A DNA stretch of 62,204 bases. It comes from Candidatus Cloacimonadota bacterium. GTDB taxonomy: Bacteria; Cloacimonadota; Cloacimonadia; Cloacimonadales; TCS61. Shown one piece after another: positions 1-62,204 of the stretch (its first letter is position 1; each line of letters starts with the position of its first letter). The notes beneath the pieces are model-generated. The model searched no databases. It saw nothing but the letters and a program-made list of their open reading frames with translations, and was not told the origin of the DNA. The position numbers and the translations under genes were made by a program. The stretch is taken from contig JAIPGO010000011.1 in NCBI GenBank assembly GCA_021736135.1, forward strand, positions 1 to 62,204, written 5' to 3'.

Positions 1-156
1 TATGTCTATAAAGATCAATTATTTTACTGAGAATTACCACTAACACATAAACAGGGACTAAATTCTTAACCTATTTCCCTGCTGATCCATCTAATTTAAA
101 TTTTCACCTCTGATATTCTGCCAATTATGCAGAATTCATAGTAAATTTATCATTCA
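1..156. other. Spacer downstream of the T6SS locus
   Basis: AT-rich sequence after the last minus-strand gene. Inverted CAGGGA (about 78-83, read on the minus strand) and TCCCTG (about 51-56) could form a weak hairpin with a loop near 20 nt, but no clear U-run follows. No coding region is supported. Confidence 0.4.
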
Positions 157-1815
157 CTATTTAACCACCGTGGTTTCTTTATAACTTGTTGTTTCAAGTA
201 ATTCGGTATAGAAAGTACCTCCACGGATATTTGCAGATTGAGTTAATTGAATATCCCATTGCAGAATAACAATCTCTCCTTTCTTGGGTGCCTCATCGAA
301 TTGCAGAGTCCAGACATATTTATTTTTAATCTTTTGCTTAAAAACCAATCCTTCTTTCTGACGATCAGGTGGAACTGATTCTTTAGGAATAAAATTATTG
401 CTGATAATTTTTAATCTTGTTTTACCGGAAAATTTTTTCCCGCCTTTATCTTCTGGTTTATCATTAAAGTCCTCAATCATTGTTTCCCAGTACATTGTTT
501 GAACTAATTCAGGACGATCATTTTCTTCTTTTTTGTAATCTTTAAAAGTATAAGCATTATTTTTTTCAATTGGGTTAAAGAAAATAACCTCATTTTTTAC
601 CGGTGAAAAAGAAGGGGAAATTACATTTGAGATGTTACTTGCAGTATATGGTTTTAAATATAAAATGTCGTAAGCTCTTTCCAGGTTGATCCTGTTTACG
701 AAACTGTAAAAGACTTCCTTTTTTGAGGTACAAATAAGAAAGTTATCATCATATAACCAGACAGGATCACTCATTGGGGTAATCTCATATTCGAATTCAT
801 CTTCCTTAACGAGTTTTTTCTCTGCCGGATAAACCTGCTCGGATTCAATGTCAATAATTGCCAGACGCAGAGAATCCATAGTACTGCTGGTATATTGCAA
901 AAGAGCAATACGGTCACCGTTATCAGCATAAGAAGCCCTCATCAGGGGGCAATTGCTGCTAAGAGAAGGAAAAGAAGTGTAGACATCTGACTTCCTCCAA
1001 TCGGAAAAAACAATGGGAACATAATTATCATTTTCTTTTACAACAGCAAAGGCAGCATATCCTCCTTTGGTAGAAAAGCGGAAACAGTGAGTCTGTTTTT
1101 CGAGCTTCAGCGAAGAGATTTCCTGCTTTTTCAGATCAAGAATTTTAATGATGCTACCATTCATATTTTCTTGAGTATAGGCAAGAAATTCATCATCAAA
1201 TGACCAGACAGGGTCATAGTAATAAACATCTTTAAGATCATCAGTGACTTGAAAAAACTTTGATAATGGAGTATCTTCATACTTTATGACAAAGGCAAGA
1301 AATAATTGGTTATATGCTTTGTCATTGGCAGAATATGCAATGATATCACTGGTATGAGACCAGCGAAAGGGCAGGTAAAATTTGACACTGAGATTGCCAT
1401 TGATCAGTCTTTCATCACTCTGATTCAATTTAATTGTCTCACCTTTATATTTAAGATAGGTCGTGTAATCATCGCTGAATTTCTCTAAGATTGTAAGAAT
1501 ATCCCCCATAGGATCAACTTGACAGGCAAGAGCATTAGTCATCGTAAAGTCGCTGGGTTTGGCTTGCCATATAAGTTCAAAAGTTTTCTTTTCCAGTTCT
1601 TTAGGCTTAATCCAATTTGCAGCTACTGTTTGCAGTTCTTTTTCTGCTTCTCTAATGTTTACTTGATTTCGTTGACAGTGAGCATTATAAAACCATTGGA
1701 ATCTTCTACTGGTAACAGGATCTTCACTACTGTTGTAATCTTTAGGGATTTCCAGCTTGTGCGGACAGGCTGTTAAAGAAATAGAGAAAATTAGAATAAA
1801 TAATTTCTTAAACAT
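157..1815 (-). CDS. Beta-propeller-like lipoprotein at the end of the T6SS operon
   Basis: Predicted outer-membrane or periplasmic lipoprotein of 552 residues. The start is the ATG preceded by AAAGGAT at good spacing; an upstream in-frame start would add 16 residues with no signal character. The N-terminus is a lipoprotein signal peptide with lipobox LTAC. The body has repeated short beta-rich units of TolB/WD40 character, for example PVWSFDDEFLAYT and PVWLYDDNFLICT, which resemble propeller blades. The gene starts 13 bp after the stop of the 856-residue membrane protein gene, so the two are probably co-transcribed at the distal end of the T6SS locus. Function is unknown. It is not recognisably TssJ, which is much smaller, but it is the only lipoprotein in the cluster and could take an envelope-anchoring role (inference). 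Confidence 0.75.
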   Translation of the reverse strand: MFKKLFILIFSISLTACPHKLEIPKDYNSSEDPVTSRRFQWFYNAHCQRNQVNIREAEKELQTVAANWIKPKELEKKTFELIWQAKPSDFTMTNALACQVDPMGDILTILEKFSDDYTTYLKYKGETIKLNQSDERLINGNLSVKFYLPFRWSHTSDIIAYSANDKAYNQLFLAFVIKYEDTPLSKFFQVTDDLKDVYYYDPVWSFDDEFLAYTQENMNGSIIKILDLKKQEISSLKLEKQTHCFRFSTKGGYAAFAVVKENDNYVPIVFSDWRKSDVYTSFPSLSSNCPLMRASYADNGDRIALLQYTSSTMDSLRLAIIDIESEQVYPAEKKLVKEDEFEYEITPMSDPVWLYDDNFLICTSKKEVFYSFVNRINLERAYDILYLKPYTASNISNVISPSFSPVKNEVIFFNPIEKNNAYTFKDYKKEENDRPELVQTMYWETMIEDFNDKPEDKGGKKFSGKTRLKIISNNFIPKESVPPDRQKEGLVFKQKIKNKYVWTLQFDEAPKKGEIVILQWDIQLTQSANIRGGTFYTELLETTSYKETTVVK

Positions 1816-1828
1816 ATCACATCCTTTC

Positions 1829-4399
1829 TTAATTGTTAATTTCCCATTGATATGCTTTCGCAAATTGGTTTTTATTCACAGGAGAAGGAATATAAGAATC
1901 TCTTAGATTCTCAAATTTCTCTGAATATTCATCGCGTTGCTGAGGTTCGGAATTAAGCACGGATCCTGTCAGGAATAAACCATACAATACTGAAAGCATA
2001 ATTTCATCATTAAGAAGAGGATCTTTTTTCGTATTTATAGCATAATATGAATTAAGAGCTGAATCAAGTAAATTTAGCTTATCTTCTAGGTAGTAATATT
2101 GCTCCTGCTGGTTCTCCGAAAATTTAGCACATTTAATATAAATGGCATACATCAAACCATTATTCAGAAATTTATCCCAATCAGAAAGCTGGTAACGTCC
2201 TGATTGAACCGGATCATAATATTGAATCCGAGCCTGTTCTACCAGGGATTTATCATCATTCTTCAGCCATTTAAGATTAAACCATAAATAGGCATTCCAA
2301 AGCTCAGGCATTTCCGAATCAATATTACCAGCATTATCAAGACTGTTTCTATACTCCATCAAACTATTAATGGCATCAGCGGAGTTCGGATTCGGATTAG
2401 CTTCATACAAGGTTCTAAATCCATTTGCCTTGGCAAGTTCTACCGCGGCCTCCGGTATGGGAAAGCGAAAATGCACATTATTTTTTTCTGAAGGTTTAAA
2501 TAAAGGGAATGTCTGAGTTACACCTTTAAGGCATTTAATACTGGCCAGATCATCACTCAGGAAGGGAATTGTCGTGGGGGTCAGCAACTCTGTATCTTTG
2601 TTATCTATATAGACCTTTGCTCCTCCTTCATTATCAAGGTTAGTAGTCACGTTTACATTGTACAATTTTAGTTGAGGGCTCCAGGCTTCCTGATTATAAG
2701 GAATATTGATTATTTCTTCAAAGGGTGCTTGATCCCAGTCACCGATTTTGAAGGCAATTTTTAATGTATGCTTACCTGCTCTTGCTTCTATAGAATTACT
2801 GGCAATATCTTGAAGTACTTTATCGATCCAGATTTGAGAATTTCTGGTTATTTCATCCGGGAATGGTAGGTTTATCTTAACGAGTCTTCCAGGACCATAA
2901 TGGAAATGATAAAGTTCGCTATCCAGGAAAATTGTTTGGGTGGTATCAGGAATTGTTGAACCAGAGATTTCAATTGTGTATTGATGCCCTTGATCCAATG
3001 CCGGTGAAAGAATATCACCCGTTACTGTTTGCTTATCTAATTCAATATTACCTGCAGTATTTAATATTTTTAGATTCCCGCCAGCTAGAAGAGAAGTAAC
3101 ATTTATCTGTCCTTTCTTCCACTTTGGTATAAATTCATAAGTTGATACACCATCTTTTGAGGAAAAGGGGAAAGTATGAGGATCATCTTCGAAATAATTT
3201 CCCGAGATTACAACACTAACACTGGGAATTTCATCCTGTTTAAAGGTTTTTATCCAATCTCCTGATTTTTTTTCAGTTGTCCCGTTATATTCAACTGTCA
3301 TTTCCACTTTCTTGGGATTTTCAATTTTCGCTTCAAAGCGCCGGTCGGGATCATAATCTATTGTCTGTTCATGTGGGCTGGTTTGTGCAATATTTCTCTC
3401 TTCCTTCCCAGGTTCGTAGTTAGTATCAGGGACGTATATCTCGAATGTATAAGTTCCTGCTGTAGTTATAGTGTATGGATTGAAACTTGTAAGAGACATC
3501 GCTTCAGCCTGGTTATTAACTTTCACTTTCACACCCGGTAAATTTTTAACATTATTAATGGATATCAATTTCTCTAATGGTTCATAATTGACCAATTTTC
3601 CAATTTTATCATACCGTCCAATATTTGTGAAAAGAGAAATATTTCTATCTGGAAAATATATTTCTAATTTTCCGTAATGAGATCCAACGTTAACTTCTTG
3701 CTCTTTTTCTCCCGTAAGAGAAAGTTCTTTTATATTTTGTGTGCCACTCTTAACAGTAAAAGTATCTGTTTTCTGCAAAGGATTTTTAATTGAAAAAGAC
3801 CGGTCAAAATTCTGGAATTTAGGACTACCGCTGACAGAATCAAGATCTTTTCCAACTAAATCAAAGTTCTTAGTAATAGACTCATAACAGTCTTTATGCT
3901 CTAAAGCAGTAAATTCCACGGTTCCAGTTCGGCTTTCCAGCATGGGAAAGCTTTTTTCTTCCCCACCAGCCAATTTGAAAACCTGACTTGCTGCTTCATC
4001 CTTATTTGTGGCATCATAAATCAGTGTTGCTTCACACTCAATATTATCAGCATTCTTTACTTTCAGGGCTTTTAACGTGACCGTAGGGCCTGCTGTGTGC
4101 ACATATCTCACGTCTTTGGTAATTGTATATTCATCGCCTGATTCTGTGATAATCTTTATTTCGTGTGTTTCAGTTCCAATATTCTTTGCTGGCTTCTTAA
4201 TCTTGATTATATCAGGCTTAGTATCTGTTTTTAACTCAATTTTTAAATCTCCATCAACATATACTTCTCCTGAAAATCCTCCGGGATTATTAATTGTTAA
4301 ATCAACCTCAGGAAGCGGCGACGGAGGCCATAATAATAATACTAAAACAATCAGAATAACTAAAACAGCTACAATTAAAATTAATTTCTTTAAATTCAT
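1829..4399 (-). CDS. Large single-pass envelope protein of the T6SS locus
   Basis: An 856-residue protein with a short cytoplasmic tip, one transmembrane helix (about residues 5-24) ending in WPPSPLP, then a long extracytoplasmic region. Residues 30-640 look like a string of beta-sandwich or PEGA-like modules (GGFSGEVYVDGD, GGAKVYIDNKDTEL). The last 200 residues are helical, with regular spacing like a TPR or SEL1 solenoid. The start follows GGAGG and lies one base after the TGA of the gene before it, so it is translationally coupled. I do not recognise the family. Position, coupling and topology suggest an accessory envelope component of this T6SS. Because TssM here lacks its usual large periplasmic part, this protein is a candidate to supply that contact (inference). 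Confidence 0.7.
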   Translation of the reverse strand: MNLKKLILIVAVLVILIVLVLLLWPPSPLPEVDLTINNPGGFSGEVYVDGDLKIELKTDTKPDIIKIKKPAKNIGTETHEIKIITESGDEYTITKDVRYVHTAGPTVTLKALKVKNADNIECEATLIYDATNKDEAASQVFKLAGGEEKSFPMLESRTGTVEFTALEHKDCYESITKNFDLVGKDLDSVSGSPKFQNFDRSFSIKNPLQKTDTFTVKSGTQNIKELSLTGEKEQEVNVGSHYGKLEIYFPDRNISLFTNIGRYDKIGKLVNYEPLEKLISINNVKNLPGVKVKVNNQAEAMSLTSFNPYTITTAGTYTFEIYVPDTNYEPGKEERNIAQTSPHEQTIDYDPDRRFEAKIENPKKVEMTVEYNGTTEKKSGDWIKTFKQDEIPSVSVVISGNYFEDDPHTFPFSSKDGVSTYEFIPKWKKGQINVTSLLAGGNLKILNTAGNIELDKQTVTGDILSPALDQGHQYTIEISGSTIPDTTQTIFLDSELYHFHYGPGRLVKINLPFPDEITRNSQIWIDKVLQDIASNSIEARAGKHTLKIAFKIGDWDQAPFEEIINIPYNQEAWSPQLKLYNVNVTTNLDNEGGAKVYIDNKDTELLTPTTIPFLSDDLASIKCLKGVTQTFPLFKPSEKNNVHFRFPIPEAAVELAKANGFRTLYEANPNPNSADAINSLMEYRNSLDNAGNIDSEMPELWNAYLWFNLKWLKNDDKSLVEQARIQYYDPVQSGRYQLSDWDKFLNNGLMYAIYIKCAKFSENQQEQYYYLEDKLNLLDSALNSYYAINTKKDPLLNDEIMLSVLYGLFLTGSVLNSEPQQRDEYSEKFENLRDSYIPSPVNKNQFAKAYQWEINN

Positions 4400-4400
4400 G

Positions 4401-5600
4401 TCAATCCTCCAATATTTCTTTCTGTTTTATTACATTTTTAATGGGGCACAACTTAATATTACTATCGGAAAAGAGAATATAATAACGCCATAAACCAGGT
4501 ATTGACGAATTCAATAACTGCTTATTCAGATCACAGCTAATCAGCGTTCCCCATCTTAAGCTAGATTGTCCCTGCCAGAAATTATTTTCTTCTCCAATAT
4601 CCTGCCAGTATTCATAACTGCAATCAAAATCCTCGACTTCTCTTATGATTTTTATTCCTTTTCCCTTTTCATCATCCATAAGCTCATCTTCAGGAATTTC
4701 TTCCTCTAAATGCTGCCAGATTTTTCTGCCTTTTCCACTTAAGAATCGCATACAATTCGCTGTGGTCAGCTTATCATTATCTTCTTTTAATGATGACAGC
4801 AATAGATCATAATTACCAGGAGTTCCCTCCAGAGCAAGAGCCTGTTTTAACTTATTACAATTCCCTGCATTACTCCAGCAGCTTATCAAGTATTCATTAG
4901 CGTGTAATAAGGCAGCAGACAAATAGTGCCACTTATTCTTTCCAACAAGTTTGGGAACTAATCCCATTATTTCTTTCTGCAAACGATTGAATCTGCAAAG
5001 GTACATAACATCAAGTAAAGATAAATCATCGCTGATTTCCATTAAGTTTATATCTGTTTCCTCAGCTATCAGATTATAACGGGAAACATAAACTAAATTA
5101 TCTTTAGTAACAACATCAAGAGTATCTTTTAAGCCAATGAGAATTTGGTATATTTTCAAAATATCTTGCTTTATCTGCAAGGGTTCAACTATTGATGCCA
5201 ATGTCCTTGTATCTGATATTTCACTATGGCATAACGCATCAAAGACACCAAGAACTAATTCCTGATCACTCCAGTTTAACTTCATAACTAAAGCCGTAAG
5301 GAAATCCTTTTGTTCCAACTGCAGAAAAATCCTGGTATTTATATAGTAATATAACCTTTCTGACGGATCCATCTTCTCAATGATAAATTCCAGTATTTCC
5401 GGGAAAAACTGGCAGAAAGAAGTAATAACCTGATCCAGTTCTTCTTCCTGTTGAATAAAATCAACCCAGATAAGTTCATGGTCACTATATGAAACACAGA
5501 GACTCTCATAGCAGAATTCAGCCTTCTCCAGTAACTCTGTCATTAACTGTAACTCAGCGTCTTTCTTGAAATCTGTAAAGAAACTATCCTGTATCTGCAT
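4401..5600 (-). CDS. T6SS-associated hypothetical protein, helical
   Basis: A 399-residue cytoplasmic protein without signal peptide or membrane segment. The chosen ATG has AGG nine bases upstream; an in-frame TTG six codons earlier is possible. The sequence is mostly helical with repeated leucine-rich helical pairs in the middle (SDQELVLGVFDALCHSE, KWHYLSAALLHANEY) and a conserved-looking C-terminus (LRWGTLISCDLNKQLL, GLWRYYILFS). Overall length and helical-repeat style recall the TIGR02270 family found beside T6SS genes, but I could not confirm this. It lies between the DUF3592 gene and the large single-pass protein, on the same strand with tight spacing. Confidence 0.6.
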   Translation of the reverse strand: MQIQDSFFTDFKKDAELQLMTELLEKAEFCYESLCVSYSDHELIWVDFIQQEEELDQVITSFCQFFPEILEFIIEKMDPSERLYYYINTRIFLQLEQKDFLTALVMKLNWSDQELVLGVFDALCHSEISDTRTLASIVEPLQIKQDILKIYQILIGLKDTLDVVTKDNLVYVSRYNLIAEETDINLMEISDDLSLLDVMYLCRFNRLQKEIMGLVPKLVGKNKWHYLSAALLHANEYLISCWSNAGNCNKLKQALALEGTPGNYDLLLSSLKEDNDKLTTANCMRFLSGKGRKIWQHLEEEIPEDELMDDEKGKGIKIIREVEDFDCSYEYWQDIGEENNFWQGQSSLRWGTLISCDLNKQLLNSSIPGLWRYYILFSDSNIKLCPIKNVIKQKEILED

Positions 5601-5610
5601 ATGTTTTGAC

Positions 5611-6063
5611 CTAAACAAATTTTATTATAAAAAATATCATTAATGCAACTATCAAAATAACAAAAAAGATAATACCAAGCTCTTGTTTCTTTGTCAATGT
5701 GACAGAAATCAAGCAAGATGAATCTGGATTTTCCTCGTCAATATAAACTTTTACTTTTGAACCTGGTATATAATCTTCAAGAAATTGTTCTGCTTGATAA
5801 TTCGAATCAAAAATTATCTCGTCTTTATCATAAACTATATCACTCTGATATTCCTTTCCCAGATAGGAATATGAATATTTAATACTTACCTCATAAGTCC
5901 TACTTTTATGAGATTCTAAAGTAGTACTATTGTAAAGCTCGTTAATATGATTTTCCAGTATTTCTCCTTCTATCTCCAACCATGATTTTTTCGTATTGCC
6001 TAAAAATTTTATGGTGAGATATATTGCGTAAAAGACGATTACAATTGATATTACATATTTCAT
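5611..6063 (-). CDS. DUF3592 family membrane protein
   Basis: A 150-residue protein with a transmembrane helix at each end (KYVISIVIVFYAIYLTIKF and a C-terminal stretch around LGIIFFVILIVALMIFFI) flanking an extracytoplasmic DUF3592-type domain. The hallmarks are a GEI strand, a 'YSYLGKEYQSD' strand pair and a 'PGSKVKVYIDEENPDSSCL' turn. The start follows AAGGTAGG; an earlier in-frame ATG would overlap the previous gene. It lies five bases after the 268-residue gene and two genes after the PAAR-like effector candidate. Two membrane helices and this position would fit an immunity protein against a membrane-acting toxin, but DUF3592 proteins are also common outside T6SS loci. The family call is fairly firm; the role is inference. 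Confidence 0.72.
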   Translation of the reverse strand: MKYVISIVIVFYAIYLTIKFLGNTKKSWLEIEGEILENHINELYNSTTLESHKSRTYEVSIKYSYSYLGKEYQSDIVYDKDEIIFDSNYQAEQFLEDYIPGSKVKVYIDEENPDSSCLISVTLTKKQELGIIFFVILIVALMIFFIIKFV

Positions 6064-6068
6064 AAAAC

Positions 6069-6875
6069 CTACCTTACAATAATCCAATTTCCTGACAACC
6101 TGGATAGATAGATCGGAACCTCTAGCAAGATTTCATCATCAATTACAACAGACACAGGATATTGATTAACATTTTTGTTAATTTCTAAAATCTTATTTCC
6201 ATAAATTTTTCTAAATGAAATGTTATCTTTTGATAATTCATTCCATTCTCTTAATTTAGATCCAGCCATTTTTGCATATTGACCTCGAATATTTTCTTGA
6301 ACATCATTGAATTTTTTAAATCTGGATTTCGATTCCTCTCTGAATTTAAATTCCTGAAGAGAGAGTAATGTATCAATATCTCCTGCTATTATTCCAGAAA
6401 TGTAGTTCCGTAGTAATTGGTATATTTCATTGACATCAGTTTGAGAATATTCTTCTTCATGTTTATTCAGATTCAGATCTGTTAGATCCTCTGCTTTTTC
6501 CCATATATCATACTGGACAATTCCTGGGAGCTGTAAATTTAATGGGATTTTCATTATTTGAGGTATAATAGGACTATAATCATTTGATTTCCAGGCAAAT
6601 TTGTAATATTCTTCTGCCGATTCAAGAGACTCTGGTTTGCTTGTATCAGCACGAAACAATTTAATTTCAATTTCTGCTTTCCCTTTTTTCAATAAACTCT
6701 CATTTAATTGAAAATAATCTATATTTATATAATTAGTTTCAGGCAATAACCATAAATTTACAGGTTCATGAATTGAGGAAAATTTTCCGCTAAAATCTCG
6801 GAAAAGCCAGGCACCATTTATGCCTGCCAGTAAATTTAATTTATTACAACATATAAAAAGGTAGTAATATTCCAT
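6069..6875 (-). CDS. Unknown protein directly downstream of the PAAR-like gene
   Basis: A 268-residue protein with no signal peptide or membrane helix. The N-terminal part is beta-rich (LLAGINGAWLFRDFSG, EPVNLWLLPETNYINID), like a small Ig-like or jelly-roll domain. The C-terminal half is charged and helical and ends in a beta strand pair (EVPIYLSRLSGNWIIVR). The ATG follows AGGGTGAT and overlaps the end of the PAAR-like gene region with a gap of one base, so the two are translationally coupled. No family recognised. Coupling to a putative effector makes it a candidate chaperone, adaptor or immunity factor (inference only). Confidence 0.65.
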   Translation of the reverse strand: MEYYYLFICCNKLNLLAGINGAWLFRDFSGKFSSIHEPVNLWLLPETNYINIDYFQLNESLLKKGKAEIEIKLFRADTSKPESLESAEEYYKFAWKSNDYSPIIPQIMKIPLNLQLPGIVQYDIWEKAEDLTDLNLNKHEEEYSQTDVNEIYQLLRNYISGIIAGDIDTLLSLQEFKFREESKSRFKKFNDVQENIRGQYAKMAGSKLREWNELSKDNISFRKIYGNKILEINKNVNQYPVSVVIDDEILLEVPIYLSRLSGNWIIVR

Positions 6876-6876
6876 A

Positions 6877-8646
6877 TCACCCTACTTCAATATCAAACAA
6901 TTTTTTATCTTTCACAATTTCTTTTTTATCCCACCACACCCAAATATCTTCATGCTTGTATTTGACTAGTTCACTTAAAAAACTAAAGGGGGATTTTTTC
7001 CCGATACTGGTTCCTACTGTAAATGTTGCTTCACATTTATTCGCCAATACACTATACAAAGATTTCAAGTAAGGTTTGTCATACCTGAAATTAGCTTCTC
7101 CTTCAATCGTTGGATGAGCTTCAAGAGTAATTTTTAACGATGCATAATATTCGGAACCCAAACTTAGCACGGCTTGAACTTTGATACCTCCCTCGACTCC
7201 CAGTACACCACTTAAATCAAATTTGGATTCATGATAAACGTAATTTCTATTATCAAAACGAAAAAAAACTTTTACTCTAATTGTCAAAAAGATATTTATT
7301 ATCAGGTCAGCTAGATACTCTCCTATTAATTTCCCTACTATTGGTGGAATGCCCAATGCAAGAAATAATATAAGCCGCATTAGATTAATTCGTAGCCCCA
7401 AATCAATACCCACAAGAGGATCAGAACCCAGTTCAGAAATAAAATTATGATATGCATCCCAAGAGGCTTTATCCTCCTTCCATCCCCATTTATTTTCCCA
7501 CTTTAAATTGGCTAATTTGATAGCCAATATCGGATCTACAAATCCTATTCTATTAGAAATACTATCCTTGATATTTTTATTTATCTTTCTCTCAAAGTCC
7601 AAAATATTTTCTATCACAACCTTCACACCAAATTCATCATCGGGATACTGAAGTACTTCAATAGTATCTTTTGCCACTCCCCGTTTAATGACAAGTTCCT
7701 TTGGAACGGGTTCGGTTTTACAATTTGCAACTGAAAATTTAAAATCCGATATCACTTCATATTCTTTTTTATCTGTTTTTTCTTCCTCATACATTCCGCT
7801 AATATCTGATCCTATATAGTTATCTACTTTCTCTCCTTCTCCACCGATTTCTTTTTCCAAATCCACAGATAAAATATCACTCCCTCCAAATTTCCAGTTC
7901 AAAACTAATTTTACAACAGCACTATCAGGCGGTTCCTCTTTATCATGTTTTCTAAATGCTTTTTTTCTTTTATAAGCTCTTCCTGCCTTTTCTGCATCAT
8001 CAAAAGTGCCTATCACCAATTTCTTTAATTCATTAAACGGATTTTTCATTTCATTGTAATTGTCAACCAGACCTGTTAATTCAATTTCACTCTCAATTTC
8101 TTTTTTTGTTTCTGGAACTATTAATAATTTCTTTGCGCTTGTAACCTTTCTTCCTTGTTTATCCTGAATAGTTATACCTTTCAGTTCTTCTTCTTTTATC
8201 TCTTCAGTGTCTCCTGCGCCTCCTCCACCTCCTCCTGCTGCGACAGGAGGGATTATGATCCCACTCATACAGGCTGTATTCTGTTTATTCATAGTGAGTT
8301 TATCCATAAATCGACTTGCAGGTTTTCCTTCGACAAGTACGGTTGGAGAAAAAGTAGTGAAAGCAGCTTCACCCATATTTACACCAGAAATAATACCACC
8401 ACCAACGCCAGCTTCATCTCCAGTACTACGGGATAACTTACTACCCTGAATTGCAATACTATTCCCATCTGCTTTTACTTTTGTTGAACCACCCTGTAAA
8501 TCCGCTGTTTGAGCAATATTAGGGAAGGGAGACACTATCATACCCATTGGTCCTGGAGTTTTGCAAACATCGGGAATACTGGCAATAGCAACACCTCCAC
8601 AACCTTTGTGACACAAAGAAAGTTTGTTTCCTGCAACTGTTACCAT
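6877..8646 (-). CDS. DUF4150/PAAR-like T6SS spike-tip protein with C-terminal effector-like extension
   Basis: A 589-residue protein. Residues 1-135 are a DUF4150 (PAAR-like) domain: SLCHKGCGGVAIASIPDVCKTP, strand repeats, then GVISG-type and SPTVLVEGKPASR segments and Cys at the end. This domain normally caps the VgrG spike. A glycine/proline-rich linker (GGGGGGAGD) joins it to about 440 residues of unknown type. Within these lies a strongly hydrophobic pair of segments near residues 425-460 (LILFLALGIPPIVGKLIGEY and LADLIINIFLTI), followed by long alternating beta strands (GVEGGIKVQAVLSLGSEYY). I infer a toxin that may insert into membranes. The ATG overlaps the stop of the thiolase-like gene by seven bases. 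It is about twice the size of a bare DUF4150 protein. Confidence 0.8.
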   Translation of the reverse strand: MVTVAGNKLSLCHKGCGGVAIASIPDVCKTPGPMGMIVSPFPNIAQTADLQGGSTKVKADGNSIAIQGSKLSRSTGDEAGVGGGIISGVNMGEAAFTTFSPTVLVEGKPASRFMDKLTMNKQNTACMSGIIIPPVAAGGGGGGAGDTEEIKEEELKGITIQDKQGRKVTSAKKLLIVPETKKEIESEIELTGLVDNYNEMKNPFNELKKLVIGTFDDAEKAGRAYKRKKAFRKHDKEEPPDSAVVKLVLNWKFGGSDILSVDLEKEIGGEGEKVDNYIGSDISGMYEEEKTDKKEYEVISDFKFSVANCKTEPVPKELVIKRGVAKDTIEVLQYPDDEFGVKVVIENILDFERKINKNIKDSISNRIGFVDPILAIKLANLKWENKWGWKEDKASWDAYHNFISELGSDPLVGIDLGLRINLMRLILFLALGIPPIVGKLIGEYLADLIINIFLTIRVKVFFRFDNRNYVYHESKFDLSGVLGVEGGIKVQAVLSLGSEYYASLKITLEAHPTIEGEANFRYDKPYLKSLYSVLANKCEATFTVGTSIGKKSPFSFLSELVKYKHEDIWVWWDKKEIVKDKKLFDIEVG

Positions 8647-9584
8647 TTATTGCCTTCCACTAGTATAAAAGACCACATCTTTTCCGATTTTTCAAGGATC
8701 AAACTTGTCTGGTATGAATCACTGCTGCGATTTATATAATCAATCAACAGCATTATAAAAATCTCTGAAACACCAGTATCACCAAAGAAACCTGATGGTG
8801 TTTTATACATTTCCATTTTCTTGAAATGAGAACTGAACTTCATAGATGCCAGAAAATACTCATTAATTTTCTTTCGTGTATTGAAATTTCCAATCACCTG
8901 CTCAATAACAATATCAGGAAAGTCCTGGAACAATGCCTTGAATATTTCTTTTAAAGATTCGGATTGCATCATAAATATTATTTTTTGTCTTGCTTTTTTT
9001 TGATCCCTGCTCAACTTCAATATCACTACAGCTTCACCCGGTACGATGCCTTCACTTTTGCTCTCATCATAGACTTTTTTTTCTCTTTTCAAATAATTTA
9101 TATATTCCTCATTTAGATGAGAATCGAGTGAACCGGTTATAACATTCTCAGTTTCTCCCTCTCTAATTATATCCTGAGTAATTTTCAATAACTCATAACC
9201 CAGATTTTTATATCCCGTGTATTTCCGGTATTTATTTATTTTTTCACCAATTTCCTTTTCGATGATCGTATCCAGATTATCAAAGGCCGATCCGGGTTTA
9301 CCTGTTTGAATTTCAGGCAATCCCAAAATAAAATCATATTTTTCTCTTCCATCGAAATTTTCATTAACCTCCTGTAAGGCAAACTCCAGCATTTTTTCAA
9401 TTCTATGCTTATATTCCATAGTCACAGGTAAATGCTCGCACATTACACATAATAAATCACCACCATTTAAACCCAAGATCAGTGGATGCTGCTGTAATTT
9501 GACAATATTATTTATGATGGTTACTGCATTCAGTTTCTTTCCCCAGCCACAGGCAGATTGAACAGCATAATCATTTATATACAT
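8640..9584 (-). CDS. Thiolase/beta-ketoacyl synthase-like T6SS accessory protein
   Basis: A 314-residue protein resembling a reduced ketosynthase-fold subunit, of the type often found beside DUF2169 and PAAR-like genes in T6SS loci. Visible fold marks are an N-terminal MYINDYAVQSACGWG strand, a 'VITGSLDSHLN' strand-turn matching the thiolase 'GGvDS' segment, and SEGIVPGEAVVILKL, matching the 'GEGA' strand. I do not see a convincing active-site Cys motif or His pair, so it is probably non-catalytic and structural or chaperone-like (inference). I start at the ATG directly after a stretch of degenerate ACTCGTGATTCGT-type words; the longer frame would translate that repeat (THELRVTNHESR), which is unlikely to be protein. 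The repeat leaves no good ribosome-binding site. Confidence 0.6.
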   Translation of the reverse strand: MYINDYAVQSACGWGKKLNAVTIINNIVKLQQHPLILGLNGGDLLCVMCEHLPVTMEYKHRIEKMLEFALQEVNENFDGREKYDFILGLPEIQTGKPGSAFDNLDTIIEKEIGEKINKYRKYTGYKNLGYELLKITQDIIREGETENVITGSLDSHLNEEYINYLKREKKVYDESKSEGIVPGEAVVILKLSRDQKKARQKIIFMMQSESLKEIFKALFQDFPDIVIEQVIGNFNTRKKINEYFLASMKFSSHFKKMEMYKTPSGFFGDTGVSEIFIMLLIDYINRSSDSYQTSLILEKSEKMWSFILVEGNKW

Positions 9585-9693
9585 AATTCGTGACTCGTGA
9601 TTTGTAACTCGTAACTCGTGATTCGTAACTTGTGATTTGTTTTGAATAAAAAGAAATTGATGATGAAAGATGAGCAATCTGTGTAATATCTGG

Positions 9694-10722
9694 CTAACAT
9701 CTTTTACTCTCGTCCAGTAATTGATTAATTGTAACTATAATATCATCATCCATATCCGGATCATAGGCCATTTCGGCAGCATAGACGGTTGAAATTGTCA
9801 TATCATCCGGCTCAATAAGCAACGTATTAATTTTATATTTATGATTAGAACTCTTCCCTTTAATTATTGATTTGATTTCAAAAGGATACAATTCCCGATT
9901 TTCCGGTAAAGTGTTTATATGATTCCCTCCTTTTGTCATATTCGTAAGCCTTAGTTTCTCATTTCCATAAATTTCTCCGGGATACTGCTGATCTTCTGCA
10001 GCCTGCTGCCAGAACTGATTTGAAAAATCATCAGGATAAAAAGGATACTTATCATCCAGCCATTTCTGATCATAAGTTCCGGCATAAATCCTTCTAGTCT
10101 CCCAAAATGGCGAGATATATCCTAAAGCTGCTGGAGGGATTTCTCCCTTCCGGTTATTGTATGGAGCTTCGGGATATTCGAGTAATGGTAAATATACTTT
10201 TTCCGATCCGACCAGCTTGATATTAGTATATCCTTTACCTGCCGGATTGTAAGAAAATATTCTCTCTTCTTTGTCTGTTTTATATTTTCCACCGAAAGCA
10301 TTTTCATAGCCAAGAGAAATCTTTTCCGGAAAATCACCCTCAACTATTCTTGTTCCCATTAATGTTTTCATTAAATATCTTTCTTTTCTTATTCGTAAGA
10401 CCTTTTCAATAATTCCAAAACTAAGACTTATGTCAAAATAATTTCCTTCACTAAAGGGCAGGTAAGCATGACCCTTAATAATTATATCCGTTTTATTTTT
10501 TAAGGGAGTTAAGTCGTTTCCATAATTTACTGCCTGACTAAAATCATTATCAATATATTCGTCAATGAATCGTATCGCTTGCTGTTCATCGGCCAGTTTA
10601 ATTATCTCGCTGTTCATATCCCAGCTTATTTTACATACTATTACCCAGTGGCTTATACCTGCCTTATCTGTGTAAAACATACTCTTGACCGGAAATTCAG
10701 TCTTGTTATCCAATCGCCACAT
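9694..10722 (-). CDS. DUF2169 domain protein, T6SS effector-loading accessory
   Basis: A 342-residue cytoplasmic protein of the DUF2169 family. Such proteins are encoded with PAAR/DUF4150 effectors and are thought to act as adaptors that load the effector on the VgrG tip. Family marks are the start (MWRLDNKTEFPVKSM), the 'HWVIVCKISWDM' strand, DIIIKGHAYLP, the conserved GYENAFGGK segment, the 'NPAGKGY' loop and PAALGYISPFWETRRIYAGTYD. The ATG follows AAAGGTAAG. It is separated from the DUF6484 gene by about 170 bp of repeat-like sequence, an unusual break inside an otherwise compact operon. Confidence 0.88.
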   Translation of the reverse strand: MWRLDNKTEFPVKSMFYTDKAGISHWVIVCKISWDMNSEIIKLADEQQAIRFIDEYIDNDFSQAVNYGNDLTPLKNKTDIIIKGHAYLPFSEGNYFDISLSFGIIEKVLRIRKERYLMKTLMGTRIVEGDFPEKISLGYENAFGGKYKTDKEERIFSYNPAGKGYTNIKLVGSEKVYLPLLEYPEAPYNNRKGEIPPAALGYISPFWETRRIYAGTYDQKWLDDKYPFYPDDFSNQFWQQAAEDQQYPGEIYGNEKLRLTNMTKGGNHINTLPENRELYPFEIKSIIKGKSSNHKYKINTLLIEPDDMTISTVYAAEMAYDPDMDDDIIVTINQLLDESKRC

Positions 10723-10895
10723 AACTTACCTTTCTTGTGAGTTGTGAATCGTGAGTCGTGAATTGTAATTTATTAAATATAATTCTCGTGTATTCACAAA
10801 AATCATTACACCTGTTATTATTCGTCTTGTTCAATACGAATAATAATCTGTGTAAATCCTTATAATCTGTGGCTGACACCTTCTTTATTTTCATC
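10723..10895. repeat. Repeat-bearing gap inside the T6SS operon
   Basis: Non-coding interruption between the DUF6484 and DUF2169 genes. It begins with degenerate 8-mers of the GTGAATCGTGAGTCGTG kind, also found at 9590-9645 and elsewhere in the window, followed by AATCTGTGTAAATCCTTATAA-type words. The frame through it has no protein-like composition. Confidence 0.5.
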
Positions 10896-11372
10896 TTAAT
10901 TCAGCTCTATAGCTGCTCCTCTGATTTTGTTTATTCTTCTCGCCCGGGTTGTAACGTTTTCTCCCTTTACAATCACTTTACCGTCGCTCTTGATGGAAAC
11001 AGACCCTTTGCCGTTATTTAACTCAATATCTTTATAAACATCAATTTTCACTGATTTTTTCTTAATCACTAATTCTTCTGTCTCTTCTTCTTCCTTAGTG
11101 ATAATATGTTCCGGTTTCTGGTACAATCTACCCAAAGCGATATAGTCATCCCTCAATTTTATCAGTAAAATCAATTTACCTATATCTTCTTCTCTAAAGC
11201 GTTTCATACTGGCAGTTATATTAACTTTCTCGGAATTGTTTTCCAGCATAACCACAAATGAATCTTTTGTTAATTCCAGGATATATCCCGAAGTTATCAG
11301 ACCTCGATTTTCATTTAATAATCTAGAATATTCAAAATCACTATAATACTCTTTCTCTTTAATTTTCTCCAA
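10896..11372 (-). CDS. DUF6484 domain T6SS protein
   Basis: A 158-residue protein. The N-terminal half is a small beta-barrel-like region (GLITSGYILELTKDSFVVMLENN). The C-terminus (GSVSIKSDGKVIVKGENV, then TTRARRINKIRGAAIELN) matches the hallmark ending of DUF6484 proteins, which accompany vgrG and resemble the VgrG beta-helix tail. I take the TTG start because GGAGC lies six bases upstream and the start overlaps the end of vgrG by 14 bases. It probably modifies or extends the spike; its biochemical function is not established. Confidence 0.8.
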   Translation of the reverse strand: MEKIKEKEYYSDFEYSRLLNENRGLITSGYILELTKDSFVVMLENNSEKVNITASMKRFREEDIGKLILLIKLRDDYIALGRLYQKPEHIITKEEEETEELVIKKKSVKIDVYKDIELNNGKGSVSIKSDGKVIVKGENVTTRARRINKIRGAAIELN

Positions 11373-13332
11373 TTTTAGCTCCTTTTAAAGTTAGAGTCCC
11401 ACTTGCCTTTACAGTAACATTGACTCCTTTTATCTGTATCTTACCACTTTTATCCATTACGATTTCACTGCTGCCGCATTTGATCTGTATCTTGTCCCCG
11501 GCAGTTATTATCAGTTTTTTTGCCGTATCAATATTGTAATTACTGTTATTTTTCAGGTTATTATCTTTCTCAATTATTTCATCAAGTTTACCCTTAATCT
11601 CTAATCTGGTATCTTTACCGATCTTTTGATTAAAATTTCCTTTTACTTCAACAGAGTTATCATTATTAATTGTCTCAGTAAGGTTGTTGCCAATCTCTAT
11701 ATTACGGTCATTACCAACATTAAGCTGCTGATCGTTTATAACTTTTAATGTTTGATCATTTCCGATTTCTTCTGCATCATCGTTCTTAATTTTAACATTC
11801 CGATCATTTTCAATTTCGATTTTCTCATCCTTCTTACCATAAATACTTATCAGTTCTTTATCTTCATTGTCGTCTATTATTATCTTATTTCCTCCGGCAG
11901 TTTTGATAATACTCTGCGTATAGTTTTCACCAGTTACAGGATTATTATTTTCGGAATTATGAACTGCTCCGATAATAACAGGTCGATCCGGATCTCCATC
12001 CTCAAAACTGACTAATACTTCACTGTTTTTATGCAAAGGGAAATGGATGCCATAATCATCTCCCAGATATGATTCACTCTTTCGTATCCAATGTGATGCT
12101 CTACCGTCTCTTCTTCCGCTTCTGTCATAAGGAAGAATCACCTTATATCGCCCTTCATCATCAATATCTGCATATTGCCCGTCTCCTGCTGAATCTATCC
12201 TACCACTGATAATGCCTGATACTAATTCTTTTGTTCCTGCATAATGACTACGGAATTGCATAAAAGCAGGGATTGCCTCAAATTCCACCAGATAATTCAT
12301 TGAATTGCTGCTCTCTCCCTGGGCATTATTTGTCATTTTTTCATCTGCATTTATCCCACTGCTTTTTGTCTTTATTATCAGATATTCCTGGTTCATATCA
12401 TCTCGATAATGGTCTTCTAGAGTAAACGTATATCCAGGAGCTATAGAGGGATTGTTGCTGCTGCCCTTTAATACAATGGAATGACATATTTCTGAGTCTG
12501 CTCTAATATTTGCCAGGAATTCTGCTTCCTTTTCTGTCTCGAAGTCTTCTCCATAATAATATATATCACCCTGACCATTGATATCAATAATTTTCTTATG
12601 TTCCAGCCCCATGGATGATTTATGAAAATTATAATCACGCAGAAGTATAGAACGAGGTATCTGATTATAATCAACATGTACATTCCATATAATTCTTTCA
12701 TCAAAAGTGGTCATTCCTCTCCCACTCCTGAAGCCCAGAGTATCAAAATATAGTAAAGAGCGGTGAACAGTATTGCTGTCTATGATCATAAGGCTTTGAT
12801 TATCCTTTTCCACATCGAAAAAATAGTAAATTCCCAGACGTGCCATCCAGCGCTGCATAAAATCAAGTGAACTTTCATTATATTGAGAAATGAATTTATG
12901 CTGCTTATAATCGTTACTGCTCTTAAAATCAATGTTGAATTCCTTACTTGTAAGTCCCATCTGTTCAAGTAATTCCGGTAATATATCGCTGACACTTTTA
13001 TCCAGAAATACCTGGTTACAAACCTGTTTTTTTGCGAAGTATACTTGCGGAACCAATTCTAACCGGTAGATGCTGCGATTATCTCTTTGATCCTCCTGAC
13101 TAATTTTATTTATATACCCGATAATTTTCCTTTCGAAATTTACACCTAGATTTAATGTAAATTGAGCCTGTTTTTTTACTACTTCTCGTAAATCCTGTAT
13201 ATCAATATCTGAATTAAATAAAATTTTATAGATATAAGGGCAGGAAATGCTCTCTTGAGCTTCAAATTTCAGAACTGATAAATCAGACTCATTCCCGTCA
13301 ATCAATAAACCATATTTAACTTTATTCTCCAT
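11359..13332 (-). CDS. vgrG: VgrG spike protein (TssI)
   Basis: A 657-residue T6SS spike. The N-terminal gp27-like hub runs to about residue 360 (for example FISQYNESSLDFMQRWMARLGIYYFFD). The gp5-like OB region follows with the diagnostic EVLVSFEDGDPDRPVIIGAV, then a C-terminal triple beta-helix of short valine/isoleucine-asparagine repeats (NDRNVKIKND, NDQQLNVGND, GNLTETINND). Length is typical of a VgrG without an added effector domain, so cargo is likely carried by the separate DUF4150 protein downstream. The ATG follows GAGGAT; an upstream in-frame TTG has poorer spacing. It lies about 50 bp after clpV. Confidence 0.95.
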   Translation of the reverse strand: MENKVKYGLLIDGNESDLSVLKFEAQESISCPYIYKILFNSDIDIQDLREVVKKQAQFTLNLGVNFERKIIGYINKISQEDQRDNRSIYRLELVPQVYFAKKQVCNQVFLDKSVSDILPELLEQMGLTSKEFNIDFKSSNDYKQHKFISQYNESSLDFMQRWMARLGIYYFFDVEKDNQSLMIIDSNTVHRSLLYFDTLGFRSGRGMTTFDERIIWNVHVDYNQIPRSILLRDYNFHKSSMGLEHKKIIDINGQGDIYYYGEDFETEKEAEFLANIRADSEICHSIVLKGSSNNPSIAPGYTFTLEDHYRDDMNQEYLIIKTKSSGINADEKMTNNAQGESSNSMNYLVEFEAIPAFMQFRSHYAGTKELVSGIISGRIDSAGDGQYADIDDEGRYKVILPYDRSGRRDGRASHWIRKSESYLGDDYGIHFPLHKNSEVLVSFEDGDPDRPVIIGAVHNSENNNPVTGENYTQSIIKTAGGNKIIIDDNEDKELISIYGKKDEKIEIENDRNVKIKNDDAEEIGNDQTLKVINDQQLNVGNDRNIEIGNNLTETINNDNSVEVKGNFNQKIGKDTRLEIKGKLDEIIEKDNNLKNNSNYNIDTAKKLIITAGDKIQIKCGSSEIVMDKSGKIQIKGVNVTVKASGTLTLKGAKIGEN

Positions 13333-13381
13333 TGTATCCTCACTTTTCAATCAATTACAGAATCATCTCACAATAGTCACA

Positions 13382-15979
13382 TCAGGAAAATTCAATATCA
13401 ATACTTTTATCTTCGCCCATTTTCAGAAATACCTTATCCGGCATATTCCCCGTAGTCATTTCAATAAGAATTTTCTCGGATAGTCTTGGTAAAATCGAGT
13501 TATCCAATATATATTGAACATTTCTAGCTCCCGTTTCCACTACCCGGCATCTTTCCGCTATTTCAGATATAACTTCATCCTGATAATCAAGCTCAATTTT
13601 ATTTTGTTCCATTAAACGTTCTTTAAGTTTGTTCAGAGTTAAAGCAGTTATCTTTTCAATAGCTTCATCACCTAATCCGTAAAAGGGCACGATATTCATT
13701 CTTGCCAGAAGTGCAGGCTTGAAATGGTCACTTAAAGCCGGTCGTATCTGCTCTACTACATCATCTGCACAAACATTCTTTTTATTTAGAGTTAAATTCT
13801 GGATTATTTCGGATGCCAGGTTAGTGGTTAAAAAAATCACTGTATTGCGAAAATTTATTTTCTTGCCCTCTCCATCATATAACTCTCCTTTATCAAAGAC
13901 CTGGTAAAATAAATTCATTACGTCAGGATGAGCTTTTTCAACTTCATCCAGCAATACTACGCTATAGGGTTTTTGCCTAACTGCTTCCGTTAATTTTCCA
14001 CCCTCTCCGTAACCTACATAACCAGGAGGTGAACCAATTAAACGACTAATATGATGTCTCTCCTGAAATTCACTCATATTCACATTTACAACATTATCCC
14101 GGCTTCCGAACATTATGTCTGCAACACATAGTCCGGTTTCTGTTTTACCAACGCCACTGGGACCTGCCAGCAAAAAAATTCCTAATGGTTTTTCCGGATT
14201 TCTAATCCCGGATTTTGCAGCTATCAAGCCTTTGGAAATTAACTCTAACGCATCATCCTGACCAATTATCAGTTCACTTAATTTATCTTTCAGGTGAAGT
14301 ACTGTACCAGCTTCCTCTCTCTGTAGTTTTCCTACAGGAATTCCTGTCCAGTCAGATATGACCTGAGCTATAGTATCGCGATTTACTTCAATATTTACTA
14401 GAGGATTGTTCTGTTGAATATCTGAGATAAGTTTTCTTAAATCAAGTGTTTTCGATTTTTTTTGTTCACCATCTAAAGTCTCGTCTCGTGTAATTGCAAA
14501 CAGTTTTTCTGCCAGCTCCTTTTCTTTAAGCCAGAGCTCTTCTTTTTGATTATAATCCAGTTGAAGCTCCTGCTGCTTTGCTTTTATCATAATTATTTCT
14601 TCTTCGGATTCTGACACACCGCATTCATAATCTCTCTGCATAGCAGCTATTGTTCGTTCGTTAGCCATCATTTCCTTTTTAATTCTATCCAGTTCATAAG
14701 GTAATGTCTTCTGACTGATCTTTGTTCTGGCACAGGCGGTATCAATTAAATCTATTGCTTTATCCGGAAGAAATCTGCCGCTGATATATTTTTTTGCCAT
14801 TTCTGCTGCTGCGATGCAGGCTTCATCCGTGATCATTACATTATGTGATTTTTCATAACTATCTTTTATGCCCCTGAGAATCAAAGATGTTGTTTCAACA
14901 GTCGGTTCATCAAGTTTAACTAATTGGAAACGCCTGGCTAATGCCGGATCCTTTTCGAAATACTTTTTATATTCACTCCAGGTTGTGGCTGCAATTGTAC
15001 GTAATTCACCTCTTGCTAAAGCGGGTTTTAAAAGATTTGCAGCATCATTTTGCCCTGCAGCGCCACCGGAACCTATTAGAGTATGTGCCTCATCAATGAA
15101 AAGAATTATAGGCTGTTCCGAAGATTTAATCTCAGTTATAACTCCCTTAAGTCGATTTTCAAATTCTCCCTTTATGCCTGCTCCTGCTTCCAGTAAACCC
15201 ATATCCAGTTCGAGTAACCTTACTCCACTGATCACTTCCGGAACATCATCTTCCACTATCTTGAGTGCTAATCCCTCTATCACTGCTGTTTTTCCTACTC
15301 CCGGTTCCCCAACGCAGATAGGATTGTTTTTACGTCGCCGAGCCAGTATATTTACCAGTTGCTGTATTTCCATATCTCTCCCAAATACTGCATCTATTTT
15401 ACCGGTTTCTGCTTCTTTAGTTATATCGCGACAATATTTCCCGATAAAATCTTCTGTATGACTTTTACCCCTCTGCTCTTGAACAAATCGCTTCTCTTTT
15501 TCTAATTCAATTGATTTTAAGCTTATCTCTGAAAAATCCTTTACAATTCTGTCTGAGCTTAATGATGATAACAGCTCATAATAATCTAATTCGGCACTTA
15601 AAGACCTTTTACGTAATAAGGTTAAAAGTATTATTCCGGAACTAATTTTATATTCTTCAAGTTCTAACGAACAGAACATCCAGCTCTCTTCAAAAAGTTC
15701 AATAAGTTGCCTGGAAAATGAAGGCTTGCTGCTGTTTCCAGTTTTCTGATGCTCAATACTCTTCAATATCTGTCTGCTTAAACGGCTTATTTCGATCTCA
15801 TTGGCTTCCAGTATTAAGGCTATTTCCGATTCCAGGTTATCTAATAGCTTATACAGAAGATGATCTATTGTGACCTCATAATTACCATTACTTACGCACA
15901 TCCCTGCGCTTGATTGCATTGAGTTCATGCAGTAAGCATTTAATTTGCTGAACAACTTGCGCACATTCACTTCATTCAT
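13382..15979 (-). CDS. clpV: T6SS ClpV ATPase (TssH)
   Basis: An 865-residue AAA+ unfoldase that recycles the contracted TssB/TssC sheath. The order is a Clp N-domain (residues 1-150), AAA1 with Walker A GEPGVGKTA and Walker B ILFIDEAHT, the coiled middle domain (about 410-520), a DWTGIPVGKL linker, then AAA2 with GPSGVGKTE and VVLLDEVEKAH. The N-domain is divergent from housekeeping ClpB, as expected for ClpV, and the gene sits within the T6SS operon between tssG and vgrG. The ATG overlaps the tssG end with one base between stop and start. Confidence 0.95.
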   Translation of the reverse strand: MNEVNVRKLFSKLNAYCMNSMQSSAGMCVSNGNYEVTIDHLLYKLLDNLESEIALILEANEIEISRLSRQILKSIEHQKTGNSSKPSFSRQLIELFEESWMFCSLELEEYKISSGIILLTLLRKRSLSAELDYYELLSSLSSDRIVKDFSEISLKSIELEKEKRFVQEQRGKSHTEDFIGKYCRDITKEAETGKIDAVFGRDMEIQQLVNILARRRKNNPICVGEPGVGKTAVIEGLALKIVEDDVPEVISGVRLLELDMGLLEAGAGIKGEFENRLKGVITEIKSSEQPIILFIDEAHTLIGSGGAAGQNDAANLLKPALARGELRTIAATTWSEYKKYFEKDPALARRFQLVKLDEPTVETTSLILRGIKDSYEKSHNVMITDEACIAAAEMAKKYISGRFLPDKAIDLIDTACARTKISQKTLPYELDRIKKEMMANERTIAAMQRDYECGVSESEEEIIMIKAKQQELQLDYNQKEELWLKEKELAEKLFAITRDETLDGEQKKSKTLDLRKLISDIQQNNPLVNIEVNRDTIAQVISDWTGIPVGKLQREEAGTVLHLKDKLSELIIGQDDALELISKGLIAAKSGIRNPEKPLGIFLLAGPSGVGKTETGLCVADIMFGSRDNVVNVNMSEFQERHHISRLIGSPPGYVGYGEGGKLTEAVRQKPYSVVLLDEVEKAHPDVMNLFYQVFDKGELYDGEGKKINFRNTVIFLTTNLASEIIQNLTLNKKNVCADDVVEQIRPALSDHFKPALLARMNIVPFYGLGDEAIEKITALTLNKLKERLMEQNKIELDYQDEVISEIAERCRVVETGARNVQYILDNSILPRLSEKILIEMTTGNMPDKVFLKMGEDKSIDIEFS

Positions 15980-15980
15980 T

Positions 15981-16931
15981 TTAACTCCTCATTAGTTCAC
16001 TATCATATAATTTTATCTTATAATTATCCAAATTAGTTGCTTTGCCCAATATACTGTTAATGCTTAACTGATGACCGGTTACCCCAATCAGCGTTTTTTC
16101 CATTATCTTTCCAGAAACCAGCAAAAAAATTTCGAATTCGATTATATCCCCGAGATATGTATTTAGCTCCATTTCTATCAGTTCTTTTTTATTAGAAAAA
16201 TATTCTCTCATTTCTTCCAGGTTGGAAATAATGATTTCTATTGCAATTTTACTGCTGTTTATACGTTTTTTACTTCCCAGATAAATATTATTTCCTGCAA
16301 CATTGTTTTCCCTACCTAATCTGTTCAATTCGGTATTAGATATCTTATAGATAGTTTCCATATTTTCGTGTACTGATATTTCTTCCTTATTTAAAAGTGT
16401 CGTTAACATTCTTTCCAGATTATATTTTGAGCGTGTTTTCTGGGCATAATATTCGAGTAAATCCAATTTTAAAGACTCTTCATCACTTGATTCCGAGAAA
16501 TCTCCACTCAGGCTTTTAAATACATTCTTAATTTTATTACTTTTATCTGCCCAGTATCTTAATCCTAAATACTTTTTATGGTCTATTAGATAATACTTCT
16601 TATAAATTACCTCATTTAACAAATCAAGAAAATCACGGACTATGCAATTTTCCTCAATTTCATCTCCGTATTCTTCCAGTAAATCTGTCGTATAATGTGC
16701 CGGTAATGGAGATGATACGCCATATAATCCCAAAAAAGTTACTTCAATCTCATATCTGTCTTTCTTACTATTATACTTGATTGAAGATATATCCTGTCTG
16801 GGAAATCTAAAACTCGCTTCAGGTCTTATGCGAATTTTTTTCCAAACATTTTCAGTATTGCAGCCTGTTATCTTTTTTATTTGTTCAATAACAGCATGCA
16901 GATCCTGTTGCTTTAAAATGGATTCAGCCAT
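15981..16931 (-). CDS. tssG: T6SS baseplate protein TssG
   Basis: A 316-residue baseplate wedge subunit that works with TssF, TssE and TssK. Recognised by the N-terminal SFRFPRQDIS and the highly typical VTFLGLYGVSSPLPAHYT segment, then an acidic FLDLLN stretch and a C-terminal GVTGHQLSINSILG region. Length matches the family. The start lies three bases after the tssF stop, without a strong ribosome-binding site, so translation is probably coupled. Confidence 0.93.
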   Translation of the reverse strand: MAESILKQQDLHAVIEQIKKITGCNTENVWKKIRIRPEASFRFPRQDISSIKYNSKKDRYEIEVTFLGLYGVSSPLPAHYTTDLLEEYGDEIEENCIVRDFLDLLNEVIYKKYYLIDHKKYLGLRYWADKSNKIKNVFKSLSGDFSESSDEESLKLDLLEYYAQKTRSKYNLERMLTTLLNKEEISVHENMETIYKISNTELNRLGRENNVAGNNIYLGSKKRINSSKIAIEIIISNLEEMREYFSNKKELIEMELNTYLGDIIEFEIFLLVSGKIMEKTLIGVTGHQLSINSILGKATNLDNYKIKLYDSELMRS

Positions 16932-16934
16932 GTA

Positions 16935-18629
16935 TTAATCAAAGCTCCTGATCATATCTCTCTTGCCTGAACTTATTTCTAATCTCAGATAATTATTTAA
17001 AGGTCGAACTATCTCCAGAAAATATCTTAGTACCTCTCCGAATAACATTATATCTCCTACTCCTTTTTCTGTTACATATTCTTCCTTGATTCTTAAAGAC
17101 AATACTAATCCCTGTTCAAGAAATCCACAATGCAGTTTTCTCTCTTTCTTGATCATTAATTCTTCTATGCTGTCTAAACGCTGCCTTTCCTTATTACCTA
17201 ATGACCTCTTATTTTCAGGTACATACATTTCCAGCAATTTCCGCAGATCTTCTACACTCAGTCGGCTACCAATATTGAAATTGTACTGGCAAATAAACTT
17301 CCAGAATTTTTCATCCTCTTCGATGAAGGGATCATATTCATACGTCGGATTGGTTACATTTCTTACTTCGACATTGGCGGGAATATTATCACTTCCTGTA
17401 TTAATCCTCCCCTTTTTTAGTTTCTTACATAATTCGCCATCCGTACATAATAAACTTATATGAAGAATTTCTTTTTGCTCTTCCTCTTTTGACGATTCCA
17501 ACTGCAGATATAAACGATTCCTGCCCTTACTGTCTTTATATTTTATTGTTTCATAAGAATTCTCTAAATCAATCCGTTTTTCACTCCAGTTCTGATATTC
17601 CCTGCTTCCATCTTTTGTTGAGCCTTCAACGTTTGTTATTTTATATATATTCTGATGATTTCTTTCCATATTTACTTCATGCCGTTTAGAAAGGTCTTCC
17701 ACATTAATTGGAACTGCTTTATCTTCGTATATATTGATCCCGGCTACACAATTAAGAAGTACGTTTTCTTTGCTGATTTCTTTCAATTTCTGCCTGGTTA
17801 TTGAAAGCTCTTCATCTTTATATGATGAATCAAGATGCAAAATTATTGATAATTTTTCGAAGTTTTCTGTAAATTGTAGTTTATCTCCTCCACTAATGAT
17901 GAACATATAAAAACTTTCCGGGCAAACAAAAAACCGCTGAAGTATATGATAACCGGACTGAAATTCTTTTTCCAGATTATCTTTTTGATATTGCAGCTTT
18001 GTCCGGATATTTTCCTCGCCTTTTACTTCTATAATGGATGTTCCACATCTAAATTCAACTTTCTTCACAAAATTCTTGAGTAGATACAAGAAATCTGCCT
18101 CTACATCAATATTATTAGTATAAAACTCCAATTCTTTCAATTCAGACATATTCTTTATATTACCAGCTATCTCTATTATTATACTTTCTTTTCCTTCTAT
18201 CTCATTATATTCAAACTTTCTGACCTCTAATGGTTTCACTGTTACATCTTCATAAGTTCTATAAACACATCGTGTATTATCTACTTTTTCAGATTGTATT
18301 AAAGATCCCCTGCTGATCTTCTGTTCTTCTTTCATGTTTCGGGTACCGGTAAACTTGAATATTGTCATACTCGGAAATACTCTCGTAACTTGAGGAAAAA
18401 CAAGCTCTGCCAGTTTATTAACCAGGAGCGGCACTTCACTATCTATTTTTAATTGAAGATTTGCTGCCAAATATGCCAGCCCTTCCAGTAAACGTTCTAC
18501 ATCCGGATCATTGTCTCTTGCACCGCTTTTTAACTGTATCGCCAGATCAGGATATTTTTCTGCAAAATACTCAGCTCTCTTTCCTAAACTACTTCGTTCA
18601 TTGATAAAATAATCTCTGAATCTATTCAT
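16935..18629 (-). CDS. tssF: T6SS baseplate protein TssF
   Basis: A 564-residue baseplate wedge protein (the usual length is near 590). Diagnostic parts are the N-terminal FINERSSLGKRAEYFAEKYP, the DPDVERLLEGLAYLAANLQ segment, LVNKLAELVFPQVTRVFPSM and the VEFRCGTSIIEV stretch. Five bases follow the tssE stop; a weak AGTAG precedes the ATG. Basic and lysine/asparagine rich, like the rest of this AT-rich cluster. Confidence 0.94.
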   Translation of the reverse strand: MNRFRDYFINERSSLGKRAEYFAEKYPDLAIQLKSGARDNDPDVERLLEGLAYLAANLQLKIDSEVPLLVNKLAELVFPQVTRVFPSMTIFKFTGTRNMKEEQKISRGSLIQSEKVDNTRCVYRTYEDVTVKPLEVRKFEYNEIEGKESIIIEIAGNIKNMSELKELEFYTNNIDVEADFLYLLKNFVKKVEFRCGTSIIEVKGEENIRTKLQYQKDNLEKEFQSGYHILQRFFVCPESFYMFIISGGDKLQFTENFEKLSIILHLDSSYKDEELSITRQKLKEISKENVLLNCVAGINIYEDKAVPINVEDLSKRHEVNMERNHQNIYKITNVEGSTKDGSREYQNWSEKRIDLENSYETIKYKDSKGRNRLYLQLESSKEEEQKEILHISLLCTDGELCKKLKKGRINTGSDNIPANVEVRNVTNPTYEYDPFIEEDEKFWKFICQYNFNIGSRLSVEDLRKLLEMYVPENKRSLGNKERQRLDSIEELMIKKERKLHCGFLEQGLVLSLRIKEEYVTEKGVGDIMLFGEVLRYFLEIVRPLNNYLRLEISSGKRDMIRSFD

Positions 18630-18633
18630 AATA

Positions 18634-19047
18634 CTACTCTGTTTCCCATTTCTTACCTATTTCCAGATTAGTAGCTATATCTATATTATCTCTTTCAAGT
18701 CTTGCTTCTACTTTAAAGTGTAATCTTCCTTTACTATCAATATCCTTACCCATCGTGACCCGTGGTACTTTTATCCGAGGTTCGAAATCCGTTATAAGCT
18801 TACGAAGTGATCTCTGGATAGCTTCATAATTAATTATCTCTTTTCCATCTCCTTCCTGTTTTTCTTTTATTTCAAGAACGGTGCAGTCATCCATCCCATA
18901 TTCTTCATTTATCAAGGCGCTGCCTTTTCTTGTATTAAGAATTTTTTCCAGATGTTCTTTGATATCTTTTTTTATATCATTCTCCGTACTCGTAACCAAT
19001 AGACCATCTTTGCTTTTTTGCAAACGTTCTAAAAATCTTATTCTCAT
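18634..19047 (-). CDS. tssE: T6SS baseplate protein TssE (gp25-like)
   Basis: A 137-residue gp25-like wedge protein. Recognised by the start MRIRFLERLQ, the KEHLEKILNTRKGSALINEEYGM segment, the LRKLITDFEPRI(K)VPRV motif and the terminal beta strands. I choose the ATG with GGAG seven bases upstream. The longer in-frame start would translate the 10-bp hairpin that separates this gene from hcp and adds residues (VQQLTAAPVE) with no family match. It is followed by tssF after five bases. Confidence 0.92.
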   Translation of the reverse strand: MRIRFLERLQKSKDGLLVTSTENDIKKDIKEHLEKILNTRKGSALINEEYGMDDCTVLEIKEKQEGDGKEIINYEAIQRSLRKLITDFEPRIKVPRVTMGKDIDSKGRLHFKVEARLERDNIDIATNLEIGKKWETE

Positions 19048-19058
19048 TTCAATCTCCA

Positions 19059-19086
19059 CGGGTGCAGCCGTTAACTGCTGCACCCG
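19059..19086 (-). promoter_or_regulatory. Hairpin between hcp and tssE
   Basis: Perfect 10-bp inverted repeat CGGGTGCAGC / GCTGCACCCG with an 8-nt loop, directly after the hcp stop and upstream of the tssE ribosome-binding site. There is no U-run, so it looks more like an RNA-stability or partial-attenuation element than a full terminator. Such an element would raise hcp mRNA relative to the baseplate genes (inference). Confidence 0.6.
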
Positions 19087-19103
19087 CATATAAGCTTAAT
19101 CAG

Positions 19104-19580
19104 CTAAAATGTTTCGTTAAAATCATCATACGTTTCGATATTCTCAGGTAAATAAAGCCAGGTTATCTTCTGAAATGAAAAGAATATTTCTTCCATGTCA
19201 GGCTCATTATTAGGTAACAATGAACTCTCAGACCATTCTCTGATCTTTACGATAATAGCATTTTCCAGCTTTATCGAGAAGTAATGCTCTTCCTTGCCAT
19301 CCGTTATACGGAATAGTTTAAGTTCCACTTCGGGAAGCTTCTCTCCGGTAAAATTCGCTTGAAACAACTTGGGAGTAGAAACGTCCTTGGCTTTTAAAAT
19401 ACGCAAAGGCTTATGAAATCTTTCTCCTACTGGCTGTCCGTTTTGCAGATCTGTGGGGATTTCAACAATATGCTCATGTGCATAAACACGTATGCTGTCC
19501 TCCTTACCAGTCTTAATAACATCGCCTTTGATCTCTCCTTGATTCACTCCTGTCACATAAAGATATGCATTCTGCGGCAT
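19104..19580 (-). CDS. hcp: Hcp tube protein (TssD)
   Basis: A 158-residue Hcp-like protein forming the inner T6SS tube. It begins MPQNAYLYVTGVNQGEIKGD and contains IRVYAHEHIVEIPTD and HKPLRILKAKDVSTPKLFQA, which correspond to the conserved Hcp strands, then the FRITDGKEEHYFSIKLENAIIV segment. It has the strongest ribosome-binding site in the operon (AAAGGAGG), fitting its role as the most abundant T6SS component. A hairpin follows the stop. It lies 10 bp after tssC. Confidence 0.93.
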   Translation of the reverse strand: MPQNAYLYVTGVNQGEIKGDVIKTGKEDSIRVYAHEHIVEIPTDLQNGQPVGERFHKPLRILKAKDVSTPKLFQANFTGEKLPEVELKLFRITDGKEEHYFSIKLENAIIVKIREWSESSLLPNNEPDMEEIFFSFQKITWLYLPENIETYDDFNETF

Positions 19581-19590
19581 AATTCCTCCT

Positions 19591-21057
19591 TTACTTGTTT
19601 TTTTCTATTTTGCCGACTAAGCTCAATGTAAAATCCGCTCCCTGATATTTATAATGGGGAGTTAATTCCAGACTTATTTTATACCATCCCGGATCTCCAG
19701 GAGAATCCGTTACTGTTACGCTTACTTCTTTTAAAGGCTGTTTAGCCTTGATAGCAGGCAATGCTGACTCAGGTGATTTATACTGTATGATCCATTTATT
19801 CAATTCATCTTGAAGAGCATTTCGGTCTTTTGAAGAACCTAGATTAGATCTCTGAATTGTTTTTAAGTAATGTGCAAACCGGGATAGGATAAAGTTATAG
19901 GAGAGCATTGCTCCTAAACGTTGATTAGTCTGCAGATCCTTGTCAACCTGATTTTCATCTACTTTCTGAATGGAATTAGAAGAATAGAATGTAGCCGTGC
20001 TGGTGCCTTTTTTTACAACAAGTGGTAAAAATCCCGCTTCCGATAATACCTGTTCCATCCGATCATCCAGTTGAACTTCTACTGGGACCCTTGTCTGCTC
20101 GATTCCCATATTTTCATAACTGTATATTGGCAAATCATCTACTCTGCCTCCTGAATCTTCTCCGATTATATTACATCCTAATCGTGTTTCTGCAAAACTT
20201 CGTGTTACGCAGGAAGCGAATCCAAAAGCAGCATTTCCCCAAAGATAATCATCATGCTTGTCACCTGCTTTCTCTTTATAGTTAAAGTTTTTGGCTTTTA
20301 CGCTATCTGGTCCATAAGGTGTCCTTAAAAGAAACTGGGGCATAACTAATCCTACATTACGTGCATCTTCTGTTTCTCTGAATGAGCGCCAGGCTGAATA
20401 TTTATTACTGTCCTTTAAATCATCTTCTATTACTTTGGGTTTATCTAATTCACTCATATTACTTTTCCCAAAGAATTCACTGGATACAGCACCTATAAAG
20501 GGGGCATGTGCCACAGTAGCAACACTAGCCAGATTTTTTAAGAGTGACAGATCATCGGAAGAATTACTAATATAATAATTACCTACGATCATTCCGAACG
20601 GAATACCTCCGGCAGTATTATATTGATCAGTATAAGCGTGTTTATATAAACCAGAATTCTCAATATCCATAGTATCTTTAAAATCCTCTAACAAATTTTC
20701 TTTTGATATATCCAGTAATCGCACTTTGATGTTTTCATTAAAATTTGTGTGGTCTATAAGATAACGCAAAGAACGCCAGCCAGCTTCTATTTCCTGGAAT
20801 GTTTCGTTATGAAGTATTGCATCAACCTGACCTGATAGTTGTTCATCAAGATCCGCTATCATATTATCAATAGTTCTGGTCGAGATCTTTTCTTCCTTAT
20901 TATCCAAAACGAAACTTACTACTTTCTGCAATAATCCGGTAAATTCTGTCTTATCTTTATATGACTCCTGTTCTTTCACCAGATCATATAAAAGATCCAC
21001 CTGATCCTTTTCTTCTAAAATCTCTTCCTGTAATTTTTTTTCCTGCTCTTTTTCCAT
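19591..21057 (-). CDS. tssC: T6SS contractile sheath large subunit TssC
   Basis: A 488-residue sheath subunit that assembles with TssB around the Hcp tube. Typical segments are EIEAGWRSLRYLIDHT, GGIPFGMIVGNYYI, HAPFIGAVSSEFFG, the FLLRTPYG motif and WGNAAFGFASCVTRSFAETR. I start at the ATG with GAGGAG seven bases upstream; an upstream TTG would extend into tssB. The start lies one base after the tssB stop. Confidence 0.97.
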   Translation of the reverse strand: MEKEQEKKLQEEILEEKDQVDLLYDLVKEQESYKDKTEFTGLLQKVVSFVLDNKEEKISTRTIDNMIADLDEQLSGQVDAILHNETFQEIEAGWRSLRYLIDHTNFNENIKVRLLDISKENLLEDFKDTMDIENSGLYKHAYTDQYNTAGGIPFGMIVGNYYISNSSDDLSLLKNLASVATVAHAPFIGAVSSEFFGKSNMSELDKPKVIEDDLKDSNKYSAWRSFRETEDARNVGLVMPQFLLRTPYGPDSVKAKNFNYKEKAGDKHDDYLWGNAAFGFASCVTRSFAETRLGCNIIGEDSGGRVDDLPIYSYENMGIEQTRVPVEVQLDDRMEQVLSEAGFLPLVVKKGTSTATFYSSNSIQKVDENQVDKDLQTNQRLGAMLSYNFILSRFAHYLKTIQRSNLGSSKDRNALQDELNKWIIQYKSPESALPAIKAKQPLKEVSVTVTDSPGDPGWYKISLELTPHYKYQGADFTLSLVGKIEKNK

Positions 21058-21058
21058 C

Positions 21059-21544
21059 TTAACGCTCCTCACTGGCTTCAATCAGAGAATCCAGAATTGA
21101 TTTCATTTCATCAGGATTATTAACCAGTCCTTGAATTCTGTTTTTAAATTCTCTACTGTTCAGATTTGATTTAAAATCCTTAAGAGCCTGACGAAGTTCC
21201 ATAAGCTTCTTTAATTCCGGAACTTCTTCCACAATATGATCTGGTTCGAAGTCACTCATCTTAGACACTTTGATACTAATGGGAATTTCACTTTCTCCAT
21301 CGTTTCTCAAACGGTCTTTTACAGTAGTTTTTATTTCTACCTGTAATTTTCCGAGGACTTTATTCAGATCTTCTTTCTTATTGATCTCAAAAGCTTCCAT
21401 CTCTGATAATTCCTCATCGCTTTCTCGTCCGCTGAAATTACCTAATACGAGAATATTCTCAGGTAATTCTGTCCCTCCCTTTCCTTTTGAATCCTGACCA
21501 TACTTAATGTTCACCTTGGTTCGTGGAGCTATTGTTTCGCTCAT
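21059..21544 (-). CDS. tssB: T6SS contractile sheath small subunit TssB
   Basis: A 161-residue sheath protein. Recognised by RTKVNIKYG near the N-terminus, ELPENILVLGNFSGRE, and the ISIKVSKMSDFEPDHIVEEVPELKKL segment, all usual for TssB. Its ATG shares one base with the tssA stop (TAATG) and follows AGGAGG, so it is tightly coupled to the gene upstream. Confidence 0.96.
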   Translation of the reverse strand: MSETIAPRTKVNIKYGQDSKGKGGTELPENILVLGNFSGRESDEELSEMEAFEINKKEDLNKVLGKLQVEIKTTVKDRLRNDGESEIPISIKVSKMSDFEPDHIVEEVPELKKLMELRQALKDFKSNLNSREFKNRIQGLVNNPDEMKSILDSLIEASEER

Positions 21545-23334
21545 TATTTCCTCCTTACTATTGATTCTAATGGTTCTAATTCTCTTAACTCCGCCTTAAG
21601 AACTTCTTCAGATATATCTATTTTACCTTTAAAGGATGATTTTAACTCCAGTATCTTTTCTATGATTTCAACCAGCATCTCCTTATCCCAGTCTCTCAAA
21701 ATAGTATTTTTCATCATATAGTAACAATTCTGTAATAATTCTAAAGCCATATCATTTTTCCCTGCTATTTCAAAAAAATGAGCAGCCAGCTCTATCAATT
21801 CTGCTTCTTCACGCTTACTCTGGCATTGTAATATTTCTTCTCTGATCATATCTATTGCTGCCATTAAATTATTGGAACTTACCAGCATCTCTCCCCGTTC
21901 TTTCAGACTCTCTTGTACATTAATCACCTTCTCTGGCTCGCTAATAACGTCTTCTTTTGCTGGTCCCTCTTTTACTTCTTCCTGAAGCCAGGTACGGGTG
22001 AATATCGACGCTAATTCACTTCCATCATTAAATTTGTAATTCAGTATTTCTTCTCCCAAAGATTTTATAAAAGCTTTGGTCCGGTTTATTAATGCTTCCG
22101 CTTGCTGCTTTTTACCTAATCCCAGTAAACCCTGATAAATATAATAATCAAGATCAAACCAGTATTTATATTCTCTCATTTGTTCACTGCATTCATTTAT
22201 CAGTTCCTGCCATTTACCTTCATCACTTAATTGTGATGCTTTATCTCTGAATTGGGGAGCAGACAAATGAGTAAACAGGTTTTTACCTTGAATTTCAGGT
22301 TTATCTTCCGTTTCAATTCTGGAAATAAATTCATTAATTTCCAAAATCTTATAATCAACTTTATTGTTTTCTTTTCGCTTTTGATAATACACTCTTAACG
22401 GTCTTATTGCTTCCTTTAGCAGAGCCCGTTCAGTCATTTCCGAATAATCCTGCTTTGCATTATCAATATTTTTTGTTGCTTGCGGAGTAGTTTTCTGGTT
22501 TTCTTCTTGTGGAGGTTTTACATTACGGTTGTTTTCTTTAGCAACAGCATTTTTTGCATCTTTATTACTCTTCTCGTTATTACTCCCGGATATTGTATCT
22601 AAAACTTTTTTTGCTTCGTGTTTAACTTCATTGTAAAAATTGATTTCCTCAATTCTTAATGACATCAATTCGGTTAATTTTGAGAATTCTATACTTAGTC
22701 CTTCCTCATATAGTTTATCCTCAAGATTTTGCAACATTAAAAAAAAATCATCCCGTTCTTTCTTTTTCATCTTAATCTTTTTTATATCTACTAAAATCAA
22801 TATTTCTTCACTCTTCTTTTTTATCTCATTAAATTCCTTTTCCTCCTTTGTCTCTTCATCGCTATTTTTGTCCTTCTTCTTCTTTTTTAAAATTTCCTCT
22901 AATACAGCTTCTCCTGCATCTAAATCCTTCCTGATAATATCACCAAGCTCTAAAACCTTTATACTTTCCTGATACCACCATTCTAAAGAGTTCTTACGCC
23001 CTCTCATTCTCTTTGCCGGAGGATAAAGCATTTCCCAGCTATTAGTCACGAAAAAGTTCAGCAATTCTATCGTTTCCATATATTTCTCTAAACCAAGTTC
23101 TATTAACACTGCCAAAGACAGGTTTCCCCAAACCTTCAGATCTTTTGCCTCATTTTCCAGTAGCTTCATCGAATCATCAATTATCTTACCCCAATCTACA
23201 CTTAAATACCCGTTAGAATTAACATCTCTTAATTTCCTGATTTCATCATCTATGGCATAATATAATTCACTATTATTGGGATAATTCTCTAACAGAGTTT
23301 TCGATTCTCTTAATGCTACTGTATTAAATACCAT
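21544..23334 (-). CDS. tssA: T6SS cap/assembly protein TssA
   Basis: A 596-residue TssA. The N-terminal ImpA_N domain carries the family marks (FFVTNSWEMLYPPAKRMRGR, then NSLEWW), followed by long charged coiled-coil regions and a C-terminal helical part. TssA primes and caps sheath polymerisation. Several in-frame starts exist; those upstream overlap tssM and lack a ribosome-binding site. The ATG with GGTGA seven bases before it gives a start at VFNTVALRESK. At about 600 residues it is in the long TssA class. Confidence 0.9.
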   Translation of the reverse strand: MVFNTVALRESKTLLENYPNNSELYYAIDDEIRKLRDVNSNGYLSVDWGKIIDDSMKLLENEAKDLKVWGNLSLAVLIELGLEKYMETIELLNFFVTNSWEMLYPPAKRMRGRKNSLEWWYQESIKVLELGDIIRKDLDAGEAVLEEILKKKKKDKNSDEETKEEKEFNEIKKKSEEILILVDIKKIKMKKKERDDFFLMLQNLEDKLYEEGLSIEFSKLTELMSLRIEEINFYNEVKHEAKKVLDTISGSNNEKSNKDAKNAVAKENNRNVKPPQEENQKTTPQATKNIDNAKQDYSEMTERALLKEAIRPLRVYYQKRKENNKVDYKILEINEFISRIETEDKPEIQGKNLFTHLSAPQFRDKASQLSDEGKWQELINECSEQMREYKYWFDLDYYIYQGLLGLGKKQQAEALINRTKAFIKSLGEEILNYKFNDGSELASIFTRTWLQEEVKEGPAKEDVISEPEKVINVQESLKERGEMLVSSNNLMAAIDMIREEILQCQSKREEAELIELAAHFFEIAGKNDMALELLQNCYYMMKNTILRDWDKEMLVEIIEKILELKSSFKGKIDISEEVLKAELRELEPLESIVRRK

Positions 23335-23353
23335 ATTTTTCACCATCAGTTTA

Positions 23354-25102
23354 TTATTCTGGCCATAATTCTTCCATTTTATGCAAAACTTCCAGCCAGT
23401 CAGCTTGCTTTTGGTCGATATCAACATTATTTTGATTTTTCCAGGCAGCTTGTATAATTCTATTGTATTTAGTTATATTTACTTTGATATTTATATCGGA
23501 TAAAATTTTATCAATCTCCTCTTTATTATTATTATTCATTATTATATTGCTATAATAATCTATGTATTTATAAACTTCCTCATTAAAGTCATCATTAAAC
23601 CATCCCATTTGTTTCAGTTCTTCTATCACTTCAAAACACTCAATATAAACACCATCGAGAGAATAGACCAGATAATAATAATATTTTAGTTTCTTATCTT
23701 GATTATTAAAATCTATATCTTGTTCTATACGGCTTCTATATATATTTAAATACTTGTTATCCTTTATTTTTTTTATCTTTGCAGTTTCGGGAAAGAACAA
23801 GAGTGAAAAACGATTCAGCAGCATATCAAGCGTTGTAGTATTATCGTATGCAATAGATAGTATTCCTGTTTTCATCAGACTATTATAATTCATCTTGATA
23901 TTATCTATTTTATTCAAGGCAAAGACATTAATGGTAATTATAAAAATCATGATTATTGTGAAAGCAATATTCTTTCGGGATATTATTTTGATTTTTTTTA
24001 TTGGAACAATATCTGGTTGTTTCATTCCCCCAAAAATACCGTTAATAAATACATCCTCAAATTCTCCATCCTGATTTTTGAATTGTGAACTGCTATAATA
24101 GACTCCTTTAAGCTGCCCCTGCCCTCTGTATTTATTAGCTCCAATTAATTGTTCCAGAAGTATCTCAATTCGTCGGTTAATCTGACTGATGTCCTGGTTT
24201 AATAATAAAAGATCCGGTAATTCCCGCCCTTTCTGTTTATAAATATCCAGTTGTATGTTATATATACTCTCGTTAATCTTCCCGCTGAGAGCTCGAAAAC
24301 CTTCCTTCCAGTTACCGGATTCTATATCTCCTCCCATCATGATTTTCTGTTCTTTTGAAAGATTACTAATAAAAGAAGCAAATGAACTTTTCTTATCGAT
24401 TTTACTGATAATCAAATATACAGGAAGTTGACTATTAATTGCGTTGCTAACATATTCAATGCGTTCTCTAAGGTCGTTTGCTTCCTGTTTAAGCATTCCT
24501 TCATTACAACTTAATAAATCTTCAACATCCTTAACAACTATTATCCCGTTTAATGCGTTTTCGGGTTTTTCCTTTGCCAGCAGACGAACCAGCATCTCCC
24601 ATTCTTTTTTATCTTCATTATTACTAAAAGTCGTATATCGACCACTACAATCCAAGGCTATCATTTCATTAAACATCCACCAGTCACAACTCCTGGTTGC
24701 TTTAGTTTCCGATAAATCACTTGATTCCTTGTTCATGACTGTCATAACTGAGTTGGATTTAACACATAAACTATGCATAATATTTGTTTTACCGCTTCCC
24801 GACTTACCTAATAACATAAACCAGGGCTGAAGATATAAATAATTTTCTTTACCTTTTGAAATATTACGTAATTCGTCTATATTGGATTCCCAGCTCTTCT
24901 TAAGAAATGCGGTATTATCTATAGAACTACTTTTTGAACCTTTTAAACCAGCTAATCCTTTTTTCTTAATTGATTTTCCGAAAAATTTCATAAAAACGAA
25001 AAATATAGATAATGATAATATTGATATTGCTGCCATTTGTATAACAGAAAGTCTAAAATAATTTTGATAAGAGTATAATATTAAATCTTCTGCCTGCATC
25101 AT
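23354..25102 (-). CDS. tssM: TssM-like membrane protein, about half usual length
   Basis: A 582-residue inner-membrane protein. The first membrane helix (about 20-40) is followed by a cytoplasmic P-loop domain with GKSGSGKT at 99-106 and a switch-like ALDCSGRYTTF, both as in TssM/IcmF. A second helix lies near 375-395, then only about 190 periplasmic residues. Typical TssM proteins are 1100-1300 residues with a large periplasmic domain that binds TssJ and TssL. Here that region ends early and the stop is followed directly by tssA, with no frameshifted remainder visible in the short gap. So the protein looks complete but natively short, and no TssJ is seen in the cluster. The start overlaps tssL by four bases. 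Confidence 0.85.
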   Translation of the reverse strand: MMQAEDLILYSYQNYFRLSVIQMAAISILSLSIFFVFMKFFGKSIKKKGLAGLKGSKSSSIDNTAFLKKSWESNIDELRNISKGKENYLYLQPWFMLLGKSGSGKTNIMHSLCVKSNSVMTVMNKESSDLSETKATRSCDWWMFNEMIALDCSGRYTTFSNNEDKKEWEMLVRLLAKEKPENALNGIIVVKDVEDLLSCNEGMLKQEANDLRERIEYVSNAINSQLPVYLIISKIDKKSSFASFISNLSKEQKIMMGGDIESGNWKEGFRALSGKINESIYNIQLDIYKQKGRELPDLLLLNQDISQINRRIEILLEQLIGANKYRGQGQLKGVYYSSSQFKNQDGEFEDVFINGIFGGMKQPDIVPIKKIKIISRKNIAFTIIMIFIITINVFALNKIDNIKMNYNSLMKTGILSIAYDNTTTLDMLLNRFSLLFFPETAKIKKIKDNKYLNIYRSRIEQDIDFNNQDKKLKYYYYLVYSLDGVYIECFEVIEELKQMGWFNDDFNEEVYKYIDYYSNIIMNNNNKEEIDKILSDINIKVNITKYNRIIQAAWKNQNNVDIDQKQADWLEVLHKMEELWPE

Positions 25103-25752
25103 CTCATCACTCCTGATAAACCAATCATAGCTGAAAAATAAGTTATTACTGCAATAAGAAACAAAACCGCATAATAAAGATGTAGATATATTTTTTGATA
25201 TTTCCCTTTCCCTTTTCCTTTCTCCTTTTTATGTATAATGTTATTTTGGCTTTTAAAACCTAATCTTGAATCATTCAATTTCTCTTTCAAACCGCATCTC
25301 TCTGCATATCCTCTTATTATGGCAAGTCTCTCAGTTCCATCATATTGTCCCTCAAATCCCAGATATAATATCAATAAATAAAACTCCATTAGATCAATGC
25401 GTTTTTTACCTGTCATTGCATCTATATCTTTTATCTTTTCATAATATTTTACACCAGCATCATTAATTTCATATATTTGTGATTGTAATGAATTTTGCAG
25501 CCACCAGATTCGCCCTTCTCTGTCTCCGTCGAGAATAAAATTTAGCATGTATGTATCTATAAAAGCTACAACAGCAAAATTTGTGTAATGCTCAATTATC
25601 TGCCTGTCAATATTTGCCTTTGTCATATTATCTTTTATCTGGTCAAGACTATTGATTAGCTCTTTTTTAAATTCTTCTATGCTATGAAGTTCCTTTCCTG
25701 TCTTGGTAATTACACAATGTAATAACTCAGAATAATAATCAATATATTTCAA
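25099..25752 (-). CDS. tssL: T6SS membrane-complex protein TssL (DotU-like)
   Basis: A 217-residue DotU/TssL protein: a helical cytoplasmic domain (FVVAFIDTYMLN, WWLQNSLQSQIYEINDAGVKYYE, LMEFYLLILYLGFEGQYDG, an almost diagnostic segment) and a single C-terminal membrane helix that anchors it. Start is taken as TTG with AAGG five bases upstream; it lies 13 bp after tssK. It has no peptidoglycan-binding (OmpA-like) extension, so anchoring to the cell wall must come from another protein if it occurs. Confidence 0.9.
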   Translation of the reverse strand: MKYIDYYSELLHCVITKTGKELHSIEEFKKELINSLDQIKDNMTKANIDRQIIEHYTNFAVVAFIDTYMLNFILDGDREGRIWWLQNSLQSQIYEINDAGVKYYEKIKDIDAMTGKKRIDLMEFYLLILYLGFEGQYDGTERLAIIRGYAERCGLKEKLNDSRLGFKSQNNIIHKKEKGKGKGKYQKIYLHLYYAVLFLIAVITYFSAMIGLSGVMR

Positions 25753-25765
25753 AAACCTTACCCTC

Positions 25766-27139
25766 CTACAAAGCTATAATACTAACCTTATCTGATTTTG
25801 TTAGAATCTCATAGAAAAAGCCAAAACTGCCTTCGTTTTCTATATCTCGCCATTTTGGGCTACTCTTATCAATTGAGAAATAAAACACCCGATCTTTCCC
25901 TCTTGCTAAACCAACCGGAGTCTGGTCATATCTTAATGGAACTCCATCATTAGCATTATTAACAGTTCTATTAATGCGACGACCGGAGTCTAACTTGGCA
26001 AAACGGCTGACATATTTGCAGTCACTTTCTGAAAGACTTACTGAAGATAGCATTAGATATAATCTTTCGGCTTTCCATATTGAATCTGCTATTTTTCCTT
26101 TTGATAAATAATATCCGTCTTCATTACGCTCAAGATGCAGCATATTTTCCTGCTTCTGATATAGACTATGTACTATATGCGTTACACAACTCATTCCTGA
26201 GTTTATACTTGGTCTTAAATCGTCATGATTGTATGCTATAAGGTTAATGTCTTCTGATTTTGATTCACCAAATACACTGATTTCTGGTAATGATTGATAA
26301 TATGTTGATAATCTCCCAATTATGACACGAAGTTTTACGTATAACCAAAAAGGGCTGATTCCTTTTCCACCCATATCCAAAGCAAGACGTAACTCTATTA
26401 GTTTATCACTTATAGCATTCAATTTAAACAATCCAAGCACTTGATCACCAAGCATCTGACCTTTTAGTAATTTATCAGGAAGCTGTTGCCTGGTTAATTC
26501 TCTGTGCAGATCGTTAAGCTTATCATATAATTCATGTAACATAGATTTTAGATATATCGAATCACTTATATGGCAGCGGGGTGGTTCATAACTCTCATCT
26601 ATAATATATCCTGTTCCTGAATATCTTATCTTTAAAATCGGCATCAATAAATATAAATTGGTCTGGGGAATCATATCATCCGTAAATAGAAACACCTGAT
26701 ATTTCAAGTACTCAACCTGGCTGCTTTCTCTTTCAGGCATCAGCCCATTGCGTACATATCTATTACCTGTATTCTGTCCTGACTTGTCCTCTATCTCTAA
26801 TACATTGCCCGTTGTTTTTCTTAAACCTAAATAAACGGTTTGAAAATTACTCATTCTTTCTTTTAAAGAATTTAAATCCTTATCTATTATAACACAATTA
26901 ACCTCACTATCCAAGCGGCTTCCGTCAGAAAAAACGCATCTCAATTTTTGCAGACTCAATATTCCCTTTTCTAATTTGGGCAGATCCGTTTCAAAGGTTT
27001 CTATACCCCAAAAATAGCGATTTATTTCTTCGGCTTCTTTCTTGAACTCTTCCCTGATACTATTTTCTAAACTGATAAAATGTTCTTCTCCTAAAAAAAG
27101 TCCCTCATACCAATAGATATTTCGCACGATACCCCCCAT
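25766..27139 (-). CDS. tssK: T6SS baseplate protein TssK
   Basis: A 457-residue TssK, which links the baseplate to the membrane complex. It shows the characteristic start (IYWYEGLFLGEEHFISLE), the FKLNAISDKLIELRLALDMGG helical region and ISPFWLYVKLRVIIGRLSTY, and a C-terminal receptor-type domain ending FGFFYEILTKS. It is the first gene of the T6SS run on this strand. The ATG start is used; an in-frame GTG four codons later has GGGGGG just upstream and is a real alternative. Confidence 0.93.
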   Translation of the reverse strand: MGGIVRNIYWYEGLFLGEEHFISLENSIREEFKKEAEEINRYFWGIETFETDLPKLEKGILSLQKLRCVFSDGSRLDSEVNCVIIDKDLNSLKERMSNFQTVYLGLRKTTGNVLEIEDKSGQNTGNRYVRNGLMPERESSQVEYLKYQVFLFTDDMIPQTNLYLLMPILKIRYSGTGYIIDESYEPPRCHISDSIYLKSMLHELYDKLNDLHRELTRQQLPDKLLKGQMLGDQVLGLFKLNAISDKLIELRLALDMGGKGISPFWLYVKLRVIIGRLSTYYQSLPEISVFGESKSEDINLIAYNHDDLRPSINSGMSCVTHIVHSLYQKQENMLHLERNEDGYYLSKGKIADSIWKAERLYLMLSSVSLSESDCKYVSRFAKLDSGRRINRTVNNANDGVPLRYDQTPVGLARGKDRVFYFSIDKSSPKWRDIENEGSFGFFYEILTKSDKVSIIAL

Positions 27140-27668
27140 TTACTATTTATCTATTTTTTTATTAATTACATTTTATTGTTAATGTCTACAATTTCTTGTT
27201 TAATTGTCAAGATAATTATTTCATTTATAACTTTTTGACGTCTGGATTTGTTTAGACAATATTATATATTATTCACCGTATTATAAAATTTTCACATATT
27301 AAATAAATCAGGATATTATGAAGAGTATGATAACAATATTTAATATTTATTATCCATATTTGTTTCATATCATTTATAATTTTATTCAAATAGCATATTC
27401 CCTCACCTCTCTTTCTCTAACATATTTAATAAATAATTCATGTTAGACTATCGATCAAACGATCTGACAATCTCCATATGACAATGAAGCTCATCGTGTT
27501 ATTTAAGATGTAACAGATGTTTTTTTTGGTTACTATTACTTAAAAAATGTACTTCTGAAATCATATTACATATTTTCAAGTAATGGAACTTTAATCAGGT
27601 AGGAGCGGAGATTGGTGATCGAGAGAGAAAACTTTGTGAACCTGGTGAACGAAGTGGACTAAGCGGAC
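27140..27668. other. AT-rich promoter region upstream of the T6SS operon
   Basis: About 530 bp without a gene. The half next to tssK is very AT-rich and should hold the operon promoter. On the minus strand a perfect TTGACA lies at 27210-27205 with a weak TAGACA 16 bp downstream. The half next to the MFS gene has higher GC and repeat-like words (GAACCTGGTGAACGAAGTGG), so base composition changes within this spacer. No terminator was recognised for the MFS gene. Confidence 0.45.
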
Positions 27669-28940
27669 TTAGAGAACGGTGTAGGTTTCTTTTTTTACGA
27701 GGGGGATCAGCATCAGGATGGGGATAGTTCCTATTAGATATATACCGGCGGTGATGAAGAAGCAGCGTTGGAAATTGTTGTCACCTATGAGGAATCCGCC
27801 GATGACAGCGGAGGCGTTCCAGAAAAGTCCCCAGGCTATGGTTTCCACAGAATTCCATTTTCCGCGGTGTTTTTTGGGGACCACGTCCATGAGAATGGAA
27901 CGGCTGAGTGGCTGGGCGGCATTCATAAGTGAGCCGCGCAGAATAAAGAGCGGGATCAGCAAATATATGGCAGGATAGAAACCAATAATTATGAGACAGA
28001 TCGTGGCTGAAAACTGCACGGCGAAGATCATTTCTCCTCTCCCCTTTTTCCGGGACATATATTGCGCCAGCAATCCGAATAATCCTGTAAAAATTGCCGT
28101 GAGTCCCATGATGATCTGCACAGAAACTGGTTTCATACCATAAAGCGAACGGAAAAACACGGGAAAGAATTTGATAGACATCCCGGCACCCATACCGATC
28201 ATCACGTTGGAAGTAACCAGCAGGATAGGGATGCGGCGTGCTGCCAGAGTCTGTTTTTCAGTATGTTCTGCGGATAGTTCAGCAGCAGCCAGGTACAACG
28301 ATTCACTTTCTTCACCCAGGCTCCGGTCAGTTTTGAAAAAGAAAAGCACAAAAGTTGAGATCAGAGAAATGAAAATACCGATGGTCATAACTGATTTCAG
28401 AACAGTCAAATCCCATTTATCACCGAACCAGATAAATAGCAGAACATTGAGAAACGGACCAGCCGCCATAGCGAACTGGCGTACGAGATGAATTCTGGAA
28501 TAAGTTCCGGAGCGGAAACCGGAAGGCAGGGAATCTGCCAGGATAGATTCAAAAGCAGGACGGCTCATCCCTTGAAACGCGCCCCAGAAAAAGAGGGCGA
28601 TCAGAATCGGGATGATGCCATTTGCCAGAGCAAGAGTAGAAACGGCAAAAATCCCCACAAGAGCAGCAATCTTTAAAATCCGGTCACGGGAATAATTATC
28701 TACCAGCCAGCCGGCAGGGAAAACGATAGCAGTCATGGCAACGCCGGAAACACCGGCAGTGATTCCCAGAAGTTCATTACCGCTTAATCCCAGGATACCT
28801 TGCGAATTTTCAACCAGTAGAACAATATACAGGCTGAGAACGTTACCCATCCAGATACCATGTCCAAAAGACTCGAGAGCGGTAAATAGATATGCCAGCC
28901 TGACATTACTGTTGCCAGGCTTCAATGACCTGATACTCAT
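27669..28940 (-). CDS. MFS transporter
   Basis: A 423-residue major facilitator with about 12 membrane helices. The MFS loop 2-3 signature appears as AGWLVDNYSRDRIL, and the repeat in the second half as SRKKGRGEM. A central cytoplasmic loop is charged (DRSLGEESESLYLAAAELSAE). Substrate cannot be told; the family style (drug or metabolite efflux type, 'GMSRPAFESILADSLP') suggests an exporter. It starts four bases after the rho stop, so the two are probably co-transcribed. GC content is clearly higher than in the T6SS genes to its left. Confidence 0.85.
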   Translation of the reverse strand: MSIRSLKPGNSNVRLAYLFTALESFGHGIWMGNVLSLYIVLLVENSQGILGLSGNELLGITAGVSGVAMTAIVFPAGWLVDNYSRDRILKIAALVGIFAVSTLALANGIIPILIALFFWGAFQGMSRPAFESILADSLPSGFRSGTYSRIHLVRQFAMAAGPFLNVLLFIWFGDKWDLTVLKSVMTIGIFISLISTFVLFFFKTDRSLGEESESLYLAAAELSAEHTEKQTLAARRIPILLVTSNVMIGMGAGMSIKFFPVFFRSLYGMKPVSVQIIMGLTAIFTGLFGLLAQYMSRKKGRGEMIFAVQFSATICLIIIGFYPAIYLLIPLFILRGSLMNAAQPLSRSILMDVVPKKHRGKWNSVETIAWGLFWNASAVIGGFLIGDNNFQRCFFITAGIYLIGTIPILMLIPLVKKETYTVL

Positions 28941-28944
28941 ATTT

Positions 28945-30027
28945 TTAAAGCGTCTGTAAGAGTTCTTTATTTGTAAGGTGTATTTCCATCATGCGCAGCA
29001 GGTCATTAATTGCCTGCTGAGGAGTTCTTTTGAGCAGCAGCCGTCTCAGGTACTGCACTTTTTCATATTCGTCCTTTGCCAGGAGAAGTTCTTCGTGACG
29101 GGTACCGCTGGCGCGGATATCGAGGGCAGGATAGATGCGTTCATAAGCGAGGTTGGCATCGAGAACAATTTCGCAGTTACCGGTACCTTTGAATTCCTGA
29201 AAAATGATGTCATCCATGCGGGAGCCGGTATCCTTGAGGATCGTGGCGATGATGGTGCAGGAACCGCCGTTTTCCAGATTACGAGCCTGACCTAAAAGTT
29301 TGCGGGGCAGCTGCATGGCATTCGTGCCCAGTCCACCGCTCATGATGCGCGAACCAGATCTGCGGTTATCCTGATTAGTGGCACGGCTCAAACGCGTGAG
29401 GCTGTCCAGAAGTACTACGATATTATTTCCGCATTCAAGTTCCAGTTCGATATTCTTCAGCATTAGTTCTGCCAGGCGGGCATGTGTTTCCGCTTTGTTA
29501 TCCATATCGCTGTGATAGACGACGGCATCGGTATTACGGCGGAAAGAAGTAACTTCTTCAGGACGTTCATCAATCAGCAGCACCAGAAGTTTATCGACTT
29601 CCGGTTTTTTGCCCAGTTCAATCGCCAGTTGTTCCAGAAACACGGTTTTACCGGCACGTGGTGGAGAAATTATAAGTGCACGAGCGCCAAGACCAATGGG
29701 CACCAGCATATCCAGAACGCGTAAAGAGGGAAACTGGGAAGCGCCAAAATCAAAGCGCTGGTTCGGGCTGATCACGGTCTGCTTATGTTTGCTTTTTCGG
29801 TACTGGTAATCTTCCGGTTTCATATCGCAGATAGAGATAATTTCGGCAATCCTGTTGCCATTGGTAGTAAACTTTATGCGGCTGCCGTTCTGCAGGTCAT
29901 GTTTCCGGAAAGTGCTGAAATCCAGATCATAATAACCCAGTTCGCGCACAAATGGCATGATCCAGACACCGGGTCTGTTCTGATGGCTAAGTTCTACAAT
30001 ACCTTCGAGTTCTTTTATTTTTTCCAT
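28945..30027 (-). CDS. rho: Transcription termination factor Rho (compact form)
   Basis: A 360-residue hexameric RNA helicase/terminator. The sequence has a short OB-type RNA-binding domain (GIVELSHQNRPGVWIMPFV), the SPPRAGKT P-loop, LLIDERPEEVTSF, HARLAELMLKNIE, the Q/R-loop region SLTRLSRATNQ and IIATILKDTGSRMDD. It lacks the N-terminal helical extension of longer Rho proteins (about 420 residues). I start at MEKIKELEG. The longer frame would translate the repeat GACTCACGATTCACG-type words (DSRFTIHDSRI) and is rejected. The MFS gene follows after four bases, an unusual partner for rho. Confidence 0.93.
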   Translation of the reverse strand: MEKIKELEGIVELSHQNRPGVWIMPFVRELGYYDLDFSTFRKHDLQNGSRIKFTTNGNRIAEIISICDMKPEDYQYRKSKHKQTVISPNQRFDFGASQFPSLRVLDMLVPIGLGARALIISPPRAGKTVFLEQLAIELGKKPEVDKLLVLLIDERPEEVTSFRRNTDAVVYHSDMDNKAETHARLAELMLKNIELELECGNNIVVLLDSLTRLSRATNQDNRRSGSRIMSGGLGTNAMQLPRKLLGQARNLENGGSCTIIATILKDTGSRMDDIIFQEFKGTGNCEIVLDANLAYERIYPALDIRASGTRHEELLLAKDEYEKVQYLRRLLLKRTPQQAINDLLRMMEIHLTNKELLQTL

Positions 30028-30153
30028 ATATGTCAATATGGAAATGGGCAGAAAACTGTCAATACAGTCATAAATACGTGAGTCGTGAATCGTGAATCGT
30101 GAGTCGTAAAAGCGCCCCACTTGCGGGTACGCCAGCGGTGCACTTGCGTGAGT

Positions 30154-30178
30154 ATCAAACTGGAAAGTTTGATCTACA
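30154..30178 (-). repeat. TGTAG hairpin element, family B copy 1
   Basis: Perfect 8-bp stem ATCAAACT / AGTTTGAT with loop GGAA, flanked by CTACA (TGTAG on the minus strand). The same element recurs near 54882 and 54990. Confidence 0.65.
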
Positions 30179-30247
30179 TTAAGAAATTGCTTTACAAGTA
30201 GAGGGCAAAATTATGTTTTTGGTTCAAATAAAAAATAAGGAGGTATT

Positions 30248-30283
30248 ATGAATAATATGACAGGAAGGTTAGAACTGACCTGA
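30248..30283 (+). other. Possible 11-codon leader peptide
   Basis: A very strong ribosome-binding site (AAGGAGGT) lies three bases before an ATG that opens an 11-codon frame, MNNMTGRLELT, ending TGA. Downstream CTGCTGA and TCAGCAG can pair, and an intrinsic terminator follows at 30421, before the 45-residue gene. The arrangement resembles an attenuated leader. If the TGA were read through, the frame would continue 14 codons to TAA. Evidence is structural only. Confidence 0.35.
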
Positions 30284-30420
30284 ACTGCTGAGCAGCTATT
30301 TGAATTTAATCTATCCGGTATATAATATCGGCAAAACATAAAGATTTAGCGGGTCAGCAGAACTTGGAGAGTGATTTAATGCTGGTTCCGCTATAATTTT
30401 ATCTGGAAATAAATTCCATA

Positions 30421-30455
30421 AGGTTTCGGGACTAGCGTCCTGAAACCTTTTTTTG
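30421..30455 (+). terminator. Intrinsic terminator upstream of the small basic protein gene
   Basis: 12-bp stem AGGTTTCGGGAC / GTCCTGAAACCT (one G-T pair) with loop TAGC, followed by seven T. This is the best intrinsic terminator on the plus strand here. It comes before, not after, the 45-residue gene, so it either ends a short leader RNA or acts as an attenuator. Confidence 0.8.
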
Positions 30456-30495
30456 TTTCAGGAAATGGCGTCAAAAATTTAACCGGGAGGTAAAC

Positions 30496-30633
30496 ATGAG
30501 AAGAAGTGCACAGAAGCTTTATAACCGGAAAAGACCTGCTCATCCGGATGAAGCACATACGAGAGCAAAAAGCTGGTTTAAACGCAAAGGCAGGAAGGCG
30601 GTTCGAAAATTGCTTAAGAGCAATTTTAAATGA
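30496..30633 (+). CDS. Small basic protein, 45 residues
   Basis: A short frame beginning MRRSAQKLYNRKRPAHP and ending in a basic amphipathic stretch (RKGRKAVRKLLKSNFK). A GGGAGG ribosome-binding site lies five bases before the ATG. About one third of residues are Lys or Arg, as in ribosome- or nucleic-acid-binding small proteins. It does not match the ribosomal proteins of this size that I know (bL34, bL36, bS21). It lies 70 bp before rsgA, a ribosome-assembly GTPase, which would fit a ribosome-linked role (inference). Confidence 0.55.
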   Translation: MRRSAQKLYNRKRPAHPDEAHTRAKSWFKRKGRKAVRKLLKSNFK

Positions 30634-30703
30634 TGAATTGTGAATTTTGAATGGAAGATTGAAAGAAGTAATTTTCAATTTCTATTAAGACCTGGAGGTT
30701 ATT

Positions 30704-31774
30704 TTGAGACTGGATGAAATTGGATGGAACTCATTTTTTGCAGTGGATTTTGAGCAATATAAGGATAGGGGCTGGCAGAGAGGGCGCGTGGCACAGGAGC
30801 AGAAGAATCTTTACTGGATTTTCACGGAAGAAGGTGAAGAACAGGCTCTGCTTTCGGATAAGCTTTTTGAGAACATATTTGCCAGCGAGGAACTGCCTGC
30901 GGTGGGCGACTGGGTACTTTTCCGGCGGGAGCCTGGTTTTGATAAGGTATTCATTGAGGTCGTACTTCCTCGGCAGAGTAAATTTTCCCGCAAAGGGAAA
31001 GATACTTATGGCAGGAATTACACCAAGAACGGCACTTCGGAAGAACAGGTGATATCGGCAAATATTGACACGGTATTTCTAATCATGTCCATGGATCGGG
31101 ATTTTAATCTGCGCAAGCTGGAAAGGTATCTTACTTTGATCTGGGACAGCGGTGCGAATCCGGTGATCGTTTTGAATAAAGCTGATCTATGTGATGATGT
31201 TCAATGGTATCTGAGCGAAGCGGAATCTGTGGTGCAGGGCATGCCGCTTCACGTGATAAGCGCTTTGCAGAATGAAGGCATTGATGAACTCAGGCAATAC
31301 ATCAAGCCCGGAAAAACGGTTACGTTCACCGGTTCTTCGGGAGTGGGTAAATCATCAATCATCAACCGTCTGCTGGGCGAGGAAAAACAGTATGTGAGTT
31401 ACGTGCGCGAAGGCGATAAACGCGGCAGGCATACAACTACCAGCCGCGAGATGATCATTATGCCGGAAGGCGGAATTTTGATTGATAATCCCGGGATGCG
31501 GGATATAAAACTTTCGGTTAATGAAGAAGTACTGGACAGAACTTTTTCGGATATCGTGGAATTGATCCCGCAATGCCGGTTCCGGAACTGCCAGCATGAA
31601 ACGGAACCCGGGTGTGCGATCAAGGCAGCGATTGAGAAGGGAGAATTAACCCTGGAACGCTATGAGAATTTTGTTAAACTGCAAAGGGAAGCAAGATTTT
31701 ATGAGCAGCGCAAAAGACAGCGCGAAAAGAATATAGAGAATATGAAATATGGGAGAAAATATGGAAATACGTAA
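30704..31774 (+). CDS. rsgA: Ribosome small-subunit biogenesis GTPase RsgA
   Basis: A 356-residue circularly permuted GTPase that acts in late 30S subunit maturation. Order: N-terminal OB domain (WQRGRVAQEQKN), then GTPase motifs in permuted order: VLNKADL (G4), ISA (G5), GSSGVGKSS (G1), GRHTTTSR (G2), DNPGMRD (G3). A C-terminal zinc finger carries CRFRNCQHETEPGC. The start is TTG with GGAGGT at good spacing. The end overlaps the acetyltransferase start by 14 bases. Confidence 0.95.
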   Translation: MRLDEIGWNSFFAVDFEQYKDRGWQRGRVAQEQKNLYWIFTEEGEEQALLSDKLFENIFASEELPAVGDWVLFRREPGFDKVFIEVVLPRQSKFSRKGKDTYGRNYTKNGTSEEQVISANIDTVFLIMSMDRDFNLRKLERYLTLIWDSGANPVIVLNKADLCDDVQWYLSEAESVVQGMPLHVISALQNEGIDELRQYIKPGKTVTFTGSSGVGKSSIINRLLGEEKQYVSYVREGDKRGRHTTTSREMIIMPEGGILIDNPGMRDIKLSVNEEVLDRTFSDIVELIPQCRFRNCQHETEPGCAIKAAIEKGELTLERYENFVKLQREARFYEQRKRQREKNIENMKYGRKYGNT

Positions 31775-32945
31775 GATCACCAGTGAAGAGAAAAAGCTTT
31801 ATAACCGGCTTTCAGATTATGCCTTCGGTGAATGGAAGGATAAGGAAATAGAAGATGAAAAGCTGAAATGGATGAACGTGGAGCATTGCCTGGTGCTGGA
31901 GGAAGACGGGAAAATGGTTTCAGGATTGATCAATCATCGCCTGAAACAGAGCGTGAGGGGAGTGGTTAAAGCTATGTCCGGCATCGGAAATGTGGCAACC
32001 TATCCTGAATATCGCAATAAGGGCTACGTGAAAGCGTTATTTAAGCAGACATTTCAAGACTGCCTTGAAAATGATCTGCCGGTAAGTTCCTTACAGCCCT
32101 TTAAGGAAACATTTTACAGGAAATTCGGATATGTTGCCACCAATAGAGAAATTATGTTCAAATTTGGAGGAGCAGCTATAGCGCATTATCTGAATTTTAC
32201 GACAGACGATAACTGGCAGGTGGAGCGCAGTAACAGCGCTCAGGCGCAGCAGGAGTTCGTGGATTTTATCAGTAAAGAAGCCTTAAAATATAATGGTATG
32301 GTCATTTATGACGAATTATATCCGGGTTGGCGGGAGCATTTGTTTCAGGATGATCTTATATTGCTGGTAAAATATAAAGGCGAAGTAAAGGCCGGCTGCC
32401 GTTACGTGAAAAAGGACCAGAATATCAGGATGAACGATGTGAGATGGACAGATATAACTTCCAGAAAGCTTTTCTTTCAGTACTTTGCCAGGCACAGGGA
32501 TCAGATTGGAAGTTTCACGATGCCTATATCTATGGGAGTGAATTTTTACAACTGGTTCCAGGATAATAACAAGGAATATGAGATCAAAATGAGCGAAGGA
32601 GCATGGATGGTGCGGGTTGTGGACGTTATCTCTGCTTTTAAGGACATCAGGATATCAGGTAAAGACAAACTCACATACGAAGTTACTGATGAGATGTGTG
32701 AATGGAATAATGGTATTTTTCAACTGGCTGCAGTTAACGGGAAAGCGGTAATGGAAAAGGTGGATGCTAATGTAACTGCTGATTTTAAGGCGGATATCAG
32801 GGGTATGAGCGCTTTGCTATATGGTGCGATGCCAGTTGAAGAGATCATAGACCGCGGCTGGCTGGAGGTTTTTGATGTAGAAAAGCAGGGGATTTTAGAG
32901 AGCTGGTTTCCAGTGGAGATATTTTTTAACAGTTTCTGGTTTTAA
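31761..32945 (+). CDS. GNAT acetyltransferase, Eis-like
   Basis: A 394-residue protein with an N-terminal GNAT domain (GIGNVATYPEYRNKGYVKALF, the acetyl-CoA-binding strand and loop) followed by a second GNAT-like half and a C-terminal SCP-like domain (FQLAAVNGKAVMEKV, then ADFKADIRGMSALLYG). This is the architecture of Eis-type N-acetyltransferases, which can acetylate aminoglycosides or peptides; substrate here is unknown. The ATG preceded by GGGAG is preferred over one four codons upstream. It overlaps rsgA and is probably co-transcribed. Confidence 0.82.
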   Translation: MEIRKITSEEKKLYNRLSDYAFGEWKDKEIEDEKLKWMNVEHCLVLEEDGKMVSGLINHRLKQSVRGVVKAMSGIGNVATYPEYRNKGYVKALFKQTFQDCLENDLPVSSLQPFKETFYRKFGYVATNREIMFKFGGAAIAHYLNFTTDDNWQVERSNSAQAQQEFVDFISKEALKYNGMVIYDELYPGWREHLFQDDLILLVKYKGEVKAGCRYVKKDQNIRMNDVRWTDITSRKLFFQYFARHRDQIGSFTMPISMGVNFYNWFQDNNKEYEIKMSEGAWMVRVVDVISAFKDIRISGKDKLTYEVTDEMCEWNNGIFQLAAVNGKAVMEKVDANVTADFKADIRGMSALLYGAMPVEEIIDRGWLEVFDVEKQGILESWFPVEIFFNSFWF

Positions 32946-32970
32946 GTTTTGCAATGGTTTGAATATATGA

Positions 32971-33160
32971 GGGCAGACACATAGGTCTGCCCCTACAATG
33001 TCATTTTTCGTACGGGCGAACCTGTGTGTTCGCCCAATTAATTTCCCCTTTAATTGTACGGGTAAACCTGTGTGTTTAACCTCTTCAATTCCCAAATTAA
33101 TTGTACGGGTAAACCTGTGTGTTTACCCAATTCTTCCGGACAGACACATAGGTCTGTTCC
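32971..33160. repeat. Cluster of five TGTA-GGG hairpins, family A
   Basis: Five short palindromes in a row at 32971-32992, 33014-33035, 33060-33081, 33107-33128 and 33138-33159. In a common orientation each is TGTA(G/C) + 8-bp stem + six-base loop CTRTGT + stem. Stem arms differ: GGGCAGAC, GGGCGAAC, GGGTAAAC (twice), GGACAGAC. The partner arm changes to match in most copies. Elements 1 and 5 are inverted relative to 2-4. They resemble REP-type or MITE-like palindromes. The rest of the spacer to 33220 shows no gene. Confidence 0.75.
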
Positions 33161-33220
33161 AACAATTTATTGTCGTACAAGGACTTAGCGAGTGGATTAT
33201 CTTCTGCGGTTATCGCCGCA

Positions 33221-33246
33221 TGCATTAGCGGGAGCTAATGCACTCC
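33221..33246. repeat. TGCATTAGC hairpin, family C copy 1
   Basis: Perfect 9-bp stem TGCATTAGC / GCTAATGCA with loop GGGA and the flank CTCCAA. Related copies lie at 50187-50258, 60587-60640 and 60737-60790. This copy touches the end of the histidine kinase gene. Confidence 0.65.
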
Positions 33247-33252
33247 AAATGA

Positions 33253-35121
33253 TCAAATTTCGATGCGGAAACAGGCTCCTGTAGAGGTATTTTTCACGGA
33301 GAGTTTCCCGTGCATATTTTTTTCTATTATCAGTTTGGACATGTATAAGCCCAGTCCGGTACCCTTTTCGCGGGATTTTGTGGAGAAATAGGCATTGAAA
33401 ATCTTCTTCAGATTAGCCGGATCAATACCGCCGGCATTATCCTCAATGGTTAGAACCGACTTCTTATTCACGGGTGACTGGAAAGTTTTAATCCTGATCA
33501 AGGGAGCAGCAACCTTCTTTTCTTCCAGAGCATCCCGGGCATTATTTAAGATGTTCATCACCACCTGGCTGTAATAATTCGGAAAACCGTGCACTGAAAT
33601 CTCTTCCATATCCAATTCAATATTGATATTGCTCTGCTTGAGCGAATGTTCGACGAAGCGCAGGGTTTTCTGTACGACGTCTTTCAAATCAAAATCATTT
33701 GCTTCGAGTTCCGGGCGGAAGAAATCGCGGAAATCATTGATGGTGTTGGACATGAATTTCACCAGATCAAGAATGCTATGGCAATTGCGGTACAGGAATT
33801 CTTCGCTGAATTCTTCATATTCCCAGGCATCCTGCAGATTCTGGGTGATCATACTGATACCTGTGAGAGGCTGTTTCCACTGGTGGGCAATGCAGGCAAG
33901 CATCTCCCCCATAGCAGCCTGTTTTGACTGCAGAGAGATCATCTGATCTTTATGCCGCAACAGTTCAATTTGTTTATCAATTTCCTTCTGGAGGTTCTTG
34001 TTGAGTCTTTTCAGTTCCTTGAGAGTATCATCCAGCCTCTTTTTCTGCCTGGAAATGAGTTCATTTTTCTTTTTTAGTTCGATATTGGTGAGCCGGAATA
34101 TTTCGTTTTCCTTTTCTTTTTCAATCAGTTCGAAATTTTTCTGCATCTCGGCAATCTGTTTCTGAGTATTTGTCTGGGTTATTTCATGCTGTAACTGTGT
34201 AAATTCTTTATAATTATTGAGAGCATTCTGAAAGTCACCGGTTTTTTCATAATAATCACTGGTGAGAAAGTAACATTCGCGAGCGAGATCTTTTGCTCCG
34301 ATCTCCAGTGATAAGGGCAAAGCTTCTTCCAGAGCTTGCCAGGCTTCCGGTAAACGGTCATCAGCCAGATATAATTTTGCAGTTGAGGAAAGACAGTGAC
34401 AGATACCCCATCGATCATTGATCTTCCTCTTGATTTTGAGGGCATTCTCGGTAAAGGCGATAGCCTGGGATCGATCATTATTATCCAAATGGCAATTGGC
34501 GATATTGATGTAAGAATTGGCTATGAGCTTTTGATCATTTTCTTTAACAAATATATTCAACCCTTTGTTCAGATAAACCAGCGCCAGTTCGAAATTTCTC
34601 ATTCTCAGATAACAGATGCCAATATTATTAAAAGCATTGGCGGCATCGTGGGAATTTTTATCCGTTAAAAGTTCCAGTCCTTTGGTATAAGTGTCAATCG
34701 CCCCCTGGTAATCATCTTCGATCCAGTAAATCATCCCGATATTATTATAGGCATTAAAGAGGAGCCTGTCATCCTTCAATTCATCGGCGAACTGTTTCAG
34801 GAGCATATATTCTTCCAGGGCTTCTGAATAATTTCCCTGATACCAGCTTATTACACCCAGACTGTTGTGCAGCTTCGCCAGTTGCCGTTTATTATTTGTT
34901 GCTTCCGGAATGGCGGCAGCAATGTTCAGTGTATTGCGGGCATTTTCAAGTTTTCCCAGATGTGTTTGAACATCTGCCAGCAACAGATAACAGGTAAACT
35001 GATTATCAGTATCATTTTCTGCCTGTAAAACACTGAGCAGGTCTTCCAGTTCCTTTTGCACCAGCTGCGGATCATTCTGCATTCTACTCTTCAGATCTTT
35101 GAATCTATTTTCCATATCCAT
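33253..35121 (-). CDS. TPR-containing sensor histidine kinase
   Basis: A 622-residue cytoplasmic histidine kinase without membrane helices. Residues about 1-330 are TPR repeats (for example AKLHNSLGVISWYQGNYSEALEEY and NAFNNIGICYLRMRNFELALVYL). A coiled coil follows (340-400), then an H-box CIAHQWKQPLTG of the HQW(K/R)QPL subtype, N-box VVMNILNNARDAL, G1 IEDNAGGID and G2 GTGLGLYMSK. The TPR part is probably the input module, sensing a protein partner. No response regulator is adjacent. A paralogous kinase C-terminus survives as a fragment at 41914. AGGT precedes the ATG by eight bases. Confidence 0.9.
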   Translation of the reverse strand: MDMENRFKDLKSRMQNDPQLVQKELEDLLSVLQAENDTDNQFTCYLLLADVQTHLGKLENARNTLNIAAAIPEATNNKRQLAKLHNSLGVISWYQGNYSEALEEYMLLKQFADELKDDRLLFNAYNNIGMIYWIEDDYQGAIDTYTKGLELLTDKNSHDAANAFNNIGICYLRMRNFELALVYLNKGLNIFVKENDQKLIANSYINIANCHLDNNDRSQAIAFTENALKIKRKINDRWGICHCLSSTAKLYLADDRLPEAWQALEEALPLSLEIGAKDLARECYFLTSDYYEKTGDFQNALNNYKEFTQLQHEITQTNTQKQIAEMQKNFELIEKEKENEIFRLTNIELKKKNELISRQKKRLDDTLKELKRLNKNLQKEIDKQIELLRHKDQMISLQSKQAAMGEMLACIAHQWKQPLTGISMITQNLQDAWEYEEFSEEFLYRNCHSILDLVKFMSNTINDFRDFFRPELEANDFDLKDVVQKTLRFVEHSLKQSNINIELDMEEISVHGFPNYYSQVVMNILNNARDALEEKKVAAPLIRIKTFQSPVNKKSVLTIEDNAGGIDPANLKKIFNAYFSTKSREKGTGLGLYMSKLIIEKNMHGKLSVKNTSTGACFRIEI

Positions 35122-35273
35122 TATTTAACCTCATCAATGATTAAGACACTTCCTTTCAATAATTACGTCAAGTTAATTGTCTAATTTTTTTTGGAACTAA
35201 ATGGATATAGAAAAAAATCTTGCTGTTTTTAGGATAGGACAGCTAATTTGAATTTTTAAGGAGACAGAAAAAT

Positions 35274-35951
35274 ATGCTGGGAACTTTAATCAATGCCGGA
35301 GCTGTGATAATCGGCAGCATCGTGGGTTTGTTTTTGAACCGGAAGCTACCGGCCAAAATAACGGAAACGGTCTTTCAGGGAATCGGGGTATTTACTATAT
35401 TTCTAGGAATTACTCTGGCAATGAAAACCGGAAACTATCTGATATTGATATTCAGCATCGTGCTGGGAGCTATTATGGGTGAATTGCTCAATCCGGAAGG
35501 TGGAATTGAGAAATTATCAAAAAAAATTGAGGAGCGGTTCCGGAGTAAAAATGGCCGTTTTTCGGAAGGATTGATAACGGCATTTCTCCTTTTCTGTATG
35601 GGTTCAATGACCATTCTGGGCGCAATTGAAGAAGGCTTGGGCAACTCTCCGCATCTTCTTTTGGCGAAGTCGCTGCTGGATGGATTTTCAGCAATCGCTT
35701 TATCAGCAGCGCTGGGTTTAGGCGTAATGTTTTCCGTTATTCCGCTTTTGATCTATCAAGGTGGTTTAACTCTGCTTACCAGATATGCTGGTAATTATTT
35801 TCAGCAGGATGTTGTAAATGAAGTAACAGCCGTGGGTGGATTGCTTCTGATTGCAATGGGACTCAGGCTGATGAATATTAAGAATGTAAGAGTTTTGAAT
35901 ATGCTGCCTGCTTTGATCTTTGCAGTTGTTTTAAGCGTCATATTTCTTTAA
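35274..35951 (+). CDS. DUF554 family membrane protein
   Basis: A 225-residue inner-membrane protein of the DUF554 (YdfK-like) family with about six to seven helices. Family marks are the start MLGTLINAGAVIIGSIVGL, GIGVFTIFLGITLAM, LGAIMGELLNPEGGIEKL and LLFCMGSMTILGAIEEGL, then EVTAVGGLLLIAMGL. Function unknown; often annotated as a putative transport protein. AAGGAG precedes the ATG. It is divergent from the histidine kinase, sharing a 150-bp upstream region. Confidence 0.88.
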   Translation: MLGTLINAGAVIIGSIVGLFLNRKLPAKITETVFQGIGVFTIFLGITLAMKTGNYLILIFSIVLGAIMGELLNPEGGIEKLSKKIEERFRSKNGRFSEGLITAFLLFCMGSMTILGAIEEGLGNSPHLLLAKSLLDGFSAIALSAALGLGVMFSVIPLLIYQGGLTLLTRYAGNYFQQDVVNEVTAVGGLLLIAMGLRLMNIKNVRVLNMLPALIFAVVLSVIFL

Positions 35952-36265
35952 AAATTAACTGTAACAATAGTTCTAATTCAGGAGTGTAATTGAAAAAATT
36001 AAAAAACAGGTAATGGGAACCCATAGCATCGTCTCTCCTTGCCTGCCTTATGGACTGATAACGCAGATATTATGTTGTGAAATATAATGATAGGCTGTAT
36101 AATAGCAGAAAATCAAGGGGAAAATCACAGGAAACGGTTAATAAAATTAAATTGCCTGAAAAGAGAAAGAACGTTATAGAAAAATAAATAAGCAGTAGGC
36201 AGAAACATGTCAATCCTTACGGAGGAACAAGCCCATCCGTAAGGTTTTAGCTCAGGAATGCGATT
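35952..36265. other. Spacer with a CCTTACGGA hairpin
   Basis: No gene seen. At 36215-36244 an inverted repeat CCTTACGGA / TCCGTAAGG with a 12-nt spacer lies just past the yceH stop and could act as a weak terminator. It resembles the TTGCGGA palindromes at 38844 and 58893 (family D). Confidence 0.5.
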
Positions 36266-36895
36266 TCATTCCAATTCTGCTTTTAATTTATAGAAATCTT
36301 CTCTAAGTTCCTGCAATTCCTTTTGCAATATGGTGACAGTTTCTTTCAGTTCAATCAACTCGTCCATTTGCGGCGAGTTTTTTTCTACAGTCTTATCTTC
36401 ATAATAATCAACATTTAGCAGGTGAATATACCTCTGTTCTTTCTGTCCGGGCTGACGAGGCAGCAATTTTACCAAAGGTTCTTCCCGTTCTGAAAGTTTA
36501 GTAAGATAATCCTGAACTTCCTCCAGAGAACTGAAATCATACATGCGCTGGGTGCGCAGGCGTAATTCTCCCAGAGTTTGAGCACCTCTTAAAAAGAGCA
36601 CAGCCAGCAGTGATAATTCACGGTGATCCAGCGAAAAATAATGATCTGCATAATGCCGGTATTTAGTAATCCTTTGCCCCTGTCCGCTGGAAAAAACCGC
36701 CAGCCCTTTTTCCTTTAAAGCAGAAAGAGCCTGCAAAACTTCCTGCTCATTCAAGTTCATAACCGGATTCCGGTTAGATTTCTGATTACATGCATTCAGC
36801 AGTGCGTTCAGGCTTAAGGGATAATAATCCGGTGTAGTCAGTTCTTTTTCTATTAAAGATCCAATTACCCGTGTTTCGATTCCAGTAAGTTCCAT
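36266..36895 (-). CDS. yceH: YceH family (DUF480/UPF0502) protein
   Basis: A 209-residue cytoplasmic protein made of two winged-helix-like domains and a C-terminal coiled coil. Recognised by the N-terminal VIGSLIEKELTTPDYYPLSLNALLNACNQKSNRNPVM motif (read in two parts: the TTPDYYPLSLNAL and NACNQKSNRNPVM segments are near-invariant), then LLAVLFLRGAQTLGELR. Molecular function is unclear. The ATG with AGGAG six bases upstream is used; a TTG two codons earlier is less likely. Confidence 0.9.
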   Translation of the reverse strand: MELTGIETRVIGSLIEKELTTPDYYPLSLNALLNACNQKSNRNPVMNLNEQEVLQALSALKEKGLAVFSSGQGQRITKYRHYADHYFSLDHRELSLLAVLFLRGAQTLGELRLRTQRMYDFSSLEEVQDYLTKLSEREEPLVKLLPRQPGQKEQRYIHLLNVDYYEDKTVEKNSPQMDELIELKETVTILQKELQELREDFYKLKAELE

Positions 36896-36917
36896 TGGCA
36901 ACTCCTTAACTTAATTA

Positions 36918-36983
36918 AACCTGACTTGAGCGAATTTATAACTCAAATATCACTAAGCAAAAAAGAAGCGCTCAAGTCAGGTT
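36918..36983. promoter_or_regulatory. 15-bp inverted repeat between yceH and the PAS gene
   Basis: Perfect arms AACCTGACTTGAGCG (36918-36932) and CGCTCAAGTCAGGTT (36969-36983) separated by 36 nt. It lies in the divergent upstream region of yceH and the PAS protein. It could be an operator, a cruciform or a palindromic repeat; no partner copy was seen in the window. Confidence 0.5.
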
Positions 36984-37131
36984 AAAATAATATTCTTTTT
37001 CTGCCCCAAATAGTCAATCAATTACATTTGGTTACTGGCTTTTTTTCATTATCATATATAATAGTTGTTTTAATGAAATATTGCATTTATGAAAATAAAG
37101 CTTGAGAATATATGCAAGGTTGAGAGGTGCT

Positions 37132-38730
37132 ATGAAAGGTATTGATAAGATGTTCAGAAGTTTTGCTGAGAATAATGAAGATCTAGTGATTTTTTTTAAT
37201 CCTGCTTTGAAGATAAATTATGTGAATCCTGCTTATGGCAAACTTTTTGGTATATCTGCAGATAAACTGCAAGGTAGAAGTTTCCTGCCTTTCATTGCAG
37301 AAGATGACCGCTCAAGAATTCAAAGGATACTGGAAAGCATTGATTATGCTAATCCTTCTACCCGACATCAGGAGCGTGCAATTACAATCAACGGTGTGAA
37401 ATGGCTGGAATGGGTGGTGAAGGGTATTTTCTCAAAACAGGGAAAACTGGAAAACCTTTTCGGTATTGGAAGAGATATAACGAATAATAAAATACTTGAA
37501 GACGATCTAAGGTCGATAAAAAAGCGCTATCAGAATGGGGAAATTGTTGGGGGAGTTGGTAATTGGGAATTTGATCTTACAACCGGTAATTTCTGGGGCT
37601 CATCCGGAGCTATAAGGTTATACGGATTTCCTCCCGATCGGGATACATTGACTGCCGAAGAAGTGGAGAGCCGTATTCCGGATAGAGATAGAGTACATCA
37701 GGCTCTAATCGACCTGATCGAACGTGAAACACCTTATGATCTTGAATTCGAAATATTACCATTGGATAGAGAAGAACCACGAATCATTAAATCTCAGGCT
37801 GTTGTGGAAAGGGATATTGACGATAAGCCCCTGAAAGTTACCGGTGTTATTCAAGATATCACACATCAGAAAGCTGCTGAAGAAAACCTGCGCTTAAGCG
37901 AAGAACGTTTCAAACTGGCAGTTGAAGGCAGCAGAGATGGTCTGTGGGATTGGAATCTTATAACAAATAAGGCCTATCATAGTGACAGGTTTGCCACGAT
38001 GCTGGGTTATGAACCTGATGAATTACCTTACACAAGTGTCGCCTGGAGCGAGCTTCTGCATCCTGATGATAAAAAAAAGGCATTTCAGACAGTGGAAGAT
38101 TATCTGCAGGGTAAAACAAAAGAGTATGAATCCACTTTCCGCATGAAATGCAAAGATGGCTATTATCGCTGGATTTCCGGCAGAGGTAAAGCAATCAGGG
38201 ATGAAAATGGTAAACCATATCGTTTTGTAGGTTTTAATACTGATATCACTAAACGTAAAAATGTTGAAGGTGCCTATTTGAAAAGTGAGGAGAGATTTCA
38301 CAAGTTAAATGATTCTCTTGCTGAAGGAGTTTTTCTCTTTAATGATGAAGGCAAAATTATCGATGCCAATCAGGCTGCTCAGGACATTTTAGGTTTATCG
38401 ACTACCGAGTTGAAAAATAGATTTTCCACTTTATCAATCTCACGTTTGTTTCATGAAGATGGTTCGCAATATTCTGACGCTGATAATCCAGTCATAAAAT
38501 CCCTGCGTAATGGCGAGACCTGCCGGAATGTAATTATGGGTTTTATTAATCCCAGAAAAAAGGGAGATGTCTGGATTTCAGTGAATTCAACACCCATTTA
38601 TGAGGGCAACAGGTCACAGCCTATAAATGCCTATGCCATTTTTGAGGATGTTACTGAAATCAGAAAGTCAGAACAGAAATTACAGGAATTGCAAGCAGAG
38701 CTATCAGCTTTGAAATCGCAAGATAATTGA
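37132..38730 (+). CDS. Multi-PAS protein without an output domain
   Basis: A 532-residue cytoplasmic protein made of about four PAS/PAC units, at roughly residues 5-125, 135-250, 265-385 and 395-520. Each shows a PAS core (FAENNEDLVIFFNPALKINYVN; LAEGVFLFNDEGKIIDANQAA) and a PAC end (VTGVIQDITHQKAAEENL; FVGFNTDITKRKNVEG). It stops after a short coiled coil (EQKLQELQAELSALKS) where a kinase, GGDEF or HTH module would normally start. The next stop is clean and no kinase frame follows before 39023. It may signal by binding a partner such as an orphan kinase. The ATG with GAGAGGT upstream is chosen. Confidence 0.82.
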   Translation: MKGIDKMFRSFAENNEDLVIFFNPALKINYVNPAYGKLFGISADKLQGRSFLPFIAEDDRSRIQRILESIDYANPSTRHQERAITINGVKWLEWVVKGIFSKQGKLENLFGIGRDITNNKILEDDLRSIKKRYQNGEIVGGVGNWEFDLTTGNFWGSSGAIRLYGFPPDRDTLTAEEVESRIPDRDRVHQALIDLIERETPYDLEFEILPLDREEPRIIKSQAVVERDIDDKPLKVTGVIQDITHQKAAEENLRLSEERFKLAVEGSRDGLWDWNLITNKAYHSDRFATMLGYEPDELPYTSVAWSELLHPDDKKKAFQTVEDYLQGKTKEYESTFRMKCKDGYYRWISGRGKAIRDENGKPYRFVGFNTDITKRKNVEGAYLKSEERFHKLNDSLAEGVFLFNDEGKIIDANQAAQDILGLSTTELKNRFSTLSISRLFHEDGSQYSDADNPVIKSLRNGETCRNVIMGFINPRKKGDVWISVNSTPIYEGNRSQPINAYAIFEDVTEIRKSEQKLQELQAELSALKSQDN

Positions 38731-38833
38731 TTTCTATTTTATGATAAGCCCCAAGCTCATAACGTTGTTGTTTAACAGTGCAATAAACAGCAGAGATATT
38801 GAATTTCTGGCTGAATATTCAGTAAAACCTTGG

Positions 38834-38939
38834 CATGGTCATTAGACCTCCGCAATGGTTGACCATGAGAATCCCGAACTTTTTTGAGACGACCTTTGCG
38901 GAGGTCTGCGACCATTCGCAAGGTCTCAATCGTTTTTTA
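38834..38939. repeat. Nested palindromes after the PAS gene, family D
   Basis: AGACCTCCGCAA (38844-38855) pairs with TTGCGGAGGTCT (38896-38907), and CATGGTC (38834) pairs with GACCATG (38861). A further GAGAC...CGCAAGGTCTC hairpin is followed by CGTTTTTT near 38935 and could terminate the PAS transcript. Related elements lie at 58820-58931. Confidence 0.5.
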
Positions 38940-39022
38940 ATATTTCAAGTTTTTTATTGTTTGACAATTTTCTCAATAGCATTTCAATAAACCCATAATG
39001 AATATATTAGAAGGAGTAAATA

Positions 39023-41866
39023 ATGAAAGTTCTTATTATATCTATGATCTTGATCAGCGCATTAGTTTTATCTGCTGCTAATTCGCCGGCTTTTCAGGCA
39101 TTTCAGGAGGATATTACCCGTCAGTCTGCTGATTTTAAAAATTCCGCGCTGCACCAGGAAATGCGCAACTCACGAGAAACCCGTGATTATGAGGTCGGTG
39201 ATACACATACTTTCTGGCGCTGGTATCTTGCCGTTATGCCTCCAACCTGGATCCAGACTCCCGCAACCTGCCGCGCTGCCGGTGATCATGCATATATATT
39301 CGTCGCTGACAATCAGTGGAATTCTTACATGGATCAGGCAGATGCAGATACAGTGCTGGCGCATTTTGAAGAACATACAATCGCCTTTCCGGACCAGGGA
39401 ATATATGATCTTGATACCCAATACTTTGGTCCCATCCCCGATGAACTGGATAATGACCCGAAGATGATCATTTTCTATTCTGCACTGGGAAGTTTTCAGG
39501 GTACTTCTTTTGACGGATATTTCAGCGCTTATAATCAAGTGACAGAAGCTGAAGCCCAGCAAATGAATCCTCCCGGGCACAGTAATGAGTGCGAAATGAT
39601 CTATATGACCTGCAATCCGCTCAATCCGGTGGCACCCATCAGGCTCTCTGTTCTGGCTCATGAAACTGAGCACCTTATTCACTGGGGTACTGATGTTAAT
39701 GAGGATACCTGGGTAGATGAAGGCTGTGCGGAATATGCCATGTATCTATACGGTTATCCCGATCCCATCGTTGATTTCCCTAATCAGCCTGATAATAACC
39801 TGATAGTCTGGGACCAGGAATTTTCTGATTATGTGCAGACTTATCTTTTCACTGTCTTTCTCTCGGAAAATTATGGTGGACATGATATTATTTCTGAGAT
39901 CGTTTCAGAACCGGCAAACAGTATCAGTGGCGTGGAGAATGCGCTGATCAGCTTAGGATATATGCAGCCTTTCGAATCCGTCTTTGCTGACTGGACCAAT
40001 GCCAATTATCTGGGAGATTACGATACTATTGATCTCCCTGCTTTCCAATGTGTAAGCACCTATAACAGTTTTCCAGTAAGCGGAAATGCCACTGTAAATG
40101 GCTGGGCTGCTGATTATTATAAATTCGTTACGGGCGGTATTGATCTGGCTATCTCTTTTAATGCCAATACCGGTCCCTTCACGGTTAATATTCTCAAAAT
40201 CAATAATTCAGGTTATTTCGAGATCGAACCTGTTGTTATACAGGGCACCAGTGGAACTATTACATTGCCTGATTTTGAACCTGAATTCGATTATATTGTG
40301 ATGAATGTTTCCAATCTCTCCTCTTCTTCCAAGTCTTACAGCTTTTCTCTTACTGAAAGTACTATGGAAGAGCTCAATTTCTGGACATATAACTTTAATA
40401 ATAGTACTTATACACAAATTACAGCAACCCGGCAAAACTCAGGCACTTATTGCAACGTCTTTGTTGATAATGCTATCTGGGAAAACACTGTCAGTCAGAA
40501 TGACGTTGACCTGGTGGCACGAGTATTTGACGATTCCACAGCTGCTGATCCGGCACATGGGATTTATGAACTTGATACTCAGATGTTTGGTATGCCGTCC
40601 GATATTGATGATAATGGTAAAGTCAATATTCTGCTCTATGATATTGACGATGCGGATATTAACGGTTTCTTTTCACCTTCCGATATTTCCGGCGGCACGC
40701 ATAGTAACAACATGGAAATCATATATATTGATGAAAATCCTCATGGTTCTGGGATCAACAGTTCCTATTGTTTTTCCACTGTTGCTCACGAATTTCAGCA
40801 TCTGATCCATTACACACTCGATCCCAACGAGCAGACCTGGATTAATGAAGGTTTATCTTGCTTTGCCCAGACCGTGACCGGCTGGGTTAGCCCCTACTGG
40901 ATGGTGATGTTCACTCAAAATCCCGATAATAATATCACGCAATGGACTGCCGGACCGGATTATCCCCAGACCTGGCTATTCATGATCTATCTCTGGGAAC
41001 ATTACAGCCTTGATGATGAAAACATTATCTATAATCTGGTTGCCGAACCCTTGAACGGAATGGACGGCATCGATGCTGCGCTGCAGACTACCGGCTGGCT
41101 GGATTTTTATGCCGAAGATGTTTTTAATAACTGGGTAATTGCCAATTTTATTAATGATCAGGAATTTATGGACGGACTTTTCGGCTATGCAGATAATCCC
41201 GTCGGCACGGGTACATACGCAATGGGAACCGTTAATGACATCAGCTTCTACCCCACTTCCGAAACTTATTCCATGCAGCACTGGAGTGTGAATTATTTTA
41301 CTTTTACGAATCTGGAAAACAGTTTGAAGATCAACTTTTTAGGAAATGCTGATTACTCGCAATTTAAAGTGCGCCTTGTTTCCTTTACAGGAAATACACC
41401 TTTTATGCTCTATGAAATGAATCTCGATGAATTTGCTACCGGAGAGATAACTCTGCCCAATAATGATGAGAATTATGATAATGTGGTGATGTTTGTTACC
41501 GATACTTCTGGTGGAACGGGCACAGTGGAATATTCCTATATTGCCGAAGATGTGATCTCGCAAACGCCCTCGTCACCAGACGAAATAGCCCTGATAACCA
41601 ATGTTGTCTGTTATCCGAATCCCTTCAATCCCGAGACCACCATTGCTTACTCATTAGCCACGGAAGAACATGTTATTTTGAATGTATATAATTCCAAAGG
41701 GCAATTGGTGAAAAACCTGATTGATGAAAGGCAGAAAGCAGGTGAAAACGCTGCTAATTGGAATGGTATAGATAATCATGGTCAACCCGTTTCTTCCGGT
41801 TTGTATTTCTACCGGTTAATAACTCCCGCCGGGAGTATTTCAGATAAACTTATATTGCTTAAATAA
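39023..41866 (+). CDS. Secreted metalloprotease with duplicated HExxH domain and C-terminal sorting domain
   Basis: A 947-residue secreted protein. A signal peptide (about 1-20) precedes two homologous peptidase-like domains. Domain 1 has LAHETEHLIHW (first His near residue 213) and WVDEGCAEYAM. Domain 2 has VAHEFQHLIHY (His near 589) and WINEGLSCFAQ. HExxH plus a downstream Glu in an 'EG' motif fits gluzincins of the M30 (hyicolysin) type. The last 90 residues are a FlgD-like Ig/sorting domain (CYPNPFNPETTIAYSL, SSGLYFYRL), typical of surface export in FCB-group bacteria. AGAAGGAG precedes the start and TTGACA occurs about 60 bp upstream. A strong terminator follows. Confidence 0.85.
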   Translation: MKVLIISMILISALVLSAANSPAFQAFQEDITRQSADFKNSALHQEMRNSRETRDYEVGDTHTFWRWYLAVMPPTWIQTPATCRAAGDHAYIFVADNQWNSYMDQADADTVLAHFEEHTIAFPDQGIYDLDTQYFGPIPDELDNDPKMIIFYSALGSFQGTSFDGYFSAYNQVTEAEAQQMNPPGHSNECEMIYMTCNPLNPVAPIRLSVLAHETEHLIHWGTDVNEDTWVDEGCAEYAMYLYGYPDPIVDFPNQPDNNLIVWDQEFSDYVQTYLFTVFLSENYGGHDIISEIVSEPANSISGVENALISLGYMQPFESVFADWTNANYLGDYDTIDLPAFQCVSTYNSFPVSGNATVNGWAADYYKFVTGGIDLAISFNANTGPFTVNILKINNSGYFEIEPVVIQGTSGTITLPDFEPEFDYIVMNVSNLSSSSKSYSFSLTESTMEELNFWTYNFNNSTYTQITATRQNSGTYCNVFVDNAIWENTVSQNDVDLVARVFDDSTAADPAHGIYELDTQMFGMPSDIDDNGKVNILLYDIDDADINGFFSPSDISGGTHSNNMEIIYIDENPHGSGINSSYCFSTVAHEFQHLIHYTLDPNEQTWINEGLSCFAQTVTGWVSPYWMVMFTQNPDNNITQWTAGPDYPQTWLFMIYLWEHYSLDDENIIYNLVAEPLNGMDGIDAALQTTGWLDFYAEDVFNNWVIANFINDQEFMDGLFGYADNPVGTGTYAMGTVNDISFYPTSETYSMQHWSVNYFTFTNLENSLKINFLGNADYSQFKVRLVSFTGNTPFMLYEMNLDEFATGEITLPNNDENYDNVVMFVTDTSGGTGTVEYSYIAEDVISQTPSSPDEIALITNVVCYPNPFNPETTIAYSLATEEHVILNVYNSKGQLVKNLIDERQKAGENAANWNGIDNHGQPVSSGLYFYRLITPAGSISDKLILLK

Positions 41867-41870
41867 TTAA

Positions 41871-41909
41871 AAAAAGAAGAACCTCGATAAATTCGAGGTT
41901 CTTCTTTTT
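41871..41909. terminator. Bidirectional intrinsic terminator
   Basis: 17-bp perfect stem (AAAAAGAAGAACCTCGA with its complement) and a 5-nt loop, A-tract on one side and T-tract on the other. It serves the protease gene on the plus strand and the kinase remnant or the SIR2 gene on the minus strand. Confidence 0.9.
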
Positions 41910-41913
41910 TCTT

Positions 41914-42162
41914 CTATAAATCAATCCTGAATCGCGCTCCCAGTGCACTATTGGACACTGACAGGCATCCGTGCATGTTATCTTCAATTATGGTTTTTGA
42001 CATATACAGTCCCAATCCTGTACCTTTTTCTTTCGGCTTGGTAGTAAAGTAGGGATCAAAAATTCTATTCATAACATTTGCCGGTATTCCTCCAGCATTG
42101 TCCTCTATTATCAACACAGACTTACTTGTTTTATGTGATTTGTAAGTACAAACTGGGTTCAA
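41914..42162 (-). pseudogene. C-terminal remnant of a histidine kinase
   Basis: About 70 codons encode only the ATPase end of a histidine kinase: SVLIIEDNAGGIPANVMNRI (G1), then EKGTGLGLYMSKTIIEDN (G2) and the final strand ARFRIDL. The H-box and N-box are absent. It is closely similar to the end of the TPR kinase at 33253-35121. The nominal first 12 residues (MNPVCTYKSHKTS) are probably not a real start. The sequence upstream no longer encodes kinase and instead shows another gene scrap. I read it as a truncated, non-functional paralog. Confidence 0.8.
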
Positions 42163-42210
42163 TTATCTTTCTGCTCTTAGTTCTCTTTTTTTATCAGTGA
42201 ATTTGAATTA

Positions 42211-42290
42211 TCTATTTCCCTCTTGCCTGAGCAGCTTTGCTCTCAGCATTTTCTTGAGAATGGTTTCGGTAAATAGCAGTCACTTTGAAG
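42211..42290 (-). pseudogene. Frameshifted scrap of the 83-residue gene at 47321
   Basis: This stretch aligns by eye with 47372-47450 in the same orientation, about three quarters identical, with small deletions (TGAGCA, CTCTCA, CTTGAG, GGTTTCGG, TAGC, GTCAC blocks shared). Read on the minus strand one frame gives TILKKMLRAKLLRQEGNR before a stop, matching TVLKEMLRARVLKQEGDR of the intact gene; the part before it is out of frame. It is a degenerate paralog, lying on the other side of the SIR2-STAND gene from the intact copy. Confidence 0.65.
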
Positions 42291-42355
42291 AATCAGTTAG
42301 CATATAAACATTGCCTATAGGCTTTGAGTTGTATTGAATCAGATTATAAGTTATC

Positions 42356-45300
42356 TCACCATTCTGGAAATTGCTCTTCTTCAATTATTTTTTTAGCTGT
42401 ATCGATTAATGGTAAGGTTAATATTCCAGGATTTACAGTATCATATTCAATAATTTCTTGTGATTTTTCTCTTGCTAAATCCTTCAATTCGGGGTGCGCA
42501 AGCGAAAGGCTGATATGATTATCAAAAATGCAGTATTTTTTCTTAACTTGGTACTTAATCTCTCCCTCCCAACGATTCAGAATATCTTTGCAAACCGGCA
42601 GTATTTCAGAACTCATTGATTTATACGATATAATTATATTGGAAATTATCAGTCTATTATACATCATCCAATTCTTAATCAAATTCTTAGCAAATTCAGC
42701 CCATTCTTTCTGATGTTGAAATGGGATTCTTAAGATATTATAGAATCTGCGATTTACTCCCTCCCCTCGATTATGACCTGATTTCCAATCTCTGATAATA
42801 TCTGAGATGATTCTATTGCTAAGTTTATGAAAAGCGATGCAATCAAGTGCTCGCCATACTATATTCCAATCAACTTGTCGCCAATTTTGATTGTCCAGTA
42901 ATTCTAGAGCAAAAGTTTTTCCTGAAACCGTCTCCTTTAGAATGGCAAGGCTGACACAGATTATCTGGTTGTTTACAGTCTTAACTTTATTCTTTATCAG
43001 TAATTCTTCAGCAAACGTTTTTCCAATACTCGTCTCTCTAAGAATATCCAGGCAGCTACAAATTATCTGATGTGTTAAAGTTTTTTTTCTGTTCTTTTTC
43101 AGCAATTCTTCAGCAAACGTTTTTCCAATATTCGTCTCTCTAAGAATATCCAGACAGACACAGATTATTTGAATGTTGACAGCTTCAGTTTTATTCTTTT
43201 CCAATAATTCTTCAGCAAACGATTTTCCAATACTCGTCTTTCTAAGAATATCCAGACAGCTACAGATTATCTGATGTGTTAATGCTTTTTTTCTGTTCTT
43301 TTCTAATAATTCTTCAGCACAATTCTTTCCTTCATTTGTCTCTCTAAGAATATTTAGACAATTGCAGATGATTGGATGTGCCAATGCTTTCTCTCTGTTC
43401 TTTTCTAATAATTCTTTAGCATAATTCTTTCCTTCATTTGTCTCTCTAAGAATATCAAGACAGATACAAATCATTTCAAATCTTATAGCTTCAGTTTTAT
43501 CCTTTTCCAATAATTTTTTTGCATATTCTTTCCCCTCAATTGTATCTTTTAATATTTCAAGGCAGTGGCAGATAATTTCATAGCGAATTTCTCTAATTTT
43601 GTTCTTCCCTAATAATTCTTTTGCATATTCTTTACCTTCAATTGTATCTTTTAATATTTCAAGGCAATTGCAGATAATTTCAATGCGAACTTCACTGATT
43701 CTGTTCTTTCCTAATAATTCTTTTGCATATTCTTTACCCTCATCCAAGTCTTTTAATATTTCGAGGCTATTACAGAGAACTGCATGATTAACAACTTCCT
43801 TTTTACTCTTTTCCAAAAATTCTTTAGCAAAACCTTTCCCTGCAATCGTACCCTTTAATATTTCAAGGCTATTACAGAGAACTGCATGATTAACAACTTT
43901 CTTTTTACTCCTTTCCAATAATTCTCTTGCATATTCTATACCTTCACTCGAACCTTTTAATATTCTGAGACAGGTACATATAATATCATTATTAACAATC
44001 TCCTCCTTGTTCTTTTCTAACAATTCTTTTGCATATTCTTTTCCCTCATTCGAATCTTTTAGTATTTCGAGGCAGTTGCAGATAATTTGAAAACGAACTT
44101 CATGATATCTATTCTTTTCTAAAAATTCTCTTGCAAAATCCTTCCCTTCATCCGAACCTTTTAATAATTGAAGGGAAAGGCAGATTAGTGTAAACTGTAA
44201 TTCGTTATCATGATTCTTATTTAACAGTTCTATAGAAAATTCTTTTTTCTTTTTTATTTCCGGATAAAAGTCTTGTGAAAATAAATAATACAAATATGTT
44301 GAATGAGTATTATTCTTATTTAATAATGTATGAATATATTCAAGTTTTTGTTCATCATTTTTAAATATATTGCTTTCAATATCAAAATACGATCTAAGTA
44401 AACAAGAGGCAGTGATATCCTCGCCCTTATCTACGATGATATCAAGCATTTTTCGTTTTATATCAGAATCATATTCCTGCCAGCCTTCCAGTATTGCTTG
44501 ACTGAGTCCTTCTTCTGGTAATAAATCATGATTAAAGACAATCAGTTTTAAACCTGCATACCGTTGATTTAAAAATGCACCATCAGTTAAAGTAATATAA
44601 ATGTTTAAATACTTTCGGGCTATAGAATCACCTGTCTCCAGGTTAAAGTATTTTATGTTGTCGTCCTTTTGGAATGATTCTGCCAGATTTAGAAAACTGT
44701 TCATATCTATAATAATTTTATCGTTCTTATTTACTGAAGCCCAGTAAAAAAGGGCTTTTGCTATTCCAGGATAAATTTCTGCAATCTTTTTTACATCACT
44801 TTTAACAATTTCCCTAAAGTGAGCAATTAGATCATTGAAATCTAATATACTTTCAACTTCAAGACTTTCTGCTATTCGAGCTATAAGGAAAAGTAAAAGA
44901 TAAAGGGTAACATTTTCACTTCCCGGTTTATTTAACACCAGATCAGCAGCCTCTTTCCAGGAAGGAATTTTTTCTGTTATTTTGCTGATTATGTCTTTGT
45001 TCTCACCTGATGTTAATTCAAATGTATTGTGATCGGGATCATAAAGGTAATCCAGGTATTTTTTAGCTTTGATAATTCTATCACCAATTACTATTCTGAT
45101 ATTTTCAAGCTCCATTAATGATTTTAATAAAGTATTAAAACCTGCATTATGACGAGATATCCTATACCAGTCCTCAATTATTATCAAGTACATCTTCTGA
45201 GGGTTGTTTAAGATTTTTCTTGTAGATAGTTCCGAAAACTGTTCCAGATCATTAACCCATAATACAGTAAATTCTTCCATAATACAATCTATTGCCAATC

Positions 45301-46474
45301 TTCTTAATAACGTAGATTTTCCAGAGCCTCCTGATCCGTGAACAACGGCAGATAATCTCATTATCCTTGGTGAAGAAAATGATTCTATTACTCTATTCTT
45401 TATTGTCTTATAATGCCCTCGCTCAATATCCCATCCCATAATAATTCCATACCATTGACAGTTGTAATCTAATTTTGAAGTATAAAAATTTGCCTCAGTA
45501 AAAGAACTATTTATCGATACTCTTTCTTTGAAATCCTTACTTATAATTTCTGCTCCAGGATACGGTACCGCTTCTATTTTCTCCCTGTTATCCGAAAGAA
45601 ACTGAAGAAATTCAACTGCTGAACACTGTATCCATTTCCTGTCTTTGATGTTTTTTTCTATTTCGTATCCATAATCAGGCTTATTATAGTTTATGTTTAT
45701 TATTCTCAGGTCATTTCTCAATCCTCGATCTTCGTTTAAGATAAATGTGTAAACTGTTTGTTCATTAAATTGGCAACCAATAATCAATAAATCCTTTTTA
45801 TGTGTTTTGATATCGTTAAACAGCGAATAATAAAGATGGTTGTCTTTTCCCTGAATTTTTTTCCCATATTGATTATTTGTAAAAACTATATCATTGAATG
45901 TTTTCGCATTTAATATGGAATTGTGAAGATAACCAATTCCTATTTTATATTCACTACTGAAAGTTCCTGCTTCATTATATTGCACTTCATAATCACCTGG
46001 ATTTTCTTTTATTAAAACATCAAGAACATTATCAATATTAAAAGTATAAATTCTTGACCAATTAGGAATTAGAATATTTTGATAAAGCGATATTACTTTT
46101 TCAAAATCCCCTTCGTCAACTAAAAACATTTTTTTAAATTCATTGAATCTCTCTTCTTTCTCCGATTCCGATATTGCTTCATCTTCAATATATTTGTGCC
46201 AGGCATTTGCTGCTGAATTAAAATCTCTTACTTCATCCTTGTTATCAGCATTGGATAAATACTTTTTAGTTAATTCTATAAAATCAGACACTATTGGAAT
46301 AGTATTTTCCTGTGGACATTCTGAGTTAAACCTGTTTTTTATACCAAAACTAAAACCTGCTCCCAGGACTAAGCAATATTTCTCATTTTTTAAATCCTCA
46401 AAGAATGATTGATCATCTAATAAATCTGTCAAAAGCATAGGTTTTGACTTATTTTCGTCCACATTCTTTTTCAT
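42356..46474 (-). CDS. SIR2-STAND NTPase with C-terminal 34-residue repeats, probable single-gene anti-phage protein
   Basis: A 1372-residue protein. Residues about 25-300 are a SIR2 domain: LVLGAGFS (GAG at 38-40), TFNIDN (Asn146, Asp148) and a candidate catalytic His184 in GYLHNS, as in NAD-consuming defence SIR2 proteins. A STAND-type NTPase follows with Walker A GSGGSGKST (380-388) and Walker B LIIIEDW (about 430-436), then a helical region, thirteen exact-length 34-residue repeats (about 753-1194) and a 180-residue cap. SIR2 + STAND + helical-repeat order is that of Avs-like proteins, in which the repeats sense a phage protein and the SIR2 domain then depletes NAD. The start is the ATG after GGGGGG. 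The gene stands alone in an AT-rich island flanked by gene remnants. The anti-phage role is inferred. Confidence 0.88.
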   Translation of the reverse strand: MKKNVDENKSKPMLLTDLLDDQSFFEDLKNEKYCLVLGAGFSFGIKNRFNSECPQENTIPIVSDFIELTKKYLSNADNKDEVRDFNSAANAWHKYIEDEAISESEKEERFNEFKKMFLVDEGDFEKVISLYQNILIPNWSRIYTFNIDNVLDVLIKENPGDYEVQYNEAGTFSSEYKIGIGYLHNSILNAKTFNDIVFTNNQYGKKIQGKDNHLYYSLFNDIKTHKKDLLIIGCQFNEQTVYTFILNEDRGLRNDLRIININYNKPDYGYEIEKNIKDRKWIQCSAVEFLQFLSDNREKIEAVPYPGAEIISKDFKERVSINSSFTEANFYTSKLDYNCQWYGIIMGWDIERGHYKTIKNRVIESFSSPRIMRLSAVVHGSGGSGKSTLLRRLAIDCIMEEFTVLWVNDLEQFSELSTRKILNNPQKMYLIIIEDWYRISRHNAGFNTLLKSLMELENIRIVIGDRIIKAKKYLDYLYDPDHNTFELTSGENKDIISKITEKIPSWKEAADLVLNKPGSENVTLYLLLFLIARIAESLEVESILDFNDLIAHFREIVKSDVKKIAEIYPGIAKALFYWASVNKNDKIIIDMNSFLNLAESFQKDDNIKYFNLETGDSIARKYLNIYITLTDGAFLNQRYAGLKLIVFNHDLLPEEGLSQAILEGWQEYDSDIKRKMLDIIVDKGEDITASCLLRSYFDIESNIFKNDEQKLEYIHTLLNKNNTHSTYLYYLFSQDFYPEIKKKKEFSIELLNKNHDNELQFTLICLSLQLLKGSDEGKDFAREFLEKNRYHEVRFQIICNCLEILKDSNEGKEYAKELLEKNKEEIVNNDIICTCLRILKGSSEGIEYARELLERSKKKVVNHAVLCNSLEILKGTIAGKGFAKEFLEKSKKEVVNHAVLCNSLEILKDLDEGKEYAKELLGKNRISEVRIEIICNCLEILKDTIEGKEYAKELLGKNKIREIRYEIICHCLEILKDTIEGKEYAKKLLEKDKTEAIRFEMICICLDILRETNEGKNYAKELLEKNREKALAHPIICNCLNILRETNEGKNCAEELLEKNRKKALTHQIICSCLDILRKTSIGKSFAEELLEKNKTEAVNIQIICVCLDILRETNIGKTFAEELLKKNRKKTLTHQIICSCLDILRETSIGKTFAEELLIKNKVKTVNNQIICVSLAILKETVSGKTFALELLDNQNWRQVDWNIVWRALDCIAFHKLSNRIISDIIRDWKSGHNRGEGVNRRFYNILRIPFQHQKEWAEFAKNLIKNWMMYNRLIISNIIISYKSMSSEILPVCKDILNRWEGEIKYQVKKKYCIFDNHISLSLAHPELKDLAREKSQEIIEYDTVNPGILTLPLIDTAKKIIEEEQFPEW
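42893..44218 (-). repeat. Thirteen in-frame 102-bp repeats in the SIR2-STAND gene
   Basis: 1326 bp, exactly 13 x 102 bp, each coding a 34-residue helix-turn-helix. Conserved positions are I-I-C-x-C-L-x-I-L-(K/R) in helix A and GKxxAxELLEKN in helix B. Positions 3-10 of each unit vary most. Units 10 and 12 differ at only a few residues, and pairs 4/5 and 6/7 are also close, which suggests recent duplication. A degenerate fourteenth unit follows (NWRQVDWNIVWRALD). Confidence 0.93.
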
Positions 46475-47320
46475 ATTTCCCCCCAATAATACTTTATAGT
46501 TCATAGGAATCTACATTTTCTGGCAATGATTTTTATTCACTGTAAAACAGCAAATATTAATTGCTTTCAGAATATAAAAAAAAGATTTTATGTCAAATTA
46601 TATTCTTAAATCGGACATGCTCCTGAAATTTTAATGATATTTTTCTTATGCCTTTTTAACAAATTATCAGCAAGAAAATCATATCTGAATTCCTCTCATA
46701 ACAAAGTACAGCAATGGCAGGTTATGCTCTTTTAATCCATTTTGTGCAATAGGCGCTTACCACAGATATTCTGACCTTTTTTGGCAGAAAATTCAGCTAA
46801 AACCGGATGGTCACACTCAAATCAGCTTCATTTATTCTTTTCGCGTCTTTCGCGCCTTCCGCGGTTGATAATCTTCTTTTCTAGTTTCGATTTATCCGAG
46901 TCAGGATTTTGCAAATAGTTGTAATCCAGATGTTTCGGAACCACTATTTGAGACCTCCTAACCAGGACAAGCCAGAACCGAAAAAGAAGAATTTGAACCG
47001 CTGATTTTACGGATAGCACGGATAAAAGATAAGAGGATAAGAAATAATAAGATATATATTAGCTGTAAATTCTGATACATTTTGCAAATTAATCGGTAAA
47101 TGACAAAAAGACACATTCCAGGTAGAGCTTTGAAATGAGTTTGAAAGGGTGAATAAAATATTCTGCCAAAAAGTGACAGAATATTATTGGTAAAGTGCAC
47201 AAGCCGGGATCAAAGCGTCTTTGGGAATAAAAAAAAACACTTATCAATGATTATATTGACTTAGCGGTTATCTCCTTAATTAATTAACTAACGGGTCTAT
47301 TCTGAAATTCTCAAAGTAAA
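46475..47320. other. AT-rich spacer upstream of the SIR2-STAND gene
   Basis: About 850 bp without a credible gene. On the minus strand TTGACA (46596-46591) and TATATT 14 bp further could be a poor promoter for the SIR2-STAND gene. Near 46835-46880 are CGCGTCTTTCGCGCCTTCCG-type words, and near 46990-47035 GGATAGCACGGATAAAAG-type words, both common intergenic repeats whose translation is not protein-like. Confidence 0.45.
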
Positions 47321-47572
47321 TTATTTATCTTCCTCTTCTTTCTTCTTCTCGTTTTTGAAATAACGGTCACCTTCCTGTTTGAGCACACGGGCTCTCAACA
47401 TTTCCTTGAGCACGGTTTCGGCAAAATAGCGGTCACTCTGGAACAGGCAGTCATCAGGAAAACTCTGTTTCTTTTCAGCAGGACTCACCCTGTCGAAAAA
47501 TTCCAGTATCTGGTCTTTTGACATGCCTTTGTCATCGATCTTACTGTATAATTTTCTGGCAATAGGACGCAT
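47321..47572 (-). CDS. Small conserved-looking protein, 83 residues
   Basis: A charged, helical cytoplasmic protein with no recognised family. It begins MRPIARKLYSKIDDKGMSKD and has a lysine/glutamate-rich end. The middle (SDRYFAETVLKEMLRARVLKQEGDRYF) looks like a winged-helix end, and a decayed paralog at 42211-42290 supports that it is a real gene. AGAGGAAAA precedes the ATG. It lies about 50 bp after the ChaN-like gene on the same strand. Confidence 0.6.
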   Translation of the reverse strand: MRPIARKLYSKIDDKGMSKDQILEFFDRVSPAEKKQSFPDDCLFQSDRYFAETVLKEMLRARVLKQEGDRYFKNEKKKEEEDK

Positions 47573-47622
47573 ATATTTTCCTCTCTAACTCATTTTGTGA
47601 AATCCTGTTGCACATAGGGGAT

Positions 47623-48489
47623 TTAATAAGTTCTGGTCATGTTTTCCGGTATCACTATGATAAAATCAGCAGCATTTCTGTCTTCTTCCGGTATTGTTAA
47701 TGTATCATTTAAAGTCGTGGCAATGGTCATCACCATTAATTCCGGGGCATATTTTTTCAGATACCAGACGATGCTTTCCTGAAAATCTGAATGATATCTA
47801 CCGTTGAAATGAAGAAATTTTCCCTGCCTGGAAATATTACGGGATATAAAATAAGCCATGGTGGCATCTTTAATGGCCTGAGCTCTGGGTAAATTATCAG
47901 CATGCATCTGACCTGGCATCCCGCTCATACTTATCATTTTCTTATAACAGGCTAGTTCTCCGTTATATTCTATTGGCAGAGGTGCAATATACTTTTTTGC
48001 CTCTTTTGATAAAGTGCGCAATGCTTCAAAACCTCCTCGGGCTACCTTTTTCGCATAACGTCGTGGAATATTTGTGGCAACCAGATAGAGTTTTTTCTCC
48101 ACGGCAAATTCTACCAGTGGTTTATAATCCGTGGAATAATTATTCCATAACCTGATATTTTCCTCAAAATGATTCGTCTTGATCAAACCCTGCAGATATT
48201 CATCGATAATTAATTGATTATCCGCCTCAAACATCTCTGCTCCAAGAATCAGATTTTCACCTGCAATCTCATAAAGTGCCTTTGTTACCTCCAGCTCCAG
48301 CCAGTGCGCAATAGGATTATCATGCAGTTCTCCAAAAAGTATAACATCAGCCTTTACCAGCTTATTGATCATTTCCGAGAAGTCAGTTTCAACTCCTTCT
48401 GCAGTATAAATCTTATATGCCGTTAAATTATCCGAATATAAAATATTCAAGATCATGACAAGTATCATTGTCAAAATTAATTTTCTCAT
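47623..48489 (-). CDS. ChaN/DUF399 family haem-binding-like protein
   Basis: A 288-residue exported protein with an N-terminal signal peptide (RKLILTMILVMILNILYS). The DUF399/ChaN fold is recognised by VILFGELHDNPIAHWLELEV, GAEMFEADNQLIIDEYLQG, YSTDYKPLVEFA, VATNIPRRYAKKVA and a C-terminal HFNGRYHSDFQESIVWYL. ChaN proteins bind haem and are linked to iron uptake; the His residues in GELHD and GRYHSD are conserved family positions. The ATG follows GGGAG; a longer frame upstream has no signal peptide. Confidence 0.85.
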   Translation of the reverse strand: MRKLILTMILVMILNILYSDNLTAYKIYTAEGVETDFSEMINKLVKADVILFGELHDNPIAHWLELEVTKALYEIAGENLILGAEMFEADNQLIIDEYLQGLIKTNHFEENIRLWNNYSTDYKPLVEFAVEKKLYLVATNIPRRYAKKVARGGFEALRTLSKEAKKYIAPLPIEYNGELACYKKMISMSGMPGQMHADNLPRAQAIKDATMAYFISRNISRQGKFLHFNGRYHSDFQESIVWYLKKYAPELMVMTIATTLNDTLTIPEEDRNAADFIIVIPENMTRTY

Positions 48490-48726
48490 AGCAACTCCCT
48501 GTTTCAGTTTCATCATCTTATCCCTCTCAGATGAATCTATCATCCTGTCAAGTTTATCACAGTGCGAAAATTTAGACTTTCCTGGTTTTATGATCTCAAA
48601 GCGTCGTTGAGTTTCTTTTACCTCTAAGTATAAAACTGATAGAGAATGTCGTTTTTTAATAAAGACTAAGAAAATGGTTGCTTGAAATTATAGCTATTTG
48701 ATTTTTGTTTTGTCTAAGGAGTTTTA

Positions 48727-50178
48727 ATGAAAAGATTTTTAGGGCTTTCCCTTATTATAATGCTGATTGTTTTGAGCAGTTGTACCCGCAGGAAGACTGT
48801 TGATGAAGCTCCGCAGGCTAATGTGGAGGAATTCACGATACCGGCGGGAACTAATATATATAAAGCCATTGAAGAAAGAAATTATGACACGGATTTTATC
48901 AGAGAAATTATCGGCAGACGTCTGGCTGAGAAAGCAGAAGAAGCTGAAACTTTTGTGAAGATCACGACCTGCGGTGATTCTCTGGTTATAGATCAAGTCC
49001 GGATAACTTCCTGTAATGTGGATTTTGATATAAATAAAACAGTTAATGATTCTTCGGAATACATCGTAAACGTCGAAAAACCAATTTTGAAGGGAGGCAG
49101 CATCTTTCAGGTGCTGACCGATCTTGGCATGAAAGAAAGCGATGTGGGATATTATGCCTGGATGATGGGTGAATATATTGATGCCACATCCATCGATATC
49201 GGCGATCTGATTTCTGTTACCTATTTCACTGATTCGCTGAAGGTTAAGCATTTTGAAAAATTTACCTATAAACCGGATAAGACAAGTATTCATGAATTCT
49301 ACATCCTGGGTGAACGGGAACTGAGATACAACCTGGTAGAGCTGCCTTATGAACTGAAAAGGAAGTTTATTACCGGTGAGATCAGCGAGGAATTTAATAC
49401 CTGGGATGCAGCCATGAATGAACTGCACATCATTCCTTACATCAGGCAGCAGGCGAATAATGCCATGGATTCCCAAATTGCCTTTGCCACTGATGCGCGA
49501 ATAGGTGATAAATTTGAAGTTTATATTGAAGAAAAATACGTGAATGGTGAACGTCAGCCACGGGGAAAACTGCTTTATGCCGAATATTCCGGTAAATATA
49601 CGGGCACCAGAACTGCCTACCGCTTCTCTGATGATGACCCGGCTTCAGCCTATACGGGCATGTATACAACCTCAGCAAAACGTCTGGTTACCGATGCCGT
49701 ACGCACTCCCCTTGACCGCATGCATGTAACCTCTCCTTTCGGCTACCGCATTCATCCCGTATATGGTAATAGACGTCTGCATAAAGGTATGGATCTGCGC
49801 GGTAAAACAGGTACATCGGTTTATGCCGTAAGTTCCGGTTCAGTAATAAAAGCTGCTAATAATGGCAATGGTTACGGTAAAGAAGTTCAAATCAAACACG
49901 ATAACGGTATGGTCACGCAATATGCGCATTTAAGCAAAATTTCCACTCGCAAAGGCAGCAAAGTGAAAAAAGGACAGGTCATTGGAGCAGTTGGCAGTAC
50001 CGGTGTTTCCACAGGACCTCACCTCCATTTCGGGGTTATGATCAAAAATAAATGGGTTAATCCCCAGACAAACCTGAAAATGGTGGGAGCCAATGAACTA
50101 AAAGATGAGAGACGGAAAGTATTCCAGCAGCAGATTAAGGATATGGATGCCGAAATGGCCATCCTGCGGGTGAATTGA
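48727..50178 (+). CDS. M23 family murein endopeptidase lipoprotein
   Basis: A 483-residue envelope protein with a lipoprotein signal (lipobox SSC near residue 19). The N-terminal half has OapA/LysM-like modules (GGSIFQVLTDLGMKESDV, IDIGDLISVTYF). The C-terminal zinc peptidase has SPFGYRIHPVYG, HKGMD (His352, Asp356) and HLHFG (His432, His434), the full M23 ligand and catalytic set. It should cleave peptidoglycan cross-links during growth or division. The start lies 7 bp after AAGGAG. Confidence 0.93.
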   Translation: MKRFLGLSLIIMLIVLSSCTRRKTVDEAPQANVEEFTIPAGTNIYKAIEERNYDTDFIREIIGRRLAEKAEEAETFVKITTCGDSLVIDQVRITSCNVDFDINKTVNDSSEYIVNVEKPILKGGSIFQVLTDLGMKESDVGYYAWMMGEYIDATSIDIGDLISVTYFTDSLKVKHFEKFTYKPDKTSIHEFYILGERELRYNLVELPYELKRKFITGEISEEFNTWDAAMNELHIIPYIRQQANNAMDSQIAFATDARIGDKFEVYIEEKYVNGERQPRGKLLYAEYSGKYTGTRTAYRFSDDDPASAYTGMYTTSAKRLVTDAVRTPLDRMHVTSPFGYRIHPVYGNRRLHKGMDLRGKTGTSVYAVSSGSVIKAANNGNGYGKEVQIKHDNGMVTQYAHLSKISTRKGSKVKKGQVIGAVGSTGVSTGPHLHFGVMIKNKWVNPQTNLKMVGANELKDERRKVFQQQIKDMDAEMAILRVN

Positions 50179-50186
50179 TTTTTGGA

Positions 50187-50276
50187 GTACATTAACAATT
50201 GTTAATGTACCGAGACGCAGTCGAGTGCCTTTGGAGTGCATTAGCTCCCGCTAATGCAACGAGACGCAGTCGAGTG
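50187..50276. repeat. Two 48-bp direct repeats with TGCATTAGC-type hairpins, family C
   Basis: Two units run TTTGGAGT + palindrome + CGAGACGCAGTCGAGTG. The palindromes are GTACATTAAC-AATT-GTTAATGTAC and TGCATTAGC-TCCC-GCTAATGCA: different stems, each perfectly paired, in the same frame. The shared tail contains its own GAC-GCA-GTC mini-palindrome. Confidence 0.7.
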
Positions 50277-50356
50277 AAAAGCTAAGGATTACACGAGTAT
50301 GGAACCTATTTCGGGGAAGTGACAATCCCTGCCTGTTCATGGTTAAAAAACAATAA

Positions 50357-50386
50357 GAGCAGCCCTTAAACGGACTGCTCTCAAAT
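50357..50386 (-). terminator. Intrinsic terminator of the papain-like protease gene
   Basis: Read on the minus strand: GAGCAGTCC / GGGCTGCTC stem (one G-T pair), loop GTTTAA, then TTATTGTTTTTT. It lies 20 bp past the stop of the protease gene. Confidence 0.75.
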
Positions 50387-50400
50387 ATGGGATTAACAAT

Positions 50401-52869
50401 TTATTTCAGTAAAATGCACTTTCCTGTAGAGATGTCAGCACCATTGATAATTAGTCTATAAAGATATATTCCTGCCCCGGTCTGTCTGTTATCGGCATCG
50501 GTTCCATTCCAGGTGACGGCTTGTATTCCTGATGGCAGCACTCCCTTATACAAGGTTTTAACCTTTTGTCCCTTAATGTTATAGATAGTAAGTTCCACAT
50601 TCTGCTTTTTACTCAAGTTAAAAGATATATCCGTCACCGGATTGAACGGGTTGGGGTAGTTATAAAGATCAAAGTTAAAGTTGATAATATCATTATCGTT
50701 GTGTGTGATATAACCCTCAAGAGCAGTGATAGTTACATCATCGATGTTCCAGCCGCAATATACCCAGCCCCCATCCGTGCTGCCCATCGTCCAGCGTAGA
50801 TATACTGTTTCCTGATCGTCAGCATATTCAGAAATATCCAGATTCATATTGATCCATTCGTCATCAGTTATTTCTTCTTCATTTTCCCAGAGCGTAAACC
50901 AGGTTTCCATATCATTACTGATCTTCACATAAGCATGATCATAAGCCGGCTGTTCCACTCCCAGCCAGCGCCAGAAGCTCAGATTAACGTTGTAAAGATT
51001 AGAGCAATTTATAGACTTAGTTGTGAGATGCTTTTCATCAAGATTGTTCTGGTAATCCCCATAAAGGTTATAGCCATACACATTATCACCGGTATAGCCG
51101 CTCACAGGATCGGCTTCTCCATATTGACCTCCGAGTCCCTGAGGAATTCCCCAAAGCCAGTCTGCTTCAATAGTCCACCCCGGATCAGCATCCATATTCC
51201 ATTCGTAGAAAGTGGAATTACCACCCACGAAAAGATATACATTTCGGGTTGTATCTCCGGTGTGATCGGTAAGATTTACGAATTGAATTTCTGTAATATG
51301 AGTACCCAAAGGTAGATCCTCAGCATTTTCATTGATCTCTATGACAACCTGGGCTGTTTCTCCTGCTGCCAGGATTCCGCTGACATCTCCGGCAATAGTA
51401 ATCCAGTTTTCCTGGGTAGAATTAGTGACCTCATATTCAATTTCCGTAAGACTCTTATTTTCAAAATCATAGATCATTTGAGCAGGCTCAAAAGGGCCTC
51501 CGGGATTGCCAAAGCTTTCAAAGTCGTCACTCGGCCCCACTTTCAATCCGGTATCGGTAGTGAGCACTTTTAAGCAAAAGTTCGCTGTGTGATTCCATAG
51601 TTCGTTGCTGAAAGCATAATCGTATAGATCAAGCCATTCCATTCCTACCTGATAATAACTCTCATCAGGACTCGCTGTGGAAGGCACAATTGTCCGGTAT
51701 TGAGCACCCAGTAAAACCGGGACGTCTGAGGTTCTGTCAATCGGGTAATCCCCCTGTGAGAATTGCAGATATACATAGAAATCATCACCTTCATTGATAA
51801 TGAAAGGTTCTGCAAAATCTTCTGTGTGTAAACCGTAATGTTTCCTGGTTCCTGATACTTCTCCCAGGGGATCAGCAAGCACGCCATCTTGAAAATTATC
51901 AAAGAGTACTATTACAAATTCCTCGTTATCCACGGCAGTAAAGAAATTTACACCCCTGATTATTTCCTCTCTTTCTGCGATAAATTTATTAAATACTGCT
52001 GATCCATCACTAAATTCATCCCGCCAGCCATGGTAATCGTGATAATAGACGTTATCATACTGCATTGGCTCCACGTCTTGAAATGAAATTGCGCCCATCT
52101 CTGCATGCTGGCAGCAATACTTATCATAGTATGATATCCAGAAGTAGCCGTCATATCCCCAGTCCGTATCCCAGCTGTTCTTTACGATCCATGCTCCGGG
52201 CTCCGGAGCCTGAGTAACGTGCTCATCGTCCCAGCCGATAATGGCAATGGCATGATTTGGCTCCATTGTACTGGAAGGCGGCTGATAATGATTAAATTGA
52301 TTATCAATAAAGGCATTATCATATGCCATGCATATACCTAATACTCCATGCTCCATAATGGCATATTTCACTGAATCTATCTTACTCAGATCGTCTTCAA
52401 TAACGAACCATTCCACTTCACGTGAATAATAATAATGATATCCGGGTGCATCACGCAAAGGCGCTGACCCAAAAGATTGACCGTCAATATCTCTCACTGC
52501 CCCTTCACCACGTGAAAGATATGCCGTAGTAACGCGGTAATCACCACCTTCATGCACGACCAGCCCTGTTCCTGTAGGCGGATCAACGTCATCATTGTTA
52601 TGCTGATTAAAGCCGTTCCACCAGTCCAGATGGTATTCTGCGAGATTGGGTTCACCGGTTTCACCGGCATTCGCCCAGGCACCGGTCATCATCATGTTCC
52701 CTTCCATTGCTGCCATCGCTCCATGCGTCCAGCAGGTTCCGCCCTGCTGACTTTTTACAGAAGAAACGTAATTAACGCCGTCAACATCCCTGAGATCAAA
52801 AGTTGCCGGGGGATCAGATAATAATACAATCGCATAAAACAGAAAAAAAAGGATCAGCAATTTTTTCAT
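50401..52869 (-). CDS. Secreted papain-like (C1) cysteine protease with C-terminal sorting domain
   Basis: An 822-residue exported protein with a signal peptide (1-18). The papain fold follows almost directly, without a long propeptide: FDLRDVDGV, the active-site QQGGTCWTHGAMAAME (Cys46), PNHAIAIIGWDDE (His) and IVKNSWDTDWGYDGYFWISY (Asn). A lectin-like domain, an Ig-like segment (about 460-560) and a MAM/CBM-like jelly-roll (about 565-730) follow. The last 85 residues are the NYPNPFNPVTDISFNLS sorting/FlgD-like domain ending GAGIYLYRL. Likely surface-bound or released for protein degradation. The ATG after GGGAG is used. Confidence 0.88.
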   Translation of the reverse strand: MKKLLILFFLFYAIVLLSDPPATFDLRDVDGVNYVSSVKSQQGGTCWTHGAMAAMEGNMMMTGAWANAGETGEPNLAEYHLDWWNGFNQHNNDDVDPPTGTGLVVHEGGDYRVTTAYLSRGEGAVRDIDGQSFGSAPLRDAPGYHYYYSREVEWFVIEDDLSKIDSVKYAIMEHGVLGICMAYDNAFIDNQFNHYQPPSSTMEPNHAIAIIGWDDEHVTQAPEPGAWIVKNSWDTDWGYDGYFWISYYDKYCCQHAEMGAISFQDVEPMQYDNVYYHDYHGWRDEFSDGSAVFNKFIAEREEIIRGVNFFTAVDNEEFVIVLFDNFQDGVLADPLGEVSGTRKHYGLHTEDFAEPFIINEGDDFYVYLQFSQGDYPIDRTSDVPVLLGAQYRTIVPSTASPDESYYQVGMEWLDLYDYAFSNELWNHTANFCLKVLTTDTGLKVGPSDDFESFGNPGGPFEPAQMIYDFENKSLTEIEYEVTNSTQENWITIAGDVSGILAAGETAQVVIEINENAEDLPLGTHITEIQFVNLTDHTGDTTRNVYLFVGGNSTFYEWNMDADPGWTIEADWLWGIPQGLGGQYGEADPVSGYTGDNVYGYNLYGDYQNNLDEKHLTTKSINCSNLYNVNLSFWRWLGVEQPAYDHAYVKISNDMETWFTLWENEEEITDDEWINMNLDISEYADDQETVYLRWTMGSTDGGWVYCGWNIDDVTITALEGYITHNDNDIINFNFDLYNYPNPFNPVTDISFNLSKKQNVELTIYNIKGQKVKTLYKGVLPSGIQAVTWNGTDADNRQTGAGIYLYRLIINGADISTGKCILLK

Positions 52870-53294
52870 AAGCACTCCCATATATAACCTTATAATTATT
52901 TATTACTTCCATCAATCTATATTATTTCGGGAAGAATTCATGTCAACAAGTCTTTAAAAAGCTGACATGCCCCCACCGGTGCTGCGCGCCGGTGGGGCGG
53001 GGTGTGAATTAATATTGAATTCCTCCGGTTGCGGAGTACCACCGGAGGCTATGCACCTTTAACAATTAACGATTAACGTCTCACTATTTCCCGTGTTCAT
53101 TCCCCAAATTCACTGCGTTCGTTCTGGTGAACGTCCACTCTTCCCTGATCCCGGATCTCGTATTTCGAATAACGACTAACGATTAACGAATAACGGTTAA
53201 CGACTAACGACGCTAATCCTTTCTGAAAAGTTTTGACATCTGGCTCCAGATCATAAATTTAGATTTCTTAGATATTTTACCCGGGAGAATGATA
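52870..53294. other. Spacer with palindromes and degenerate words
   Basis: Palindromes CCCCACCGG / CCGGTGGGG (52971-52997) and CCTCCGGT / ACCGGAGG (53022-53048) are followed by AACGATTAACG-type 7-mers at about 53063-53080 and 53166-53212. No gene seen. The upstream part next to the protease should hold its promoter, but none is clear. Confidence 0.5.
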
Positions 53295-53765
53295 ATGTAC
53301 TCAGTAATAGAGATATTCAATGCTGATGAAAAAGAGAAGATTTGCAGGGCAGTTCTGGCAGACCTGCCGGAGTGGTTTGGCATACCGGATGCAACAGAAG
53401 AATACTGCCTGGGAGTGAGAAATAAAACGTTTCTTGCTGCCGTAAATGGCAGGCAGACTGTTGGTTTCGTCTCACTGCATAACCATAATGAATATACTTC
53501 TGAAATTCATGTTATCGGTATTTATAAATCTTTCAGAAATAAAGGAATTGGCTCTCTTCTCATAAATTCAATTGTGAAGCTGCTATCTCAGCAGAAAAAA
53601 CAGTATCTTACGGTAAAGACTCTGGATGGTTCACGGGAAAGTAAAGCTTATGAAGAAACCAGAAAATTCTACCTGGCAAAAGGATTTATTCCACTGGAAG
53701 TATTCCCCACATTATGGGGTAAAGAAAATCCCTGTTTATTTATGATAAAGAAAATTGAGGAGTAA
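53295..53765 (+). CDS. GNAT family N-acetyltransferase
   Basis: A 156-residue acetyltransferase. The acetyl-CoA-binding motif is IHVIGIYKSFRNKGIGSLLI (strand 4 and the R-N-K-G-I-G loop), and ETRKFYLAKGFIPLEVFPTLWG is the usual C-terminal segment. Substrate unknown. The start is the ATG eight bases after GGGAG rather than the one three bases after it. First gene of a three-gene plus-strand operon. Confidence 0.87.
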   Translation: MYSVIEIFNADEKEKICRAVLADLPEWFGIPDATEEYCLGVRNKTFLAAVNGRQTVGFVSLHNHNEYTSEIHVIGIYKSFRNKGIGSLLINSIVKLLSQQKKQYLTVKTLDGSRESKAYEETRKFYLAKGFIPLEVFPTLWGKENPCLFMIKKIEE

Positions 53766-53768
53766 AAA

Positions 53769-54059
53769 ATGATCACAGTATGTGGAATTTATTGCGAAAA
53801 GGAATGTCACGCTTTTGGCGACGAATGCGCCGGTTGCCATCAACTTAAGGGTAAGGTTTCCTGGACTAAGTTTATTAATAAAGAGGTCTGCCCTATCTTC
53901 GAATGTGTGGAATTAAAAGGTTATAAGACCTGCCTGGATTGTGAAGAACTGCCTTGCCTGCTCTGGCTGGTGGATACGAAAAATCCCGATACGAGTGACG
54001 AGGAATATGCCGAACACCTGCAGGACAGGATCATAAATCTAAAAGAGATGGAGAAATAA
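53769..54059 (+). CDS. DUF3795 cysteine-rich protein
   Basis: A 96-residue protein with the DUF3795 cysteine pattern: CGIYCEKECHAFGDECAGCH, CPIFECV, then KTCLDCEELPC. Ten or more cysteines suggest zinc binding; its biological function is not known. GGAG precedes the ATG, which lies four bases after the acetyltransferase stop, and its stop overlaps the next start. Confidence 0.85.
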   Translation: MITVCGIYCEKECHAFGDECAGCHQLKGKVSWTKFINKEVCPIFECVELKGYKTCLDCEELPCLLWLVDTKNPDTSDEEYAEHLQDRIINLKEMEK

Positions 54060-54844
54060 TGAACGAATTCAATACAAAGATCAGAGCTGATATTAAAAAG
54101 TTACTGGAAGAAAACGACAAGGTTTTTACCACCTGGGAAGGCGGATCACTGGCAACCGGTTATTTTGACGAATATTCCGATCTTGATCTGGCAGCCATCA
54201 CGGCTGATGACGTCATTGATGAAGTTTTCGCTATAGTAGAAGAATATCTCACGGAAAATTATGGCATACAGCATAAGTTCCGCATCCCGGAACCTAACTG
54301 GCATGGGCATTCCCAGTGCTTTTATATCCTGGAAAAAAGCCCGGAAACTTTCTATGTGGATTTCCTTATAGAAAAAGAATCCGCAGTAAACAGATTTCTG
54401 GAATCAAACCGGCATGGTAATGCCGTTGTCTGGTTTGATAAAAAAGGATTTATTGATAACACTCCTGTTCCTGAGGAAGTAACATTTCAGAAATGCGTTA
54501 AACAGTTCCGGATGATCAAAACATATATGCCTTTCACCTTTATAGACGTACAGAAGCAGATCTACCGCGGAAATGAGATTGATGCCTTTTCCATCTATTA
54601 TTCCCTGGTAAACAGGATTATAGCTCTGCTGAATATCAAATACCGTCCGGCAAAGCACGACTTCGGTCCCCGCTATCTGCATCGTGACTTTCCGTTAAAA
54701 GAACAGGAACTGATCAAAAAGCTGATGTTTGTGCCCACCCTGGAGCAATTGCAGCTTAATCTGAATGAAATTAAGGTCTTATATCAGGAATTGATCACAG
54801 AATTAGAAGATTTTTTTCCAACCGTGAAAGGCAGGGAAAAATAA
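54059..54844 (+). CDS. Nucleotidyltransferase-domain protein
   Basis: A 261-residue protein with an N-terminal minimal nucleotidyltransferase fold: GGSLATGYFDEYSDLDLAA provides the GS loop and first D-x-D pair, and TFYVDFLI the third acidic strand. A helical C-terminal domain follows. The layout resembles aminoglycoside adenylyltransferases or AadS/LinB-like enzymes, but no drug-specific motif is visible. Its ATG overlaps the DUF3795 stop (TAATG). Confidence 0.78.
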   Translation: MNEFNTKIRADIKKLLEENDKVFTTWEGGSLATGYFDEYSDLDLAAITADDVIDEVFAIVEEYLTENYGIQHKFRIPEPNWHGHSQCFYILEKSPETFYVDFLIEKESAVNRFLESNRHGNAVVWFDKKGFIDNTPVPEEVTFQKCVKQFRMIKTYMPFTFIDVQKQIYRGNEIDAFSIYYSLVNRIIALLNIKYRPAKHDFGPRYLHRDFPLKEQELIKKLMFVPTLEQLQLNLNEIKVLYQELITELEDFFPTVKGREK

Positions 54845-54870
54845 GGGCAGACACGCAGGTCTGCCCCTAC
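54845..54870. repeat. TGTAGGGG hairpin, family A copy 6
   Basis: GGGCAGAC / GTCTGCCC with loop ACGCAG and flank CCTAC, placed directly after the nucleotidyltransferase stop. Same stem as the first copy at 32971. Confidence 0.7.
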
Positions 54871-54881
54871 TACTAATAAAT

Positions 54882-55016
54882 ATCAAACTGGAAAGTTTGA
54901 TCTACATGTAGCTTAATCATCCCTGATTAAGTCTTATATTCGATGTAGCTTAATCTTTCCAGATTAAGTTCTTTCTTATTTTTTTTAATATCAAACTGGA
55001 AAGTTTAATCTACATT
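54882..55016. repeat. Cluster of four TGTAG hairpins, family B
   Basis: Four palindromes: ATCAAACT-GGAA-AGTTTGAT (about 54882-54901), CTTAATC/GATTAAG twice (about 54911-54931 and 54948-54968) and a copy of the first with one change (about 54989-55009). Each has TGTAG at one end. The first and second are head to head and share CTACATGTAG. The last supplies the ATGTAG that ends the serpin gene. Confidence 0.7.
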
Positions 55017-56248
55017 GAGGGATCATCCAATATTCCCATAAAGAGAATGGTTCCATTGCGGTCATCCCTTATGATATATAAAAATGATCGATCAAGTATA
55101 AATTCATAACCCTCAGAGATACTTTCCGTCATAAATATATAAGAGACTGCTGCCGCAGTTGTACCGTTCTCATTTACTGTGATATTGGCAACCTGCGCGA
55201 CCTTTGAAATCCAGGGGTGGTGAGGTTCAGCCACCATTCCGGAGAAATCAGCACTGGTGGAAAATGCTTTCGTCATTCCCAATGCCCCAAAGTATTTATT
55301 ATAATCCGCAGAAAAACTGATCTCAAAAGACGGCATGGCAAATAAGCTGCCTTTCTGTTGTTCTAGTGGTATGGCTGCAAATCCGGCGAATAAATTATTG
55401 AATTCCGTGACATCCATATCCATTATAAATTCGTCAATATCAGCAGCAGCAAATACATACATCGCCATATTTCCATTCCCATAAGGCAGCCTGGCAGCCC
55501 TGAAATCTTTCTCATCACGGAAAGTGAAGTCATGCCCGGAAGAGCACATAAAGGGAACTGTGACATACTCATTCTGATCTGTTTTAAAGGGTTTTTCAGA
55601 TGTAGATTCAGGGTCAAAAGGAACGCTCCAGTCTGCATAAAAGTATTGGGCATTGATAAGCACCATTACATCGTCATCTGATAAAGACCTGAGTAATAAA
55701 GGTATCCTGCCTTCAGTTTTCTCATTTACCCAGTTATTTATCCCTGCAATAGTCTCATCATTAAACGGTTGATCCTGAAATATTTCTGCAAAAAAGTACT
55801 CTTCATTTGTGGCAATGTAGTTTTCCAGCATGGGGTAACCGTCCACTATCCAGATAGAATTTGCCAGACCAAGCTCAACCTGCGTATCAACATCAACAAG
55901 GCTTCTGATAAAATGCTGATTCATCACATTAAGCTTTTCCAGTGTAAAATCCTGGTAATGAAGCACATCCTGCATCTCGGTTAATGTGCTGCCCCTGGCT
56001 CCGTTTAAGCACATTGACAAGGCAATTGATAATGATAAGGGAGAATAAAAGATGTTCTGGCTATCAGCAGAGATCAATTGCTTAAGCATATCAGCAGCAA
56101 AGTGAGTATTTGCCTTGATCAGATCATAATCAATACGGCTGGCATGCCAATCGGCATCAGAATAGTTATCAGAATCTTTATTAGTTGCATTTGAACAATT
56201 TAAAAGTAGAAAAAGCATAAGGGCAATCAGTGTAATTGAAAATTTCAT
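55010..56248 (-). CDS. Lipoprotein serpin 1
   Basis: A 412-residue serine-protease inhibitor homologue with a lipoprotein signal (lipobox LNC near residue 18). Serpin marks are SPLSLSIALSMCLNGARGST, LANSIWI, WVNEKTEGRIP, LINAQYFYADWSVPFDP and the C-terminal FLYIIRDDRNGTILFMGIL signature. The reactive-loop hinge reads NENGTTAAAVSY, so Glu and one small residue of the inhibitory consensus are replaced, and inhibition may be weaker or altered. It is a tandem paralog of the next gene. The stop codon lies within a family B hairpin element. AAGGAT precedes the ATG. Confidence 0.92.
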   Translation of the reverse strand: MKFSITLIALMLFLLLNCSNATNKDSDNYSDADWHASRIDYDLIKANTHFAADMLKQLISADSQNIFYSPLSLSIALSMCLNGARGSTLTEMQDVLHYQDFTLEKLNVMNQHFIRSLVDVDTQVELGLANSIWIVDGYPMLENYIATNEEYFFAEIFQDQPFNDETIAGINNWVNEKTEGRIPLLLRSLSDDDVMVLINAQYFYADWSVPFDPESTSEKPFKTDQNEYVTVPFMCSSGHDFTFRDEKDFRAARLPYGNGNMAMYVFAAADIDEFIMDMDVTEFNNLFAGFAAIPLEQQKGSLFAMPSFEISFSADYNKYFGALGMTKAFSTSADFSGMVAEPHHPWISKVAQVANITVNENGTTAAAVSYIFMTESISEGYEFILDRSFLYIIRDDRNGTILFMGILDDPSM

Positions 56249-56266
56249 CGTATCCTTCTCATCTCT

Positions 56267-57493
56267 CTACATAGATGGATCATTCATAATTCCCGTAAAG
56301 AGCAGTGTTCCATTGCGATCATCCCGGATTATATAGAGGAATGGTTTATTAACCACGAAAGGATGAACGCCGTTTGCCATACTAACGATTGTGGCAGCAG
56401 CAGCCTCTGTTCCTGCTTCATCCACGCTGATGCAGGCATCCTGCTTCACGTAAGAAATCCAGAGAGTCTGGTTTGTAATCCTGGAAAAATCAGCCAACTC
56501 TGAGAAAGCATCGTGCATACCCAGACCTATCAGGTAATCGTTACAGGTCACGCTATATTCAATATCAAATAATGGCAGACAAAAATCCGTACCTTCCTGA
56601 AACTCCACAGGAATAAGTTCATAACCATCGAACCAGTTGCTGAATTCCTCAATATCAATACTTTGCAGAAGCTTCGTGATGGAGTGATCCTCTTCCGGGA
56701 GAAACACATACATTGCCAGGTCACCATCCCCGTAAGGTAATCTCACTGCCGCGAAAGTCTCTTCCCAGCGATAGGTGAAATCCAGACCGGAACTGCTCAT
56801 ATAGAGAGCTTCCACCTCTTCCCCATTATCCAGAAAGAACGTCATCTGCACGGTATCTTCCGGATCGAACCGGAAAGTCCAGTTGGCATTAAAATATAGT
56901 GCATTGATCAGATACATAACTTCCCAAGGATCTATCTCCTGCAGTACATTCGTTATCAAGCCGTTCGTATTATCGCTTACCCATTGATTAACTGCCAGAA
57001 GGGTCTGATTATTAAAAGGTTGCTCAGGAAATATCTCTGCCAGGAAGTTTTCTACGTTTACATCAATAAATTGCTGCTGAACCGGAAATCCTGCTTTTAT
57101 CCAGATGGAATTAGCCAGTCCCAGATCAACAGCCGGATCAACCTCCAGCAGACTGCTGATAAGATGATAACATTGTTCATTAAGTTCCTCAATGCTGAAA
57201 GTGTCATAATGCAGCACTTCCTGCATCTGAGTTAAAGTGTTTCCAGAAGCACCGTTCATGGTCATGGAAAGTGCCAGTGAAAGTGATAGTGGTGAAATAA
57301 AGATGTTTTCCTCTCCGGAATTGACCAGAGCCTGCATAATGTCCAAAGCAAAAGCCGAATTAGCAGTAACAACATCGTCTCTCACCAGACTGGCATGATA
57401 GTCAGCATCTTCATTTACAGCCGGAGTACTGGTCTTTTCCGAACAATTTGTGAGCAACAGTAACAAGGCAAACAACAGCATCATATATCTCAT
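56267..57493 (-). CDS. Lipoprotein serpin 2
   Basis: A 408-residue serpin with a lipoprotein signal (lipobox TNC near residue 17). It shows SPLSLSLALSMTMNGASGNT, LANSIWIKAGFP, WVSDNTNGLI, LINALYFNANWTFRFDP and FLYIIRDDRNGTLLFTGIM. The reactive-loop hinge DEAGTEAAAAT fits the inhibitory consensus well, so a trapping inhibitor is likely. About half identical to serpin 1 and 18 bp upstream of it. Envelope-anchored serpins may protect the cell from proteases in its surroundings or from its own secreted proteases (inference). AGGGGG precedes the start. Confidence 0.93.
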   Translation of the reverse strand: MRYMMLLFALLLLLTNCSEKTSTPAVNEDADYHASLVRDDVVTANSAFALDIMQALVNSGEENIFISPLSLSLALSMTMNGASGNTLTQMQEVLHYDTFSIEELNEQCYHLISSLLEVDPAVDLGLANSIWIKAGFPVQQQFIDVNVENFLAEIFPEQPFNNQTLLAVNQWVSDNTNGLITNVLQEIDPWEVMYLINALYFNANWTFRFDPEDTVQMTFFLDNGEEVEALYMSSSGLDFTYRWEETFAAVRLPYGDGDLAMYVFLPEEDHSITKLLQSIDIEEFSNWFDGYELIPVEFQEGTDFCLPLFDIEYSVTCNDYLIGLGMHDAFSELADFSRITNQTLWISYVKQDACISVDEAGTEAAAATIVSMANGVHPFVVNKPFLYIIRDDRNGTLLFTGIMNDPSM

Positions 57494-57942
57494 AAGAGCC
57501 CCCTTTGATTATATAAATTAATCTCTGCAAATAGCCTGATGACACAAATATATTTTTTATTTTTGTTGTCAAATGTTATTAGTGAATCGAGATCCGAAAC
57601 CCGAGACTCGAAATCCGAGACTCGGAACTAGGGAGCGATGGAGCGACTGAAAGACGGAACGACGGAGCGACTGATTGATAAACCAACTAAAAGTCATGTC
57701 AAGTTGAGTACTCGAAATTCATGATTCGTGATCCGTGATTCGGTTTTTTTTACCTTTTACTTTTACATTTACTTTGTAATAGAAAATCAATATTCGTCTT
57801 ATGGAATTCAATTTCCCATTTTCCCAGTTTCGCAATTTCTCCCCTTCACCCTTTCTCCTTTTCACCTTTTCGTTCCCTCGTTTTCACCGTTCACTGTTCA
57901 CTATTCACTGTTCACGCCTGAACGCAGTGAAGGAATTCTCCT
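57494..57942. repeat. Spacer of degenerate tandem words
   Basis: At 57587-57630 GAGATCCGAAACCCGAGACTC-type words, at 57712-57742 ATTCATGATTCGTGATCCGTG words, and at 57885-57917 TTCACTGTTCAC words. Frames through the stretch have no protein-like character. No gene seen. Confidence 0.5.
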
Positions 57943-58698
57943 TCATTCAATGATTACCACACTATCAATCAGGTTGTTCATATTGTCACTATTATATTTG
58001 AAATTTTCCAGATCAATAATCGTTTCACCAACACTTAAGGCAGTAAAATTAATGTACGCAAGGGCTCCTTCACCTGTAATGGGAATATAATTGGCATAAG
58101 CAATTATTACCACACCAGGTTCAGTCTCGTTTGCTATACAATTAACAGCAGTTATGGTATTATCCGAGGAAATACCATTATACTCCAGGTAATTAATATC
58201 ATAGCTTAAAGTGCACTGAAAGGCAATAAAATTACTGGATGATTCTATTAAAGTAGTACTGAGTGCAATATTAAAATCCGCTCCATTATTAACCGTGATG
58301 CTTTCCAGAGTAATTACAGGATTTGAAGAATCAACAACATTGATAACGACCACATCAGAAGCGGTAACACGAACATAACCATCATCAACAATGAAAGTAA
58401 CTGTTTCGGAACCGGTCCAGTCAGCTGGAGCGCTCATTTCCACCATTAATCCTGTAATAGTAATTACAATTATGGAATTACCGGTGACCGTAAGAGCGAG
58501 AGTATCATTATCTGCATCACTAATATAAGCAGAAAAGTCTTTGGTTAGCGTATTATTAGTTAAAAAACTGATATTTTCAGGTAATTCCATTGTTGGAACA
58601 TGGTTTTCGTCATTGGGATTATTCGAATCAGTTGGTTTCGAGCAGGCAGTAAATATTAGAATTACTCCCATAAATAGAATTACACTAACCTTTCTCAT
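57943..58698 (-). CDS. Cohesin-like lipoprotein
   Basis: A 251-residue lipoprotein (lipobox TAC near residue 19). An Ig/cadherin-like domain (about 30-130, with DADNDTLALTVTGN and the FIVDDGYVRVTASDVV strand pair) is followed by a cohesin-type domain (about 135-251): FNIALSTTLIESSSNFIAFQ, LSYDINYLEYNGI, and EPGVVIIAYANYIPITGEGALAYINF, the typical cohesin spacing. Cohesins bind dockerins on other surface proteins; no dockerin was recognised in the window. The ATG is preceded by AAGGAG. Confidence 0.78.
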   Translation of the reverse strand: MRKVSVILFMGVILIFTACSKPTDSNNPNDENHVPTMELPENISFLTNNTLTKDFSAYISDADNDTLALTVTGNSIIVITITGLMVEMSAPADWTGSETVTFIVDDGYVRVTASDVVVINVVDSSNPVITLESITVNNGADFNIALSTTLIESSSNFIAFQCTLSYDINYLEYNGISSDNTITAVNCIANETEPGVVIIAYANYIPITGEGALAYINFTALSVGETIIDLENFKYNSDNMNNLIDSVVIIE

Positions 58699-58943
58699 AA
58701 AATTCTCCTTCTTCTCATATACACTTATTTCTCTTCATCTGAATTTCATTTTATTAATAATTCACAAAATTATTCTGTCAACATGTTATTTTGACCACGC
58801 ATCTCAAAGATAAGCCACCTTGCGAATGGTCTTCAGACCTTCGCAATGATGGCGACCGCTACCTGCTATTTTTTAACCGGGATAATGATCAGTTAACCAT
58901 TGCGGAGGTACGAGACCATCCGCAAGGTTTTAGTTGGGTTTGA
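58699..58943. repeat. Spacer with TTGCG palindromes, family D
   Basis: TTGCGAA-T-GGTCT-TC-AGACC-TTCGCAA (58820-58846) and AACC-A-TTGCGGA ... TCCGCAA-G-GTT (about 58895-58929). The second lies just past the amylase stop. Similar stems occur at 38844-38907. No gene. Confidence 0.5.
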
Positions 58944-60263
58944 TTAATAATCTTTATTCAAAATAAGGTAATCCCAGGGCGGCAAAGTAAGCTGCGTCTC
59001 ACCTTCCAGGTCATAGATATCATGAGTCATGTATTCTGTATAAGTTCCTTTTATATCTGGCATATTAAAGCTCTGAGTTTCGGAAGAAAGATTGATCACA
59101 AAGAGTATTTCCTTATCTGCCAGCTTTCGGATTATGGAATATACCTGTAATGGTCTGGAATTAGCAACTTTACTGACATTACCGCCATAGATTCCGTTAA
59201 AAAGTACCGGATTATTCTTCTTCAGCCGGTTCAGATTCGTATATAATTCCGTCATTTCCGTATCACGCCACACGATCTCATCTTTATCAAAGAACGCCAG
59301 TTGCCGTGGATTCATGGCTTCCTGTCCGCTATAGATAAGCGGCATACCCGGCAAAGCATAAGTGAGCACGGTAAAAGCTTTATAAGATTCCGGGAAATTT
59401 GCCATCATTGAACCTGACCAGGAGTTCTCATCATGATTGGAGAGAAAGAGCATGCGGTAATCTTCCTTTTTATAACGTTGCTGCTCCTGCATACGGTAAG
59501 CATCCAGATCAATAATTTTCTTATAACCTTTGCTGATATCTTTAATCAGTCCGAACCCGCTCCAGGCGTAAGTCATGTCAAAAGCCTGATGATAAGCAGG
59601 ATTTTCACATTCTGCCAGCATAAATACGGGTTTAATGGACTCTATCTCATTTCGGGCATCAATCCAGAAATCAAGGGGCACCATTTCCGCCACATCACAG
59701 CGGAAACCATCTATATCATATTCCTCAACCCAGTATTTCATCGCCTTCGTCATTTCCTGGCGTAGACCGGCATTACTGTAATCAAGCTGGATCACATCCG
59801 CCCAGTCCTTTACGGGAGGACGGAAATTACCTTTAGCATCTTTTTTATAAAACTCCGGATGAGATTTCGTCCACACATGATCCCAGGCAGTATGATTAGC
59901 CACCCAGTCGATGATCACATACATCCCGCGAGCATGAACATCCGTGATCAGATCATGCAGATCAGCAGCATCCCCGAATTCAGGATTAATTTTCAGATAA
60001 TCTTCAGCAGCATAATAACTACCCAGAGTACCTTTACGGTTAAGTTCGCCTATGGGATTTATGGGCATCAGCCATAAAATCCCCACCCCCATTTCCTGCA
60101 ATCGCGGCAGATGCTCCTGAAAAGCGGAAAAAGTACCTTCCTCAGTATATTGCCTGACGTTCACCTCATAAATAGAAAGCTCCCGTGACCACTCCGGCGG
60201 AGTGAAAGCAAAAGCGGAAAACACGAAGCATAAAATCAATATGATAAAATATTTCTTTTTCAT
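58944..60263 (-). CDS. Secreted GH13 alpha-amylase family enzyme
   Basis: A 439-residue exported glycoside hydrolase. Signal peptide (1-20, ending FAFT) and a (beta/alpha)8 barrel with the GH13 regions: VIIDWVANHT (region I), GFRCDVAEM with nucleophile Asp190 (II), FMLAECEN with acid/base Glu218 (III) and LSNHDEN with Asp278 (IV). Loop LMPINPIGELNRKGTLGSYYA is typical. A short beta C-domain ends the protein. Cleaves alpha-1,4-glucans; exact specificity not clear. The ATG seven bases after AGGAT is chosen over a GTG two codons before. Confidence 0.93.
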   Translation of the reverse strand: MKKKYFIILILCFVFSAFAFTPPEWSRELSIYEVNVRQYTEEGTFSAFQEHLPRLQEMGVGILWLMPINPIGELNRKGTLGSYYAAEDYLKINPEFGDAADLHDLITDVHARGMYVIIDWVANHTAWDHVWTKSHPEFYKKDAKGNFRPPVKDWADVIQLDYSNAGLRQEMTKAMKYWVEEYDIDGFRCDVAEMVPLDFWIDARNEIESIKPVFMLAECENPAYHQAFDMTYAWSGFGLIKDISKGYKKIIDLDAYRMQEQQRYKKEDYRMLFLSNHDENSWSGSMMANFPESYKAFTVLTYALPGMPLIYSGQEAMNPRQLAFFDKDEIVWRDTEMTELYTNLNRLKKNNPVLFNGIYGGNVSKVANSRPLQVYSIIRKLADKEILFVINLSSETQSFNMPDIKGTYTEYMTHDIYDLEGETQLTLPPWDYLILNKDY

Positions 60264-61012
60264 AATCACATCCTGAAAGATATTTTCGGTTTAAGATTAG
60301 TAATCAGAGTGATAATTGTCAAATGATATTGAAAATAGTGATCGGTGATCGGTAATCGGTGACGGGGAAAACAAGATTTAGTTTTCAAATTAATCGTGAA
60401 TGTTCAGCGTGATTCGTGATTCGTGATTCGAGAATATAAATACGAAATCCGAGACACGAGATCCGAAATCCGAAATCAGGGCAGGGATGCCCTGTGTACG
60501 TATACAGGGCATCCCTGCCCTGATTTCTATCTTTGCGGAGCTCTGCTCGCAATGTGTATTTTTAGTCAGTTCTGCTGACAGTTAATATGTTGGAACTGCG
60601 TTCCAATGCATTACCAGAGCTAATGCACTCCATATAAAACCGCTCTTCTGTACGTTTTGTTCGTTTTATCTTGATGAGCCGGAAGCTAGCGAAGGCTATT
60701 CATTGCTAAAAACCTCTTCTTTCTGGGTTAAAAAATATGTTGGAACTGCGTTCCAATGCATTACCAGAGCTAATGAACTCCATATAAAACCTAATAAAAA
60801 ATAGTCTTTTCTTCTTTCGTGGCTTTCGCGCCTTCTTGATGAGCCGGAAGCTAGCGAAGGCTATTCGCGGTTAAAATTCTTAAAACAAATACTACCACTA
60901 ATCTCACGAATCGACACTAATAATATAATTCAATAAATCAAATACTCATTACTGGTTACTTTCTTCCAGTATAAATCAACTCTTTCTCTTCTCTTATTCG
61001 TGAAGATTCGTG
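60264..61012. repeat. Repeat-rich spacer between the amylase gene and the last gene
   Basis: About 750 bp without a gene. It carries degenerate CGTGATTCGTGATTCG-type words (60335-60475), the 24-bp hairpin listed separately, and a duplicated composite. TTGGAACTGCGTTCCAA + TGCATTA(C)..(G)CTAATG occurs at 60587-60640 and 60737-60790, and CTTGATGAGCCGGAAGCTAG at 60670-60701 and 60835-60866. Confidence 0.65.
60472..60527. repeat. Perfect 24-bp inverted repeat
   Basis: Arms 60472-60495 and 60504-60527 are exact reverse complements (core CAGGGCAGGGATGCCCTG), loop GTACGTAT. It is the longest perfect palindrome in the window. No T-run follows on either strand, so a standard terminator is unlikely. 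Confidence 0.9.
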
Positions 61013-62053
61013 TTATTCGTGGTAGTAAATTCTTGTATTGAGTTCCTCTTGATTTAATCCATAGCACCTCATATTCGCAGTCAAGATCAGGTCGCCTAAA
61101 GTCTCCACCCCCGGGAGCCAGTTCTCTGGTGACAGTTCCTCCGGATCAAAGCACATATCGGCGCACGCTCGAAACACCAGCTTACTCCAGAAATTATGCT
61201 GCCGCACGATCTTCCAGTTTTTACGGTAATTAGCATCAAACCAGCGCGTATGATAATTCTCCCAGACGGTTTTAAAATCATCCGATGCCGCATTCCAGCA
61301 ATCAGTTATATTCCTCTGCGAAATATAAAAATGATCACCACCCGCAGTATGATGATGCTCATAGGCAGACCGCACATACATAAACCGCTTCCAGTAGCTG
61401 CTGCGATAAAGTACCCCCTGCTCCGTCTTACCTGCCAGATATTGATACAATAAATTAGGCACAACTCCTCTGCGGTAAATTCTTAAGGAACTAAAGCGTG
61501 GATCCGGTGCCGTCAAAACTTCTTCCAGATGTTCCGCGAACCAGGCCTCATAAGCATCATCAATCTCCTCTTCAGCAGCTATCACCATAACCTCGCGTTC
61601 GCAGTAAAGATAATTATTGCGATAAAGTTTTACCAGATATTCAGTTCCCTCACTAAAGCATAAACAGACTTTACTGCGCGGAGCAAGGTTCATTTCCAGC
61701 CTGACGCCATTTATATCCAGCTTATAATCACCCTTCTGCCGCAGCTTAAAAAACGTGTTGCAGCTAAAATCATAGCTCCCGGCATGCACGAAATAAGGAG
61801 TATAATAAAAAAGCTTGTTAATAATACTTTGAAAGCCGTCATAGCGCGGATTAGTGAAAGTGTAAGCCGTCCGCATTATGCAGTCGGTACGCTTACTAAG
61901 GTCAGTAGCCGCATATTTTGGCTTGAACTCATAATCATAAACACGCGTCTCGCCATTACGTTTTTTCTGATAAACCTTATCCCCAAAACGCCCATGGATA
62001 ATACATTCCGCCTGAATAAATTCCGCATTACTCATTTCTCTCTGATGAGGCAT
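61013..62053 (-). CDS. Protein of unknown function
   Basis: A 346-residue soluble protein; no signal peptide, no membrane helix. The N-terminus (IIHGRFGDKVYQKKRNGETRVYDYEFKPKYAATD) recalls short beta-hairpin 'GKxGDxVYxxxNGK' starts of some phage-derived or surface structural proteins, but I cannot name a family. The rest is rich in Tyr, Trp and Phe (YWKRFMYVRSAYEHHHTAGG, NYHTRWFDANYRKNW). AAGGAG precedes the ATG. Its last codons (HE-stop) fall in an ATTCGTGTTATTCGTGG repeat, so the original C-terminus may have been altered. Confidence 0.6.
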   Translation of the reverse strand: MPHQREMSNAEFIQAECIIHGRFGDKVYQKKRNGETRVYDYEFKPKYAATDLSKRTDCIMRTAYTFTNPRYDGFQSIINKLFYYTPYFVHAGSYDFSCNTFFKLRQKGDYKLDINGVRLEMNLAPRSKVCLCFSEGTEYLVKLYRNNYLYCEREVMVIAAEEEIDDAYEAWFAEHLEEVLTAPDPRFSSLRIYRRGVVPNLLYQYLAGKTEQGVLYRSSYWKRFMYVRSAYEHHHTAGGDHFYISQRNITDCWNAASDDFKTVWENYHTRWFDANYRKNWKIVRQHNFWSKLVFRACADMCFDPEELSPENWLPGVETLGDLILTANMRCYGLNQEELNTRIYYHE

Positions 62054-62204
62054 AAGAACTCCTTCTATTTCTTAATGTGAACAGTGAACGGTGAACAGTG
62101 AACAGATAATTCAAAATCCAACATTCATCACGTGTCTCGAGTCACGAGTCACGCTGAACGAAGTGAAGTCTCATTTTCGCATCTTCTCATTTTCACAACT
62201 TCGC
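62054..62204. repeat. Degenerate tandem words at the window end
   Basis: GTGAACAGTGAACGGTGAAC-type 7-mers (62078-62106) and CGTGTCTCGAGTCACGAGTCACG (about 62131-62153) upstream of the unknown gene. Same style as the words at 57712 and 57885. Confidence 0.5.

What the first reader, a model, noticed from the sequence alone, without database searches (positions are those of the whole stretch)
42356..46474. Single-gene SIR2-STAND-repeat protein, candidate new Avs-like defence system
Seen: GAGFS and TFNID SIR2 motifs, a Walker A/B STAND-like core and thirteen 34-residue repeats in one 1372-residue protein, alone in an AT-rich island between gene scraps. Known: Avs-type and DSR-type defence proteins join SIR2 NADase effectors to STAND or sensor domains and deplete NAD on phage recognition. 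Inference: this is a phage-sensing NADase. The short-period regular solenoid as sensor differs from the irregular TPR-like ends of the Avs proteins I know, so it may be a new subtype.
Basis: partly seen in the sequence, partly recalled or inferred. Interest (0 to 1): 0.88.

Follow-up and report, generated by a model that had tools for sequence, protein, structure and literature searches.

The report
SIR2 NADase grafted on STAND receptor
A single bacterial gene joins an enzyme domain predicted to destroy the cell's NAD+ to an immune-receptor switch and a very regular 12-copy helical sensor; it works like the known phage-defence protein Avs5, but its switch and tail come from a different, apparently undescribed receptor family whose known members carry another front end.

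Summary
ORF 42356-46474 (-), 1372 aa, has an N-terminal SIR2 domain, a P-loop STAND NTPase (Pfam nSTAND_NTPase5, 49 bits, cut-off 34) and 12 clear plus 2 decayed 34-residue helical repeats. Pfam does not see the SIR2 domain directly. A profile of 31 SIR2-STAND relatives, built without this protein, scores it 158 bits (E 4e-43; SIR2 part alone 105 bits). The best fold matches are the solved Avs5 filaments. SIR2-STAND-repeat in one gene is therefore a known kind, not a new one.

Two things are new. The STAND core and the C-terminal cap do not belong with Avs5. They form a 99/100-supported clade with six Bacteroidota proteins (about 40-48% identity) that have other N-terminal domains and only irregular repeats. 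So this is an effector swap inside an apparently undescribed receptor family. The repeat array is also far more regular than in any SIR2-STAND relative checked.

Most likely mechanism: the solenoid binds an invader protein, ATP-dependent oligomerisation clusters the SIR2 domains, and NAD+ is depleted. NADase activity and phage sensing are inferred. One caution is that the catalytic HG motif is HN here, and that Gly is invariant in all 31 relatives.

The parts
42356..46474 (-). Coding sequence of the SIR2-STAND-repeat protein (1372 aa, stop included)
   Evidence: Open frame; Shine-Dalgarno-like GGGGGG just upstream of the ATG at 46474
46479..46484 (-). Shine-Dalgarno-like GGGGGG, 4 nt before the ATG
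   Evidence: Sequence
45593..46441 (-). SIR2 domain (aa 12-294)
   Evidence: 104.9 bits to a profile built without this protein; SIR2 fold in the model, target-normalised TM about 0.6 to DSR2 and KomC SIR2 chains
46349..46363 (-). GAGFS NAD-binding motif (aa 38-42)
   Evidence: Gly38 and Gly40 kept in all rows that reach this column
46031..46045 (-). TFNID motif, Asn146 and Asp148
   Evidence: Asn146 and Asp148 invariant in 32 of 32 rows
45920..45925 (-). His184-Asn185, in place of the HG (or NG) motif
   Evidence: Gly at this place in all 31 relatives, Asn only here
45761..45763 (-). Glu238, aligned with a conserved acidic residue (E in 28, D in 4 rows); inferred to match the E202 needed in PaAvs5-1
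   Evidence: PMC12931631 for the PaAvs5-1 mutant
45065..45481 (-). STAND NTPase core (aa 332-470)
   Evidence: PF25199 nSTAND_NTPase5 49.3 bits, cut-off 34; clade with six Bacteroidota proteins, support 99/100
45311..45337 (-). Walker A GSGGSGKST (aa 380-388)
45167..45187 (-). Walker B-like LIIIEDW (aa 430-436)
   Evidence: Identical in L139
45077..45091 (-). VIGDR, possible arginine finger (Arg466)
   Evidence: Identical in L139; role inferred from PaAvs5-1 Arg438 (PMC12931631)
44270..45064 (-). Helical region after the STAND core (aa 471-735)
   Evidence: Aligned with the Bacteroidota family throughout
44156..44257 (-). Decayed first repeat (aa 740-773)
42932..44155 (-). Array of twelve 34-residue helix-turn-helix repeats (aa 774-1181)
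   Evidence: alpha-solenoid in the model, repeat pLDDT mostly 65-85
42830..42931 (-). Decayed last repeat (aa 1182-1215)
42359..42955 (-). Conserved C-terminal cap ending in PEW (about aa 1174-1372)
   Evidence: 57.5 bits to the C-terminus of L147; also L153 and L154
41869..41911 (-). Terminator-like hairpin downstream of the gene
   Evidence: Consensus scan; not evidence of function

Best explanation
This is a one-protein, Avs5-like immune receptor. The C-terminal alpha-solenoid, built from 12 similar 34-residue repeats and closed by a conserved cap, binds an invader-made protein. Binding frees the STAND NTPase to oligomerise with ATP. The clustered N-terminal SIR2 domains then hydrolyse NAD+ and stop the infected cell. 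In origin it is an effector swap: STAND core, helical linker, repeats and cap come from a receptor family found in Bacteroidota with other N-terminal domains, and only the N-terminal domain is of the Avs5-like SIR2 type. Shown: domain identity, motif conservation, the clade, the repeats and their coding constraint. Inferred: NADase activity, oligomerisation, sensing by the array, phage as the trigger, and the direction of the swap.
For: SIR2+STAND profile built without the protein: 157.8 bits, E 4e-43 at Z = 2e7; SIR2 alone 104.9, STAND alone 58. 31 of the 32 aligned rows match SIR2_2 and 29 match nSTAND5. Best fold hits: EfAvs5 9jap (E 7e-16) and AVAST5 filament 9nc9 (6e-14), then SAMD9, ThsA, DSR2. 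Profile hits in the PDB: 9jap 9e-57 and 9nah 8e-53. Catalytic Asn146, Asp148, His184 and Glu238, Walker A and LIIIEDW kept. STAND clade with six Bacteroidota proteins, 99/100. Cap shared. In one of them (L153) a second nSTAND5-type protein lies next to it. In PaAvs5-1 the SIR2 residues and Walker motifs are needed for defence, and the C-terminal repeats for activation (PMC12931631).
Against: The HG glycine is Asn, unlike all 31 relatives, so activity may be altered or lost. No defence gene among ten neighbours. No curated Avs5, DSR or ThsA model matches the protein itself. No ortholog that also carries SIR2 was found, so conservation of the whole architecture cannot be tested. No experiment.
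Confidence: 0.7

Rival explanations
1. The SIR2 domain is catalytically dead or weakened (HN instead of HG) and acts only as a nucleotide-binding or assembly domain, so the protein signals in another way or is a decaying receptor.
For: Gly185 is invariant in 31 of 31 relatives and Asn only here. The gene lies beside a kinase fragment and a multi-copy repeat.
Against: GAGFS, Asn146, Asp148, His184 and Glu238 are kept; the frame is intact over 1372 codons; the repeats show constraint on protein sequence (pN/pS 0.42). The motif tolerates change at the His: NG is about as common as HG among Avs5 proteins (PMC12931631).
Confidence: 0.15
2. A STAND regulator of something other than phage: an anti-plasmid system, a developmental switch, or control of a prophage-like element.
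For: A bacterial CARD-NLR-like system controls release of gene transfer agents (PMC13236601, title and abstract only). No defence-island context here.
Against: Closest solved relatives by profile and fold are Avs5 filaments and other anti-phage SIR2 proteins. Patchy distribution with no ortholog in relatives fits cargo rather than a housekeeping role.
Confidence: 0.1
3. A true Avs5, merely diverged, with no separate receptor ancestry.
For: Same domain order; SIR2 part is of the Avs5-like type.
Against: STAND core groups at 99/100 with six proteins that lack SIR2 and not with any SIR2-STAND row. No match to the Avs5 models of NCBIfam or PADLOC up to E = 1.
Confidence: 0.05

Closest known systems
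Avs5 / AVAST type 5 (SIR2-STAND-repeats; EfAvs5 9jap, filament entries 9nah and 9nc9)
   Same: Domain order, SIR2 catalytic residues apart from HG, STAND NTPase, C-terminal helical repeats; best fold and profile hits
   Different: STAND is nSTAND5 above its cut-off while nSTAND3 stays below its own (22.0 against 27.2 bits); no curated Avs5 model matches; STAND lineage differs; HN instead of HG or NG; 12 regular repeats and 1372 aa against 769-869 aa for the solved Avs5 chains
Unnamed Bacteroidota STAND receptor family (L147, L148, L153-L156)
   Same: STAND core and helical region (about 40% identity over 400 aa to L139, the same protein as L148; up to 48% over the STAND core); C-terminal cap in L147, L153 and L154; weak similarity of the repeats in L148, L153 and L154
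   Different: N-terminal domains are not SIR2; repeats are irregular (best period score 0.76 or less against 3.93 here); genes of most members sit in a shared multi-gene neighbourhood
DSR1/DSR2 and ThsA (SIR2 defence proteins)
   Same: SIR2_2-type NADase domain; lower-ranking fold and profile hits
   Different: No Dsr2 or ThsA model match for this protein; matches to these structures are weaker than to Avs5
nSTAND5 proteins with other effectors (L141, PD-(D/E)XK-like N-terminus; L054, L055, L136, L140, L153:3-2954, Cap4/DUF4297-like N-terminus)
   Same: nSTAND5-type core; L141 also ends in a highly regular 34-residue array
   Different: Nuclease-like N-terminus (read from sequence, no Pfam match); the array of L141 is canonical TPR, while the array here matches no Pfam repeat family

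Membership tests
Avs5 | N-terminal SIR2 domain (Pfam SIR2_2) | tested here: met
   Pfam itself gives no SIR2 hit up to E = 1, but the SIR2 segment scores 104.9 bits to a profile built from relatives that do hit SIR2_2
Avs5 | nSTAND3 NTPase (PF20720), as described for PaAvs5 | tested here: not met
   22.0 bits, below the cut-off of 27.2; nSTAND5 passes with 49.3 bits
Avs5 | C-terminal helical repeat domain | tested here: met
   type differs, no Pfam repeat family
Avs5 | Match to the curated Avs5 model (NF041814 or PADLOC Avs5) | tested here: not met
   No match up to E = 1. The relatives scanned singly also stay far below the NCBIfam cut-off of 1000 bits
Avs5 | STAND core in the same lineage as the SIR2-STAND proteins | tested here: not met
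   Groups with six non-SIR2 proteins, 99/100. The solved Avs5 chains themselves were not in that tree
Avs5 | Infection-triggered filament and NAD+ hydrolysis | not testable with these tools
   Needs experiment
Bacteroidota STAND receptor family (L147, L148, L153-L156) | STAND core with CQWYG-type start and IIIEDW-type Walker B | tested here: met
Bacteroidota STAND receptor family (L147, L148, L153-L156) | Conserved C-terminal cap | tested here: met
   57.5 bits to L147, 29.4 to L153, 23.6 to L154; not detected in L148, L155 and L156
Bacteroidota STAND receptor family (L147, L148, L153-L156) | Same N-terminal domain | tested here: not met
   SIR2 here; the SIR2-STAND profile meets the members over the STAND part only in the alignments that were printed; no clear N-terminal similarity to the window protein
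DSR1/DSR2 | Match to curated DSR models | tested here: not met
   No match up to E = 1
Tetratricopeptide or pentatricopeptide repeats | Match of the array to a Pfam repeat family | tested here: not met
   No TPR or PPR family up to E = 10; fold search finds PPR and HEAT-type solenoids only at low TM-score

The most novel reading that the evidence does not exclude
A modular immune-receptor family, so far undescribed, exchanges its effector while keeping the STAND switch and tail. In this member the sensor has been rebuilt by repeated duplication of one 34-residue unit into a uniform array whose scaffold is fixed and whose nine most variable positions (2, 6, 17-19, 22, 23, 27, 30) may form a binding surface, so the number and order of units could tune what is recognised.
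Probability: 0.35. Interest if true: 0.6.

Novelty: new variant of a known kind. Interest (0 to 1): 0.45.

Why it matters
It gives a natural case of a SIR2 effector joined to a STAND receptor of another lineage, which bears on how modular bacterial NLR-like proteins are. The uniform repeat array offers a simple, editable sensor: units can be removed or reordered to ask how a solenoid recognises its ligand. The receptor family in Bacteroidota, with its shared gene neighbourhood, may be a separate defence system that is open to test.

Tried and rejected
Direct homolog searches with the protein failed in plasmids, phages, viral and genome contigs, because the patterns fell outside the motifs. A seed alignment with the motifs fixed and all other positions X (A1) was made only to steer the pattern choice; its variant motif letters were chosen by hand, and hits were confirmed by tblastn to the real protein. 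It may bias which relatives are found, towards IYT.NID-bearing SIR2 proteins.

A phylum search with PF25199 gave mostly other P-loop proteins. The PADLOC hits PDC-S13 and HerA and the NCBIfam GpsA hit are weak and were set aside. SIR2_2 proteins of the same phylum show no pairwise similarity.

Positive selection in the array was considered: pN/pS at variable positions is 0.86, not above 1, and those positions were chosen after the fact.

Model limits: the N-terminal model has mean pLDDT 68.5 and whole-chain TM-scores of about 0.3 (the domain arrangement is not reliable); the C-terminal model was folded from one sequence (mean pLDDT 59.5). The repeat link to the family is weak: 20 bits for L148 against at most 7.4 in 400 shuffles, and 17 and 13 bits for L153 and L154 without a shuffle control of their own.

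The paper on the EfAvs5 filament (PMC11897194) was not held and is cited through PMC12700824.

Full report
Observation. The frame 42356-46474 (-) encodes 1372 aa. An ATG 30 nt upstream would give 1382, but GGGGGG precedes the inner ATG. The protein divides into SIR2 (about 12-294), STAND core (332-470), a helical region (471-735), twelve clear 34-residue repeats (774-1181) with decayed units at 740 and 1182, and a C-terminal cap.

SIR2 domain. Pfam alone does not report SIR2. Thirty-one relatives from many phyla were found by motif-steered search and tblastn, plus a viral one. Of the 32 aligned rows, 31 match SIR2_2 and 29 match nSTAND5, the query being the one without SIR2_2. A profile of these relatives, without the query, scores it 157.8 bits (E 4e-43 at Z = 2e7), the SIR2 segment alone 104.9 bits and the STAND segment alone 58. 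Gly38, Gly40, Asn146, Asp148, His184 and Glu238 are kept, but Gly185 of the HG motif is Asn, seen in none of the relatives. In PaAvs5-1 the residues N110, D112, E202 and the N of its NG motif are needed for defence (PMC12931631).

Fold. The model of aa 1-750 (mean pLDDT 68.5) has as its best PDB matches EfAvs5 (9jap, E 7e-16), the AVAST5 filament (9nc9, 6e-14), human SAMD9, ThsA and DSR2. A sequence profile of the family gives 9jap 9e-57 and 9nah 8e-53. Whole-chain TM-scores are only about 0.3, so domain identity is supported and the domain arrangement is not.

Receptor family. A draw of 396 genomes from the phylum of a Bacteroidota relative gave L139 (the same protein as L148), whose STAND and following helices are 40% identical to the query over about 400 aa while its N-terminus is not SIR2. 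Further searches gave six members in all. The window protein groups with all six at 99/100 support, apart from every SIR2-STAND row. The C-terminal cap is shared with L147 (57.5 bits), L153 and L154. No other genome of the window's own phylum showed the family: the full protein found nothing in 58 relatives, and the inspected frames over the nSTAND5 cut-off in a 125-genome draw are other proteins. The simplest reading is horizontal gain plus an exchange of the N-terminal effector. The direction of the exchange is not shown.

Repeats. The array is unique in its genome and in a 123-genome draw from the phylum. Among the SIR2-STAND relatives long enough to score, the best periodicity score is 0.25 per position against 3.93 here; longer SIR2-STAND proteins from the Bacteroidota draw reach 0.57. 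In L148, L153 and L154 the repeat profile finds weak matches, so the array is probably an expansion of an irregular ancestral solenoid. Adjacent units reach 85% DNA identity, and units two apart up to 83%, which fits duplication of one and two units. Synonymous divergence is high (pS 0.64 over all pairs), so the array is not very young. Regular 34-residue arrays on nSTAND5 proteins do occur elsewhere: L141 has canonical TPRs and a nuclease-like N-terminus.

Context. No PADLOC hit in ten neighbours. Just upstream lies a 437-bp element with 37-nt inverted ends (46757-47193). The 816-bp upstream region has 67 matches in the same genome, its own place included, which also ties this contig to that genome.

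Mechanism. By homology to Avs5, ligand binding by the C-terminal repeats, NTP-dependent assembly and SIR2-driven NAD+ loss is the best-supported path (PMC12931631; filament dependence of Avs5 as reported in PMC12700824). For this protein every functional step is inference.

Verdict. A new variant of a known kind: it works like Avs5 but fails the Avs5 membership tests for STAND lineage, nSTAND3 and curated model.

Noticed in passing
window 46757-47193: MITE-like element with 37-nt inverted ends (81% complementary); the upstream region holding it has 67 matches across many contigs of the genome.
   Followed up: partly
window 41914-42162 (-): 82-aa ORF that reads as the C-terminal piece of a histidine kinase (GTGLGL box), directly downstream of the gene.
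   Followed up: no
L147, L153, L154, L155, L156: The Bacteroidota receptor genes share a neighbourhood: a 493-613 aa protein, a 250-269 aa membrane-like protein and a 203-280 aa lipoprotein-like protein with a D-x-S-x-S motif recur near them in most of these loci. Possibly a multi-gene system or an insertion hotspot.
   Followed up: partly
L147:3218-3676, L148:7260-7733, L153:7535-8089: A small conserved protein (G-I-T-I-H-N-I-N-G type) lies next to three of the receptor genes, a possible partner.
   Followed up: no
L148:8960-13508: ORFs that read as JAB-domain, ThiF/E1-like and TraG-like proteins lie beside the receptor gene (read from sequence, no profile search).
   Followed up: no
L153:3-2954: A second nSTAND5-type protein, with a Cap4/DUF4297-like N-terminus, lies next to the receptor gene.
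   Followed up: partly
L056: A SIR2-STAND-like protein (821 aa) on a viral contig, beside ORFs that look like portal and terminase genes of a P2-like phage (read from sequence).
   Followed up: no
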